Virus record (IMG/VR): IMGVR_UViG_3300027822_000006
Location: 1-40,892 of that record
Direction: 5' to 3' (one strand)
From: a virus
Length of the DNA stretch: 40,892 nt
Position numbers and translations under genes: made by a program. The notes beneath the pieces are model-generated. The model searched no databases, was not told the DNA's origin, and saw only the letters and a program-made list of their open reading frames with translations. This document shows, piece after piece, positions 1 to 40,892 of the stretch (the stretch's first letter is position 1; every line of letters begins with the position of its first letter).

Positions 1-127
1 AGTGCCATCAAATGCGACTGTGTTTAGGGTTGTGTCGGTTACTTTATAAAGAACATTCTGGTGTTCAAACATCCCTCTATCTCTACCTGAAGACGTACCG
101 AATAACTTTAATCCAGGAAAAGAATTA
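1..127. repeat. Terminal direct repeat, left copy
   Basis: Identical base for base to 40766-40892. An exact repeat of 127 bases, a common assembler k-mer size, at both ends of a contig is the usual mark of a circular or circularly permuted molecule. The gp10-like reading frame continues through it, so it is not a biological long terminal repeat with its own genes. Unique length is about 40765 bp. Confidence 0.95.
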
Positions 128-258
128 AGGATATATTTACTTTTAGAACTCTGGGTGTCGATTATTTCAGGGTAAAATCCTATCGTTCTTTGAGAACTTA
201 AAGACCTTGAGCGATGAGAATAAGAAGGACCAGTAAGATTAATAGCAACTGTTGGCAT
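1..258 (-). CDS. P22 gp10-like tail protein, N-terminal part (runs off left edge)
   Basis: ATG at 258-256 overlaps the TAA of the upstream gp4-like gene (TAATG). The frame stays open to base 1 and joins the frame at 39632-40892 through the terminal repeat, giving one protein of 463 residues; P22 gp10 is about 470. The N-terminus reads MPTVAINLTGPSYSHRS and is followed by a segment with SFPGLKLFGTSSGRDRGMF, resembling the start of the packaged-DNA stabilisation family (SFPG then GVSRG in P22). The known role is to plug the portal channel after packaging, between gp4 and the needle. Family assignment rests on this motif, length and position. Confidence 0.8.
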   Translation of the reverse strand, partial: MPTVAINLTGPSYSHRSRSLSSQRTIGFYPEIIDTQSSKSKYILNSFPGLKLFGTSSGRDRGMFEHQNVLYKVTDTTLNTVAFDGT

Positions 259-635
259 TAGAAATCTCTCGGTTCTTCTAGTGATTCATGTTTAGGTACT
301 GTTAAAAGGCTAATTTCTCTCTTCGCAGAAGCCGCTTTCAATTGTATCCTCTGATATCTTGCTGGAGATACTCCATAAGAATCAACAGCATTCCATGCTA
401 CAAGAGCTACTACGTGAGGAACGAGACCATTTGGTACATATCCATTAATTCCCCATGTAGCAAGACCTAAAACCTTAAGATCTTCGTAAACCTCATTGTA
501 TGCCAGGTCTATACGTATATCATCCTGAGACTGGGCAGGTTCGCCTATCATTATGACAGCAAGATCTTCAAGGGCACGTTGCTTGATTCCAGTCTTTGCT
601 ATCTTGGTAGGTGTTGGATTAAGTATTATTGCCAT
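258..635 (-). CDS. P22 gp4-like head-tail adaptor
   Basis: 125 residues, mostly helical, lying directly upstream of the gp10-like gene with stop and start overlapping. P22 gp4 is a 166-residue tail accessory factor that rings the portal and stabilises packaged DNA. Length, helical character (DDIRIDLAYNEVYEDL, then GLVPHVVALVAWNAVDSYG) and the gp4-then-gp10 order support the call. No P22-gp4-type muramidase motif is evident. An RBS-like AGAGAATAA precedes the ATG. Function is inferred from family and position. Confidence 0.7.
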   Translation of the reverse strand: MAIILNPTPTKIAKTGIKQRALEDLAVIMIGEPAQSQDDIRIDLAYNEVYEDLKVLGLATWGINGYVPNGLVPHVVALVAWNAVDSYGVSPARYQRIQLKAASAKREISLLTVPKHESLEEPRDF

Positions 636-678
636 TATTTATTCTCTATGAAAATATGTTCTGTAGGATTATCCATAG

Positions 679-831
679 CTATGAAGATACTGTAGTTTCG
701 TTTTTAATTATTTCTTCTTGTTTTTTAAGTTCTCTAATAGCGATAACAAGACTTTCCACTTCTATCATAGGTCTATTATGTAGATAATCATGAATTGCTT
801 GAGCTAATTCTTTAGATATTAGTAAGTTCAT
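679..831 (-). CDS. Small 50-residue protein between tailspike and gp4-like gene
   Basis: ATG at 831 directly after the TAG of the tailspike gene (stop 833-835). It encodes 50 residues starting MNLLISKELAQAIHDYLHNR, predicted helical, with a charged C-terminus. The position inside the virion operon and the tight spacing support it being real. Function unknown. Confidence 0.55.
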   Translation of the reverse strand: MNLLISKELAQAIHDYLHNRPMIEVESLVIAIRELKKQEEIIKNETTVSS

Positions 832-832
832 A

Positions 833-2308
833 CTAAGTGCCTATTAAACCATGAGAAATTGAATCATCAATTAATGCCTTTACTCTTTCTGCAAGTTGAG
901 CCAATGTTACGGTTGAAGTAACAAATGTTGTTCTTGTTGCCGTCCCTGTGGCAGCCGACCATCCAGTTTTCCTAGTACCAATAACTTGAGTACTATTAAG
1001 ATTTATAGAAGGAGTACCTGATAAATTAAAATCTACTCTATTGGTTCCTGAAACAATATATTCAAATTCACTAGTTGATGTATTAAACCTTGTTTGTACT
1101 GCTCCATTTGCTCTCCACTGTATATATGAATCATCTCCTATACGAATAGCGCATGATGTCCAAGTTCCCGCACTTGAGTCTAATCCTATAGACCCTCCTC
1201 CTGTTAGATATATAGCCCTACCGGTTCTAGTACCATCATCAAGATAACCAGATCCATTTCCTGTTATGCTATTTACTATACCGTTATATATTTTACTAGA
1301 TCCATTCTCTTGTAATTGGATACCTTTCTTTAAATCTGCTGATTCAGAATATACTCTAAGACCATAAGCTATAGTGTCAACTCCTAAACCAGCATAAGAT
1401 AGAGCTATATTATGAGCAACCACATCAATAACAGACCTTAGATTATTATTATCTGCTCCTGTTGCTTGAATATTTGCCTCAATAGCTCTAATAGCATTTA
1501 TTGTAGTAGTCCCTCCGGTTTCCTCTCTAGCATTAAAATGTCCCCCCCATACTGGGCCAGTAGACCTTCTATATGCGACTCCACTAACAGAAACAGAATG
1601 TGCGTCTGGGCTACTAGAATCTATTACACTATTAATTGCCCACTCTGAAGACGTAAAAGAAGCAGACCCAGCATTAGCTCCAACTGTTGTATCTACTCTA
1701 ATATTACTTGCTACTGAGTTAGCCCCATCATCTCCTGTATAATCAGCATTTCTTAAAAATTCAAAATCTGCATAATCACCTGGAGTACTATCATCTTTAT
1801 TAAAGATCTGTCTACCAGAAGCATAACCAATATTAAGCCCAGGCAATGTTTTAACGCTTGTCCCATTTATTGTTCCAGGACCATCCCAAAGAATAGTTTT
1901 TGTTCCTCTGATTAATGAGGAAACAGTAACTATGTGATCTCCTTCTGGTAGGAATATTATTCCCTTATCAATGATACTATCTATAGCCAATTGAAATGAT
2001 GACGTATCATCTGTTACTCCATCCCCTAATGCACCAAAGTTCCTAACATTTACTGGAGAGTCACTTAATATAATCTCATAACTATCTGTAATACCATCAT
2101 ACGTAGCAACTACATCATAGCGACCATCAGCAGCCCAGAACTTAAACTCACCTTCACTATTAGCCAGGAAAGGACGAGTTATTGGAGTAACACCATTGTC
2201 AGAATAGATAGTTGCTACGGTTGCAGTCCCTGCTAGATATACTTCAACATTAGCAAGAGGAATTACAGACCCTGTTGATCTTTGAACTACATTGTTATGA
2301 CTTTGCAT
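833..2308 (-). CDS. Tailspike with pectate-lyase-type beta-helix
   Basis: 491 residues. Residues 1-90 look like a virion-binding head domain with short beta strands (GSVIPLANVEVYLAG, then GEFKFWAADGRYDVVATYDG). Residue 91 onward carries NFGALGDGVTDDTSSFQLAID, the signature of the pectate-lyase superfamily right-handed beta-helix used in phage tailspikes. The rest is Ser/Thr/Gly/Asn-rich, as in parallel beta-helices. It probably binds and perhaps cleaves host surface polysaccharide. It starts 14 bp inside the upstream gene. In P22 the tailspike lies at the end of the virion operon; here it sits upstream of gp4 and gp10, a rearrangement. The receptor cannot be read from the sequence. Confidence 0.85.
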   Translation of the reverse strand: MQSHNNVVQRSTGSVIPLANVEVYLAGTATVATIYSDNGVTPITRPFLANSEGEFKFWAADGRYDVVATYDGITDSYEIILSDSPVNVRNFGALGDGVTDDTSSFQLAIDSIIDKGIIFLPEGDHIVTVSSLIRGTKTILWDGPGTINGTSVKTLPGLNIGYASGRQIFNKDDSTPGDYADFEFLRNADYTGDDGANSVASNIRVDTTVGANAGSASFTSSEWAINSVIDSSSPDAHSVSVSGVAYRRSTGPVWGGHFNAREETGGTTTINAIRAIEANIQATGADNNNLRSVIDVVAHNIALSYAGLGVDTIAYGLRVYSESADLKKGIQLQENGSSKIYNGIVNSITGNGSGYLDDGTRTGRAIYLTGGGSIGLDSSAGTWTSCAIRIGDDSYIQWRANGAVQTRFNTSTSEFEYIVSGTNRVDFNLSGTPSINLNSTQVIGTRKTGWSAATGTATRTTFVTSTVTLAQLAERVKALIDDSISHGLIGT

Positions 2309-2543
2309 CTAATCTTGCCTTGATTGTCTTTTCTTTCATAAGATGATGAGGCTTTTCACCGAATTTATCTTCGTATTGTTTCTGTATAGACTTTTCTTGT
2401 CCTTGTAATTCAAAGCATCGGTGTCCTTTAATACGTTCTAAATCACCAACTTCTACAGAGTCACCATTCAATAAGAACTTGAACCCAAAAAAGATTATCT
2501 CTTCAGGAGGGTCTTCTCCGTAACCTATGTATTTATATTTCAT
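2295..2543 (-). CDS. Small conserved virion-operon protein, 82 residues
   Basis: Begins MKYKYIGYGEDPPEEIIFFG, followed by FKFLLNGDSVEV, suggesting a small beta-barrel, then a charged helical C-terminus. It overlaps both neighbours (11 bp with the sulfotransferase-like gene, 14 bp with the tailspike). Proteins of this look occur in podophage head-tail regions without assigned function. A small tail or adaptor role is only inferred from position. Confidence 0.65.
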   Translation of the reverse strand: MKYKYIGYGEDPPEEIIFFGFKFLLNGDSVEVGDLERIKGHRCFELQGQEKSIQKQYEDKFGEKPHHLMKEKTIKARLDAKS

Positions 2544-3048
2544 AGAATCTTCCTATAAAAGGTTTTATATGATTAATTAGTTCTTGATCTATTTCTACTT
2601 CATTTATAGAAAGACCATGTGTATTCTTTTTTGAATGAACTGGTGTCCATCTTGTTCTTATATTTAAGTTTAAATCATTATTAATTTTATCTAAATATTC
2701 TTGTCTATTATTTGAATCTATTGGAAGATAATAAGGATCGTATTTATCTATTTCATTTATCAAAAAATCCCACTCTTCTCTTAATCTCCATGGTTCCTTT
2801 TCATTATCTACGCTTCTTCTATTCCATGATTCTGAAATCAGGTAAGGGTGGCGGAGCGGAACAATAGTAGGGAATTGTCTTGCTAATTCCTTCCAGTTAT
2901 CCCGCCCCGCTACATCTCTATGCATGTGCCCCCAATATATCCAGTCCCCTTCCTTTGGTTTATCTGTTAAAGGAAGAGGATCAAACGGGATCAAAGCTCT
3001 AGTGAACAAAGTTCCAGAATGCTGGATTGTTGGCATGCATATAATCAC
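2533..3048 (-). CDS. Sulfotransferase-like protein inside the virion operon
   Basis: 171 residues. Residues 1-19 (MIICMPTIQHSGTLFTRAL) match the 5'-phosphosulfate-binding loop of the PAPS-dependent sulfotransferase fold: a short strand, then an SGT-type P-loop-like turn and a helix. Residues 61-78 contain VPLRHPYLISESWNRR, matching the 3'-phosphate-binding strand-helix segment (R-x-P then S...R). The middle is charged and helical. It is shorter than most sulfotransferases (250+ residues), so it may be a minimal or degenerate member. It overlaps the upstream gene by 4 bp, so it is coexpressed with capsid genes. Activity is unproven. Confidence 0.6.
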   Translation of the reverse strand: MIICMPTIQHSGTLFTRALIPFDPLPLTDKPKEGDWIYWGHMHRDVAGRDNWKELARQFPTIVPLRHPYLISESWNRRSVDNEKEPWRLREEWDFLINEIDKYDPYYLPIDSNNRQEYLDKINNDLNLNIRTRWTPVHSKKNTHGLSINEVEIDQELINHIKPFIGRFYEI

Positions 3049-3524
3049 ATTGTGTAATAGACAACGACTGTTACGTCACCAGCAGCAAATGTAGCGGCTG
3101 CTGCATTGGCGTACAACTGAATTACAGCTTCAGCAGTAAACGTCTTAAACCCGGCAGTCATTACGATACCTTGCAATGGGAATATATGACCAACTTCAGT
3201 CCTATATCCTGCTACAGCCGTATCACTCCAAACCCCTAGGTTACCTAGCCCGTCTGTATCGGTTACTTCATCGGCTGTTGCTTTCCAGCCTAAATCCATA
3301 TCCAGAGTAGGGGTTGCATGCGTGTCAAGTGGGTCGGCACGAAGCTCTCCACCGACAATAGTCGCCCCGGCAGGTAATTTACACAGTTCAAAGATATCTC
3401 CTGCTTCGACATTAGCGGCAATGGCATAAGTGCCATATGCTACTTTTACATCTCCAGCAGGACCGATTGCGCTCACCGGGAATCCGGTTGCCGCGTGTGT
3501 TGCTACAAGTGTTTCAGCAGCCAT
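3045..3524 (-). CDS. Putative head decoration or structural protein
   Basis: 159 residues, Ala/Gly/Thr/Val-rich and beta-rich (GDIFELCKLPAGATIVGGEL; C-terminal GDVTVVVYYTM), with few charges. It lies two genes downstream of the coat gene with a good RBS (TAGGAGAAATAAC before ATG). Proteins of this composition right after the major capsid gene are often decoration or head fibre-base proteins. GC content is higher than in neighbouring accessory genes, as for the coat gene. No family motif recognised. Confidence 0.65.
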   Translation of the reverse strand: MAAETLVATHAATGFPVSAIGPAGDVKVAYGTYAIAANVEAGDIFELCKLPAGATIVGGELRADPLDTHATPTLDMDLGWKATADEVTDTDGLGNLGVWSDTAVAGYRTEVGHIFPLQGIVMTAGFKTFTAEAVIQLYANAAAATFAAGDVTVVVYYTM

Positions 3525-3534
3525 GTTATTTCTC

Positions 3535-3801
3535 CTATCCGAGCGTTAGCGCGGTAATATTTGTTAATGTTGCTGGGATAGCGGCTCCAGAGCCTGCTGT
3601 TCCGTGGACAGCCGCGTAATCGGTATCTGTGATACCTGCGTCTGCATCTAGTTTTGCCAAGATTCCATCTAGAGCCAAAATCATTGTTGCATGGTCTGTT
3701 TGGATTTCATTGACAAGATCAACGATATTACTCATAAGGACATAAATGTCCCCTTGATTCATTCCGTTACCAGTTAATTCACTTTCTGATGTTAAGGCCA
3801 T
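3535..3801 (-). CDS. Small head-region protein, 88 residues
   Basis: Follows the coat gene by 9 bp. N-terminal helical half (GDIYVLMSNIVDLVNEIQTD), with heptad-like hydrophobics through residue 50, then an Ala/Gly/Thr tail ending NITALTLG. RBS AGGAGG precedes the ATG. Probably a minor virion component by position; function unknown. Confidence 0.6.
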   Translation of the reverse strand: MALTSESELTGNGMNQGDIYVLMSNIVDLVNEIQTDHATMILALDGILAKLDADAGITDTDYAAVHGTAGSGAAIPATLTNITALTLG

Positions 3802-3810
3802 TAGTCCTCC

Positions 3811-4923
3811 TTACGCGTCTGCTGCGGCAGCAACGAAAACAGTTACAACACCATGCTGTACATCATTAAAGTATGATTTTTGGATATCATTCTTCAATTC
3901 AACAGCAACACCGGGCTGGAACTCATAGTCGTAAAGGCGATCTACAACGATACGAGGACGTTGCCCCATACCAAAGCTAACAGCCTGTTGTCCGCAAAGG
4001 AAGTTAACCCCTACACGAATACCTGCTGCGCCAGCGTTATCAAGACCGTCACCAGTTGCACCAGAACCCCAAGTTCCTGCTGCTGCGCTGTCGATAAATC
4101 CTGAGATTTCAGGGATTTCACGATAGATGATACCGTCATAAACGAGATCGCCATCAGTAAACAGAGGGTTGTTAGGACTACGGATACGGGCCTCACGATT
4201 GGCCTGAGTCATGGTTGAATTGGTCTTTAGATCCCTGAACGAATAGGTTTCACAGAACATAATAAACCATTCTTCATCTTCACCAGTGGTGATAGGACGA
4301 ATGTGTGGATCTGCCTGCTGCGCAATACGACGAGCCAAAGAACCGATTACCGGGGATAACTTATCAGCCGTTGCATCAAGCGTAGCCAATGAAGTAGTGT
4401 GGTCTCCAGAAGTGTTGTTTGACTTAGCCGCACCATAAAGAATACGGTCATTGTTGTTCGTATTCCAGGTATCCATAGCGGCAGCTGTTGCTGTACCGTA
4501 ATTTGCATAGGTAGTACCGTTATAGATTGCTCCAAGAGCTTCGATGATCTTATCACGCTGGTCTTCCATTGCCCAATCCATCAGAAGTGGGCGGGCCGCC
4601 ATCATTAGATCGATATTAGGCTTTTCCAATTCTTCACGGTCAAACTCTACTGCATGACGGGCATAAGTAGGCGTTAGAGTAAGGCCATAGTTACCAATAG
4701 CCTCACCGTTACCTCGCAAGGTGTTAGAACCAGAAACACCATTACCCTTTAAACGAGTAACAAGAGGTATCTCAATCTTCTGCCGACCTTCTTTGATCGT
4801 AATGACGCCATTGTTGGTTGTTTTAGTATATCGTGCAAAACGGCTTTTGCGGATATACTCTTTCCAAAAGTCACTTAAAAAATTAGTGACGACTAATTCT
4901 GCTGCTGTTTGTGTATTCGCCAT
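3811..4923 (-). CDS. Major capsid (coat) protein
   Basis: 370 residues, directly downstream of the scaffold gene, with a strong RBS (GGAGAATATAATG). N-terminal helix, then beta-rich segment IEIPLVTRLKGNGVSGSNTL, a conserved-looking region HAVEFDREELEKPNIDLM and a C-terminal AVELKNDIQKSYF typical of HK97-fold coats of podophages. Shorter than P22 gp5 (430). Gene order scaffold-coat and composition make the assignment firm even though I cannot run a profile search. Confidence 0.85.
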   Translation of the reverse strand: MANTQTAAELVVTNFLSDFWKEYIRKSRFARYTKTTNNGVITIKEGRQKIEIPLVTRLKGNGVSGSNTLRGNGEAIGNYGLTLTPTYARHAVEFDREELEKPNIDLMMAARPLLMDWAMEDQRDKIIEALGAIYNGTTYANYGTATAAAMDTWNTNNNDRILYGAAKSNNTSGDHTTSLATLDATADKLSPVIGSLARRIAQQADPHIRPITTGEDEEWFIMFCETYSFRDLKTNSTMTQANREARIRSPNNPLFTDGDLVYDGIIYREIPEISGFIDSAAAGTWGSGATGDGLDNAGAAGIRVGVNFLCGQQAVSFGMGQRPRIVVDRLYDYEFQPGVAVELKNDIQKSYFNDVQHGVVTVFVAAAADA

Positions 4924-4932
4924 TATATTCTC

Positions 4933-5640
4933 CTAGTCCAGGAGCTCACCTAAAGAGATATCTTTAGGGGTATTGAACCCACCGGATGAACTTGCGTTAG
5001 CTAATGACGGTACATCTGCTTGAGACTTCTTATCTTCACGTTCTGCGCTTTGTCCTAGTTCAAGTCTTACTTTGGCCTCAATTTCTCCCCTTATTTGTGC
5101 TTCTAACTTTGATTTGTACTCATCTACATTCTGCATTTCATTATATGTTTTCTGCTTTTGTGCAGTTTCATAAACAAAACGAGCAGGATTAGCATGAGAA
5201 AACATCTCAGATGTCAGCTTAGGGTCTGCTTTGGCCATTTCTACGAAAACATCTTCCATATCTTGATAGTCATCCTTTAGCATTCTCATCATATCTTGAG
5301 ATAAAAGGACTTTGTCTGTTGTGCGCGCTTCGTTTAATTCTCCCATTACATGGGATAGCGCACCTTCTTGATCATCAAATATATCTGGACGTTGCGGCTT
5401 TTCTTGAGTTTCCAGTTTTGCCCTTAATTCAGCATTTTCTAACTCAATCGCTTGACGTTTCTGTCTCTCGTCTAGTACCGCCTTCATTTGCCATGAATCA
5501 TCTTTAGGTGCTGTCGTCTCACCTACATCTTCGACCTCTACTTGAACATCTTCTGTTTCTGCCTCAGTTTCGGTTTCTGGTACAGAATCTACTTCTGGTA
5601 CAGAATCTACGTTTTCAAGCATTTCATCTAAATCACTCAT
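4933..5640 (-). CDS. Scaffolding protein
   Basis: 235 residues, highly charged. Acidic N-terminus (many Glu/Asp to residue 40), central coiled-coil helix (residues 50-130) and Glu/Lys-rich C-terminal helix, ending GGFNTPKDISLGELLD. This architecture and the place between portal and coat match P22 gp8-type scaffolds, which direct procapsid assembly and exit before or during packaging. The N-terminus carries a short internal repeat (EVDSVPE twice) coded by near-identical DNA near 5570-5610. Confidence 0.85.
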   Translation of the reverse strand: MSDLDEMLENVDSVPEVDSVPETETEAETEDVQVEVEDVGETTAPKDDSWQMKAVLDERQKRQAIELENAELRAKLETQEKPQRPDIFDDQEGALSHVMGELNEARTTDKVLLSQDMMRMLKDDYQDMEDVFVEMAKADPKLTSEMFSHANPARFVYETAQKQKTYNEMQNVDEYKSKLEAQIRGEIEAKVRLELGQSAEREDKKSQADVPSLANASSSGGFNTPKDISLGELLD

Positions 5641-5647
5641 GGTATCT

Positions 5648-5698
5648 CCTCGACCGTAACTCGTCGTCAGCTAACGCCCGGAACCCCGGCGGCGGGTA
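5648..5698. other. GC-rich intergenic island between portal and scaffold
   Basis: About 50 bases with CCCGG, CCCCGGCGGCGGG and CGACCG motifs, much more GC-rich than the flanks. It contains several short complementary GC runs (CCGG/CCGG, CGCC/GGCG) able to fold on the minus-strand mRNA just before the scaffold RBS. Confidence 0.5.
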
Positions 5699-5701
5699 AA
5701 A

Positions 5702-7519
5702 CTAAATTACTACGCCTGTATTATCAGGCGGAGTTTCTAAAATTAATTGTGTCTGCACATGTGTCTGTATTGCTTCCTGTTCTTTCTTCTGTGCACCTGA
5801 AGACTTATCAGCTATTTCAGCCTGAACCTTCTGAGCACCTACTTGATCTAAAGCTTGTTGGCGCTCGGATGCAGATTGTCGTGAAGCCTGCATGTTCTTT
5901 ATAAGTTTATCTTTTGTCTTAGCTCTAAAGGTTGAAAGTCTAACAATCTCTTCAAACGGTATCTCTGGCCTTGTTTGAGCGATATTTGCAAGTAACTCAA
6001 ACTCTTGAGCTTGTGCATTAATTGACTCAGAAGCACTTTCTATCATTATGTCTAAATCAAGCTCTGCAAGATTGTTCTTTGTTTCGATAATATTTTGAAG
6101 TCTAGGGTCTTTCTCTGACATCATCTTTTGAAAAAGAGCGGATGATTCCTGTCTTATTTGCAACTCAAGAGAATCGTCGTTTATTTGTTCTTCAAGTTTC
6201 TGCTGAAGTGTTATTTTTTGATTAAAACCTACCCATCTTAGAGACTCTTGGTCGTCTGTAACTCTGATCCATTTCTCTTCGTCCCAAAACTGTTTCATTC
6301 TCATCCATTGCTGACGATAAACCCTGCGCTCCCAATTAAGTATTCCAGCGAATAAAGGTGTTAATTCGTTAGTGGAAGCATTCTGAAGATTTGCAATAGC
6401 TTTACCTGAAAGGTCTCCTTGACGCTGTCCTGACATTTGGGCATTAAACCCTACTGCGTCAAGTTCATTTTTTGCATCGTTTAAAAGGACGAATTGACCT
6501 TCTGCCATATCTCCAGTCTTAAGTAGATCGAAATCTCCCTTCTCGCCGTCATATTCGACGTGACCATTGGCTTTAGCTAATTCACGCTTCATTGCTTGAA
6601 CGTCTGCTACTGCACCCCTGCGTCCCATTGTTTGGCGAACTGAAAGAAGATGAAGGAATTTTGAGCGACGATGATTGATCTCATCTTGAAGATCTAGCCA
6701 GAATCTTACTTCTCCAAAACGGTTGTTATCTCTATCAATATAAGCCCCTACTGATTCAATTGGATTAGTAGGCTCATCAAATTCATCAAGATATGGAGAA
6801 GGCTTAGGGTCTATTAAGAACCGTGCATGGGTGTGGTAGCACATCATCCATACACCTTTCTCTATATAGAAGTGCTGGCATACGCGAACACGTTTCCTTG
6901 TCTTATCTACCCACCTTGGACGGTCTTCAAATGTCTCACCACTGCCTTCCTCTAAAAAACTTTCTGCTGTTGCATCTATATTAAATTTTTCAATTACTTC
7001 TTCTGCGTCCATCCATAGGATTATTCCATCCCATCGCTTGTCTTGGAAGTCAAGCCTTCTTGAATGAAAATCGTAGAAATATCGATCCCATGGGATTTGA
7101 GACAAGGATATTTCCCTATCTTTCCCTGCTTTCTTCATTTCTATAATGACCGCGCCATATCCTTCAACAATAACGTTATCTGCTACATCTACTTTTAAAT
7201 CATCGAAATTATTATTGTCTGATACAAACCTTAAACCGTCTGTAATGGCTTCTGCTGCCTTTTCGTGTTTTTGTGTTCTTGGAAAGGCTTTTGGGTCTGT
7301 TTTACGTTGAATTATAAGCCCTTTAATACCGTCTACTTTAGGCTTGATCCTGTTTACAACAATAGGAGCCTGTCCTCGGCTTTTAATTACGTTCGCTTCT
7401 TCAGCCGTCCATTGTTTGTGGTCTTTATAATCACGGCATTTCTCAGATAAAATTCTTGCGTATTCTGTATTAGTTAAAAAGTCCTCTACGTTCGATTTTA
7501 GTTTTTCTAAAGAAGCCAT
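5702..7519 (-). CDS. Portal protein
   Basis: 605 residues; P22 gp1 is 725. Features of P22-type portals: early VVNRIKPKVDGIKGLIIQRK, then FRNADYT-free wing regions, SQIPWDRYFYDFHSRRLDF, and FNAQMSGQRQGDLSGKAI near residue 360, resembling the GVSGKAI/QS-rich segment after the crown in this family. C-terminus helical and Gln-rich. Twelve copies would form the DNA entry vertex. It abuts the 295-residue gene upstream (ATG within a few bases of its stop) and the scaffold downstream. Confidence 0.85.
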   Translation of the reverse strand: MASLEKLKSNVEDFLTNTEYARILSEKCRDYKDHKQWTAEEANVIKSRGQAPIVVNRIKPKVDGIKGLIIQRKTDPKAFPRTQKHEKAAEAITDGLRFVSDNNNFDDLKVDVADNVIVEGYGAVIIEMKKAGKDREISLSQIPWDRYFYDFHSRRLDFQDKRWDGIILWMDAEEVIEKFNIDATAESFLEEGSGETFEDRPRWVDKTRKRVRVCQHFYIEKGVWMMCYHTHARFLIDPKPSPYLDEFDEPTNPIESVGAYIDRDNNRFGEVRFWLDLQDEINHRRSKFLHLLSVRQTMGRRGAVADVQAMKRELAKANGHVEYDGEKGDFDLLKTGDMAEGQFVLLNDAKNELDAVGFNAQMSGQRQGDLSGKAIANLQNASTNELTPLFAGILNWERRVYRQQWMRMKQFWDEEKWIRVTDDQESLRWVGFNQKITLQQKLEEQINDDSLELQIRQESSALFQKMMSEKDPRLQNIIETKNNLAELDLDIMIESASESINAQAQEFELLANIAQTRPEIPFEEIVRLSTFRAKTKDKLIKNMQASRQSASERQQALDQVGAQKVQAEIADKSSGAQKKEQEAIQTHVQTQLILETPPDNTGVVI

Positions 7520-8394
7520 TATAATGTGACCTTTATGATCTCAAATTTCACTTCAATCTCTGCATCAGAAGCGGATACCATCATAAAGCCTATATCTGCC
7601 GGACCTGTTAATTGGAGTATAGGGGCGCGTGGATCAATAGGAAGAGAAGACCCAGAAGCAAGATTTCTTGCTATTGATTTAGCCTTCATAACCCCAGTAA
7701 AAGGAGTTGTCACATCGTCTGCATTGTCTCTTGTAAAAAGAGCGATATCTCCGACTTTATTGGCTCCGATGTCTGACACGTCCACTCTGTAGTTCATTAA
7801 GTACCCTATTTCTCCTGCGGCAATTGTATAAACGCCTATTTCACTCTGACCTAAACCGAAACCTGTTTCAGAGATGATATTTGACCATGTCGCTCCAGCT
7901 CCTGATTCTCTGATGGTTATTGTTGAGTTATGACTAGACCCACCAGGAGAGGCGTAAGTACCAGATAGATAGCCTTCTAGTCTATAGTTTCTGTAATATT
8001 GGTTTGATAAAGGAACAGCAGTTGTACCGTTTAATTTTACTATTTCTTCTGCGTCTACCCATCCTGTAGAGATTCCTAAAACGTTTACAGAGAACATCCC
8101 CGTTCCGACACCATTGTCAGGATGAATGTCCTGGATGCTGTCTGAGACGATCTCAAGACTTGTTAGGGCGGTTGGAGTGGGGTAAGTAAGGGAAGTCGAT
8201 ATCACTTTCCATCCACTGGCTCCTGTATAAACACAAGAACCGAATTTCTGGATTAAAGTATGTCCTGGGACATTGCCTTTTTTAACTTCAAGATAAAAGT
8301 CAGATACAGATTTTGCTCCTCCTGAATATCTTTGAATGATAGGGCTTTTAGGGTCTGATGGAAATCCATCTACATATACGAATCCGTCAGTCAT
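7519..8394 (-). CDS. Unknown beta-rich protein between terL and portal
   Basis: 291 residues from the ATG at 8394, whose ATGA overlaps the terL stop; an in-frame ATG at 8406 lacks a good RBS. Strongly beta-rich and Gly/Ser/Thr-rich, with TDGFVYVDGFPSDPKSPIIQ at the start and GFMMVSASDAEIEVKFEIIKV at the end, consistent with one or two jelly-roll or Ig-like domains. Terminase-portal neighbours are usually adaptors or virion proteins, so a capsid-associated role is likely. Not a family I can name. Confidence 0.6.
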   Translation of the reverse strand: MTDGFVYVDGFPSDPKSPIIQRYSGGAKSVSDFYLEVKKGNVPGHTLIQKFGSCVYTGASGWKVISTSLTYPTPTALTSLEIVSDSIQDIHPDNGVGTGMFSVNVLGISTGWVDAEEIVKLNGTTAVPLSNQYYRNYRLEGYLSGTYASPGGSSHNSTITIRESGAGATWSNIISETGFGLGQSEIGVYTIAAGEIGYLMNYRVDVSDIGANKVGDIALFTRDNADDVTTPFTGVMKAKSIARNLASGSSLPIDPRAPILQLTGPADIGFMMVSASDAEIEVKFEIIKVTL

Positions 8395-9887
8395 GCTATT
8401 TTCCAATTCTCATTGTCTTTTACGGGTCTTCCCCATAAGTCAACTATTTTAGGGCTTGGTGCCTGAGTAGGCCTTGATCCGTAAGTCCTTCCTAATATAC
8501 GTCCGAATAACCCGCAAACATCGACTTTATCGTCTTTAAAGTTAGTGTTAGGGATGAACTTTACTAATTGGTTTATCAACTCGTCACCCCATTCTGTGCT
8601 AGGAATATAGACTTTGCCCATTGATGCAAGGGCTTGGAAACTTCTTGCATTAGCGGCTTTATCGGCTCCGCTTGTGATCCATTCTGACGTAAAATATGTC
8701 TTTTGGTCTCTCTTAGCCTTCGTTAGAAAAGGTTCTACGGCTCTACGAATAACCCCACCTTCTGCTACCCACAATAATGGATGGTGGATGTTAGCAAGCT
8801 TAAACTGTGTCTGTATCCACACATCAGGGCTTGTTTGGCCTGACCACCAGTCTATAAAATAAAGGTTTTCGCTAGAATCAAAACCTCCGACTCCGTGTTC
8901 AGTGAAGTCACCACCACCATCGGTAACGGCATAGTCAGAAGCAGCGTAAATAGAAAGTTTTGGCTGTTCTCCAATATTAAAACGTTTAAACCATTCTCTT
9001 TGGAAGAATTCTCCTGATTCAGGTTGTGGTATTTGTTGGTATAATGCGTTCCAGTTACGGACGTCTTTTGATGTTTGAACTGCTTTCGTTATTTCCCAAA
9101 AGTCGTCTTTAAACCACTCGGTCCAAAGCCAATCTCCAGATTTACGACCTAAAGCGTCATTTTCCCTTGCTTGGGCAGGGATACAGATTACTTTCCAAAT
9201 CTGCCCGTCAAATCCTTTAAAGTCTCCGCTTTCACCATTCCAGTCTGCTGGAAGAATCCTTCCTGAAAGATCGTCTTCGTGCCATCTGGTTTGGATAATT
9301 GCTTGGGATGCCTCTGGTTTAAGTCTTGGGTAGAAATCCGCTAAGTACCATTCCCATGTTCTATTTCTTGAGTTTTCTGAGTCTGCGTCTTCTCTAGAAG
9401 AAACCGGGTCGTCAATAAGCCCTAAATCTCCTCTTCGGCCAACAACATTAGAACCAACACCACAAGCAAAATAAGACCCTTCGTTTTGTGTTGCCCATTC
9501 ACCCTTAGACTTTAAATCTTCTGCTAAACGTGTTTCAAATAAAGTCCCGTATTCCTTTGAGTCGACGATATTTCTTACTTTACGTCCAAAACTTGTTGCC
9601 AAGTCCTTGCCTGAAGAGGATGAAATAATGTTCTTATCCGGGAATCTTCCCAAATAATAAGACGGGAAATTAACCGATGTGTAAGTGCTTTTTGCTGACC
9701 CTGGCGGCATGAAAACCATAAGCCTTGTAAGAGTACCTTCTACTATTTGATCTAGAGCATCACATAATAGTCTGTGATGTAGTGCAGGAGGCTGTGCAGG
9801 GTTCATAAAGGCAGAAAACGCAGCTAGACTAGTCCTTGCTTGCCTTCTCTCTAATAGGACTTCTGCGGCTTCTGCATCTGATATCAT
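8391..9887 (-). CDS. terL: Terminase large subunit
   Basis: 498 residues. Walker A at residues 61-68 (PPGSAKST), Walker B near 155-160 (LGLIDD), coupling motif TRWHEDD near 200-206, and a C-terminal RNase H-type nuclease domain beginning YAASDYAVTDGGGDF around residue 314, with an acidic pair DDKVDV near the end. Length matches the family. ATPase and nuclease package concatemeric DNA into the procapsid. The start ATG at 9887 lies only 12 bp after a terminator-like hairpin on the same strand, suggesting leader-controlled expression. Confidence 0.93.
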   Translation of the reverse strand: MISDAEAAEVLLERRQARTSLAAFSAFMNPAQPPALHHRLLCDALDQIVEGTLTRLMVFMPPGSAKSTYTSVNFPSYYLGRFPDKNIISSSSGKDLATSFGRKVRNIVDSKEYGTLFETRLAEDLKSKGEWATQNEGSYFACGVGSNVVGRRGDLGLIDDPVSSREDADSENSRNRTWEWYLADFYPRLKPEASQAIIQTRWHEDDLSGRILPADWNGESGDFKGFDGQIWKVICIPAQARENDALGRKSGDWLWTEWFKDDFWEITKAVQTSKDVRNWNALYQQIPQPESGEFFQREWFKRFNIGEQPKLSIYAASDYAVTDGGGDFTEHGVGGFDSSENLYFIDWWSGQTSPDVWIQTQFKLANIHHPLLWVAEGGVIRRAVEPFLTKAKRDQKTYFTSEWITSGADKAANARSFQALASMGKVYIPSTEWGDELINQLVKFIPNTNFKDDKVDVCGLFGRILGRTYGSRPTQAPSPKIVDLWGRPVKDNENWKIA

Positions 9888-9899
9888 ATTTTACTCAAT

Positions 9900-9919
9900 A
9901 AAAAACCCCAATTAAGGGG
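9900..9919 (-). terminator. Terminator-like hairpin just before terL
   Basis: On the minus strand CCCC, loop TTAATT, GGGG, followed by six T. The stem is only 4 bp, so it is weak alone. It sits between the kissing-loop leader and the terL start codon, the position of an attenuator. Confidence 0.5.
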
Positions 9920-9929
9920 CGTATAGGGT

Positions 9930-9995
9930 AAGCAAGCAGACTATTTACTTGCTTTAACGGGTGGTCGCTATCAATAGTCGAGTGGGAGTACCCGT
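9930..9995 (-). ncRNA. Structured terL leader with two complementary hairpin loops
   Basis: Two stems on minus-strand RNA: 9990-9995 with 9957-9962 (ACGGGT/ACCCGT) and 9948-9954 with 9930-9936 (AAGCAAG/CTTGCTT), each with a further G-U pair only on this strand. The first loop contains GACTATT (9979-9973) and the second AATAGTC (9945-9939), exact complements, so a 7-bp kissing interaction is possible. No gene lies between 9888 and 10039. Confidence 0.5.
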
Positions 9996-10039
9996 CATAT
10001 TAAAGGGTTCAAATAAGAATTTTAGTATGGGTTTAACAC

Positions 10040-10177
10040 TTATTTTATGAGACCCTCTATCTTTGCCCAGGTCTCCCAAAATAAATCCTTGTCTGTCCAA
10101 GAGCATCCGTGTTCTTCTCGAAGATTAACCAATATTAGTGTCAGTTTATAAATTTTATACCAATTAAAAGGGTTCAT
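10040..10177 (-). CDS. Small 45-residue protein upstream of terL leader
   Basis: Starts MNPFNWYKIYKLTLILVN, ends AKIEGLIK. Preceded by AGAGGGTCTGAA, an acceptable RBS. Trp/Tyr-rich and partly hydrophobic; no family recognised. It is the last small gene before the terL leader. Confidence 0.5.
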   Translation of the reverse strand: MNPFNWYKIYKLTLILVNLREEHGCSWTDKDLFWETWAKIEGLIK

Positions 10178-10225
10178 TTCAGACCCTCTTTAACAACAAC
10201 TTCAATTGTATGCTGGACAATCATC

Positions 10226-10370
10226 TTACACCCCCATAATATGACAGGCTAATCTTAGATACTCCATAGCAATTGGTTTTTCGATTATCCATCGACCTAC
10301 GGATTTCTCATCAACACCTATTCTCCTGGCGAAGTACTTCTGAGTCTAGTCTCATTAGCATATCGTTCAT
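10226..10370 (-). pseudogene. Frame-disrupted small helix-turn-helix protein
   Basis: From the ATG at 10370 the frame gives MNDMLMRLDSE and stops after 19 codons. A +1 shift near 10341 opens QKYFARRIGVDEKSVGRWI and continues to a TAA at 10226. Together these read as one Cro-type helix-turn-helix protein of about 48 residues (ARRIGVDEKSVGRWI is the HTH). The second frame has no start codon of its own and a TAG just before the join. Either a decayed gene, a sequencing indel or recoding. Confidence 0.5.
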
Positions 10371-10570
10371 TTCAGGCGTTCCTGAGTGTTTATTTCTTTA
10401 GCTATTTCATCAAACGCCCGTAATAAACGTATGGAGATATTTCCATCGCAAGCTAATGACGCGCTACTCCCGTTCAGCCTAGTTGCTTTCCAACAGAAAA
10501 TGGTATCATCTAACGTATATTTTAGGAGTGTTTCTAACTCTTCCATTTCTTCTTGTGTCATATACGTCAT
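10367..10570 (-). CDS. Small acidic helical protein
   Basis: 67 residues, starting MTYMTQEEMEELETLLKYTL. The ATG overlaps the stop of the upstream HTH gene by 4 bp. Helical; no domain recognised. Coexpressed with the HTH gene 10567-10923. Confidence 0.5.
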   Translation of the reverse strand: MTYMTQEEMEELETLLKYTLDDTIFCWKATRLNGSSASLACDGNISIRLLRAFDEIAKEINTQERLK

Positions 10571-10923
10571 TTAAGACACTCCTTACAAGACCATCCTTCT
10601 CGTCCGTGCTTGCAGGTATAGTCAAGACGTGCTAACCAGTCCTTCTCGGAAACGACTGAACCGAATGAATTCTTATCCTTATTCGCAACAAGGACATATC
10701 CGTTCACCGGAACACCCCTGCCGTGTGATTTCAGTTCTTCCATAAAATCGTTTGTCACCGCCTGCCACTTGTAGTCAGGTTCCTTAGCGGCGTTTAAAAC
10801 CCTTCTCACTTCAGGTGTAATATCTTCACCCATTCTCTGGACGGTCTTACGATTCACTCCAAGCTCTTCGGCAAGCTGTGTCTTGGTGATACTGACTCTG
10901 GCTAATTCTTCTGTTAAACCCAT
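10567..10923 (-). CDS. Helix-turn-helix protein with Cys-rich tail
   Basis: 118 residues from ATG 10923, chosen because AGGAGA lies 8 bases upstream; a GTG at 10956 lacks an RBS. The HTH (ITKTQLAEELGVNRKTVQRMGED) is at residues 12-34. The C-terminus has CKHGREGWSCKEC, a possible zinc knuckle. Three GGGACA motifs lie around its start (10924-10987), as expected of autoregulation. Between the presumed terS and terL; could be a regulator or, less likely, an unusual small terminase. Confidence 0.6.
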   Translation of the reverse strand: MGLTEELARVSITKTQLAEELGVNRKTVQRMGEDITPEVRRVLNAAKEPDYKWQAVTNDFMEELKSHGRGVPVNGYVLVANKDKNSFGSVVSEKDWLARLDYTCKHGREGWSCKECLK

Positions 10924-10987
10924 GGGACATTCTCCTGTGTAATGTGGGACATTCACTAGAGAATATCATGTCTCATGTGGTGGGACA
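10924..10987. promoter_or_regulatory. Three GGGACA repeats at the HTH gene start
   Basis: GGGACA at 10924-10929, 10946-10951 and 10982-10987. The first two share the ten-base minus-strand motif GAATGTCCCA and are exactly 22 bp apart, two helical turns. They flank or overlap the RBS and start of the HTH gene. Candidate operator. Confidence 0.45.
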
Positions 10988-11280
10988 AATCATTTCATTT
11001 TTATAAAATATTTTTAATTTGGGTTTACGTCATAAATGTATGGGATATGGAGATTTGTATGGGTATATCAGAAATGTATTGTGGTATGGCCCGTATATAA
11101 GGTTCCCTACATACCCACGATACCTATACCCCACCCCTCCAGAGATTTATTGACCTAATTAGAAGCCCTGTGATACGCCTAACTGTTTGAATCTATACCA
11201 ACAGTAGGGGTCTTGTTAGATCGTGCCTGTAATGAGCTTAGAATAGGACTGAGGCTTCTCAATTGGATTATTATTCTTGG
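10988..11280. other. Intergenic region downstream of putative terS
   Basis: No supportable gene. The part 10990-11110 is AT-rich with repeated TATGG/GTATGGG words. The part 11161-11257 can fold: GAAGCC at 11161 with GGCTTC near 11252 encloses CCTAACTGTT paired with AACAGTAGG (one bulge). Transcribed leftward with the late genes if at all. Confidence 0.45.
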
Positions 11281-11655
11281 CTACTTGGTTACTCTCTCGT
11301 CCTTTATCTCTGTGTATTCTGCTTCAACTACCTGATTATCAAGACGTTTCTGACGTGCACGACTAGCAATGATGTCAGCCAGCTCGTCGTCTGTGTACTG
11401 TACAGCGCTTCTTGAGGCGCCTGACTCTATTGTTATGTCCTTGGGTAACAGTGGCGCTACAGCCTTTAGAGTAGCTAAGAAGTCATTTTCGAAAGACTCT
11501 GCCATCTTTTCCTGGAATGCCACGATGCCTACTGTCTTGCCATTCTTCATTTTATTTATAGCTAAATCAATACCTTTGCGTATTTTTACGATTGCATTAC
11601 GGTCAGCAGAATTAAGTCCACCTGGGTTTCCTGATTGTCCTTTTACGAATGGCAT
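11281..11655 (-). CDS. Putative small terminase subunit (DUF5681-like N-terminus)
   Basis: 124 residues. It begins MPFVKGQSGNPGG, the KGQSGNPGG motif seen at the start of several phage packaging-region proteins, then a helical segment to residue 70 and a charged C-terminus (VVEAEYTEIKDERVTK). It precedes terL on the same strand, though 1.4 kb away with several small genes between. A small-terminase role is plausible but not proven. Confidence 0.5.
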   Translation of the reverse strand: MPFVKGQSGNPGGLNSADRNAIVKIRKGIDLAINKMKNGKTVGIVAFQEKMAESFENDFLATLKAVAPLLPKDITIESGASRSAVQYTDDELADIIASRARQKRLDNQVVEAEYTEIKDERVTK

Positions 11656-11703
11656 TGTTATTAACCTATAGATAATTGATATGTAAGATATTTAACTTAA
11701 TGG

Positions 11704-12039
11704 TTAAATGTAGTAACCATAGTCATATACTGGGTAGTTTGGGTCTTTTGTTAGTATGCATATGTTTGATACATGTACATTATTTCCCGCGGTGGCTTTT
11801 AGCTGTATTACTGATGATCCTGTTTGCTGTGTTGATACTGTCATTGTATGTACGCTGGCGGCTAGTGATTCGTTGGCTACTGTCGCGGATCCTGATTTTA
11901 CTGTTACCGTTACTACTGTTACTGACCCATTTGAGTCTACCCAGGGGGTGTAGTCTGTTGTTACCAGCTCTACTTGGTCTTCAAATGAGACCATCCGCCT
12001 GATTTGTTGCTGTCTGTTGTGAGTTACTGTGTATTCCAT
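11704..12039 (-). CDS. Beta-rich protein, first gene of the late block
   Basis: 111 residues: MEYTVTHNRQQQIRRMV, then a Thr/Val/Ser-rich beta domain (SVTVVTVTVKSGSATV) ending DPNYPVYDYGYYI. This looks like a small Ig- or jelly-roll-type virion protein. GAGAAATAA precedes the ATG. The opposite-strand ORF here is Leu-repetitive and is an artefact of the Thr/Val/Ser codons. Confidence 0.55.
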   Translation of the reverse strand: MEYTVTHNRQQQIRRMVSFEDQVELVTTDYTPWVDSNGSVTVVTVTVKSGSATVANESLAASVHTMTVSTQQTGSSVIQLKATAGNNVHVSNICILTKDPNYPVYDYGYYI

Positions 12040-12069
12040 TTATTTCTCGATTTTAATTGGCAATAGTAC

Positions 12070-12098
12070 TTGTAATCCTACAACTCATAGACTAATAT
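12070..12098 (+). promoter_or_regulatory. Sigma70-like promoter for the plus-strand accessory block
   Basis: TTGTAA (12070-12075), 17-base spacer, TAATAT (12093-12098), with initiation expected near 12105, a few bases before the GGAGG of the first gene. Lies in the divergent gap between 12039 (minus) and 12125 (plus). Confidence 0.65.
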
Positions 12099-12124
12099 TT
12101 AGTTAACTACTGGAGGAAATGATT

Positions 12125-12328
12125 ATGTTTATCTACCGGATATATGTTAAACGCAAAGGGGCGCGTAAATACCGTCCTTATAATCCTAATGTTGATAGGT
12201 GCTTTACGCATGGCTATGCAGCACCTTTCTGGCTAGAGAGAAACGACGCCTTATTAAAAGGAGATCAAGCAATGAGTAGCACCCGTCTTTCAATAACTGA
12301 CTGGAAGATTGTAAAACAAAACATGTAA
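12125..12328 (+). CDS. Small basic protein, first of accessory block
   Basis: 67 residues starting MFIYRIYVKRKGARKYRPYN. ATG 12125 is preferred to 12119 because GGAGG at 12112-12116 is then 8 bases away instead of 2. N-terminal half basic and aromatic. No family recognised. Confidence 0.6.
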   Translation: MFIYRIYVKRKGARKYRPYNPNVDRCFTHGYAAPFWLERNDALLKGDQAMSSTRLSITDWKIVKQNM

Positions 12329-12355
12329 ACCATACAACATAAGAGGATTTTAGTT

Positions 12356-12559
12356 ATGAATTACCACGTTTATACGGCTTTAAAAGAAACTCACGCGCGC
12401 CCTGCATCTGAATACCTTGTTTGTGGCGTCAATACTGAATCAGAGGCAGTTCAAAAGCTTTACGATGGAGTTAAAAATGGATTACAGCCAATTAAGCCAC
12501 TTGGTCAATATCAGATACCTGATTATACCTGTGGATTTAGGGATCAACCATACAAATAA
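12356..12559 (+). CDS. Small accessory protein
   Basis: 67 residues, MNYHVYTALKETHARPASEY onward. AAGAGGAT precedes the ATG by 8 bases. Reads like a small soluble alpha/beta protein; no motif. Confidence 0.55.
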   Translation: MNYHVYTALKETHARPASEYLVCGVNTESEAVQKLYDGVKNGLQPIKPLGQYQIPDYTCGFRDQPYK

Positions 12560-12570
12560 GGAGATTAATC

Positions 12571-12759
12571 ATGTACACAACAATTAATCAAGTTCGTCGC
12601 GCTTTCTGGCTATCTAGGCAATGGTCTGGTTTTTCTGGCTGGACATCGACACATAACGATTACAATCCGGATATTCGCTTCGACTTCTCCGTATTCGTCG
12701 AATCAATGAATCGTGACGGGTTCATATCCGATAAATTAGCTAACAACATTACTTTGTGA
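12571..12759 (+). CDS. Small Trp-rich accessory protein
   Basis: 62 residues; MYTTINQVRRAFWLSRQWSG, with a second half FSVFVESMNRDGFISDKLAN. AAGGAG eight bases upstream. Looks like a small helical nucleic-acid or protein binding module (four Trp or Phe near Arg); unassigned. Confidence 0.55.
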   Translation: MYTTINQVRRAFWLSRQWSGFSGWTSTHNDYNPDIRFDFSVFVESMNRDGFISDKLANNITL

Positions 12760-12766
12760 GGTTATT

Positions 12767-12970
12767 ATGTCTTATTACAAATTTACGACTGTTTGTGGAC
12801 GCCGTGACGGTGAATTAATTGCTCATTCTTTGCGTGGTCATTGGAAAACAGAATCGCTTGTTAAGTACTGTGCTCGCCATAATTTGTCAGATCCTAGTGC
12901 CGATCATCATACATATGATATGTCAGGACACGGAAGAAGTGATTCTAGTAAGGTAACGCTTAATGCGTAA
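12767..12970 (+). CDS. Small His-rich accessory protein
   Basis: 67 residues, starting MSYYKFTTVCGRRDGELIAH; the second half has H, C and D residues (CARHNLSDPSADHHTYDMSG) that could bind a metal. GAGGT RBS. Function unknown. Confidence 0.55.
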   Translation: MSYYKFTTVCGRRDGELIAHSLRGHWKTESLVKYCARHNLSDPSADHHTYDMSGHGRSDSSKVTLNA

Positions 12971-13034
12971 CATCGGCCTGTATATTGTTGCTATTGGTGC
13001 GGCGGCAATCATTATATTAAAACTGGAATTTTAA
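12963..13034 (+). CDS. 23-residue single-pass membrane peptide
   Basis: MRNIGLYIVAIGAAAIIILK then LEF. Almost entirely one transmembrane helix with a positive N-terminus. ATG overlaps the end of the previous gene by 8 bp; AAGG 9 bases upstream. Too short for a homology claim. Confidence 0.4.
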   Translation: MRNIGLYIVAIGAAAIIILKLEF

Positions 13035-13048
13035 AGTGAGTTTTGATC

Positions 13049-13219
13049 ATGTACAAAATACAAATTAAGATCTGTGAGTGGGTAGATTTACAAAGACGTG
13101 AATCATGGGTGTCGGTTTGTCCGAAAGGCTTTCCCAAGCTGTACGAAACACGTTTAGCGGCTACCGATGTTGCTAATATTTTCTATCCTAATGATGAAAT
13201 AAGGGTAATTTCTTTATAG
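13049..13219 (+). CDS. Small accessory protein, 56 residues
   Basis: MYKIQIKICEWVDLQRRESW ... EIRVISL: a compact beta-alpha-beta-like sequence. Weak RBS (GTGAG). Fills the gap between two supported genes on the same strand. Confidence 0.5.
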   Translation: MYKIQIKICEWVDLQRRESWVSVCPKGFPKLYETRLAATDVANIFYPNDEIRVISL

Positions 13220-13254
13220 TTATATTACTCAATTGAATAATATGGAGATTAATT

Positions 13255-13434
13255 ATGTACTACGATAATGAAATTGAAAATATCCTCGGCCTTGGTCCTG
13301 TTAAGATAAAGTTGATATCACAAGACAGGCAAACAAAATGGCTTGATATAAACGAAGAAAGTATCCCAGTCTTATTAGATTTTCTCTCTGTTGAGGGCTC
13401 TAAATATGGTCTGAAGGTGAAAAATGATTACTAA
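13255..13434 (+). CDS. Small accessory protein, 59 residues
   Basis: MYYDNEIENILGLGPVKIKL; RBS TGGAG 8 bases upstream. Acidic, soluble. Its stop overlaps the start of the next small gene (13424). Confidence 0.5.
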   Translation: MYYDNEIENILGLGPVKIKLISQDRQTKWLDINEESIPVLLDFLSVEGSKYGLKVKNDY

Positions 13435-13564
13435 ACAGGATTATGCCCTATATGCTGCTAAACACGTTAAACAATGGGGAATTTTCGCGGCTTCTCGATA
13501 TGCCAAGAACCGTGGCGTATCTGCCGAAACATTAATCAAAGCAATAAAAAGGAAAATACAATGA
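13424..13564 (+). CDS. Small basic protein coupled to beta-barrel gene
   Basis: 46 residues, MITKQDYALYAAKHVKQWGI, C-terminus SAETLIKAIKRKIQ. Helical and basic; may be a small HTH-like protein. The stop TGA overlaps the next ATG (ATGA), so the two are translationally coupled. Confidence 0.5.
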   Translation: MITKQDYALYAAKHVKQWGIFAASRYAKNRGVSAETLIKAIKRKIQ

Positions 13565-13944
13565 AAACAACAATATTTTTGCTTCTTCTTTCTTCCAGTG
13601 TCCAGGCTGATTGGACTGTACACACAGTGTCAGATCATCTTAAAACTACTGGGCTTAACAATATTAACCCTGGTATTGCTTACGATTTTACGCCTAATTT
13701 CAGGGCAGGAGGGTTATACAATTCTTATCATAGGCCTTCGTTTTATGCGGTTGGTTTGGCTCACGTTAACTCTAGGCTGCGTCTTGGAGCAGGTGTTATT
13801 AGTGGATACAAGCTACACGGTAAAGACGTTGGCAAAGGCTCAGACACCTCTATTATTCCGTTAATTGCTGTTGAATACGACCTTACTAAACATGTATCTA
13901 TTGCGTGGTTTGGTGAAGTACTTAATCTTGAACTTAAATTCTGA
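13561..13944 (+). CDS. Secreted beta-barrel outer-membrane-like protein
   Basis: 127 residues. ATG 13561 is chosen because MKTTIFLLLLSSSVQA is a clear Sec signal peptide with cleavage after VQA; an upstream start would bury it. The mature part alternates polar and hydrophobic residues with aromatic girdle-type residues (NINPGIAYDFTPNFRAGGLY, SFYAVGLAHVNSRLRLGAG) and ends in Phe (LNLELKF), as outer-membrane barrels do. Possible roles are host-surface modification or superinfection exclusion, comparable in logic to Lom-type proteins. The enzyme PagP is also a small barrel, but I see no catalytic residues to claim it. Confidence 0.65.
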   Translation: MKTTIFLLLLSSSVQADWTVHTVSDHLKTTGLNNINPGIAYDFTPNFRAGGLYNSYHRPSFYAVGLAHVNSRLRLGAGVISGYKLHGKDVGKGSDTSIIPLIAVEYDLTKHVSIAWFGEVLNLELKF

Positions 13945-13967
13945 AGCATATTTTAAGGAGCTACGTA

Positions 13968-14174
13968 GTGTCAAATCTCACTGAATTACAGGCCATTGTA
14001 CAGGATATTATAGACTGTGGATCTAGTCGTGAAGAGGCTAAGCAGATCATCGCCGATGCTCTCCCTAGAGACGGCAAACCAAGATCTACAAGAACAGTAG
14101 AAGGATGGTTAAGCAAAGGACAGACTATGCCGATACCGGACGATGTGCTTGAATTGCTTAAAACTAAATTGTAG
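13968..14174 (+). CDS. Small HTH-like protein, GTG start
   Basis: 68 residues starting at GTG 13968 with AAGGAG 9 bases upstream: MSNLTELQAIVQDIIDCGSS then EEAKQIIADALPRDGKPRSTRTVEGWLSKG. The segment REEAKQIIADAL...STRTVEGWL resembles a Cro-like helix-turn-helix recognition region. Possibly a small regulator. Confidence 0.55.
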   Translation: MSNLTELQAIVQDIIDCGSSREEAKQIIADALPRDGKPRSTRTVEGWLSKGQTMPIPDDVLELLKTKL

Positions 14175-14216
14175 GAACATTAATGAATTTGGTGGATCAG
14201 TTTGGATCTCTATCCA

Positions 14217-14336
14217 ATGACTAAACACGAAGCACTTAAACTTTGGAAAGAATCAGACAGATCATGGCATTCGTTTGTCATTGATTTGTGGATTGCTAAA
14301 TGGATTACAACAGATCAATTAACCAGTTGGAGGTAA
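14217..14336 (+). CDS. Small 39-residue helical protein
   Basis: MTKHEALKLWKESDRSWHSF ... TTDQLTSWR, Trp-rich helix. Stop is 1 bp before the next ATG. RBS is poor; kept because it fills the gap and codon use is consistent. Confidence 0.35.
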   Translation: MTKHEALKLWKESDRSWHSFVIDLWIAKWITTDQLTSWR

Positions 14337-14337
14337 T

Positions 14338-15048
14338 ATGATCGCTTATAAATTAATGAATCAAGATTTCACAACCCATAAAGGGTTTAAATGGGAAATA
14401 GGGAAAAAAGAAACCATTGATATTCGCGGCAATGAACTTTGTTCTGACCAGGTATTTCATGCCTATAAATCACCAGAACTGGCTGTTATCTTTAACCCTA
14501 TCCACGCCGAATATAAGAATCCGTTACTTGTTAAAATTGAGTGCGACATCGTTGCTGACGATGGACTGAAAATAGGGAGTAAATGGCAAACACCTTTAGA
14601 GCTAGTAACTTTGCCTAATATCACACAGCGGGAAAAAATAGTTTTTGCAATTTTATGCGCTAAATCCGTCAGCCATTTACTGCTTAATCCAATCGAGGCA
14701 TGGGATAAATGGTCAAATGATTATCTAAACAATAAAGTAATATCAAAAGAAGATTGTGCTTCTTATATTTATTATGTTTGTGATAATAATCATCGTTCTT
14801 ATGCTGCTGCTGTTCGTGCTGCTCGTGCTGCTGTTCGTGCTGCTGATACTGTTCGTGCTATTCGTGCTGCTGATGCTGCTGCTCGTGCTGCTGATGCTGC
14901 TTATACTGCTCGTACTGCTGTTCGTGCTGCTCGTGCTGCTGTTAGTGCTGCTGATGCTATTCGTGCTGCTCGTGCTGCTCGTGCTGCTTATACTGCTGAT
15001 AAAACAAATTTTATCGAAATATACAATGATGTATCCAACTATATCTAA
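14338..15048 (+). CDS. DUF7666-like protein with long Arg-Ala-Ala repeat tail
   Basis: 236 residues; GGAGG lies just before the ATG. Residues 1-110 resemble the DUF7666 phage domain (MIAYKLMNQDFTTHKGFKWE ... QVFHAYKSPELAVIFNP). Residues 156-221 are an irregular repeat of R-A-A, A-A-D and A-A-Y triplets encoded by GCTGCT and CGTGCT runs (14803-15003), likely one long helix or coiled coil. Such a tail evolves quickly by slippage. Function unknown; a toxin-like or sensor role is conjecture. Confidence 0.75.
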   Translation: MIAYKLMNQDFTTHKGFKWEIGKKETIDIRGNELCSDQVFHAYKSPELAVIFNPIHAEYKNPLLVKIECDIVADDGLKIGSKWQTPLELVTLPNITQREKIVFAILCAKSVSHLLLNPIEAWDKWSNDYLNNKVISKEDCASYIYYVCDNNHRSYAAAVRAARAAVRAADTVRAIRAADAAARAADAAYTARTAVRAARAAVSAADAIRAARAARAAYTADKTNFIEIYNDVSNYI

Positions 15049-15074
15049 AAGATGAATTACATAGGAGTAATAAA

Positions 15075-15251
15075 ATGGCTTTACAAGTGCAAAGAAAACT
15101 TAAATATTTTGGGACTTGGAAAACAGTCTATATCACATCAATTAATGACATGAAAAAAGCACAAGGTGATGCTAAGTACTATATCGCCGTAAGAAAAAAT
15201 TACGGCTTTGGTTGGCTCTTTGATTGGAGAATTATGCCGTATAATCCATAA
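15075..15251 (+). CDS. Small basic aromatic protein, last of accessory block
   Basis: 58 residues MALQVQRKLKYFGTWKTVYI ... LFDWRIMPYNP. AGGAG 7 bases upstream. Its TAA at 15249-15251 is immediately followed by the hairpin of 15252-15314, so it marks the end of the plus-strand block. Confidence 0.6.
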   Translation: MALQVQRKLKYFGTWKTVYITSINDMKKAQGDAKYYIAVRKNYGFGWLFDWRIMPYNP

Positions 15252-15314
15252 TTTTTACCCGGAACCCAAACTTTAGTCACAGGAGAAGTATTTTAATGGG
15301 TCCGGGAGTAAAAA
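15252..15314. terminator. Long hairpin between converging transcripts
   Basis: 15252-15267 pairs with 15298-15314: TTTTTA, CCCGGA and CCC with GGG, TCCGGG and TAAAAA, 15 pairs interrupted by 1- and 2-base bulges. There is no U tract after the stem on either strand, so it may be a barrier or part of the adjacent RNA. It separates the plus-strand gene ending at 15251 from the leftward RNA. Confidence 0.45.
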
Positions 15315-16432
15315 TTACCGCTCAAGCTTACAAGCAAGGCTTTTCGATACCTACACTTTTGATAGAGGCTTGAGCGGTTTTAAAAGGTCCACCGTAGAGC
15401 AACTGGCTATGCTAGCCCGGATTACCCTACGGTGGAGTCTTGGCCTCTCACCAACGTGGCTTTTGTCTCTGGAAGCTATTCCGCCCTCGGTTGTTACCGC
15501 TGATAGCTCGACCGAGGTAACGACTATCAGGGTTAAGGTCCACCGTATTACAGAGATATTTTAGCCCCGGACGATTACTCTCCGGTCATTACCTGCTGCG
15601 CGTTTTATCTCAACGGTGGATATTTTATATTAACCATAGGTTTCTCACGCTAGGCGTACTATGTAACGGGACTCAGTACGCAATATAAAAACTTGTTACC
15701 ACATATGCTGTGAATTAAATATTATCCTCTGTCCCAATCCAGCTATTTCCACATAGCCTTCTTAGAACAGTGGAGACAGGTGCCTTTCTGCTCTCTCCCT
15801 AGGGTTGGAGGCCCTAGCTGCTCCGCCCCGGATCAGGGCCTTTCTCTTTGGTTGTTAGTTCCCCGTATACCATCGGGGTCAGGTTTGATGTTAATGGATT
15901 AATCCTACCTATTATGTTATCCCATCAATGCGATGACAAATCGCAGCTAGTTTACCGGGGAACATAATAACATCATACCCGTTTATATACCGCCGGGCTT
16001 GACGGTCAAGGCTGTCTACGGATTTTAACCGTTTTGACATTTAACCATTGGTACCTCAATTGGCGCGCTTTACCGCCGCCTCCACCCTACAAACTACTGA
16101 GGCAGGGACTCAAAGCGAAGCTTTACCTTCGCAACCCACCCGACCGCGTATCCGCAATCCTTAGGGTATTTGATGTTGGCTTGATATCGTTGGCCTATCA
16201 AGTGCCGTCACAGTTCGCTATACCATCTTTTAAAGCGGTCACCAACCTGCATTGTTCCTAAAATGGCGTCCTGTGAGCTATTCCGCAACTTCCGCCACAA
16301 CATCAAACTCTGTACTACTTTACGATTGTTTCGTAAAGTTGAATAAAACGCCGTACTTCTGAGACTTAATCGTACAATTGGCTGTAAACGATCTCACCGG
16401 CTAACAATTTCCCAGGCAGGAATGGAAATTCT
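15308..16432 (-). ncRNA. Candidate giant structured non-coding RNA, about 1.1 kb
   Basis: No gene fits here, GC content rises to about 45 percent, and complementary blocks are dense. Main helices (plus coordinates): 16406-16412/16424-16430; 16317-16325/16331-16339; 16180-16186/16196-16202; 16115-16120/16127-16132; 15929-15934/15940-15945; 15858-15865/15956-15963; 15623-15631/15682-15690 enclosing 15654-15660/15675-15681; 15539-15546/15613-15620; 15388-15403/15421-15436 (16 bp, three G-U pairs only on the minus strand); 15317-15327/15368-15378. Pseudoknots are possible at 15485-15530 and 15742-15774. Strand is set by a near-consensus promoter at 16439-16467; some helices extend better on the plus strand, so direction is not certain. 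The best-known classes of such RNAs in phages are GOLLD and ROOL; I cannot match either from memory. Ends are estimates. Confidence 0.65.
15310..15378 (-). terminator. Probable 3' terminator of the giant RNA
   Basis: Perfect 11-bp stem ACCGCTCAAGC/GCTTGAGCGGT (15368-15378 with 15317-15327) followed on the minus strand by AATTTTTA. The 40-base loop is long for an intrinsic terminator but holds an inner AAGC/GCTT hairpin. Confidence 0.45.
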
Positions 16433-16438
16433 AATGAA

Positions 16439-16467
16439 AATATAGCTCTATATAACGTTTTTGTCAA
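16439..16467 (-). promoter_or_regulatory. Near-consensus sigma70 promoter for the giant RNA
   Basis: On the minus strand: TTGACA (16467-16462), 17-base spacer, TATATT (16444-16439). Expected start is A at 16432, and a 7-bp hairpin (16430-16424 with 16412-16406) begins two bases later. The -35 box overlaps the TGA stop of gene 16464-17024, the same layout as a lambda pR' promoter directly after gene Q. Confidence 0.75.
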
Positions 16468-17024
16468 ACTTTATATCCATTTTCCCGCAATGCTTTTTTG
16501 GCTGCTGCCCTCGCCCTTTTTAACTTATTTCTGGCAACGCTTCCTGACCATCCCCAATTTATCTGAAAATCCCTTATTTCCCATAAGTTTTCATATTTCT
16601 GTATTAGAATATTATAATAATGACTATTAATGGATGATAGTATTATATTTATTTTTGAATATCTCTTGTCACCGTTATACAAAGGATTTGATGGTTTGGC
16701 TGACAAAGTCTCTTTTGGGAATTTTAACTCATAAATTCCATACTTCCATATCTTATAAAAAAATTCCACCCAATAATTAAGATTCTTTTTCCCATATCCA
16801 ATTTCTATTAAATTTTCACGTATTGTCGCTTTTCTCTTTTTGTCTATATGATCTGTTAACTCTGTTTCAAGGCAATTGAAACCCTCTAGGGGTGACTTTC
16901 TTTTAGAGCTAAGCCCATCGACACCCTTTTGCCGATAGAGCCCCCACGGCTCTAATATTCGCTCTAATTTGTCGTCAGGCTTCTTCCCTCTGTTTAAATG
17001 TGTTGAAGGTTCTCTAGTCTCCAT
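16464..17024 (-). CDS. Last gene of early leftward block, unknown
   Basis: 186 residues from ATG 17024, chosen for the AAGGG 8 bases upstream; earlier in-frame ATGs lack RBSs. Basic throughout. Aromatic centre (LNYWVEFFYKIWKYGIYELK) and a C-terminus WGWSGSVARNKLKRARAAAK ending ENGYKV that looks nucleic-acid binding. Its position at the end of the early block and immediately before a strong promoter resembles late activators such as Q, but no family motif supports that. Positional inference only. Confidence 0.6.
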   Translation of the reverse strand: METREPSTHLNRGKKPDDKLERILEPWGLYRQKGVDGLSSKRKSPLEGFNCLETELTDHIDKKRKATIRENLIEIGYGKKNLNYWVEFFYKIWKYGIYELKFPKETLSAKPSNPLYNGDKRYSKINIILSSINSHYYNILIQKYENLWEIRDFQINWGWSGSVARNKLKRARAAAKKALRENGYKV

Positions 17025-17361
17025 AATAAACCCTTTTTTCTTCATGGTCTTTTGGCTCAACAGGCCGCGTTAATGCTTCTCTCAAAGTTAGGCCGGATCC
17101 TAATCTCGTATATACCGTACTCAAGTTTCTATCAAATTCTTCGGATAGGTCTTTTAAAGTATAAAATCTAGGAATCTTGCTTATATTTTTGCGCGCCTTC
17201 ATTCCAAATGATCTGCCTTTGTCAAACTGATATTTCATTGCCCTCTGTGCAAGAACTCTTAGTTTATAAGTCATTCCTGCATGAGTGATTATTTTCCCAT
17301 GATTATCATTAATAAATGCCCTTATCATTTTATTTAATTCTTTCATAGATTCGTCTTTCAT
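17014..17361 (-). CDS. Basic protein with C-terminal HTH-like segment
   Basis: 115 residues; GGAGGAGCC before the ATG. N-terminal helical basic half, then FYTLKDLSEEFDRNLSTVYTRLGSGLTLREAL (residues 65-96), a helix-turn-helix of the type used to read DNA. Overlaps the next gene by 11 bp and the previous by 4 bp. Confidence 0.6.
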   Translation of the reverse strand: MKDESMKELNKMIRAFINDNHGKIITHAGMTYKLRVLAQRAMKYQFDKGRSFGMKARKNISKIPRFYTLKDLSEEFDRNLSTVYTRLGSGLTLREALTRPVEPKDHEEKRVYYGD

Positions 17362-17606
17362 GGCTCCTCCGGTAGTGATGGTATGGGCATCCAGTGAGTA
17401 ACCTCATCCCCATACATTGCGTCACCAACTTCTAAACGTCCAATAAATTTCCTGATACCTTTATTATAAAACATAATATCTGTCATTCGATCAGATTCAT
17501 CGTCTATGTATATACATATATAATAATCATTCTTATCTGGCAATCTCTCTTTAACTGATATCCATTCTCCATTATTCACCGGTTGCGTATAATATAATTT
17601 ATCCAT
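17358..17606 (-). CDS. DUF551 protein
   Basis: 82 residues from ATG 17606, which forms ATGATG with the TGA of the previous gene and follows AGGAGGA. WISVKERLPDKNDYYICIYI then VTHWMPIPSLPEEP are the two DUF551 signatures (W-I-x-V-x-x-R-L-P and V-T-H-W-M-P-L/I-P). Widespread small protein of enterobacterial and other phages; role unknown. Confidence 0.8.
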   Translation of the reverse strand: MDKLYYTQPVNNGEWISVKERLPDKNDYYICIYIDDESDRMTDIMFYNKGIRKFIGRLEVGDAMYGDEVTHWMPIPSLPEEP

Positions 17607-17788
17607 CATTCCTCCTGTATTAGCTTTTCTAGGTATACACACAAATCCATTGCTTCCTCTTGAGCATGATTTAACCATTCCTTTCTTGTAAGGTCTGTCC
17701 GCTCCATTGTTACGCCATATTTAACCTTCCCTGCGGACGCTCTGGTTATTATCTTCCCTAAGACTACTGATGTTATGTGATCATCCAT
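17606..17788 (-). CDS. MazG-like small protein
   Basis: 60 residues. KYGVTMERTDLTRKEWLNHA then QEEAMDLCVYLEKLIQEE matches a short phage family that carries the EE-x-x-D signature of the MazG-type all-alpha NTP pyrophosphohydrolase fold (E and D at residues 44-48). Too short for a full MazG domain, so it may act as an oligomer or be a relative without activity. Confidence 0.6.
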   Translation of the reverse strand: MDDHITSVVLGKIITRASAGKVKYGVTMERTDLTRKEWLNHAQEEAMDLCVYLEKLIQEE

Positions 17789-18045
17789 TATTCCTCCTCT
17801 AAATCTGTTTCACCTGTGTTGAATATTAATTCACACATATTCGTATGTGCTGAAATATCTCCCCATACTGAGTCAGCCTGACCAACAATTTTTCCTCTCT
17901 CAGCCTTGTCCCAGTTATATTCCCAAACTAAGGTCTCTGCATACCGCCCCCCATAAAGGGCTGATGAATCACGGTCTATAGTACTGACAAACCAACATTT
18001 ATCCTTATAGAAAACATAGCTTTTAATTAACCTAGTATTCTCCAT
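17788..18045 (-). CDS. Conserved-looking small phage protein
   Basis: 85 residues from ATG 18045 after GGGAGGAATG. Aromatic beta segment KSYVFYKDKCWFVSTIDRDS, then YAETLVWEYNWDKAERGKIV, acidic tail. No family recognised. Overlaps the previous gene by 14 bp. Confidence 0.6.
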   Translation of the reverse strand: MENTRLIKSYVFYKDKCWFVSTIDRDSSALYGGRYAETLVWEYNWDKAERGKIVGQADSVWGDISAHTNMCELIFNTGETDLEEE

Positions 18046-18319
18046 CATTCCTCCCAATCAATTGCTTCTCCAGAAAATTTTCATACCTCTTTACGGCCTC
18101 ATCGAGGTTGCGCAGAGTAGATAGACTAGGCTTATTTGACCATAATCGAGCAGCTTCTATGACAATCTTTCCAAGCTCATCCAGCATAATTGAAACTGCC
18201 ATATTTTTCCTCATATTACATGGTTCAACCTCTCCTCTTTCTACACGTGGATCGTCTCCGCAGTTTGTTACGCAATCGCATTTAGTCTTCCGAACAGCTT
18301 CTGTTATGTTATCTAGCAT
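18032..18319 (-). CDS. Small Cys-containing protein
   Basis: 95 residues. N-terminal CDCVTNCGDDPRVERGEVEPC holds four Cys in 20 residues, a possible metal site; the rest is a long helix. The start overlaps the previous stop by one base (ATG at 18319). Confidence 0.55.
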   Translation of the reverse strand: MLDNITEAVRKTKCDCVTNCGDDPRVERGEVEPCNMRKNMAVSIMLDELGKIVIEAARLWSNKPSLSTLRNLDEAVKRYENFLEKQLIGRNDGEY

Positions 18320-18582
18320 TATTCATCCTCATAATCAATCGTCATGTTCTGCATGCTCGTGGGAATAGCGTAGTCTTTCGTATATTCTCTGAGCCTTTGG
18401 ATAACATCGAGAAAAAACTCTCTACCGTCAGTATGGTTATCATATTCACCAATAAAAATACCCCTTATTTCTGTGGTAAATAAGTCTCGCCAATCCAGGT
18501 ACACCCGCTTCTTAACATTGGATTGCCATATTTCCTTAGCATAAAATTCATTTGCTTTTTGCTTTAGCTCATTTCCGCTCAT
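18319..18582 (-). CDS. Small acidic protein, unknown
   Basis: 87 residues MSGNELKQKANEFYAKEIWQ ... TSMQNMTIDYEDE. Mixed helix and strand; no motif. Overlaps the 54-residue gene at 18569 by 14 bp. Confidence 0.55.
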   Translation of the reverse strand: MSGNELKQKANEFYAKEIWQSNVKKRVYLDWRDLFTTEIRGIFIGEYDNHTDGREFFLDVIQRLREYTKDYAIPTSMQNMTIDYEDE

Positions 18583-18733
18583 CCCATTTCCTCAGAAATT
18601 CCCGTCTGTCACTTTGGTCTTGCAACGTAGCAGGGCGAGAGGCCCATAGTTGCAAGTCTTCCCGGCCATATTTCCCATCCACCTCAATGATCCGAGTTGG
18701 CTCCCATATTCTTTCTGGTAATTCAGGTTTCAT
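18569..18733 (-). CDS. Small 54-residue protein
   Basis: MKPELPERIWEPTRIIEVDG ... REFLRKWDERK. ATG 18733 lies in the end of the RuvC-like gene and the stop lies in the start of the next gene, the same 11-14 bp overlap pattern as all neighbours. Pro and Trp-rich start, basic helix at the end. Confidence 0.55.
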   Translation of the reverse strand: MKPELPERIWEPTRIIEVDGKYGREDLQLWASRPATLQDQSDRREFLRKWDERK

Positions 18734-19187
18734 TTTCCATCCCATATTGAGCTATTAATAATGCCTCAGCTCTGTTGTGATGTTTTTTTAAATGTAGTTC
18801 TGCTTTTGGAAATACCTCTATTGCTTTCGCTCTCACTACCTCTTTATCTTTTCCGAGTTTAAAATATTTCTTCCATGCATGAGGTGTTACTAGCTCTATT
18901 GGAAAACCGAGACAAGCACATACAGATCTTATACAGCCGTTTGAATCGCCTTGAGAATACGAGGCAATCACCCCGTTTTTTGGCATTGCGTGCGTCTTCT
19001 CCAAGAAAACTCTAGTGCGATTTGGCGCTTGAACTTTTAACAATTCCCATAACGCTACCGGATTCACTTGTTTACGTTTTCCTTTTTTGTCGGCAACAGT
19101 ATATGGAATATCATAAACCTCATAATATCCTTCCCATCTTAAGGCTATAGCTCCGGTAACTCCCGGATCAATTCCTATAATTACCAT
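18723..19187 (-). CDS. RuvC-like Holliday junction nuclease (RNase H fold)
   Basis: 154 residues. First strand IGIDPGVTGAIAL (Asp7 catalytic), second motif VFLEKTHAMP (Glu63), C-terminal HHNRAEALLIAQYG (about 136-149), which in RuvC carries Asp residues at the H/N and E positions. The first of these is His-Asn here, so one metal ligand may be replaced. Length suits phage RuvC-type resolvases, which debranch recombination intermediates before packaging. It follows the YbcO-like gene with a 20-bp overlap. Confidence 0.75.
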   Translation of the reverse strand: MVIIGIDPGVTGAIALRWEGYYEVYDIPYTVADKKGKRKQVNPVALWELLKVQAPNRTRVFLEKTHAMPKNGVIASYSQGDSNGCIRSVCACLGFPIELVTPHAWKKYFKLGKDKEVVRAKAIEVFPKAELHLKKHHNRAEALLIAQYGMENET

Positions 19188-19506
19188 TTATCACAACCTC
19201 CCATAATCCTTTCTCCTTAAACTTTTCCTGTGTTCTTTCGTGAGCGATTTGATAATAATGCTCTTTTTCTTCTTCTGGGGCAGACACAGAATCAAACCAC
19301 ATATTACACCCTGAACAGCCGTAGAAGCTGTACTCATCACTTGCCTTTATTCCCCAACCCTTCCCATGCAATTGCTTGTTGCTATGGCACAATACCGTGG
19401 TTTCCGGGTTATAGTTACAGCTAGGGCCATTCATCAGACAGTCTTCGCCTTTGGCCGATTGCCGGGCTTTCTTCGATCTGATGTATTTGAATTTCTGTAG
19501 GCTCAC
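19168..19506 (-). CDS. YbcO-like (DUF1364) nuclease
   Basis: 112 residues from GTG 19506, chosen for GGAGG 4 bases upstream. RQSAKGEDCLMNGPSCNYNP followed by ETTVLCHSNKQLHGKG, GWGIKASDEYSFYGCSGCNM: this is the DUF1364 pattern (C, C-x-x-x-P-E-T-V-x-x-H, G-x-G-x-K-x-x-D, C-x-x-C-H/N). YbcO of E. coli has a His-Cys nuclease-like fold. It belongs to the lambda nin-type recombination set with NinB. Confidence 0.75.
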   Translation of the reverse strand: MSLQKFKYIRSKKARQSAKGEDCLMNGPSCNYNPETTVLCHSNKQLHGKGWGIKASDEYSFYGCSGCNMWFDSVSAPEEEKEHYYQIAHERTQEKFKEKGLWEVVINGNYRN

Positions 19507-19582
19507 GCTCCCTCCAATATATCGCGTAGGCTTCGATATTCTCTCTGAATATTTTAGCACTGAGTGTATCCCATGTGTCCAT
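19421..19582 (-). CDS. Small 53-residue protein overlapping YbcO-like gene
   Basis: MDTWDTLSAKIFRENIEAYA ... RRRLSDEWP. GAGGTAGAATA precedes the ATG. It overlaps the YbcO-like gene out of frame by 86 bp, long for this genome, so either this ORF or the GTG start is open to doubt. Confidence 0.4.
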   Translation of the reverse strand: MDTWDTLSAKIFRENIEAYAIYWREREPTEIQIHQIEESPAIGQRRRLSDEWP

Positions 19583-19591
19583 TATTCTACC

Positions 19592-19672
19592 TCAATAACT
19601 TTTCTGCCTATATTGCTTGCCTTCAAGGAGTATCTTTACAACATCATCTTTTAACAAGCCCTGCTCTTTCAT
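19592..19672 (-). CDS. 26-residue peptide
   Basis: MKEQGLLKDDVVKILLEGKQ then YRQKSY. It sits tightly between two genes on the same strand, but its RBS is distant. Reads as one amphipathic helix; low support. Confidence 0.3.
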   Translation of the reverse strand: MKEQGLLKDDVVKILLEGKQYRQKSY

Positions 19673-19673
19673 A

Positions 19674-19868
19674 TTAGAAATAATCTTGTTCTCCTATTCC
19701 GCTAACAGAACTAGCAGCTTCTATTTCTCTTGATTTTAATATGTCTACAGCATCTATCCCCATATAGATTAAGGTTAACGCTTCCTTTTCGTTTCCTTTC
19801 TCGTACTCCGTTGCGGCCTGTCGCCAATGCTGAGGGATAGTCCGTTTGATGTCTTCTATTGAATGCAT
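19674..19868 (-). CDS. Small helical protein
   Basis: 64 residues from ATG 19868 (GGAGTGGCC upstream): MHSIEDIKRTIPQHWRQAAT, then EYEKGNEKEALTLIYMGIDA. TPR-like single helix pair. An upstream start would extend over the 43-residue membrane gene. Confidence 0.5.
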   Translation of the reverse strand: MHSIEDIKRTIPQHWRQAATEYEKGNEKEALTLIYMGIDAVDILKSREIEAASSVSGIGEQDYF

Positions 19869-19987
19869 GGCCACTCCGATATTCCGATTAAGAAAATAGT
19901 TGCGAATATAATAACCCAGATACACTTAACTAGTTCAGGGTTATATCTGATTTGCCTAATTCGTTTTTCATCTATTTGTGGTTTCAT
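19856..19987 (-). CDS. 43-residue single-span membrane protein
   Basis: Basic N-terminus MKPQIDEKRIRQIRYNPELV then CIWVIIFATIFLIGI, one transmembrane helix, inside-positive. Overlaps the next gene by 13 bp and is preceded by the coiled-coil gene. Could be a small inner-membrane effector. Confidence 0.5.
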   Translation of the reverse strand: MKPQIDEKRIRQIRYNPELVKCIWVIIFATIFLIGISEWPCIQ

Positions 19988-20271
19988 AAGATTATCTCAA
20001 TATTATTTATAATATATTCTGCTGCTCGATTAGCAGTTTTTAAATTTTCGATTTGATTATTTAACATTGTTAAATAATCGTTTGAAGGCTCACACATATC
20101 TTCCGTTTGAGTTTTTGGAGTTGGCCCTTGTAATCTTTCTTCAATGTCAGCCAATCTTTTTACGCTTTGTTGAAGCCCATCCACTTGTGATGATATTTCT
20201 TCAATAATTAATTCTATGGCTTTTGGATTTGTCTCCATTTCCACTTTTTCTGTACTTAAATTGTTGTTCAT
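19984..20271 (-). CDS. Coiled-coil protein
   Basis: 95 residues, two heptad stretches (IEEISSQVDGLQQSVKRLAD; LNNQIENLKTANRAAEYIIN) joined by a Pro/Thr-rich linker. The ATG has weak upstream purines. Unknown role. Confidence 0.55.
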   Translation of the reverse strand: MNNNLSTEKVEMETNPKAIELIIEEISSQVDGLQQSVKRLADIEERLQGPTPKTQTEDMCEPSNDYLTMLNNQIENLKTANRAAEYIINNIEIIL

Positions 20272-20335
20272 ATTGTGGTCTCCAATAATTTACTAGCCTG
20301 CTCTAACAAGAGTGTTTCATATCTGACTTCCCATG

Positions 20336-20605
20336 TTACTTTAACCATTCGTCTATCTCTGATTGGAGTTCTTCACGAAAGGATTGCGGAGGCTTTACTT
20401 TTTCTTCTGCATAGTCTCTCGCCATAGTTGGCCACCCAAACGCCTGTTCTTGTGCTTTTCGCATCGCTTGCGCAAGTGACATTTTCTTATATTGGCCCAT
20501 AATAAGTGACATTTGCTTATATTCGCCTATAATACTAGCAGAATTTAAACCGCCCATTTGTGCCTGTCCGCCATACAATGGATCTAAAAGACCACCTGAC
20601 ATCAT
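20336..20605 (-). CDS. Small protein with a ten-residue internal duplication
   Basis: 89 residues; ATG overlaps the previous TGA. GEYKQMSLIM and GQYKKMSLAQ are consecutive copies, coded by a 30-bp tandem repeat (20474-20503, 20504-20533, three mismatches). C-terminus FREELQSEIDEWLK. The Gly/Met-rich N-terminus resembles an accessory replication-region protein but no family is named. Confidence 0.6.
   Translation of the reverse strand: MMSGGLLDPLYGGQAQMGGLNSASIIGEYKQMSLIMGQYKKMSLAQAMRKAQEQAFGWPTMARDYAEEKVKPPQSFREELQSEIDEWLK
20474..20533. repeat. 30-bp tandem duplication inside gene 20336-20605
   Basis: Two adjoining 30-bp units beginning AAGTGACATTT, 27 of 30 bases identical, in frame. Confidence 0.85.
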
Positions 20606-20994
20606 ACTTCCCCTTTCATCTTCACATTAACATTAGGTAAACGCTCAAGAATTTGCCCATACATTTCCTTGATATTTGTAACTTCTGTCTCAAGCCTGAC
20701 TTCAAGCTTGTCACGGTATTGATCTTTAACCTTAGCTACCTCATCATTTTTCTTCTTTTCATTTTCCAGTTCTTTTTTCTGAAATTTAAGCTCAAGCATT
20801 TCCTCTTTCTTTCTCATCATATGCTTGATGTCTTCTTCGCTGGTCTTTTTCTCTACCTTGAGGATTTCCACCTTTTCGTGGAGTTTTATCTTTTCATCCC
20901 TTAAAGATTCGATTTCCTTCTCCAATCTATCATTAGATTCTGATAGCTTATCGGCTTTCTTCTCTGCGTATTGTAATCTTTTATTTTTAAACAT
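20602..20994 (-). CDS. Long coiled-coil protein
   Basis: 130 residues from ATG 20994 (GAGGAG upstream; ATG 20997 also possible). Almost entirely Lys/Glu heptads (ADKLSESNDRLEKEIESLRD and so on). Possibly an SbcC-like or scaffolding accessory factor; nothing more can be said. Overlaps neighbours by a few bases. Confidence 0.6.
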   Translation of the reverse strand: MFKNKRLQYAEKKADKLSESNDRLEKEIESLRDEKIKLHEKVEILKVEKKTSEEDIKHMMRKKEEMLELKFQKKELENEKKKNDEVAKVKDQYRDKLEVRLETEVTNIKEMYGQILERLPNVNVKMKGEV

Positions 20995-21325
20995 CATAAT
21001 CTCCTCTGTATAAACTTTCTTCACATGGCCAAGGGACGTGGACCCCAAAGTTTTGAGAGATATGTCTATCGAGTATAGCATATATCTCTGACGGGTCTAC
21101 GGTGTTAAGTTCTGTTGTTGATTCCTTTCCTGTTATAGCCTCTTGTAACGGCTTCCAGAGCACGCCTTTTACTCTGTCTTTATTCCATGGTATATCGACT
21201 TGCTTTACGGCGAGAACAGCTTTCATTTCGTATCCTGCATCGTTTAAGGCTTCGGCCAATAACTCACAATATTTATGCAGGCTTTTGTTCTGTAGGATAG
21301 TGCGCTGTTTTCTTTCTTTATCCAT
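20987..21325 (-). CDS. NinB-like phage recombination-region protein
   Basis: 112 residues. KQRTILQNKSLHKYCELLAE, then DIPWNKDRVKGVLWKPLQEA and STTELNTVDPSEIYAILDRH, a pattern (Q-N-K-x-L-H, I-P-W, K-x-x-L-W, S-T-x-x-L) seen in a widespread phage family often grouped with NinB near RuvC-like and methylase genes. NinB binds ssDNA in the lambda Orf pathway. The exact family is not proven here. Confidence 0.6.
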   Translation of the reverse strand: MDKERKQRTILQNKSLHKYCELLAEALNDAGYEMKAVLAVKQVDIPWNKDRVKGVLWKPLQEAITGKESTTELNTVDPSEIYAILDRHISQNFGVHVPWPCEESLYRGDYDV

Positions 21326-21819
21326 TATTTAAACCACCCATAACCTTTAAATAATTTACGGAATTTGTCTTTATTCTGTCCCATATAGGTTATCACAGAC
21401 CCTTTAGTTACCCCCTTCTTTTTTGTTCCGTCTGGTAGATAATAATTTGTCCTTGGGCAAAGATAGCATTGTGGAAACACTACTAATGGTTTAAACCATT
21501 TCTCTGATGTTGCAGCATAAGTTATGCAAGTTAATTGTCTTACTCGCCCTGATTCATATTCAGATACAGCTTTATTGATCCATAAAGGATTATTCTCTCT
21601 GCTAAATGGGTGATTCATCCAAACATCACCATACCAATTTTGCTCAAGACCATTTTCAGTATAAAACATTACAGCCTTAACTATTTTGTTTGCTTGCTCA
21701 CTGGATGCTGGATCTAATTGAATAACGCCATATAATTCTCTTACTTTCTGCAATATCTCTGGCGGAGTATACCATTCGTAGTCACCGCTATCTTGATTTA
21801 TTAATTGTGCATTATCCAT
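21325..21819 (-). CDS. DNA N6-adenine methyltransferase, Dam-like (PF05869 type)
   Basis: 164 residues. YEWYTPPEILQKVRELYG, then QLDPASSEQANKIVKAVMFY and WYGDVWMNHPFSRENNPLWI follow the phage Dam family order. The catalytic [DNS]PP[YF] tetrad appears as NHPF, with His for the first Pro. Expected to methylate adenines in phage DNA, usually as anti-restriction or replication timing. Its ATG overlaps the zinc-ribbon gene by 8 bp. Confidence 0.8.
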   Translation of the reverse strand: MDNAQLINQDSGDYEWYTPPEILQKVRELYGVIQLDPASSEQANKIVKAVMFYTENGLEQNWYGDVWMNHPFSRENNPLWINKAVSEYESGRVRQLTCITYAATSEKWFKPLVVFPQCYLCPRTNYYLPDGTKKKGVTKGSVITYMGQNKDKFRKLFKGYGWFK

Positions 21820-21991
21820 TAGACAATATTCTCCATACCCAATTCCAGTTCTCTTTTTCGCACTTTACACAGATCCGGCTTCTGCCTGACATATACCCTC
21901 CTAAAGTTTTTACCCATGCATCATAGAAATATTCATTACGAATATACCCATTACACTCTATGCAGTGCCTGCGATCTTCTGTTTTTTTCAA
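21812..21991 (-). CDS. Small zinc-ribbon protein with TTG start
   Basis: 59 residues from TTG 21991 (GGGAG 6 bases upstream). Two Cys pairs, HCIEC (residues 9-13) and CVKC (41-44), form a zinc ribbon. No ATG exists in this frame before the first pair. It overlaps the previous gene out of frame by 41 bp. Confidence 0.5.
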   Translation of the reverse strand: MKKTEDRRHCIECNGYIRNEYFYDAWVKTLGGYMSGRSRICVKCEKENWNWVWRILSNG

Positions 21992-22130
21992 ATGTTACTC
22001 CCATTTCCGTCTTAAGCCTCCAAAGAAACTTTGCCGTTGTCCATTTGTCATTTGAAGCGCTTACTATTTCCTTCATGTTTCCAAGGTTACGCCAAATCTT
22101 TCTTTTGTATTCTTGTACGTGGCTGTTCAT
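21951..22130 (-). CDS. Small basic helical protein
   Basis: 59 residues from the second of two adjoining ATGs: MNSHVQEYKRKIWRNLGNMK, then SNDKWTTAKFLWRLKTEMGV. Basic, Trp-rich; possibly an HTH-like DNA-binding peptide. Unassigned. Confidence 0.5.
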   Translation of the reverse strand: MNSHVQEYKRKIWRNLGNMKEIVSASNDKWTTAKFLWRLKTEMGVTFEKNRRSQALHRV

Positions 22131-22210
22131 CATTAAAACCTAGAATATTTATTATAATATCCGCTTGTTCTATTGTCTGTCTAATAGAATATTTTTATTT
22201 ACTGGAAAGG

Positions 22211-22438
22211 TTATTTTAATCCGTATTTTTCTTTAAGCTCCAGCAGTTTAAAATGTAATCTTTGTTTTGTCTCTTTGCTTGTTGAAGGATAGTAACATGA
22301 AAAACATTTACCTTCCTTAAATATTATATCTCCGCACAAACATAACTTTTTTGTTTCCTTAACAACTTCCGTCCAACCACAGATACAAGTAGTCTGTAGT
22401 TCTTTTAATCGTTTACCACAATCAGGACACGTCTTCAC
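22211..22438 (-). CDS. Zinc-ribbon protein
   Basis: 75 residues with CPDCGKR (4-7), CICGW (18-20), CLCGD and CFSCY: four Cys pairs, two potential zinc ribbons, then a basic helix. Overlaps the Phg_2220_C-like gene by 17 bp, so possibly its partner in replication. Confidence 0.6.
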   Translation of the reverse strand: MKTCPDCGKRLKELQTTCICGWTEVVKETKKLCLCGDIIFKEGKCFSCYYPSTSKETKQRLHFKLLELKEKYGLK

Positions 22439-22733
22439 CTAATTCTCCTGCATATTGATTAAAGTTTACGTTATTAAATAACGTTGCTGGTCTTAAATAT
22501 TTACTCATTAAATCGTCGTATTGCCATTCACGTACTTTCATTGCTATAACAGCTCTTATTTCTTCTATCGTATATCCTTCTTTTAGTCTAGCATAAATAA
22601 AATTTAAATTCACCTGCGTCGGCCTATATCGTCTGCCCGTTTTAAGGTTAAGGAATTGTATTATTTCTGTCGCCTGTTCTTTTTTGCTTTGTTTTTTCTC
22701 AAAATTCAAGACTTCTAACATTTCATTCTCCAA
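22422..22733 (-). CDS. Phage replication protein C-terminal domain (Phg_2220_C-like), stand-alone
   Basis: 103 residues. EIIQFLNLKTGRRYRPTQVN, ARLKEGYTIEEIRAVIAMKV, REWQYDDLMSKYLRPATLFN match the conserved phage C-terminal domain found at the end of replisome-organiser proteins. Here the usual N-terminal DNA-binding part is absent, so it may load a host helicase together with another subunit. Good RBS is not obvious; ATG overlaps the previous stop. Confidence 0.75.
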   Translation of the reverse strand: MENEMLEVLNFEKKQSKKEQATEIIQFLNLKTGRRYRPTQVNLNFIYARLKEGYTIEEIRAVIAMKVREWQYDDLMSKYLRPATLFNNVNFNQYAGELGEDVS

Positions 22734-22941
22734 AGTTTAATCCATCTGTATGACCATTCAAAGAATCTAGTTTATCGGCTATTTGCTTTAAATCGCCAGA
22801 AGAATATGAACCCTCAAGCGGATAAAATCTTATCCCATGTCCATAGTCATTTATATCAATCATCCCGATCGCGCATTCTTGTCCTAATTGGACAACCCTT
22901 AGCATACACTTATTGTTTGCTGCCTCTTTAAATTCTAACAT
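22723..22941 (-). CDS. Small protein with C-terminal IADKLD-type motif
   Basis: 72 residues from ATG 22941, which shares ATGA with the previous stop. Ends DLKQIADKLDSLNG, a segment resembling the C-termini of genes 24318-24506 and 27444-27734, so the three may be related or share a partner. Confidence 0.55.
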   Translation of the reverse strand: MLEFKEAANNKCMLRVVQLGQECAIGMIDINDYGHGIRFYPLEGSYSSGDLKQIADKLDSLNGHTDGLNFGE

Positions 22942-23117
22942 CACTCCTCCTCGAATAATATTACCGCGCCTGAATTTCTTATATCATTGTTATGTGATTC
23001 AACAAGATTATTAACTACCTCTATTAGATTGTTGTAATGATCAAGTAATACCTCATCGTCAAACCAACCATTATGGTCAAGTATTTCAGCTAATTCTAAT
23101 CGTCTTGGTTTGTGCAT
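22941..23117 (-). CDS. Small acidic protein starting MHKP
   Basis: 58 residues MHKPRRLELAEILDHNGWFD, then EVLLDHYNNLIEVVNNLVES. Coupled to the next gene by ATGA. The MHKP start and length resemble gene 24318-24506. Confidence 0.55.
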   Translation of the reverse strand: MHKPRRLELAEILDHNGWFDDEVLLDHYNNLIEVVNNLVESHNNDIRNSGAVILFEEE

Positions 23118-23146
23118 TATTCCCTCCTGTTTTAGATAATAGATTG

Positions 23147-23356
23147 TTAATCTTTATTGATACAGGTTTCGTGAAATTTCATGTTCGGAAAACCTTTCTT
23201 GAAGCCAGCAATAAAAAACTCGTCTTCAATAGGCTTTCTACATCTATCACAGATAGTCTTCATTCCTGCTCTTATTCTTCCGACCGTTGGTAATAATTTC
23301 ATGGTATCAAGTTCCCCTATATCTTTAAGCTTTCTAGTAGGTATTGATATTTTCAT
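23147..23356 (-). CDS. Small metal-site protein
   Basis: 69 residues from ATG 23356 (AGAGG upstream): CDRCRKPIEDEFFIAGFKKG, then HETC; C-x-x-C plus H-x-x-C can hold one zinc. Ends one gene before the C5 methyltransferase on the same strand. Confidence 0.6.
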   Translation of the reverse strand: MKISIPTRKLKDIGELDTMKLLPTVGRIRAGMKTICDRCRKPIEDEFFIAGFKKGFPNMKFHETCINKD

Positions 23357-23384
23357 AATAACCTCTCTTTTGTTTAATGTATAT

Positions 23385-24086
23385 CTAACCAAGCTGGGGT
23401 ATTGTTAGCGTATACCATGCTGCGACAACCATTGCTGGTATTTGTGCGTTTCCAGCGGCTTTAAATCTGTCCACCCTATTGGCATCCCCATCAACCATTC
23501 CTGAATAATCGGGGAAGGTCTCCCAAACACTCGTTTGTATAAGAGGCAGCTTTTCCATTTCTGCATGCTGTCCGCACAATAATTCGCTTTCGTGGTCGGT
23601 GTATGCAAGTAACCAATATCTGATTCTGTTATGGTCTGCACCCAAGTCTTTCGCGGAGATTTTAGTCTTTCTGGTAAAATAACCCATTGCGTGTAGGTCT
23701 CTCTCTGCCATTTCAATTGCCCGTTTTGATACGTTCTCACATAGCACGAATGTAGGCTGTACTCGTTTAACGGTTTCGGCGGCATGAGTCCACATAGTAT
23801 CTTTTGGACTCTTTCCTCTTGACGCTGTTGAATGTGGCTGACAGGGGAATCCAATTGTAACCAGTTCAGCCATGCCCTTATACTCGTCGGCGTATCCCCG
23901 ATCATTGAATGTTTCGATATCGTTGTAGATTGGTGCAGCATTTAAATACCCTTCTTTTATTCTTTGCGCTATAATTTTTTGATTATACTCTTCTTTTTCA
24001 ACATAGCCGACATGAGTAAACCCTAAAAGGCTGGTGCCAAGCAACCCTCCGCCAGCTCCCGAAAATAGACTTAATTCATTTAGCAC
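23385..24086 (-). CDS. DNA C5-cytosine methyltransferase
   Basis: 233 residues. Motif I SLFSGAGGGLLG (residues 6-17), motif IV GFPCQPHS with catalytic Cys82, motif VI ENVS near 117-120, motif VIII RIRYWLLAY, motif X AAGNAQIPAMV near the C-terminus. Shorter than Dcm (472); the variable target-recognition region is reduced. Methylates cytosines, probably against restriction. Second methyltransferase in this genome. Confidence 0.88.
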   Translation of the reverse strand: MLNELSLFSGAGGGLLGTSLLGFTHVGYVEKEEYNQKIIAQRIKEGYLNAAPIYNDIETFNDRGYADEYKGMAELVTIGFPCQPHSTASRGKSPKDTMWTHAAETVKRVQPTFVLCENVSKRAIEMAERDLHAMGYFTRKTKISAKDLGADHNRIRYWLLAYTDHESELLCGQHAEMEKLPLIQTSVWETFPDYSGMVDGDANRVDRFKAAGNAQIPAMVVAAWYTLTIPQLG

Positions 24087-24136
24087 TTAAATAATTCCCA
24101 CATTTTATTAAGTATTGCTTATCGATTTCCTCTATC

Positions 24137-24220
24137 CTATTTTAGACAATAACATGTTGAAGGCACCCCATCATCGGCAGACTGAAAAAATGTTTCTTTA
24201 TGCACATTATAATTACTCAT
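24137..24220 (-). CDS. 27-residue peptide
   Basis: MSNYNVHKETFFQSADDGVP then STCYCLK, with AGGAGAAGATA RBS. Its start region lies in a 41-bp repeat whose second copy (24525-24565) gives a truncated reading. Real but function unknown. Confidence 0.4.
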   Translation of the reverse strand: MSNYNVHKETFFQSADDGVPSTCYCLK

Positions 24221-24247
24221 TATCTTCTCCTATTTTTTAAATAAAGT
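24207..24247. repeat. 41-bp direct repeat, copy 1
   Basis: Matches 24525-24565 with one mismatch; spans an RBS and start codon (ATGAGTAATTATAA on the minus strand). Spacing 318 bp. Implies a recent duplication or a recombination site. Confidence 0.9.
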
Positions 24248-24337
24248 TTTATCTTTATCGCCAATCCAATAGGAACAAGTTAAGCAATTTTTAATGTATT
24301 TTTCCATTATCCGCGCTTTAGTTGTTTTTGGTGGCAT
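24230..24337 (-). CDS. 35-residue peptide with CxxC
   Basis: MPPKTTKARIMEKYIKNCLT then CSYWIGDKDKTLFKK. GGAGGAG 9 bases upstream. CLTC pair. Overlaps the stop of gene 24318-24506. Confidence 0.45.
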   Translation of the reverse strand: MPPKTTKARIMEKYIKNCLTCSYWIGDKDKTLFKK

Positions 24338-24506
24338 GGTTTAACTCCTCCAGTTTATTGGCTATTTGATAAAGTTCCTCTTTTGCTTCATCCCACAATT
24401 GATTCCAAGTGAGATTAACTATTGAGCCACTCCAATATTGATTATCTTTAACAGAGTTCCACCACATTTCAACAATTCCTTTATCTAATTGTTTTGGTTT
24501 ATGCAT
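24318..24506 (-). CDS. Small helical protein starting MHKP
   Basis: 62 residues; ends IANKLEELNHATKNN, similar to the IADKLD tails noted above. RBS GAGGATAAC upstream. Paralogous in feel to gene 22941-23117. Confidence 0.5.
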   Translation of the reverse strand: MHKPKQLDKGIVEMWWNSVKDNQYWSGSIVNLTWNQLWDEAKEELYQIANKLEELNHATKNN

Positions 24507-24524
24507 ATTGTTATCCTCTTTTTG

Positions 24525-24565
24525 TTATAATTACTCATTATCTTCCCCTATTTTTTAAATAAAGT
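24525..24565. repeat. 41-bp direct repeat, copy 2
   Basis: See copy 1 at 24207-24247. Here the start codon inside the repeat opens only 17 codons (MSNYNKKRITICINQNN), a truncated relative of the 27-residue peptide. Confidence 0.9.
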
Positions 24566-24749
24566 AGCTTGGCTGTAGAAGCTCTACTTCTTCATCAAGA
24601 GCAATCATTATGGCTTCAGTCCATTCTCTTTTTTTACCTGTGTTCACCTCGTCGATAAAGTCTAGCGCTGCCATCGTATTATTAAATACCTTTACAGTCG
24701 CAAAACCTACTATGTCATTAATACCTTTAGTGACTAACACTACTTCCAT
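24555..24749 (-). CDS. Small alpha/beta protein
   Basis: 64 residues MEVVLVTKGINDIVGFATVK ... DEEVELLQPSYFI. Compact; RBS GGAGAATATA. No family recognised. Its 3' end runs into repeat copy 2. Confidence 0.55.
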   Translation of the reverse strand: MEVVLVTKGINDIVGFATVKVFNNTMAALDFIDEVNTGKKREWTEAIMIALDEEVELLQPSYFI

Positions 24750-24786
24750 TATATTCTCCTTTGTTTAAGACATATCTACCCAAGGG

Positions 24787-25110
24787 TCATAAAGTCCAAC
24801 AACCTTTCGTTGCTGGCTCATACCTTTTTCGATCAAAATAATTCATCGAATCCAATATTTCTCTAAACTTACCCAAGGCGCCAGACTTGTACCATTCTCC
24901 AGTCATTTTATATTTCTTCAGCCTGCTATGAAGTTCCTGCTCAATAGACCGAGAGTGCATTTCGCTACGACATTTCACTAAATGGATAATCCTTAGTTTT
25001 TCTGGATTTCCGGTTTGTAGACCCTTTAATCTCTTTACTGGATCTTTTGCCTTGCCAATCTTGATCGGAGCATTTGAATTAGCCTTTTTCCTTAGAACAT
25101 ATATGTACAT
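24787..25110 (-). CDS. GIY-YIG nuclease, T5orf172/MUG113 type
   Basis: 107 residues from ATG 25110, preceded by GGAGG AAAT; the longer start at 25200 lacks one. YIYVLRKKANSNAPIKIGKA, VKRLKGLQTGNPEKLRIIHL, ELHSRLKKYKMTGEWYKSG: the T5orf172 form of the GIY-YIG fold (Y-I-Y-V, I-K-I-G-K-x, R-L-x-x-L-Q-T-G-N-P, E-x-x-L-H, G-E-W-Y). Stand-alone form; likely homing or recombination-related. A possible frameshifted gene lies directly upstream. Confidence 0.75.
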   Translation of the reverse strand: MYIYVLRKKANSNAPIKIGKAKDPVKRLKGLQTGNPEKLRIIHLVKCRSEMHSRSIEQELHSRLKKYKMTGEWYKSGALGKFREILDSMNYFDRKRYEPATKGCWTL

Positions 25111-25309
25111 ATTTCCTCCAGACATAACTGTAACTTTTCCCCCGTGATCCACCTCAGATCCCGCCGCCTGTCTGGCAATGTCTTTCGACATGGTACTCAT
25201 CTTCCCCCTCTCTTTCGAGAACCTTAATCCTTTAAGGCGTTACCAACTCTCTCGAGCATCACGGGACCAAGTTCCGGCTACGGAGAGCTTGGGTTTATTT
25301 TTACCCCTG

Positions 25310-25500
25310 TTAACGTATTTGCTTTGGGCCTTGTATCTGCTCCGGGCCAAGAAGAATATTATCATCATCAATTACCATCTTGCATTTAAAATTAATACCA
25401 TGAAATTTAAGTAATCTTGAAAATTAGGCCAATACTTACGAGAGAATTTCACAATCTCCCCGTTATTGACTTTTTTGATAATTTCTTCAATGGTTGCCAT
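25310..25500 (-). pseudogene. Small gene split by a -1 frameshift
   Basis: ATG 25500 (GGTGG upstream) reads MATIEEIIKKVNNGEIVKFS then RKYWPNFQDYLNF and would stop at 25372 as MVLILNARW. Shifting -1 at A AAT TTC (25408-25402) instead gives HGINFKCKMVIDDDNILLGP then EQIQGPKQIR and stops at 25310. The second version looks far more protein-like. Because A-AAT-TTC fits the X-XXY-YYZ slippery form, programmed shifting is possible, but a one-base deletion is simpler. Confidence 0.45.
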
Positions 25501-25523
25501 TGCATTCCACCTATATAAACCCG

Positions 25524-25730
25524 CTACTTTTGACGCTCAGTAACACTCTGGCGTCGTCCACCATGACCGTGGGGTGTATCGTCATGAGGGGTTCCCAAGT
25601 TCTTGGTTTCCGTCTCTTGGTTGCCTTGATAGTCATTAGGGGCGCATAACCAGGCTTGACATTCGCGTCCACCGCGACACCTTGGATCATTACAGTAGTC
25701 ATCTACAGATAAATCACATGGCCAACCCAT
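25524..25730 (-). CDS. Small Cys-rich protein
   Basis: 68 residues MGWPCDLSVDDYCNDPRCRG, GRECQAWLC, then a polar tail rich in His and Thr. AGGAGG 7 bases upstream. Five Cys in 30 residues suggest a metal site. The overlapping frame 25511-25702 has no RBS. Confidence 0.6.
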   Translation of the reverse strand: MGWPCDLSVDDYCNDPRCRGGRECQAWLCAPNDYQGNQETETKNLGTPHDDTPHGHGGRRQSVTERQK

Positions 25731-25810
25731 ATAAACCTCCTTTAAACTAAGGACTTTAAGTGTAAGGATTCTGGTTAACGCGCCAAATCCTGTTAAAGAG
25801 CGGCGAATAC

Positions 25811-25839
25811 TTGAATTTGTTGACTGAATGGTCTAATAT
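25811..25839 (+). promoter_or_regulatory. Promoter of the antisense RNA, flanked by a dyad
   Basis: TTGAAT (25811-25816), 17-base spacer, TAATAT (25834-25839); start expected at A25846. Arms at 25805-25817 and 25841-25853 are complementary over 13 positions (two as G-U), one over the -35 box and one over the start point, as an operator would be. Confidence 0.55.
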
Positions 25840-25845
25840 CAATTC

Positions 25846-25925
25846 AGGTGTTCGCATACCTACTATAGACCATTTCCTCCTTTTGGTCTAGTCTCTGAGG
25901 GACCTTTCGGGGTCCCTTTCTTTAT
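25846..25925 (+). ncRNA. Candidate antisense small RNA to the XRE repressor gene
   Basis: About 80 nt, three hairpins: AGGTGT/ATACCT (25846-25851, 25856-25861); TAGACCA/TGGTCTA (25866-25872, 25884-25890) with loop TTTCCTCCTTT, an exact anti-Shine-Dalgarno sequence; AGGGACC/GGTCCCT (25898-25917) followed by TTTCTTTAT, an intrinsic terminator. It runs opposite to the last 60 bases of the XRE gene. Layout resembles lambda OOP against cII. Confidence 0.55.
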
Positions 25926-26150
25926 CCGCCTTACAATAGTTGTTTCTTCTATTACTTCTGTTTCATCAGGCCATATTTCATAAACAGTTTTATTTAAAAT
26001 TTTTGCTATTGCATAGGCGGTCAATAAGGTTGGGTTCGATCTGTTTTCTTCTAAATTCCAACAATTTGCTTTAGTGCCGCCGTACATATCAGCAAACTCT
26101 TGTAATGTTATATTGACTTCATTTCTAAATTTCTTTAAATTATTTCTCAT
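25863..26150 (-). CDS. XRE-family helix-turn-helix repressor
   Basis: 95 residues from ATG 26150 (GGAGAGAGTG upstream). Residues 1-60 are a Cro/C1-type HTH (LKKFRNEVNITLQEFADMYG, GTKANCWNLEENRSNPTLLTAYAIAKIL). The tail is Lys/Gly/Pro-rich with no peptidase domain, so it lacks the LexA-like half of lambda CI. Its last codons coincide with the terminator hairpin on the other strand. Likely represses the early promoters; the actual operator is unproven. Confidence 0.75.
   Translation of the reverse strand: MRNNLKKFRNEVNITLQEFADMYGGTKANCWNLEENRSNPTLLTAYAIAKILNKTVYEIWPDETEVIEETTIVRRIKKGTPKGPSETRPKGGNGL
25898..25925 (+). terminator. Intrinsic terminator on the plus strand
   Basis: 7-bp stem AGGGACC/GGTCCCT with loop TTTCGG and then TTTCTTTAT. 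It lies inside the minus-strand coding sequence (encodes Gly-Thr-Pro-Lys-Gly-Pro). Confidence 0.65.
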
Positions 26151-26217
26151 CACTCTCTCCTGTTAGCTTTTACTAATATTCAATTCTAAGCCATTTGCGG
26201 CTCGTTCTGAGGCATCT

Positions 26218-26562
26218 TTATTCATATCCAAGATAATCTAGCATATCTTGTGGAATCTTTTTCTTGAGCTTTTTAAGCCTATTGTAAACACTTTCTGGCG
26301 CTATCTTTTCTTCTATTAACCATTGCAATAAACTTTTACGATTTTTCTTTGTATTGCATTCTTTACATACTAATACCATGTTATTTTTCCTGTTATTAAA
26401 AGATTTTTCCCAAGGGTCTATGTGATCTATCTCACCATTAATATAATGCAAAACATTTTCGCAATATGGGCAATCTAAAAAACCTCCGTCACCTGCTGAT
26501 TTTCTTCTAATACTCCATTTTGTTGATCCTGAAGTAGGATGATGTCTGCGTTTGTATTGCAT
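26218..26562 (-). CDS. HNH endonuclease
   Basis: 114 residues. Zinc Cys pairs CPYC (31-34) and CKEC (66-69); core IDHIDPW (45-51), NRKNNMVLVCKECNTKKNR. Canonical DH...N...H/N pattern. Stand-alone, N-terminal basic segment. Possibly homing or packaging-related. Confidence 0.85.
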   Translation of the reverse strand: MQYKRRHHPTSGSTKWSIRRKSAGDGGFLDCPYCENVLHYINGEIDHIDPWEKSFNNRKNNMVLVCKECNTKKNRKSLLQWLIEEKIAPESVYNRLKKLKKKIPQDMLDYLGYE

Positions 26563-26606
26563 TACAAAACCCAGTATTTATCTGTAATTTGTATTGTGTT
26601 CATAAT

Positions 26607-26774
26607 TTACTCATCCTCCAGTTCGTTCTCTTTTATCTCAAAAACAAGCCTTGTTGCCTCTCGCTCATACTGAGTTAAATAATATTTAACTCGCTTCAAA
26701 TATTCCTCTGCTACTTCGAGTTGATCTAAAGTCTCACAAGACTCTATAACCTTACATACTTTATATATTAGCAT
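26607..26774 (-). CDS. Small helical protein
   Basis: 55 residues from ATG 26774 (GGGAAG upstream): MLIYKVCKVIESCETLDQLE ... FEIKENELEDE. Two helices, no motif. Confidence 0.5.
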   Translation of the reverse strand: MLIYKVCKVIESCETLDQLEVAEEYLKRVKYYLTQYEREATRLVFEIKENELEDE

Positions 26775-26995
26775 TGAACTTCCCACTCTAACCAGCAATC
26801 ACTTTGTGTAACACAGTACCGAACAGCAACAATTTCTATTGTCTTAAATGTCGCTGAATAATTTATATTATCTTCCTGTATTGGTTGTAAAGCCTTCACT
26901 GGACGGATAGGTAATCTAATAACCTCTTCAGCATATTCTGGAATATGCCTAATATTCTTTAAAGTATATATTAGATTATTAACATTTAGTCTCAT
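26768..26995 (-). CDS. Small protein, unknown
   Basis: 75 residues MRLNVNNLIYTLKNIRHIPE, then beta-rich KTIEIVAVRYCVTQSDCWLE. Overlaps the next gene by 7 bp. No family. Confidence 0.5.
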   Translation of the reverse strand: MRLNVNNLIYTLKNIRHIPEYAEEVIRLPIRPVKALQPIQEDNINYSATFKTIEIVAVRYCVTQSDCWLEWEVQC

Positions 26996-27053
26996 TCTGT
27001 TCTCCTAAGGGTTTATGCGTATTTTCTAGTGAGAATTGCTTCTTCCACTCATC

Positions 27054-27266
27054 CTACATTCTTTTCTCATATTTTCTCCATCTATTTTCTGCTATTGATA
27101 TTGCAGCTTTTAATAGATCTAATTGGTCCCATGTCAGGACCGCGGCCTCTATCTCTATATCACAACCTTTATACCCTTTAACATTCCTCACTATTATTGG
27201 TTGATCATAAAGATCATTATCTTCGGTATCCATATATTCTTCTGTTTCTGTTTTTACGTACTTCAT
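27054..27266 (-). CDS. Small protein, unknown
   Basis: 70 residues MKYVKTETEEYMDTEDNDLY, then VLTWDQLDLLKAAISIAENR. It begins inside the 3' end of the next gene upstream (50-bp overlap), with GGAGAAAA before the ATG. Confidence 0.5.
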   Translation of the reverse strand: MKYVKTETEEYMDTEDNDLYDQPIIVRNVKGYKGCDIEIEAAVLTWDQLDLLKAAISIAENRWRKYEKRM

Positions 27267-27447
27267 TTTTCTCTCCTTTTATCTTTTCTTTTTCTTGCTC
27301 CTGTAGATAACTAACTATTTCGTTAATTTTATTAATGGCAATAGCAACGTTATGTGCCGTTGCTATAAACAGAGCTTTGTTGTTTGTATGGACAGGCTTC
27401 CCATCTAAGCCGTATCCAAGCATGTCTTCAAACTCTATCTCTTTCAT
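27217..27447 (-). CDS. Small protein with basic tail
   Basis: 76 residues; ATHNVAIAINKINEIVSYLQ then a Lys/Arg run EKNEVRKNRNRRIYGYRR. Start overlaps the previous stop by 4 bp. The basic tail is exactly where it overlaps the next gene. Confidence 0.5.
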   Translation of the reverse strand: MKEIEFEDMLGYGLDGKPVHTNNKALFIATAHNVAIAINKINEIVSYLQEQEKEKIKGEKNEVRKNRNRRIYGYRR

Positions 27448-27734
27448 TTGTCCTCTCCATTAAGTTCATCAAGCTTATCTGCTATTTCTTTTAATAGGGC
27501 GCGGTTTTCTTGCTGAATTTCAGCAATATAACCAACCGTCCCATATTGCATTATTCTGGATTTAGCTTGCGCTACTCGATCAGGATCACAATACTCTGAA
27601 GCAAAAGTGTTTAGCCAATCATCTAAGGCTAATTTATTTCTTTCTAAAACCTCTTTACACTTCTCTAGTTTTTGCTCTAGTTCTTTTACATATTCGCCAT
27701 TTTTTACAATTGTTTCTAGCATTTCTGCTATCAT
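27444..27734 (-). CDS. Small coiled-coil protein
   Basis: 96 residues; coiled coil in ETIVKNGEYVKELEQKLEKC, ends LLKEIADKLDELNGEDK, the IADKLD tail shared with two other small genes. Coupled by ATGA to the 46-residue gene upstream. Confidence 0.55.
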   Translation of the reverse strand: MIAEMLETIVKNGEYVKELEQKLEKCKEVLERNKLALDDWLNTFASEYCDPDRVAQAKSRIMQYGTVGYIAEIQQENRALLKEIADKLDELNGEDK

Positions 27735-27871
27735 ACCGTCTCCTCCAATAATTCCCGTAATTCCTTAATGATTTCAAGACGTGTTTGAGCATCGTAACCT
27801 TCACAGATAGCCATACGGCCTATGATAGCCTTGATCGTCGCTTCTCTGATTTCTTCTTCTCTGTTTTCCAT
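27731..27871 (-). CDS. Small 46-residue helical protein
   Basis: MENREEEIREATIKAIIGRM ... KELRELLEETV. Stop overlaps the next start (ATGA). Overlaps the Cro-like gene's end by 52 bp out of frame. Confidence 0.5.
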   Translation of the reverse strand: MENREEEIREATIKAIIGRMAICEGYDAQTRLEIIKELRELLEETV

Positions 27872-28023
27872 AATGCTTCTACCTTAGGATAAATCAAATG
27901 ATTGGTGGTCTTCCTGTCTCCGGTTTTCCATCTGTTGACTGTTGGCTGTTTTACTCCGACAGCATCGGCTATTTCTTGTTCAGTCAACCAGCCAGTTAAA
28001 TCCTCAATCATTTTTTGTAACAT
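27820..28023 (-). CDS. Cro-like DNA-binding protein
   Basis: 67 residues; LTEQEIADAVGVKQPTVNRW (residues 13-32) is a clear Cro-type HTH, followed by a basic Lys/Arg tail. It is the first gene leftward of operator 1, with the ATG 30 bases from it, the position of Cro or a regulator controlling its own promoter. Confidence 0.75.
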   Translation of the reverse strand: MLQKMIEDLTGWLTEQEIADAVGVKQPTVNRWKTGDRKTTNHLIYPKVEALWKTEKKKSEKRRSRLS

Positions 28024-28051
28024 TGACTTTCCTTTTCCTTCATTAAGGAGT

Positions 28052-28080
28052 ATAGTATACCATCTGGTATTAAATGTAAA
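28052..28080 (-). promoter_or_regulatory. Leftward early promoter
   Basis: Minus strand TTTACA (28080-28075), 17-base spacer, TACTAT (28057-28052), reading into the Cro-like gene. The spacer is almost filled by operator 1. Confidence 0.65.
28055..28077. promoter_or_regulatory. Operator 1
   Basis: Core dyad ATACCATCTGGTAT at 28057-28070. The 23 bp at 28055-28077 recur in inverted orientation at 28317-28339. Such identity outside genes indicates a protein-binding site. Confidence 0.75.
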
Positions 28081-28089
28081 GGAGGAATT

Positions 28090-28305
28090 ATGTACAGGGT
28101 AATATTTAATCCAGCCCTTGAAAAAATGAAGGTCAATGATTTTGATAAAAGATATGATTCTTTAGAAACTGCAAAAGCTGTCGTCGATGCAATAGCTGAT
28201 TACACTTTAATGCTTCACAATACATATCTAATGCCTGACTATTCTAATTATGGGTATATAGAATTATGGGATGGCACAGACTGGATAGAAATTGAAGTAT
28301 CCTGA
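28090..28305 (+). CDS. Small protein between the two operators
   Basis: 71 residues MYRVIFNPALEKMKVNDFDK, then KAVVDAIADYTLMLHNTYLM. AAAGGAGG 7 bases upstream. First rightward gene. No motif recognised; position suggests an early regulator or takeover protein. Confidence 0.6.
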   Translation: MYRVIFNPALEKMKVNDFDKRYDSLETAKAVVDAIADYTLMLHNTYLMPDYSNYGYIELWDGTDWIEIEVS

Positions 28306-28313
28306 AATAGTGC

Positions 28314-28342
28314 TGGACATTTAATACCAGATGGTATACATT
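28314..28342 (+). promoter_or_regulatory. Rightward early promoter
   Basis: TGGACA (28314-28319), 17-base spacer, TACATT (28337-28342), start expected near 28349. Same architecture as the leftward promoter, with operator 2 in the spacer. Confidence 0.65.
28317..28339. promoter_or_regulatory. Operator 2
   Basis: Inverted copy of operator 1 (core ATACCAGATGGTAT at 28324-28337), 23 bp identical. Occupancy would block both promoters. Confidence 0.75.
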
Positions 28343-28348
28343 AGAACT

Positions 28349-28591
28349 GTGGATGGTGATTATCGAGTGGCATCCTCTGCTGGGGAAAGTAATTAGTAGG
28401 AGGCATCCAAATATTGCGGAATCCAGTTTGTCGTGCTGACGATGAGGCTGAAAACGGCTTGCCACCCGGAAGTTAATGATTGCCGTAAAGTAGGGGCACT
28501 GAAAAGCGGCTAGATTGTTAATAGTGCTGAACGGCGACAAGGCGACAAGGCGACAAGGCGAGAGGGGGTGTCACGCGATAATCTCCATCCA
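28349..28591 (+). ncRNA. Structured leader RNA of the rightward early transcript
   Basis: 28350-28373 pairs with 28568-28591: of 24 positions, 20 are Watson-Crick, 2 are G-U only on this strand, and 2 are mismatched. The helix starts one base after the predicted transcription start. Inside are TCGT/ACGA, ACGGC/GCCGT and CACT/AGTG hairpins and the GGCGACAA tandem repeat. No gene fits in 28306-28610. The helix ends about 20 bases before the RBS of gene 28611. Confidence 0.6.
28533..28564. repeat. GGCGACAA tandem repeat
   Basis: Three exact 8-bp units at 28533-28556 and a variant GGCGAGAG at 28557-28564. Lies in the structured leader. Could be an iteron array or an RNA-protein binding array. 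Confidence 0.85.
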
Positions 28592-28610
28592 TCTAACTAT
28601 AGGAGGAGAT

Positions 28611-28862
28611 ATGAATAATTGGATATGGGATGGGAATGTTTGGGATTACGATCCTGAACAAGAGTCACCTTGTTTGTATCATAGCGGTCGGCCAATATTA
28701 ACAGGTGAAATAAAATGCGTCTCTAAAGATTATGCAGAATACATCGTTAAAGCATGTAATCTATTTCCTGAGTTAGTGGAAATATCAGAATTAATATCTA
28801 ATGGTTATTTAATGAGCGCACAAAAAAAGGCTAAAGAATTACTAACCAGGGCAAAACAATGA
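28611..28862 (+). CDS. Small protein of the CNLFPELVE family
   Basis: 83 residues from ATG 28611 (AGGAGGAGAT upstream). Trp/Asp-rich start MNNWIWDGNVWDYDPEQESP, then KACNLFPELVEISELI. The latter reappears in the next gene, so the two are paralogous. Confidence 0.65.
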   Translation: MNNWIWDGNVWDYDPEQESPCLYHSGRPILTGEIKCVSKDYAEYIVKACNLFPELVEISELISNGYLMSAQKKAKELLTRAKQ

Positions 28863-28906
28863 ATGTCTTCGAGAAAAACACTGACACTCAACTATAGGAG
28901 AAGAAT

Positions 28907-29188
28907 ATGAAGTTACCTTTATTAAAGGATGAATTAAATGATAAAATATACGATTCAGATATAGATACTATTGCTGTTGTTTTTTCAAAAGATAATTTAA
29001 ATACAATAGTTAAAATGTGTAATCTATTTCCTGAATTGGTAGAAGCGCTTGAATTAACAGGGAAATGGATGGAATTTTGGCTAGAAGAAGATTTGTGCGA
29101 CTGCGAAGGAGTGCATATTTGCGGAAAGACAGAAAGAAAAAAAGAATTGAAAGTAATCAAAGAGTTGTTAGAGAAGTCAAAACACTGA
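28907..29188 (+). CDS. Small protein, paralogue of preceding gene
   Basis: 93 residues; KMCNLFPELVEALELTGKWM matches the preceding gene's centre, followed by CDCEGVHICGKTERK, a Cys pair set. Upstream RBS segment (AACTATAGGAGAAGAATATG) also resembles that of 28611, pointing to tandem duplication. Confidence 0.65.
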   Translation: MKLPLLKDELNDKIYDSDIDTIAVVFSKDNLNTIVKMCNLFPELVEALELTGKWMEFWLEEDLCDCEGVHICGKTERKKELKVIKELLEKSKH

Positions 29189-29211
29189 ATGCAAAGAAGT
29201 TGACGGAAGAT

Positions 29212-29460
29212 ATGAAATCTCTTGCAAGAAAGGATTATGGAGTAGGTATGAATGCATGGGAATTATTGATGAACCTAAATAAAGTTTGCCATTTTATGAG
29301 CCGTGAGCGATCAGGGAAGGCTAGTAACTCAGAGCTAAAACGATGGATCAAGAACCAAGCTTTAGTAATAAACGGAGAGAAGGTCAAGTGGGATGAGATA
29401 ATGGATTTCCCTATATTTTCGGTAGTTTTGTTCCCAAAAAACAGGGTGACACTATTATGA
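29212..29460 (+). CDS. S4-like RNA-binding small protein
   Basis: 82 residues from ATG 29212, with GGAAGAT upstream; the open frame extends to 29065 but overlaps the previous gene. ASNSELKRWIKNQALVINGE resembles an S4 RNA-binding motif (R-x-x-I-x-x-x-A-V-x-I-N-G). Function unknown. Confidence 0.55.
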   Translation: MKSLARKDYGVGMNAWELLMNLNKVCHFMSRERSGKASNSELKRWIKNQALVINGEKVKWDEIMDFPIFSVVLFPKNRVTLL

Positions 29461-29795
29461 ACGATACAGAAAGATTGATCATATGGGCAAGTAAGTATGG
29501 ATTTGCTTACGGGCATGGTGATACTTTTCAGGATATTCTTGATAAAATAGGTTATCAAGTAGAAGAGTCACAGAAAAATTCAGAGATATTGAATTGGATA
29601 GAAAAAAAAGCCATTGGACTTCATCACGATAATAAAGGAATTCCTTATCTTGAATATTTTAATAAGAAAGGATATATCGTTCATACTGAAGGTAATAATT
29701 TAAGAGAAAATGTCATAAAAGCAATGGAGCAAGAGCTTGAAAAAGCACATGGTTATTATGGTAATGTGAAAGGGTTAAAAAATGAACATAATTGA
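29457..29795 (+). CDS. Early protein, unknown
   Basis: 112 residues MNDTERLIIWASKYGFAYGH ... GYYGNVKGLKNEHN. Soluble, helical, coupled (4-bp overlap) to the previous gene and 14 bp into the next. Confidence 0.6.
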   Translation: MNDTERLIIWASKYGFAYGHGDTFQDILDKIGYQVEESQKNSEILNWIEKKAIGLHHDNKGIPYLEYFNKKGYIVHTEGNNLRENVIKAMEQELEKAHGYYGNVKGLKNEHN

Positions 29796-30096
29796 TGCAA
29801 TAGGAATACTACCTCATTATGATGAGATAATGGATAGACAGAGAGAGACTAAGGAAATGGAATCAGAGAAACGAAATGAATTGATTACTCAGAAATGGAA
29901 GGAATATTTTGAAGATTCTGGGACTTTTATCGAATTTATTCAGAATATTGAGATAAACGAAGAAACTTCCAACCTTCTTGAAAGCATACATGAATCTATG
30001 CAAAAAGATGATGATGTTACAGTTGGTAGCGGAATGTACATTTTATTTTCTGATTACTGTGAAGAACTAGCTATTGAAGGAGTAGATAATGAATAG
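29782..30096 (+). CDS. Acidic early protein
   Basis: 104 residues MNIIDAIGILPHYDEIMDRQ ... LFSDYCEELAIEGVDNE; acidic and helical. No family. Confidence 0.55.
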   Translation: MNIIDAIGILPHYDEIMDRQRETKEMESEKRNELITQKWKEYFEDSGTFIEFIQNIEINEETSNLLESIHESMQKDDDVTVGSGMYILFSDYCEELAIEGVDNE

Positions 30097-30250
30097 CATA
30101 CAATTTGCAGATGGTTCATCAATTGAGATTCGTCAGACTGACGAAATCGAGTATTACATAGATGATCAAAAAATCACAAATCCGATCTTAATTTACGAAA
30201 TCGAACAAGCCATTGATGCGAGGACAAACAATGAAAAGTATATTAATTGA
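30089..30250 (+). CDS. Small acidic protein, 53 residues
   Basis: MNSIQFADGSSIEIRQTDEI ... AIDARTNNEKYIN. GAAGGAGTAGATA upstream. Overlaps 8 bp with the previous gene and 20 bp with the next. Confidence 0.55.
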   Translation: MNSIQFADGSSIEIRQTDEIEYYIDDQKITNPILIYEIEQAIDARTNNEKYIN

Positions 30251-30476
30251 AAAAGAGAAAGATAAATACCCTAAACTAATGCAGATCAAAGATGGCTTTT
30301 TAAGCGGATCAGTGGTTTTATTTACAGACAACAAGATAGGTTTTGTCGTTCATGCTAAAGGAATAGGTTTTGTCGTTCATGGTAAAGGACGTCATACAAT
30401 AGGCAAACAATCAGATTATTGGGATATGGACAATTTTGAAAACTTTACCGGTACGCTGGAATTAAGTAATGAATGA
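30231..30476 (+). CDS. Small protein with duplicated IGFVVH segment
   Basis: 81 residues from ATG 30231 (GAGGACAAACA upstream). IGFVVHAKG and IGFVVHGKG adjoin, coded by a 27-bp tandem repeat with one mismatch (30336-30362, 30363-30389). A very recent duplication. Beta-rich. Confidence 0.6.
   Translation: MKSILIEKEKDKYPKLMQIKDGFLSGSVVLFTDNKIGFVVHAKGIGFVVHGKGRHTIGKQSDYWDMDNFENFTGTLELSNE
30336..30389. repeat. 27-bp tandem duplication inside gene 30231-30476
   Basis: Two consecutive units, 26 of 27 bases identical, beginning ATAGGTTTTGTCG. In frame, adding nine residues. Confidence 0.9.
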
Positions 30477-30538
30477 GCGTCTTAAATGGGAAGCCTGGGC
30501 CTGTTTAAAGGACTTGGGAGGAAAGTATGGTGCCTAAA
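30470..30538 (+). CDS. 22-residue peptide
   Basis: MNERLKWEAWACLKDLGGKY then GA. Its ATG overlaps the previous stop and it ends just inside the HNH gene. Weak RBS. Low confidence. Confidence 0.3.
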
Positions 30539-31021
30539 ATTAGGCCATTGATAGATAGATTCAATGAAAAATGGACTCCAGTAACGGAGTCAGGTTGCTG
30601 GTTGTGGACTGATTATTTGGTCAGTGGAAAGTATGGCCATTTAACAGTAAACTATAAGACATTAGCGGCACATAGGGTATCGTATGAATTACACGTTGGC
30701 GAAATACCAGAAGGATTGTGTGTTTGTCACCGATGTGATGTGCCTTTTTGTGTAAATCCTGATCACTTGTTCTTAGGAACGCATAAAGACAATACTCAGG
30801 ATATGCTCAAGAAAAACAGAGGGCGATGGGGCATGGAGGAGGTTGATGTAGATGAGTATAATCAAAAAGAGCTATTTAGCGCTTTTATGTATGTTTATCC
30901 ATCAACTAAGATTAATTATAATGAGTTCATTCCTTTAATGAATGATTTCGTAAATTGGTTAAACCTAAAACTAGGAGAAAACAATGGATCTAGTGCAATT
31001 GAAAAAACCCTTTCCTGTTAA
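30527..31021 (+). CDS. HNH endonuclease (HNH_3 type)
   Basis: 164 residues; GGGAGG before ATG. The domain runs from ESGCWLWTDYLVSGKYGHLT through LAAHRVSYELHVGEIPEGLC, CHRCDVPFCVNPDHLFLGTH to KDNTQDM (residues 21-94): zinc Cys pairs with N-P-x-H-L. C-terminal 70 residues are extra. Its last 38 bp overlap the Rad52-like gene. Homing or processing nuclease; placement next to the annealase may be incidental. Confidence 0.85.
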   Translation: MVPKIRPLIDRFNEKWTPVTESGCWLWTDYLVSGKYGHLTVNYKTLAAHRVSYELHVGEIPEGLCVCHRCDVPFCVNPDHLFLGTHKDNTQDMLKKNRGRWGMEEVDVDEYNQKELFSAFMYVYPSTKINYNEFIPLMNDFVNWLNLKLGENNGSSAIEKTLSC

Positions 31022-31601
31022 TTCTATCAGGTGGCGTGTAGGGGCAACGACAAGCGATAAGAGCAAAGGGATTGCTTTAGCATATATTGATGCAAGGGAC
31101 GTAATGGGGCGCTTAGATGAGGTCTGCGGGCCTGAGAACTGGCAGTGTCGTTATCCTTTTACAGGCTGCTGTGAGGTAGGGATTAAGGTTGAATCAGAAT
31201 GGATATGGAAGGCTAACGGGGCTGGGGTAACTGATTACGAGGCCGAGAAAGGCCAGTATTCTGATTCCTTCAAAAGGGCTGCTGTTTTGTGGGGAATAGG
31301 ACAATATCTCTATGACTTACCAAATGTATGGGTTCCAATCAAGCAGAAAGGAAGAAGCTATGTAATCGAGACTCCGCCCAGTTTACCTGATTGGGCAACA
31401 CCTAATCCTGTAATTAAAATGTCCAACCAGATCAAAAAAGATGTATTTGATCAAAGCTTATCTTGTCTGTCTAAAGGGGACGCTATGGGCTTATTGGAGA
31501 TTTGGAACGAATTTGGGAATGAGGAAAAGATTGTATTATGGGGAATGTTTAATTCCCAGCAGAGAACATCAATGACTAAGTTAATGGAGCAAAAATCATG
31601 A
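30984..31601 (+). CDS. Rad52-family single-strand annealing protein
   Basis: 205 residues; AGGAGAAAAC upstream of the ATG. WRVGATTSDKSKGIALAYID, DVMGRLDEVCGPENWQCRYP, SDSFKRAAVLWGIGQYLYDL, YVIETPPSLPDWATP are the Rad52/22 family segments (R-V-G, YIDA-R-x-V-x-x-R-L-D, D-S-F-K-R-A-A-x-x-W-G-I-G-R-Y-L-Y). Anneals ssDNA; with the SSB-like gene after it (4-bp overlap) it forms a recombination pair. Confidence 0.9.
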   Translation: MDLVQLKKPFPVNSIRWRVGATTSDKSKGIALAYIDARDVMGRLDEVCGPENWQCRYPFTGCCEVGIKVESEWIWKANGAGVTDYEAEKGQYSDSFKRAAVLWGIGQYLYDLPNVWVPIKQKGRSYVIETPPSLPDWATPNPVIKMSNQIKKDVFDQSLSCLSKGDAMGLLEIWNEFGNEEKIVLWGMFNSQQRTSMTKLMEQKS

Positions 31602-31888
31602 GTTATGACAATAGTAATAGGTTCGCATTATGGAAAAACAAAGACCGTAAAGAACAGTCTCATCCGCATCTAACCGGAAAAGGTGAGACAAACAAAGGAT
31701 TCTGGGCGTCAGCTTGGTTCTCTAAAGACATTTCAGATAGCGATAAACGCTTACTGTCTGAAATCCTCTCCAGGTATGACAGTAATAAACCATTTATTTC
31801 TATATCATTAAAACCGATGGATCAACAACAGCAAGCGGCAAATGTTGCACCAGATACAAATGATTTCAATGATCCGATACCGTTTTAA
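31598..31888 (+). CDS. SSB-like protein with acidic DPIPF tip
   Basis: 96 residues. KGFWASAWFSKDISDSDKRL and KPFISISLKPMDQQQ suggest a reduced OB-like domain, then a disordered Gln/Asp linker and terminal DFNDPIPF, the conserved C-terminal tip of SSB proteins that recruits partners. Coupled to the Rad52-like gene. Too short to place in a family confidently. Confidence 0.65.
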   Translation: MSYDNSNRFALWKNKDRKEQSHPHLTGKGETNKGFWASAWFSKDISDSDKRLLSEILSRYDSNKPFISISLKPMDQQQQAANVAPDTNDFNDPIPF

Positions 31889-31972
31889 ATACGCGTGCTA
31901 ATGAGAAGAGATGAAGATTCTAAAATAATAGCTACTGCATATCTTTATGATTTATAGCGCTAAGGAGAAGAA

Positions 31973-32236
31973 ATGAAAATATCAAGCTTACGGAAAGATC
32001 TAGTGGTTGAGACACCTAAAACAGCAGCACAAAGACGGGCAGAAACACGCGAAAAAGCAGAGAACTTACCGTTATCGGTAAAAAAAATATTCTGGGCAGC
32101 TATGACAAAAGACGGAAAGAACATAGGAGAGGCTAGGAAAATAGCCGGAATTGATGACGTTATGATTGCTGTCGAACTTGTTATTATGTTTCATAAAACT
32201 GTTAGCTTTCCTATGAAAGTAGATGACATTGAATGA
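31973..32236 (+). CDS. Basic early protein
   Basis: 87 residues; Arg/Lys-rich start, then SVKKIFWAAMTKDGKNIGEA, RKIAGIDDVMIAVELVIMF. The pattern KNIGEARKIAGIDDVMIAVELV resembles a helix-turn-helix. Good RBS (AAGGAGAAG). Confidence 0.6.
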   Translation: MKISSLRKDLVVETPKTAAQRRAETREKAENLPLSVKKIFWAAMTKDGKNIGEARKIAGIDDVMIAVELVIMFHKTVSFPMKVDDIE

Positions 32237-32268
32237 TCTGTATATTAATTTTTTCACTAGGAGGTAAT

Positions 32269-32469
32269 ATGAAAGGCGATAAAAGGAAAGAAATTACTGA
32301 TATGTGTCCTGATGGCTTCGAAGATGAGCTAAATGAGTTTATTGATCTAATAGTATCGGAAGTTAATGAAATAATTCTTAATTTAGAAGTTGAGGATATA
32401 AGCGAGATAAGGTATATAGAAGACGCATATACAATTGCAAGCAAGCTTGCTAATTCATTACATCAATGA
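32269..32469 (+). CDS. Small acidic helical protein
   Basis: 66 residues from ATG 32269 (TAGGAGGTAAT). The frame also opens at 32233, encoding MICILIFSLGG, nearly identical to MIYILIFSLGL of the next gene, so the ORF head looks like a relic of duplication; the strong RBS lies after it. Confidence 0.55.
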   Translation: MKGDKRKEITDMCPDGFEDELNEFIDLIVSEVNEIILNLEVEDISEIRYIEDAYTIASKLANSLHQ

Positions 32470-32777
32470 TCTACATCCTTATCTTCTCACTAGGTCTCTT
32501 TCTTGGCTGGGGGATAGGATGGGTGCATAGAGGTCAGAGAGAGAAGGAAGTAAAAGCGTATTTATTTAAGGTTTGGAGTGATAACGTGAATATAAAAAAT
32601 GCAGTTAAACATAATAATGAAATTGACTATGTGAACGCATTAATAGAACAGGCAAGACTGGAGCAGCAGGAGAAAGATGCGGAGATAGCAGAGAATATAT
32701 GCCATGGCGTTTTTGTTTGTGATGCAAGTGATTATGAATTATCCGGAATTATAGCTAAGGCAATTAGGGAGGAGTGA
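32466..32777 (+). CDS. Membrane-anchored coiled-coil protein
   Basis: 103 residues. One N-terminal transmembrane helix MIYILIFSLGLFLGWGIGWV, then a charged helical domain (YVNALIEQARLEQQEKDAEI). Faces the cytoplasm by the positive-inside rule. Overlaps the previous and next genes by 4 bp. Confidence 0.6.
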   Translation: MIYILIFSLGLFLGWGIGWVHRGQREKEVKAYLFKVWSDNVNIKNAVKHNNEIDYVNALIEQARLEQQEKDAEIAENICHGVFVCDASDYELSGIIAKAIREE

Positions 32778-33052
32778 TGAGGAATGAATTAAAATCTTGC
32801 AATAGAACACCAGGATTCTTTGATTTTATGAATGCGCAAATAGATAAAGATGAGGTTAAATTAATGAGTGATTACAGGAAAAGATTGTCTGAAAATGCAG
32901 AGGATTTTGATTCTATTATCAACGATTTAATAACTGACTATGAAGCGTTAAAAGAATATATTGACTCTGGCGATTCGGATAATGAGTTAGTAATAGTACT
33001 GAAAGGTAAAATTGAATTGTTGGAGAAAAGGTTAAAATTGTTAACTGATTAA
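32774..33052 (+). CDS. Acidic helical protein
   Basis: 92 residues MRNELKSCNRTPGFFDFMNA after an alternative first ATG... the ORF opens GTGATGAGG, with GGGAGGAG upstream. Acidic helices, C-terminal coil. Unknown. Confidence 0.55.
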   Translation: MMRNELKSCNRTPGFFDFMNAQIDKDEVKLMSDYRKRLSENAEDFDSIINDLITDYEALKEYIDSGDSDNELVIVLKGKIELLEKRLKLLTD

Positions 33053-33067
33053 TAAAAAGGAGTAATT

Positions 33068-33142
33068 ATGAAAGTAGAATGGGAAATCGTGGATATTATC
33101 CCTGGAAGGCGCTATACCAAAAAAGGTATAAAAGTAGAGTGA
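33068..33142 (+). CDS. 24-residue peptide
   Basis: MKVEWEIVDIIPGRRYTKKG then IKVE, with a strong AAAAGGAG RBS 7 bases upstream. Last rightward gene; it ends just before the convergent gene at 33161. Contains TATACC/GGTATA hairpin in its DNA. Confidence 0.45.
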   Translation: MKVEWEIVDIIPGRRYTKKGIKVE

Positions 33143-33160
33143 ATCTAAATGTCTGGTCTG

Positions 33161-33535
33161 TCATTGTCGTGCTTTTATATGATATTCTGAAATAAACTTA
33201 TATTGAGTGTTTCGTATCTGATTTACACTTTTCCCTACTTCTCGTATAGCTCCTTGTAGTTCCTTCATTTCATCTTTAAATGGATTAATAACAAACCTAT
33301 CAAGTTCTGTTTTGTCATAATGTTTTTCTGCAATAATAGTAACGACAGCCTTTATTTCCATATCTTGCCGTCTATCGTTCTCCAATATTTTATCAATGTC
33401 GTTAGCTTTATATCCAAACGTAACAGCTAAAGCCAGAGCTTGTATTGATATCGTTGCATATAACGCTAGATTCTTTCTAGGCGTATCCTTATCTATCTCT
33501 CTGCGTCCGTTCATCTCTTCACCTTGTTGAGACAT
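33161..33535 (-). CDS. Membrane-anchored coiled-coil protein, last late gene
   Basis: 124 residues. Charged N-terminus, one transmembrane helix LALYATISIQALALAVTFGY (about 23-42), then a coiled-coil ectodomain (DEMKELQGAIREVGKSVNQI). Topology is like a small holin or an i-spanin, the only lysis-type candidate I see. AAGGA upstream of ATG 33535; an alternative start is 33514. Function unproven. Confidence 0.6.
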   Translation of the reverse strand: MSQQGEEMNGRREIDKDTPRKNLALYATISIQALALAVTFGYKANDIDKILENDRRQDMEIKAVVTIIAEKHYDKTELDRFVINPFKDEMKELQGAIREVGKSVNQIRNTQYKFISEYHIKARQ

Positions 33536-33680
33536 ATATAATCCTTAGTATAGTTGCGTTTTTAAATGTTAAGTGTGATGAAGATCATGTTTTTATTGTA
33601 TAAATATATTAAATACTTTGGAATACCAAAGGGAAAAACTGGGGAATGGAATTTAAGATGATTTATCTTGGTTGTAAATT
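33536..33680. other. Short intergenic gap
   Basis: AT-rich, no gene; lies between the fibre gene and the last late gene. No clear promoter or terminator seen. Confidence 0.5.
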
Positions 33681-34682
33681 TTAATCTACCTTACATCCAC
33701 TCCAGTAAGTATTAGTGGCGGCGCCTTGAACGGTATCGGCTGAAGTTATATTAGCACCGAATATTTCAAAATAATCAGATGTTCCATTAGCATCAGCAAT
33801 CGCCGTTACCGTCATCAGTTTTGAATTAGCATTCGAGGTTGTAAATAATCTTCTTTTATAAAGAGCTCCATTTTTATAAATTGCCACATCAAGACTATCA
33901 CCTAATAAATTTACAGAAAAATATAAAGAGGCTGATAATAAATACTTACCTGCTACAGTAGGCGTAAATCTATTACTTGCAAAATTATTATTTGTGTCAA
34001 ACTCTTCAGTTGACCATGTTATTATTTCTAACGATGTTCCAACGGATGTTTGACTTACTCCATTTTTATGAACGCTAAATGATGGTTTTATATATGACAC
34101 ACGTGGATTCATTAACTGATAGTTAGTACCATCGTATTTAACGTAAACAATCATATTGGCTACAATTGCATTATTGTAAGGGTCTGTTCCATCTGCCAGT
34201 TTTATAGACTTTGCGCCCAATGCATTTACATTTAAAGAACATGCTCCTGTATTAGCCTCTGAGGCGACAAAAGACAGTTCTTGTCCTGCTGTGTAGGTAG
34301 GCGGGACTAGTATCACAGCGATCTCATAAGCGTCTCCAGTACCCGTTTCAGTAGCTGCAAAGTCAGTTCCTAAGTCAGTGAAAGGGACATTGTCAGTTAC
34401 CCATACAGCGCCTGTATTAGAATCTGCTGCGGACTGTGTTGGGTATAGAGCTAGTTTGAAGTCCTCATTAATATAAGGTAGTACGATATTACTGTTTATC
34501 TCAGGATATCCTGATGAATTTAATTCTATTGAGGTAGCAGTTGTGGTTCCGGCTGTGCTTGTAGCCATAGGCAGATTTGTCGCTGTGCCGGCTTTGTAAG
34601 CCTTTAAAACAGCACCACTGTACGGAACTCCAGAACCATCAACATACTGGATAAGGTTTCTTGATATAGGTAAGTAGGCCAT
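33681..34682 (-). CDS. Tail fibre-like protein with C1q/TNF-type C-terminus
   Basis: 333 residues. N-terminus MAYLPISRNLIQYVDGSGVP, then LKAYKAGTATNLPMATSTAG, a virion-attachment domain of the type found on podophage fibres and on the tailspike here. Residues 200-333 are beta-rich (FSVHKNGVSQTSVGTSLEI, GKYLLSASLYFSVN, VAIYKNGALYKRRLF), matching a C1q-like jelly roll, a receptor-binding trimer head. Second adhesin of the phage. Confidence 0.75.
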   Translation of the reverse strand: MAYLPISRNLIQYVDGSGVPYSGAVLKAYKAGTATNLPMATSTAGTTTATSIELNSSGYPEINSNIVLPYINEDFKLALYPTQSAADSNTGAVWVTDNVPFTDLGTDFAATETGTGDAYEIAVILVPPTYTAGQELSFVASEANTGACSLNVNALGAKSIKLADGTDPYNNAIVANMIVYVKYDGTNYQLMNPRVSYIKPSFSVHKNGVSQTSVGTSLEIITWSTEEFDTNNNFASNRFTPTVAGKYLLSASLYFSVNLLGDSLDVAIYKNGALYKRRLFTTSNANSKLMTVTAIADANGTSDYFEIFGANITSADTVQGAATNTYWSGCKVD

Positions 34683-34684
34683 TA

Positions 34685-37384
34685 TTACTCCGTTATAATT
34701 CCTAGTGAAACAGCAAGCTCAATAGCTTCTCTATTTAATGTTTTATGTTCTGCTAATTTAGCTACTTTCTTCATTGTTGTAGGGTCTAATAAAGCTTTAG
34801 CTATAACATCATGAGCGCGCTTATTATCGAAGATAACAGCAGCCGTGAAAGCTCTACCTCTTCTAGTAAGTGGAGGAGCAGCACCGCTCCTTATTGCCTG
34901 TATTATTCCAGCCCTTGTTTCATCGCCACCTAAAGAAATTGGTTTTTCCTTCAGCAATTGAGTGACTTTATTAATGCTTCTAATATTCTTTGCATATTCT
35001 GGTCCCATTACTTCTGTGATTTCATCAGACTGACTATTTATCCAATCGCTTATTGCTTTTGGTTTTATAAACCCTGAATCTGGATCTACAACAGTCTTTC
35101 TAAGAGAGGTTGAATATTCTTTCTGAAACTCACCCCATGCTCCAGGATGATTTTTTGTGATGTTTTTCACATAACGTATTTTACTAATAGTTGCTTCAAC
35201 ACCTCTTCCTGTCGGAGACGAAAAGCTTCCTGATTTACCTGTTACGAATTTAACAAGATTCTCTGGATCTAAAGATGTTAGCTTTCCTCTTCCGAATTTC
35301 TTAGCAGCACCGTTTATAATTTGGTTATATTGAGCTATCTGTTTTTTAACAGTCATAGCTAGATTGCCAGTTTGCTTAATATTTCCAAGTTCCTGCTTTG
35401 TAAAGAATTGCCCTAAAACATCACTATGTTTGCTTATCCAACTTTCAGTTTTAGATACTACCTCTTTTCTCTGTTCATTTGAAATCTTAGATCCTACTTT
35501 AAAAGGCTTTACTTTATCAATTACATCACGCTTATATGCATTTGATATACCTTCTTTCCACATATTAACTAAGGATGGTTTTGTCCCTATTACATCAAGA
35601 AGCTGCTTTGCTGACTCTGTATCACCCTTCAATACTGTATCTACGAATTTCTTACTTTGTATCGTAAAAACTCCTGTCTCATCCTTCTTTGTTAATTTTC
35701 CTACAATACTTCTATTAAATGCATCATGGAATTTTGCTGTTTTAATTTCTGCCTTTTCTATTTCATCAATTAGATCGCCTCTTCCTATCTGGACAAGATG
35801 GGTTCTTCTATCAGCTTCTAATGAGTGAATGACATCGTCAAGGTCTTTTGTCTGGATAGTTCCGAACTGTTTGTTTTTCTTAGCTGCTCTAAGGTCTGAT
35901 TTTAAGTCAGATATCTCACGATTATAGTCTGCAAGATCAGGAGACCCTTTTTTTACTATTGGACGTTTTGTGATATCTGTTACAGCATCTTTAGATCTGC
36001 GTAACATTATGTCGCTACGTCTTGCTGTTTCCTTTCCTAAGGGTATTTTTATACCAAAAGACTCAGTCTTTTCATTAAAGCCACCTTTAGTTTTTACTGA
36101 TTGCCAAGCGTCCTCAACACCCTTTTTAGCCTTTTTAGACTGACTCAGCAAAACTTCTCTAGTAGGTTCTCCTACTGTCTCTTTATTAGTTTTTCCTAAT
36201 ATGGATATCTTATCATCAAGCTTCTGAGTTGTATCTGAAACAATGCTTTTTGCCTGCGTGATACGTTTTGATATTTGTTTCTCCGCTATATCTTGAATAG
36301 CTTTTCCACCTTCTGCCTTCCCAGGCTTTGTCACGATATCAAGTGATTTAACTAATGCTTTTTGATCGGAAAGATCTCTTTCTATAAAATCAGAAGCATG
36401 TTTAATATTCTTCCTTACCTGAGCTTCAGACGATCCAGTTACTACATCACCGGTTCTCGTAAATAAAGTTCCTTTTACTCCATTCTTGCCTAATATTTTA
36501 TTGACCTCCCCTATTACGGCATCAGCTTCTTTTGTAGTCAGCCCATGTTGTAATGCTGCTTCTTTGGTGAAGATCCTTCCTTTAAGGAAGTTATTAACTC
36601 CTTTCGCAGCCGAAATTAACCCTCCTGTCGCTAAGGTCGCAATAGCGGCATCTCCACCCTTTTCTGCTGCTTTTATTGCCATATCGCTATGACTTAGATC
36701 ATGAAGCCCTAAGGCTTTACCTACGTACAATCTAAGGTATTCTGCACCACCTGTAAGCGCTCCAGAGCCTAGAGACTCTCCAGCAACCATACCAGCAGGG
36801 TGCTTAGTCAGAACTGCCCCTACGGCTCCTCCTCCTATGGTTCCGGCTATATCTCCAGCAATAGGAAGAGCTTTTCCAACAGCGCCGAAGATATTAGGAT
36901 TAGCTTTAACAAGCACATTATCTGTAGGGTCTAGATATAGAATATCTTCCCCTCTTTTAAAAGAGATAACTGGTTTTTTGAAATGCTTAGTTAATGCTCT
37001 TGAGACCGCCTTTACAGGGTCGTCACCAAATCCTAATTCAATACTCCCGGCTGGAAGTTCTCTTTTAGTATCAACCCCTAGGCTTTGTAATTTTGCTTCA
37101 TTCTCAAAACCCTCAAGCTTTGGAAATCCTGAAAATTTTCCCCTGGCAATTGAGTCTCTCACTGCCTGAGTTTCTAACATTGGTTTTAATTCTTCAATTT
37201 TACCTAATAATTCAGGATCAATATCCCTTTTACCAGTAGATACTAATGAGATAAGTTCATCATCAGTTTTCTCAGATAATCTTTGGATAATCGATCTTAC
37301 TGCTCCAGAGCGTCTTTCAGGAGGAAGAGCCTTTATATCTTCTTCACCCCTTCTAACGACTGCTTCTAGTAATTGCTCTCTCAT
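34685..37384 (-). CDS. Large internal ejection protein (P22 gp16-type position)
   Basis: 899 residues. Helical, with a Gly/Ala membrane-active stretch (IAGDIAGTIGGGAVGAVLTK near 175-200, LATGGLISAAKG near 250). The rest is long charged helices. Last and largest of three ejection genes, as P22 gp16 (609 residues), which enters the cell first and forms the conduit. No lysozyme motif seen. Stop-start overlap with 37381-38586. Confidence 0.75.
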   Translation of the reverse strand: MREQLLEAVVRRGEEDIKALPPERRSGAVRSIIQRLSEKTDDELISLVSTGKRDIDPELLGKIEELKPMLETQAVRDSIARGKFSGFPKLEGFENEAKLQSLGVDTKRELPAGSIELGFGDDPVKAVSRALTKHFKKPVISFKRGEDILYLDPTDNVLVKANPNIFGAVGKALPIAGDIAGTIGGGAVGAVLTKHPAGMVAGESLGSGALTGGAEYLRLYVGKALGLHDLSHSDMAIKAAEKGGDAAIATLATGGLISAAKGVNNFLKGRIFTKEAALQHGLTTKEADAVIGEVNKILGKNGVKGTLFTRTGDVVTGSSEAQVRKNIKHASDFIERDLSDQKALVKSLDIVTKPGKAEGGKAIQDIAEKQISKRITQAKSIVSDTTQKLDDKISILGKTNKETVGEPTREVLLSQSKKAKKGVEDAWQSVKTKGGFNEKTESFGIKIPLGKETARRSDIMLRRSKDAVTDITKRPIVKKGSPDLADYNREISDLKSDLRAAKKNKQFGTIQTKDLDDVIHSLEADRRTHLVQIGRGDLIDEIEKAEIKTAKFHDAFNRSIVGKLTKKDETGVFTIQSKKFVDTVLKGDTESAKQLLDVIGTKPSLVNMWKEGISNAYKRDVIDKVKPFKVGSKISNEQRKEVVSKTESWISKHSDVLGQFFTKQELGNIKQTGNLAMTVKKQIAQYNQIINGAAKKFGRGKLTSLDPENLVKFVTGKSGSFSSPTGRGVEATISKIRYVKNITKNHPGAWGEFQKEYSTSLRKTVVDPDSGFIKPKAISDWINSQSDEITEVMGPEYAKNIRSINKVTQLLKEKPISLGGDETRAGIIQAIRSGAAPPLTRRGRAFTAAVIFDNKRAHDVIAKALLDPTTMKKVAKLAEHKTLNREAIELAVSLGIITE

Positions 37385-38586
37385 AATCCCATCTTCTTAA
37401 GGATTCTATCGGCTACTTCGTCTTCTGTATCAACACGTTTATTTCCTAAGATCTCTTCAATAGAGATTTGAGGAATATTTCCCCCAGTACGTTTATTTAA
37501 GATCCTAGTATCTGAATTAAATTTCTGTATTGCTCTTTTCTGTGTGTCTTCTAAAAGTTTTAAAATAGATACTCTATCTGCTCCAGACCTTATAGTTTTT
37601 TCTGCTGCTTCAACGTCCTTATCCGATAATCTTCCTCCAGGGTCTCTAACTTGAGCAAGTGTATAAGCTAGATCTAAAACGGCGCTATCAACTCTATCAT
37701 CATTAATAGCGGCCCTTCTAAATCTCCCCATATTTTTTACCCCTAAATCTCCTAATTTAGATTCGTCAAGTGTGACCTTTCCATCAGGATTTCTAATGAA
37801 AATATCTTCAGTTTTAGTAATTTGTTTAATCTGCTGTAATCCACTATTAATTAAAGAGTTTATATCTCCAGATACTCCTCCCATAAAGTCAGGACTTTTC
37901 ACAAGCTCTTTTATGCTTTCCATGGATAAAATAGTATTAGAAATAGCTTGCTCAGATTCTATGCTTCCAGATATAAGCTTACCTTCTTGAGAACCAGTTA
38001 AAGACCCTGCTCCTCCAGTCTCCTGGCGTGAAGGAGCCTTAATAGCGTCAGGAAGCCTAGCTCCTGTTTTAGGGTCTGTAAGAAACCCTTGAGGTGTCTC
38101 AATAGCCGGGACTATCCCTGACTGCCCTGGGATCTGTGCATTTACTCTTTTTCCCTTTTCCTGCTGAGGGATTAGCTTCTCCATCCTTGCTTGTGACACG
38201 ATCTGTTTAATGGCATTAAAAGCCCTTTGAGGGTCTTGTTTGTGAGCGGTTAAAGCATCTTCCATAGGAATAGACTCTTTATTGTCTACTCCTAGTCTGG
38301 TTATTTCATCAGTCATTATTTTCTCAACAGTACCGAAATCACCATTTTCGTAAGCAGGGAGTAGCTGTGAAACAGCAGTGGAAGCAAATTGGCGCTGAAT
38401 TGACTTACGTTCTATATCTTTGTTTTTTTGGGCTGCCTGCTCCTGCTTCAGGAGAAGCAAGGCGTTATTCTGCTCATCAACCCTTTTAGTGTGTTGAGCT
38501 TGCTGGTATTGCTGGAACCCTTTACTTATTAGTTCTCCGAATTTACTTCCTTGAACGCCTAAGGGGATATTTGGATTAATGGGCAT
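37381..38586 (-). CDS. Ejection protein (P22 gp20-type position)
   Basis: 401 residues. Gln-rich helical N-terminus (FQQYQQAQHTKRVDEQNNAL), Gly/Ser linker near 190, charged helical C-terminus (VAEKTIRSGADRVS, EEILGNKRVDTEDE). The size is near P22 gp20 (471). It overlaps both ejection neighbours by a few bases. Confidence 0.7.
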   Translation of the reverse strand: MPINPNIPLGVQGSKFGELISKGFQQYQQAQHTKRVDEQNNALLLLKQEQAAQKNKDIERKSIQRQFASTAVSQLLPAYENGDFGTVEKIMTDEITRLGVDNKESIPMEDALTAHKQDPQRAFNAIKQIVSQARMEKLIPQQEKGKRVNAQIPGQSGIVPAIETPQGFLTDPKTGARLPDAIKAPSRQETGGAGSLTGSQEGKLISGSIESEQAISNTILSMESIKELVKSPDFMGGVSGDINSLINSGLQQIKQITKTEDIFIRNPDGKVTLDESKLGDLGVKNMGRFRRAAINDDRVDSAVLDLAYTLAQVRDPGGRLSDKDVEAAEKTIRSGADRVSILKLLEDTQKRAIQKFNSDTRILNKRTGGNIPQISIEEILGNKRVDTEDEVADRILKKMGL

Positions 38587-39385
38587 AAACTGCTCCGTAA
38601 TTCACGTGAAGGATACCGTTTTTCTCAACTACAGCATCAGGAAATAGCTCTCTAACCTCTTGAGCCATAAATCCGATTTGTTCTTCATCACTCCAGATAT
38701 ATTTAAACGTATAAACAGGAAGGTCTTTATACATGCCTATTTGCTCTATATCTCGCTTAACGCGCCTATCTGAGGCTAACAGAGCAGTGGTTCCTAATTG
38801 AAGAAGCTGGTTAGTAGCATTTGTTCTAGCGTTAGCGGCTCCTACAAACCCTGCTGCTTGCGCGTTAGCGCCCTGCGTGAATAGGTCTGATATTCCTGCG
38901 CTTGCGCTCTGGGTAGCTGTGGCTTGCCCTGCTGCTGCATTAGCTCCAAGGGTAGCTAGATTAAACCTTTGGGATATATTCTGGTTTAGAAGATCGTTTC
39001 CAAGAAGAAGAAGACTGTTTTGAAGGGCTTTTGGAGTATCTCCAGATCCAATCTTTCCTTTTGCAGCTTGATTCGCAAATAACCTACTTTGAGCATCATC
39101 TGCCAGCGCAGTAAAGAATGGGTTATCTGTGATAAAGCTCTTTTGAGCATTAGGGTCTTGAATAAGGCTTGAAAGCCCTGGAAGGGCGTCTACACCTGCC
39201 TGCCTGAAAGGTGATAGGTCAGCTCTAGCCTGCTCCCTACCGGCTTTTACCTCGGCAATACCTAATTTAGTTCCCTCTAACTGTAGTCTTGCTGCTTCTA
39301 CTGAAGCTTGTGCTGCCCCTTCTCCAGATAGATCAGTACCAAAAAAAGAATCGAAATTCTCGATAGGATTTAAACTGATTCCCAT
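38576..39385 (-). CDS. Ejection protein (gp7-type) with peptidase S74 tail
   Basis: 269 residues. N-terminal Ala/Gly/Gln-rich helices (residues 1-195: SLIQDPNAQKSFITDNPFFT, ATLGANAAAGQATATQS) as in gp7-type DNA transfer proteins. C-terminus LLASDRRVKRDIEQIG (near 200), then YTFKYIWSDEEQIGFMAQEV, RELFPDAVV: the intramolecular chaperone, autocleaving after the Ser of SDRR-x-K. S74 usually ends fibres; here it is on an ejection protein, as seen in some podophages. Confidence 0.75.
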   Translation of the reverse strand: MGISLNPIENFDSFFGTDLSGEGAAQASVEAARLQLEGTKLGIAEVKAGREQARADLSPFRQAGVDALPGLSSLIQDPNAQKSFITDNPFFTALADDAQSRLFANQAAKGKIGSGDTPKALQNSLLLLGNDLLNQNISQRFNLATLGANAAAGQATATQSASAGISDLFTQGANAQAAGFVGAANARTNATNQLLQLGTTALLASDRRVKRDIEQIGMYKDLPVYTFKYIWSDEEQIGFMAQEVRELFPDAVVEKNGILHVNYGAVYAH

Positions 39386-39386
39386 A

Positions 39387-39635
39387 TTATTGTCCTATAG
39401 CTATAATGATTGCTTCTAATTCATCAACTCTCGTTTGTAGGTTTGCTATTATTAAGTCGGTAGTAGCATCCCCTGAATTAGGAGTATTTGTATCTGAAGT
39501 GGTTAATGTTGTTTGAGAAGCCGTTATTATATTTGACCAAACTAAGTAATTACTTTTAATAAGAGTATTGAAAAATAGTTTTACATCTGATTGATCTTGC
39601 AGTTTTAATGGAACTTGAACGGGGGGTGGGTTCAT
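39387..39635 (-). CDS. Small virion protein between gp10-like and ejection genes
   Basis: 82 residues MNPPPVQVPLKLQDQSDVKL, with a C-terminal coil TTDLIIANLQTRVDELEAII. P22 has the gp26 needle here (233 residues); this is too short for a needle but may be its reduced counterpart. ATG overlaps the gp10-like stop by 4 bp. Confidence 0.6.
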   Translation of the reverse strand: MNPPPVQVPLKLQDQSDVKLFFNTLIKSNYLVWSNIITASQTTLTTSDTNTPNSGDATTDLIIANLQTRVDELEAIIIAIGQ

Positions 39636-40892
39636 ATACCTGCCTCTAGGTCTGCTGAGGACGAGTGGATAGAGATGAAGTTTGGATCTGATACTTTGAT
39701 CCTTATAATCCTTTCAAAGAATGAGCCTAAAGAAAACCATTCTACTTTTACGTATTTGTTCATCTTCCCTATTTTACCCCATTTTTCAGTAGAGAACGTT
39801 TTTCCACCGTCATCTGAGAATTGAAGCATGATAATAGGGTTTTCACTATTATCTGTAGTTGATGGAAGTCCACCAACCCCGACTTCCATAATAAGCTCAA
39901 AACGGCTCATTTCTATCTTTTTACCAGATGCGCCCATAAGCTCACCGAATATAGGCCCAGAGTCCCTTACTCTTTCTACAAATTCACTATTTTCTGAGTA
40001 AGTATCTATATCTAGTTCATAGATGTTCCCATTTCGATAATCGGCTATTAGGTTCTTTCTAAATGCGTACGCATAAGAACTACCAATATAACGGTCTTTA
40101 TTGAGCTCGAACCATTGCCCTGAAGATTCAGAATAACACCAGCTTTTATTGACTGTCGGAAAAATTAATAGGTAGAAGTTCTGGTTCTCAAACGTTAAAC
40201 AGTATCCAATTGCATCATCTACAACTAAATAAGAATCAATTTCATGAGTTAATGCGATAGTTGATATATTCTCTTTATTTGGGAGTTGATAGATTTTATT
40301 ATCATCAGCAAGAAAATATAAGTGGTTATCATTATTTGCAGCGGAATATATAGCGGCTAGACCTATCGGGTATATTCCACCCTCTATCCTGTCAAATGGA
40401 GGATTCCCCACTCCTGAATTCCACCATGTCTCAATTGTTTTATCGCCCATTAAATATAGTATCTGATTAAATACATAAGGTATTTTTAAGTCATCGGCAT
40501 TACTCTCAGCAGCAGCATAATTAAGACCGTTTATTGTGGTAGCGTCACCTACATCTGATGTAACAAACCTGCCTCCATCACCATCATATATTATTTGATT
40601 GTTGAGATGAGCAGCACCATTAGGAGTTTCAAGATCTACATCTGTTATCTCAGTAAGTGTCCCTGTGTATTGCCATACACGCCCTCCTGTGACGATAACT
40701 ACATTAGTTCCTATTCCTGCAAAGATACACCTTCCTGTCCCTGGAATAGTCCCTACAGAAGTGTGAGTGCCATCAAATGCGACTGTGTTTAGGGTTGTGT
40801 CGGTTACTTTATAAAGAACATTCTGGTGTTCAAACATCCCTCTATCTCTACCTGAAGACGTACCGAATAACTTTAATCCAGGAAAAGAATTA
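39632..40892 (-). CDS. P22 gp10-like tail protein, main part (continues at left edge)
   Basis: The frame is open to base 40892 and continues at 1-258 through the terminal repeat. Beta-propeller-like repeats (FQNQNFYLLIF; KSWCYSESSGQWFELNKDRY; GNIYELDIDTYSENSEFV) fit the gp10 fold. C-terminus WFSLGSFFERIIRIKVSDPN. Six copies are expected to close the portal channel. Confidence 0.8.
   Translation of the reverse strand, partial: NSFPGLKLFGTSSGRDRGMFEHQNVLYKVTDTTLNTVAFDGTHTSVGTIPGTGRCIFAGIGTNVVIVTGGRVWQYTGTLTEITDVDLETPNGAAHLNNQIIYDGDGGRFVTSDVGDATTINGLNYAAAESNADDLKIPYVFNQILYLMGDKTIETWWNSGVGNPPFDRIEGGIYPIGLAAIYSAANNDNHLYFLADDNKIYQLPNKENISTIALTHEIDSYLVVDDAIGYCLTFENQNFYLLIFPTVNKSWCYSESSGQWFELNKDRYIGSSYAYAFRKNLIADYRNGNIYELDIDTYSENSEFVERVRDSGPIFGELMGASGKKIEMSRFELIMEVGVGGLPSTTDNSENPIIMLQFSDDGGKTFSTEKWGKIGKMNKYVKVEWFSLGSFFERIIRIKVSDPNFISIHSSSADLEAGI
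40766..40892. repeat. Terminal direct repeat, right copy
   Basis: Exact copy of 1-127; see that entry. Confidence 0.95.

Follow-up and report, generated by a model that had tools for sequence, protein, structure and literature searches.

GOLLD and ROOL are large ornate phage RNAs for which we know of no function; GOLLD is a homo-oligomeric nanocage and is often found near tRNA islands. Among phage leaders, the lambda pR' leader (6S RNA, Q, tR') is approximately 200 nt long, and the put RNA of HK022 is far smaller than the RNA described here. During phage lysis, GOLLD is expressed at higher levels (PMC12286853). For Q to engage, the initial transcribed region must contain a -10-like sequence that brings about a sigma-dependent pause (PMC6606751), and HK022 put RNA, which works in early operons, binds RNA polymerase and so suppresses its pausing and termination (PMC9378689).

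We analyzed a 40.9-kb IMG/VR virus record (the window, meaning the whole stretch of 40,892 nucleotides), in which a terminase, a portal, and a capsid were recognizable among the encoded proteins, and identified a predicted structured RNA of approximately 1.18 kb at 15254-16432 on the minus strand, with a predicted start at about 16432 and conservation to at least 15258. Like GOLLD, it is a structured phage RNA of very large size in which one part is conserved and another varies, and like ROOL, it is a large ornate RNA of phages; unlike either, it has no covariance-model match and no tRNAs or tRNA island nearby (ARAGORN found no tRNA genes in the window), and it differs further from GOLLD in its late-leader position. 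Its likeness to the lambda pR' leader lies in the putative Q-like gene immediately upstream, a sigma-70 promoter with a 17-nt spacer, a -10-like element in the initial transcribed region, and a place ahead of the late genes, whereas the leader here is 0.5-1.2 kb long with conserved helices and loops, and the Q-like protein has no PF06530 match. We consider it fairly probable that a Q-type late transcript begins with this RNA as its giant structured 5' leader.

The nearest relative of the window terminase is that of CBW1004C-Prop1 (52%), followed by those of Pan3, Pam1, and Mwe-JY13. Because these last 3 are phages of Pseudanabaena and Microcystis, the host is probably, although unproven, cyanobacterial. 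An Erf-like annealing protein, a RuvC-type resolvase, and a YbcO-type protein suggest a lambda/P22-like layout, with early-right genes on the minus strand from approximately 28 to 16.4 kb, the last encoding a 186-198-aa protein at 16464-17060, and structural genes farther on along the same strand. After the RNA lies a plus-strand cassette of approximately 3 kb that reaches about 12.1 kb.

The first-pass annotation had described more than 1.1 kb without any gene, a local GC rise, and over a dozen perfect helices of 5-16 bp, and most of this held. The sense frames of the 1.1-kb stretch contain 24-28 stops each, with a longest open run of 69 codons and no plausible ORF, and the longest listed ORFs within it are antisense (64 and 75 aa). 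GC content is 0.46-0.50 against mostly 0.29-0.43 in the flanking DNA. We counted 17 Watson-Crick helices of at least 7 bp with arms within 120 nt, compared with 5.8 +/- 2.2 in dinucleotide shuffles, and 9 of at least 8 bp, compared with 1.1. The longest perfect helix is 11 bp, so the earlier figure of 16 bp must have counted G-U pairs or stacking across interruptions. Of the internal repeats, D1, D2, D4, and D5 are each near the chance expectation for 1.2 kb by our own estimate and are not counted as proof; D3 (CCACCGUA hairpins) looks like a real duplication.

Sequence searches, among them blastn of the whole window RNA against phages, found nothing, and exact pattern scans were therefore chosen; a search with the homologous RNA described below against phages and plasmids also found nothing. 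Scanning the whole collection with the pattern TGAGNNACCNATGGTTAA gave about as many matches as the chance estimate, one of which, in an IMG/VR phage of 41,559 bases (L096), was colinear with the RNA. The 2 sequences align in 3 colinear blocks: 94 nt at 91% identity (E=5e-29 in the pooled loci), 39 nt at 97%, and one more. The L096 RNA is approximately 0.5 kb, compared with approximately 1.2 kb in the window, and occupies the same genomic place, directly after a Q-like gene whose product is 52% identical between the phages. The 2 genomes also have in common part of the early region and some opposite-strand genes; no relative of the window terminase is encoded by the L096 phage. Since an otherwise different virus carries a 0.5-kb version at the same place, the 2 RNAs seem, as far as sequence comparison can tell, to belong to a new family of large RNAs found in phages, with 2 known members.

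Among the other patterns, CTGACNNNNATGGTATANNNNGAACTA matched L096 only, TGAGTCCCGTTACATA matched L096 plus 2 chance loci, and CATTAAAANACTN{6,18}TGACTAAA matched L096 and 23 loci without RNA similarity. The sole match of GCGGAATAGCTN{5,35}GTTGGTGA lay in a coding region and was rejected as chance, as was a 19-mer of the P7 stem found inside the portal ORF of L003/L004. No RNA copy was detectable in the terminase neighbors L002-L014 or in CBW1004C-Prop1, Pan3, and Mwe-JY13, and a covariance model built from the window and L096 copies of the P5 block found those 2 sequences and nothing else among 51 sources. Prokaryote genomes were scanned with protein queries only.

From its 5' end, the RNA contains hairpin P1 (16350-16401, minus strand, as are all elements of the RNA; GCCGG UGAGAU / GUCUCA ... 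ACGGC), which in the hand alignment with L096 keeps 2 double changes and breaks 1 pair. P2 (15883-16308) is a long-range helix between GUUUGAUGUU (16308-16299) and AACAUCAAAC (15892-15883), with 406 nt between its arms; it encloses a window-specific domain of approximately 400 nt, and in L096 it closes a short hairpin only. P3 (15861-15878), a CCCCG-AUGGUAUA-CGGGG hairpin, is identical in L096 and lies within the 39-nt block of 97% identity. The most conserved block (91% over 94 nt) is that of P5 (15623-15690), a helix with an inner hairpin at 15681-15654 and the loop GAGUCCCGUUACAU, in which we identified one U-A/G-C compensatory pair relative to L096. P6 (15539-15620; UCCACCGU/ACGGUGGA) is present in L096, and a second P6-like hairpin (15388-15436; UCCACCGUAG/CUACGGUGGA) is a window-specific copy. 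P7 (15310-15378) is a terminator-like 11-bp stem (arms 15378/15317) with a 40-nt loop followed by U5 at 15314-15310; at its place, L096 has a sequence-unrelated helix, GCCGGG/CCCGGC, and then UUCCCUUUU. The 3' hairpin, P8 (15258-15306), has a conserved loop (AUUAAAAyACU..UGACUAAA), a conserved single-base bulge, 2 compensatory pairs, one G-U exchange, and no broken pair relative to L096. The best explanation for the approximately 400-nt P2 domain and the second P6-like hairpin is that both are lineage-specific additions in the window phage, a pattern suggesting that expansion within a single helix can make such an RNA more than twice as long in one relative as in another.

Across 10 hand-aligned helices, a set chosen with the structure in view, all 6 double changes stay canonical and 4 of 64 pairs are broken. 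In a neutral test, which projected the L096 centroid through an alignment made from sequence alone, 6 of 9 double changes were kept, 26 of 108 pairs were broken, and the sense strand did hardly better than the antisense. Covariation is thus suggestive of an RNA structure but does not prove it, and the modest support follows from there being only 2 known members.

The promoter TTGACA-17-TATATT (16439-16467, minus strand) is exactly as first read and has the highest score among 11 promoter-like sites over the 2.2 kb scanned. Its -35 element shares bases with the stop codon of the Q-like gene, likewise in L096, where the counterpart is TTGAAA-17-TATTCT; the 17-nt spacers are alike at approximately 7 of 17 positions in a by-eye comparison. 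The -10-like hexamer TAGAAT (16428-16433, minus strand), a candidate sigma-dependent pause element in the initial transcribed region, is identical in L096 and lies exactly 5 nt after the -10 in both phages. By direct sequence comparison, lambda pR' has TTGACT-17-TAAATT and then AACGAT 6 nt after the -10, so that both the window and L096 have the lambda-type -10-like element in the initial transcribed region. The 7-bp hairpin said to begin 2 bases after the start is present from about 16430, and no counterpart was seen in L096. The folding statistics, the homologue, and some compensatory changes support the earlier reading of the stretch as a giant structured RNA that the phage makes from a promoter of its own.

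The gene upstream of the promoter (16464-17060, minus strand; homologous start ATG 17024, 186 aa) encodes a protein 52% identical over 186 aa to that of L096 1047-1607, which has a sub-threshold sigma-70 region 4 match at its end (PF08281, E=7e-4). In the related prophage CBW1004C-Prop1, the early-right genes are followed by a gene annotated as Q that PF06530 matches, and this Q shows weak sigma-family matches resembling those of the L096 protein. By position and domain, we read the protein upstream of the RNA as a putative Q-like late regulator; we do not claim Q family membership because PF06530 matches nothing in the window and direct profile comparison with known Q is weak. The AlphaFold model of the protein is poor (pLDDT 49), scans of the genome collection with the Q-like protein and the terminase found no relative, and we know of no binding site for this Q-like protein family.

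At the 3' end, the first-pass annotation had placed the terminus near 15308, after the 11-bp stem and U5. Both of these are real, but P8, with its compensatory changes, lies beyond them (15306-15258), and we therefore moved the end to approximately 15254. With its 40-nt loop, P7 would be a poor intrinsic terminator, and it was not called in a terminator scan. In L096, the ATG of a late-side ORF lies within about 10 bases after P8 and same-strand ORFs follow. Since P8 is conserved beyond P7 and this ATG follows it in L096, transcription must pass P7. In the window, the ORF after P8 has been lost, with a stop after 5 codons; late genes on the RNA strand lie immediately downstream in L096 and past the approximately 3-kb opposite-strand cassette in the window. 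Just upstream of the packaging genes, at 12150-12122 (minus strand), lies a promoter-like TTAACA-17-CATAAT that could serve them as a separate promoter, which weakens the case for the leader as the driver of every late gene in the window phage.

The late leader of lambda pR' type, which the first-pass annotation had offered as its alternative, is thus the better supported reading, given the Q-like gene, the conserved promoter and -10-like element, and the ORFs downstream in L096. The promoter-TAGAAT spacing kept in both phages matches the arrangement described for Q engagement (PMC6606751). RNA polymerase would pause at the -10-like element as at lambda pR', the Q-like protein would load at the paused polymerase, and transcription would then enter the leader, which would fold while being made. 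The preferred mechanism, and the most likely one, is that the leader acts in cis, either on antitermination, aiding the polymerase past the weak terminator P7 and the opposite-strand cassette toward the packaging and head genes, or on the first downstream gene, whose translation P8 may control. HK022 put, likewise a structured nascent phage leader, serves as a model for such action by description, not by sequence, and belongs, unlike the RNA described here, to early operons (PMC9378689). Because its position can be interpreted, as the leader of a lambda-like late promoter beside a co-conserved regulator, the window RNA offers a testable hypothesis of a giant RNA working with an antitermination system. 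More tentatively, a new class of giant structured RNAs might be integral to the Q-type late switch, with a leader of up to 1.2 kb binding Q-modified polymerase or forming a particle, so that late control would need an RNA machine as well as a protein.

The main rival, which we regard as rather unlikely, is a stand-alone RNA that acts in trans in the manner of GOLLD or ROOL; it would be transcribed from the late promoter in lytic growth, be terminated or processed near P7/P8, and accumulate as a folded, perhaps oligomeric particle. Size class, phage location, the many helices, and a conserved core with a variable large domain would all suit such an RNA, as would the rise of GOLLD expression during lysis (PMC12286853) and, in the window, a terminator-like stem with U5 followed by convergent genes. 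However, the RNA of L096 enters a same-strand ORF within about 10 bases of P8, the loop of P7 is 40 nt and P8 lies beyond it, no tRNAs accompany the RNA in the window, and no Rfam model matched. At the gathering threshold there was no match at all, and at E values up to 10 the window and L096 gave only isolated matches scoring far under the gathering scores, which leaves GOLLD, ROOL, OLE, HEARO, and group I/II introns unsupported. The first-pass annotation had pointed to the GOLLD, ROOL, HEARO, and OLE models as the check on its assignment to the size class of GOLLD and ROOL, and none of them matched either sequence.

That the stretch is a structured DNA element, such as a packaging, recombination, or replication site, instead of an RNA is improbable. 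Inverted repeats are abundant, and folding beyond chance is seen for the plus strand too (whole-region MFE z of -3.5, 20 shuffles per strand); the predicted RNA strand nevertheless folds better in both phages (-5.0 vs -3.5 in the window and -3.4 vs -2.1 in L096), the promoter and start-proximal element are conserved along with the RNA, and a common packaging site is unlikely because the L096 phage lacks any relative of the window terminase. It is very improbable that the stretch is a decayed protein gene or one of the known ribozymes or introns: the size would be compatible with a group I or II intron, but Rfam gave no match at E up to 10 in either sequence, every frame holds many stops, the most conserved block falls at RNA hairpins in no frame common to both phages, and the 70-aa antisense frame of L096 over that block has in-frame stops in its window counterpart.

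Further observations concern other genes. The gene at 14338-15048 (plus strand) encodes a DUF7666-type protein whose N-terminal part is 80% identical to an L096 phage gene and whose long C-terminal region is of low complexity, with gctgctcgtgctgct repeats in the DNA, and the gene at 13474-13944 (plus strand), in the opposite-strand cassette after the RNA, weakly matches a PHROG whose annotation is PagP-like lipid A modification/host takeover. The stretch at 26563-27443 (minus strand) is without ORFs of at least 80 aa, and its minus strand folds better than shuffles (z = -4.2); it contains several shorter ORFs and may be coding. Large-terminase genes of relatives are split by approximately 800 bp after residue ~200 (L003 9199-10001; L014 10594-11384), at a site identical in L003/L004 and L014, whereas that of the window has no interruption. 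In L004, the head-closure gene is split by approximately 830 bp (11203-12032), and these interruptions in L003, L004, and L014 are candidate introns or inteins.
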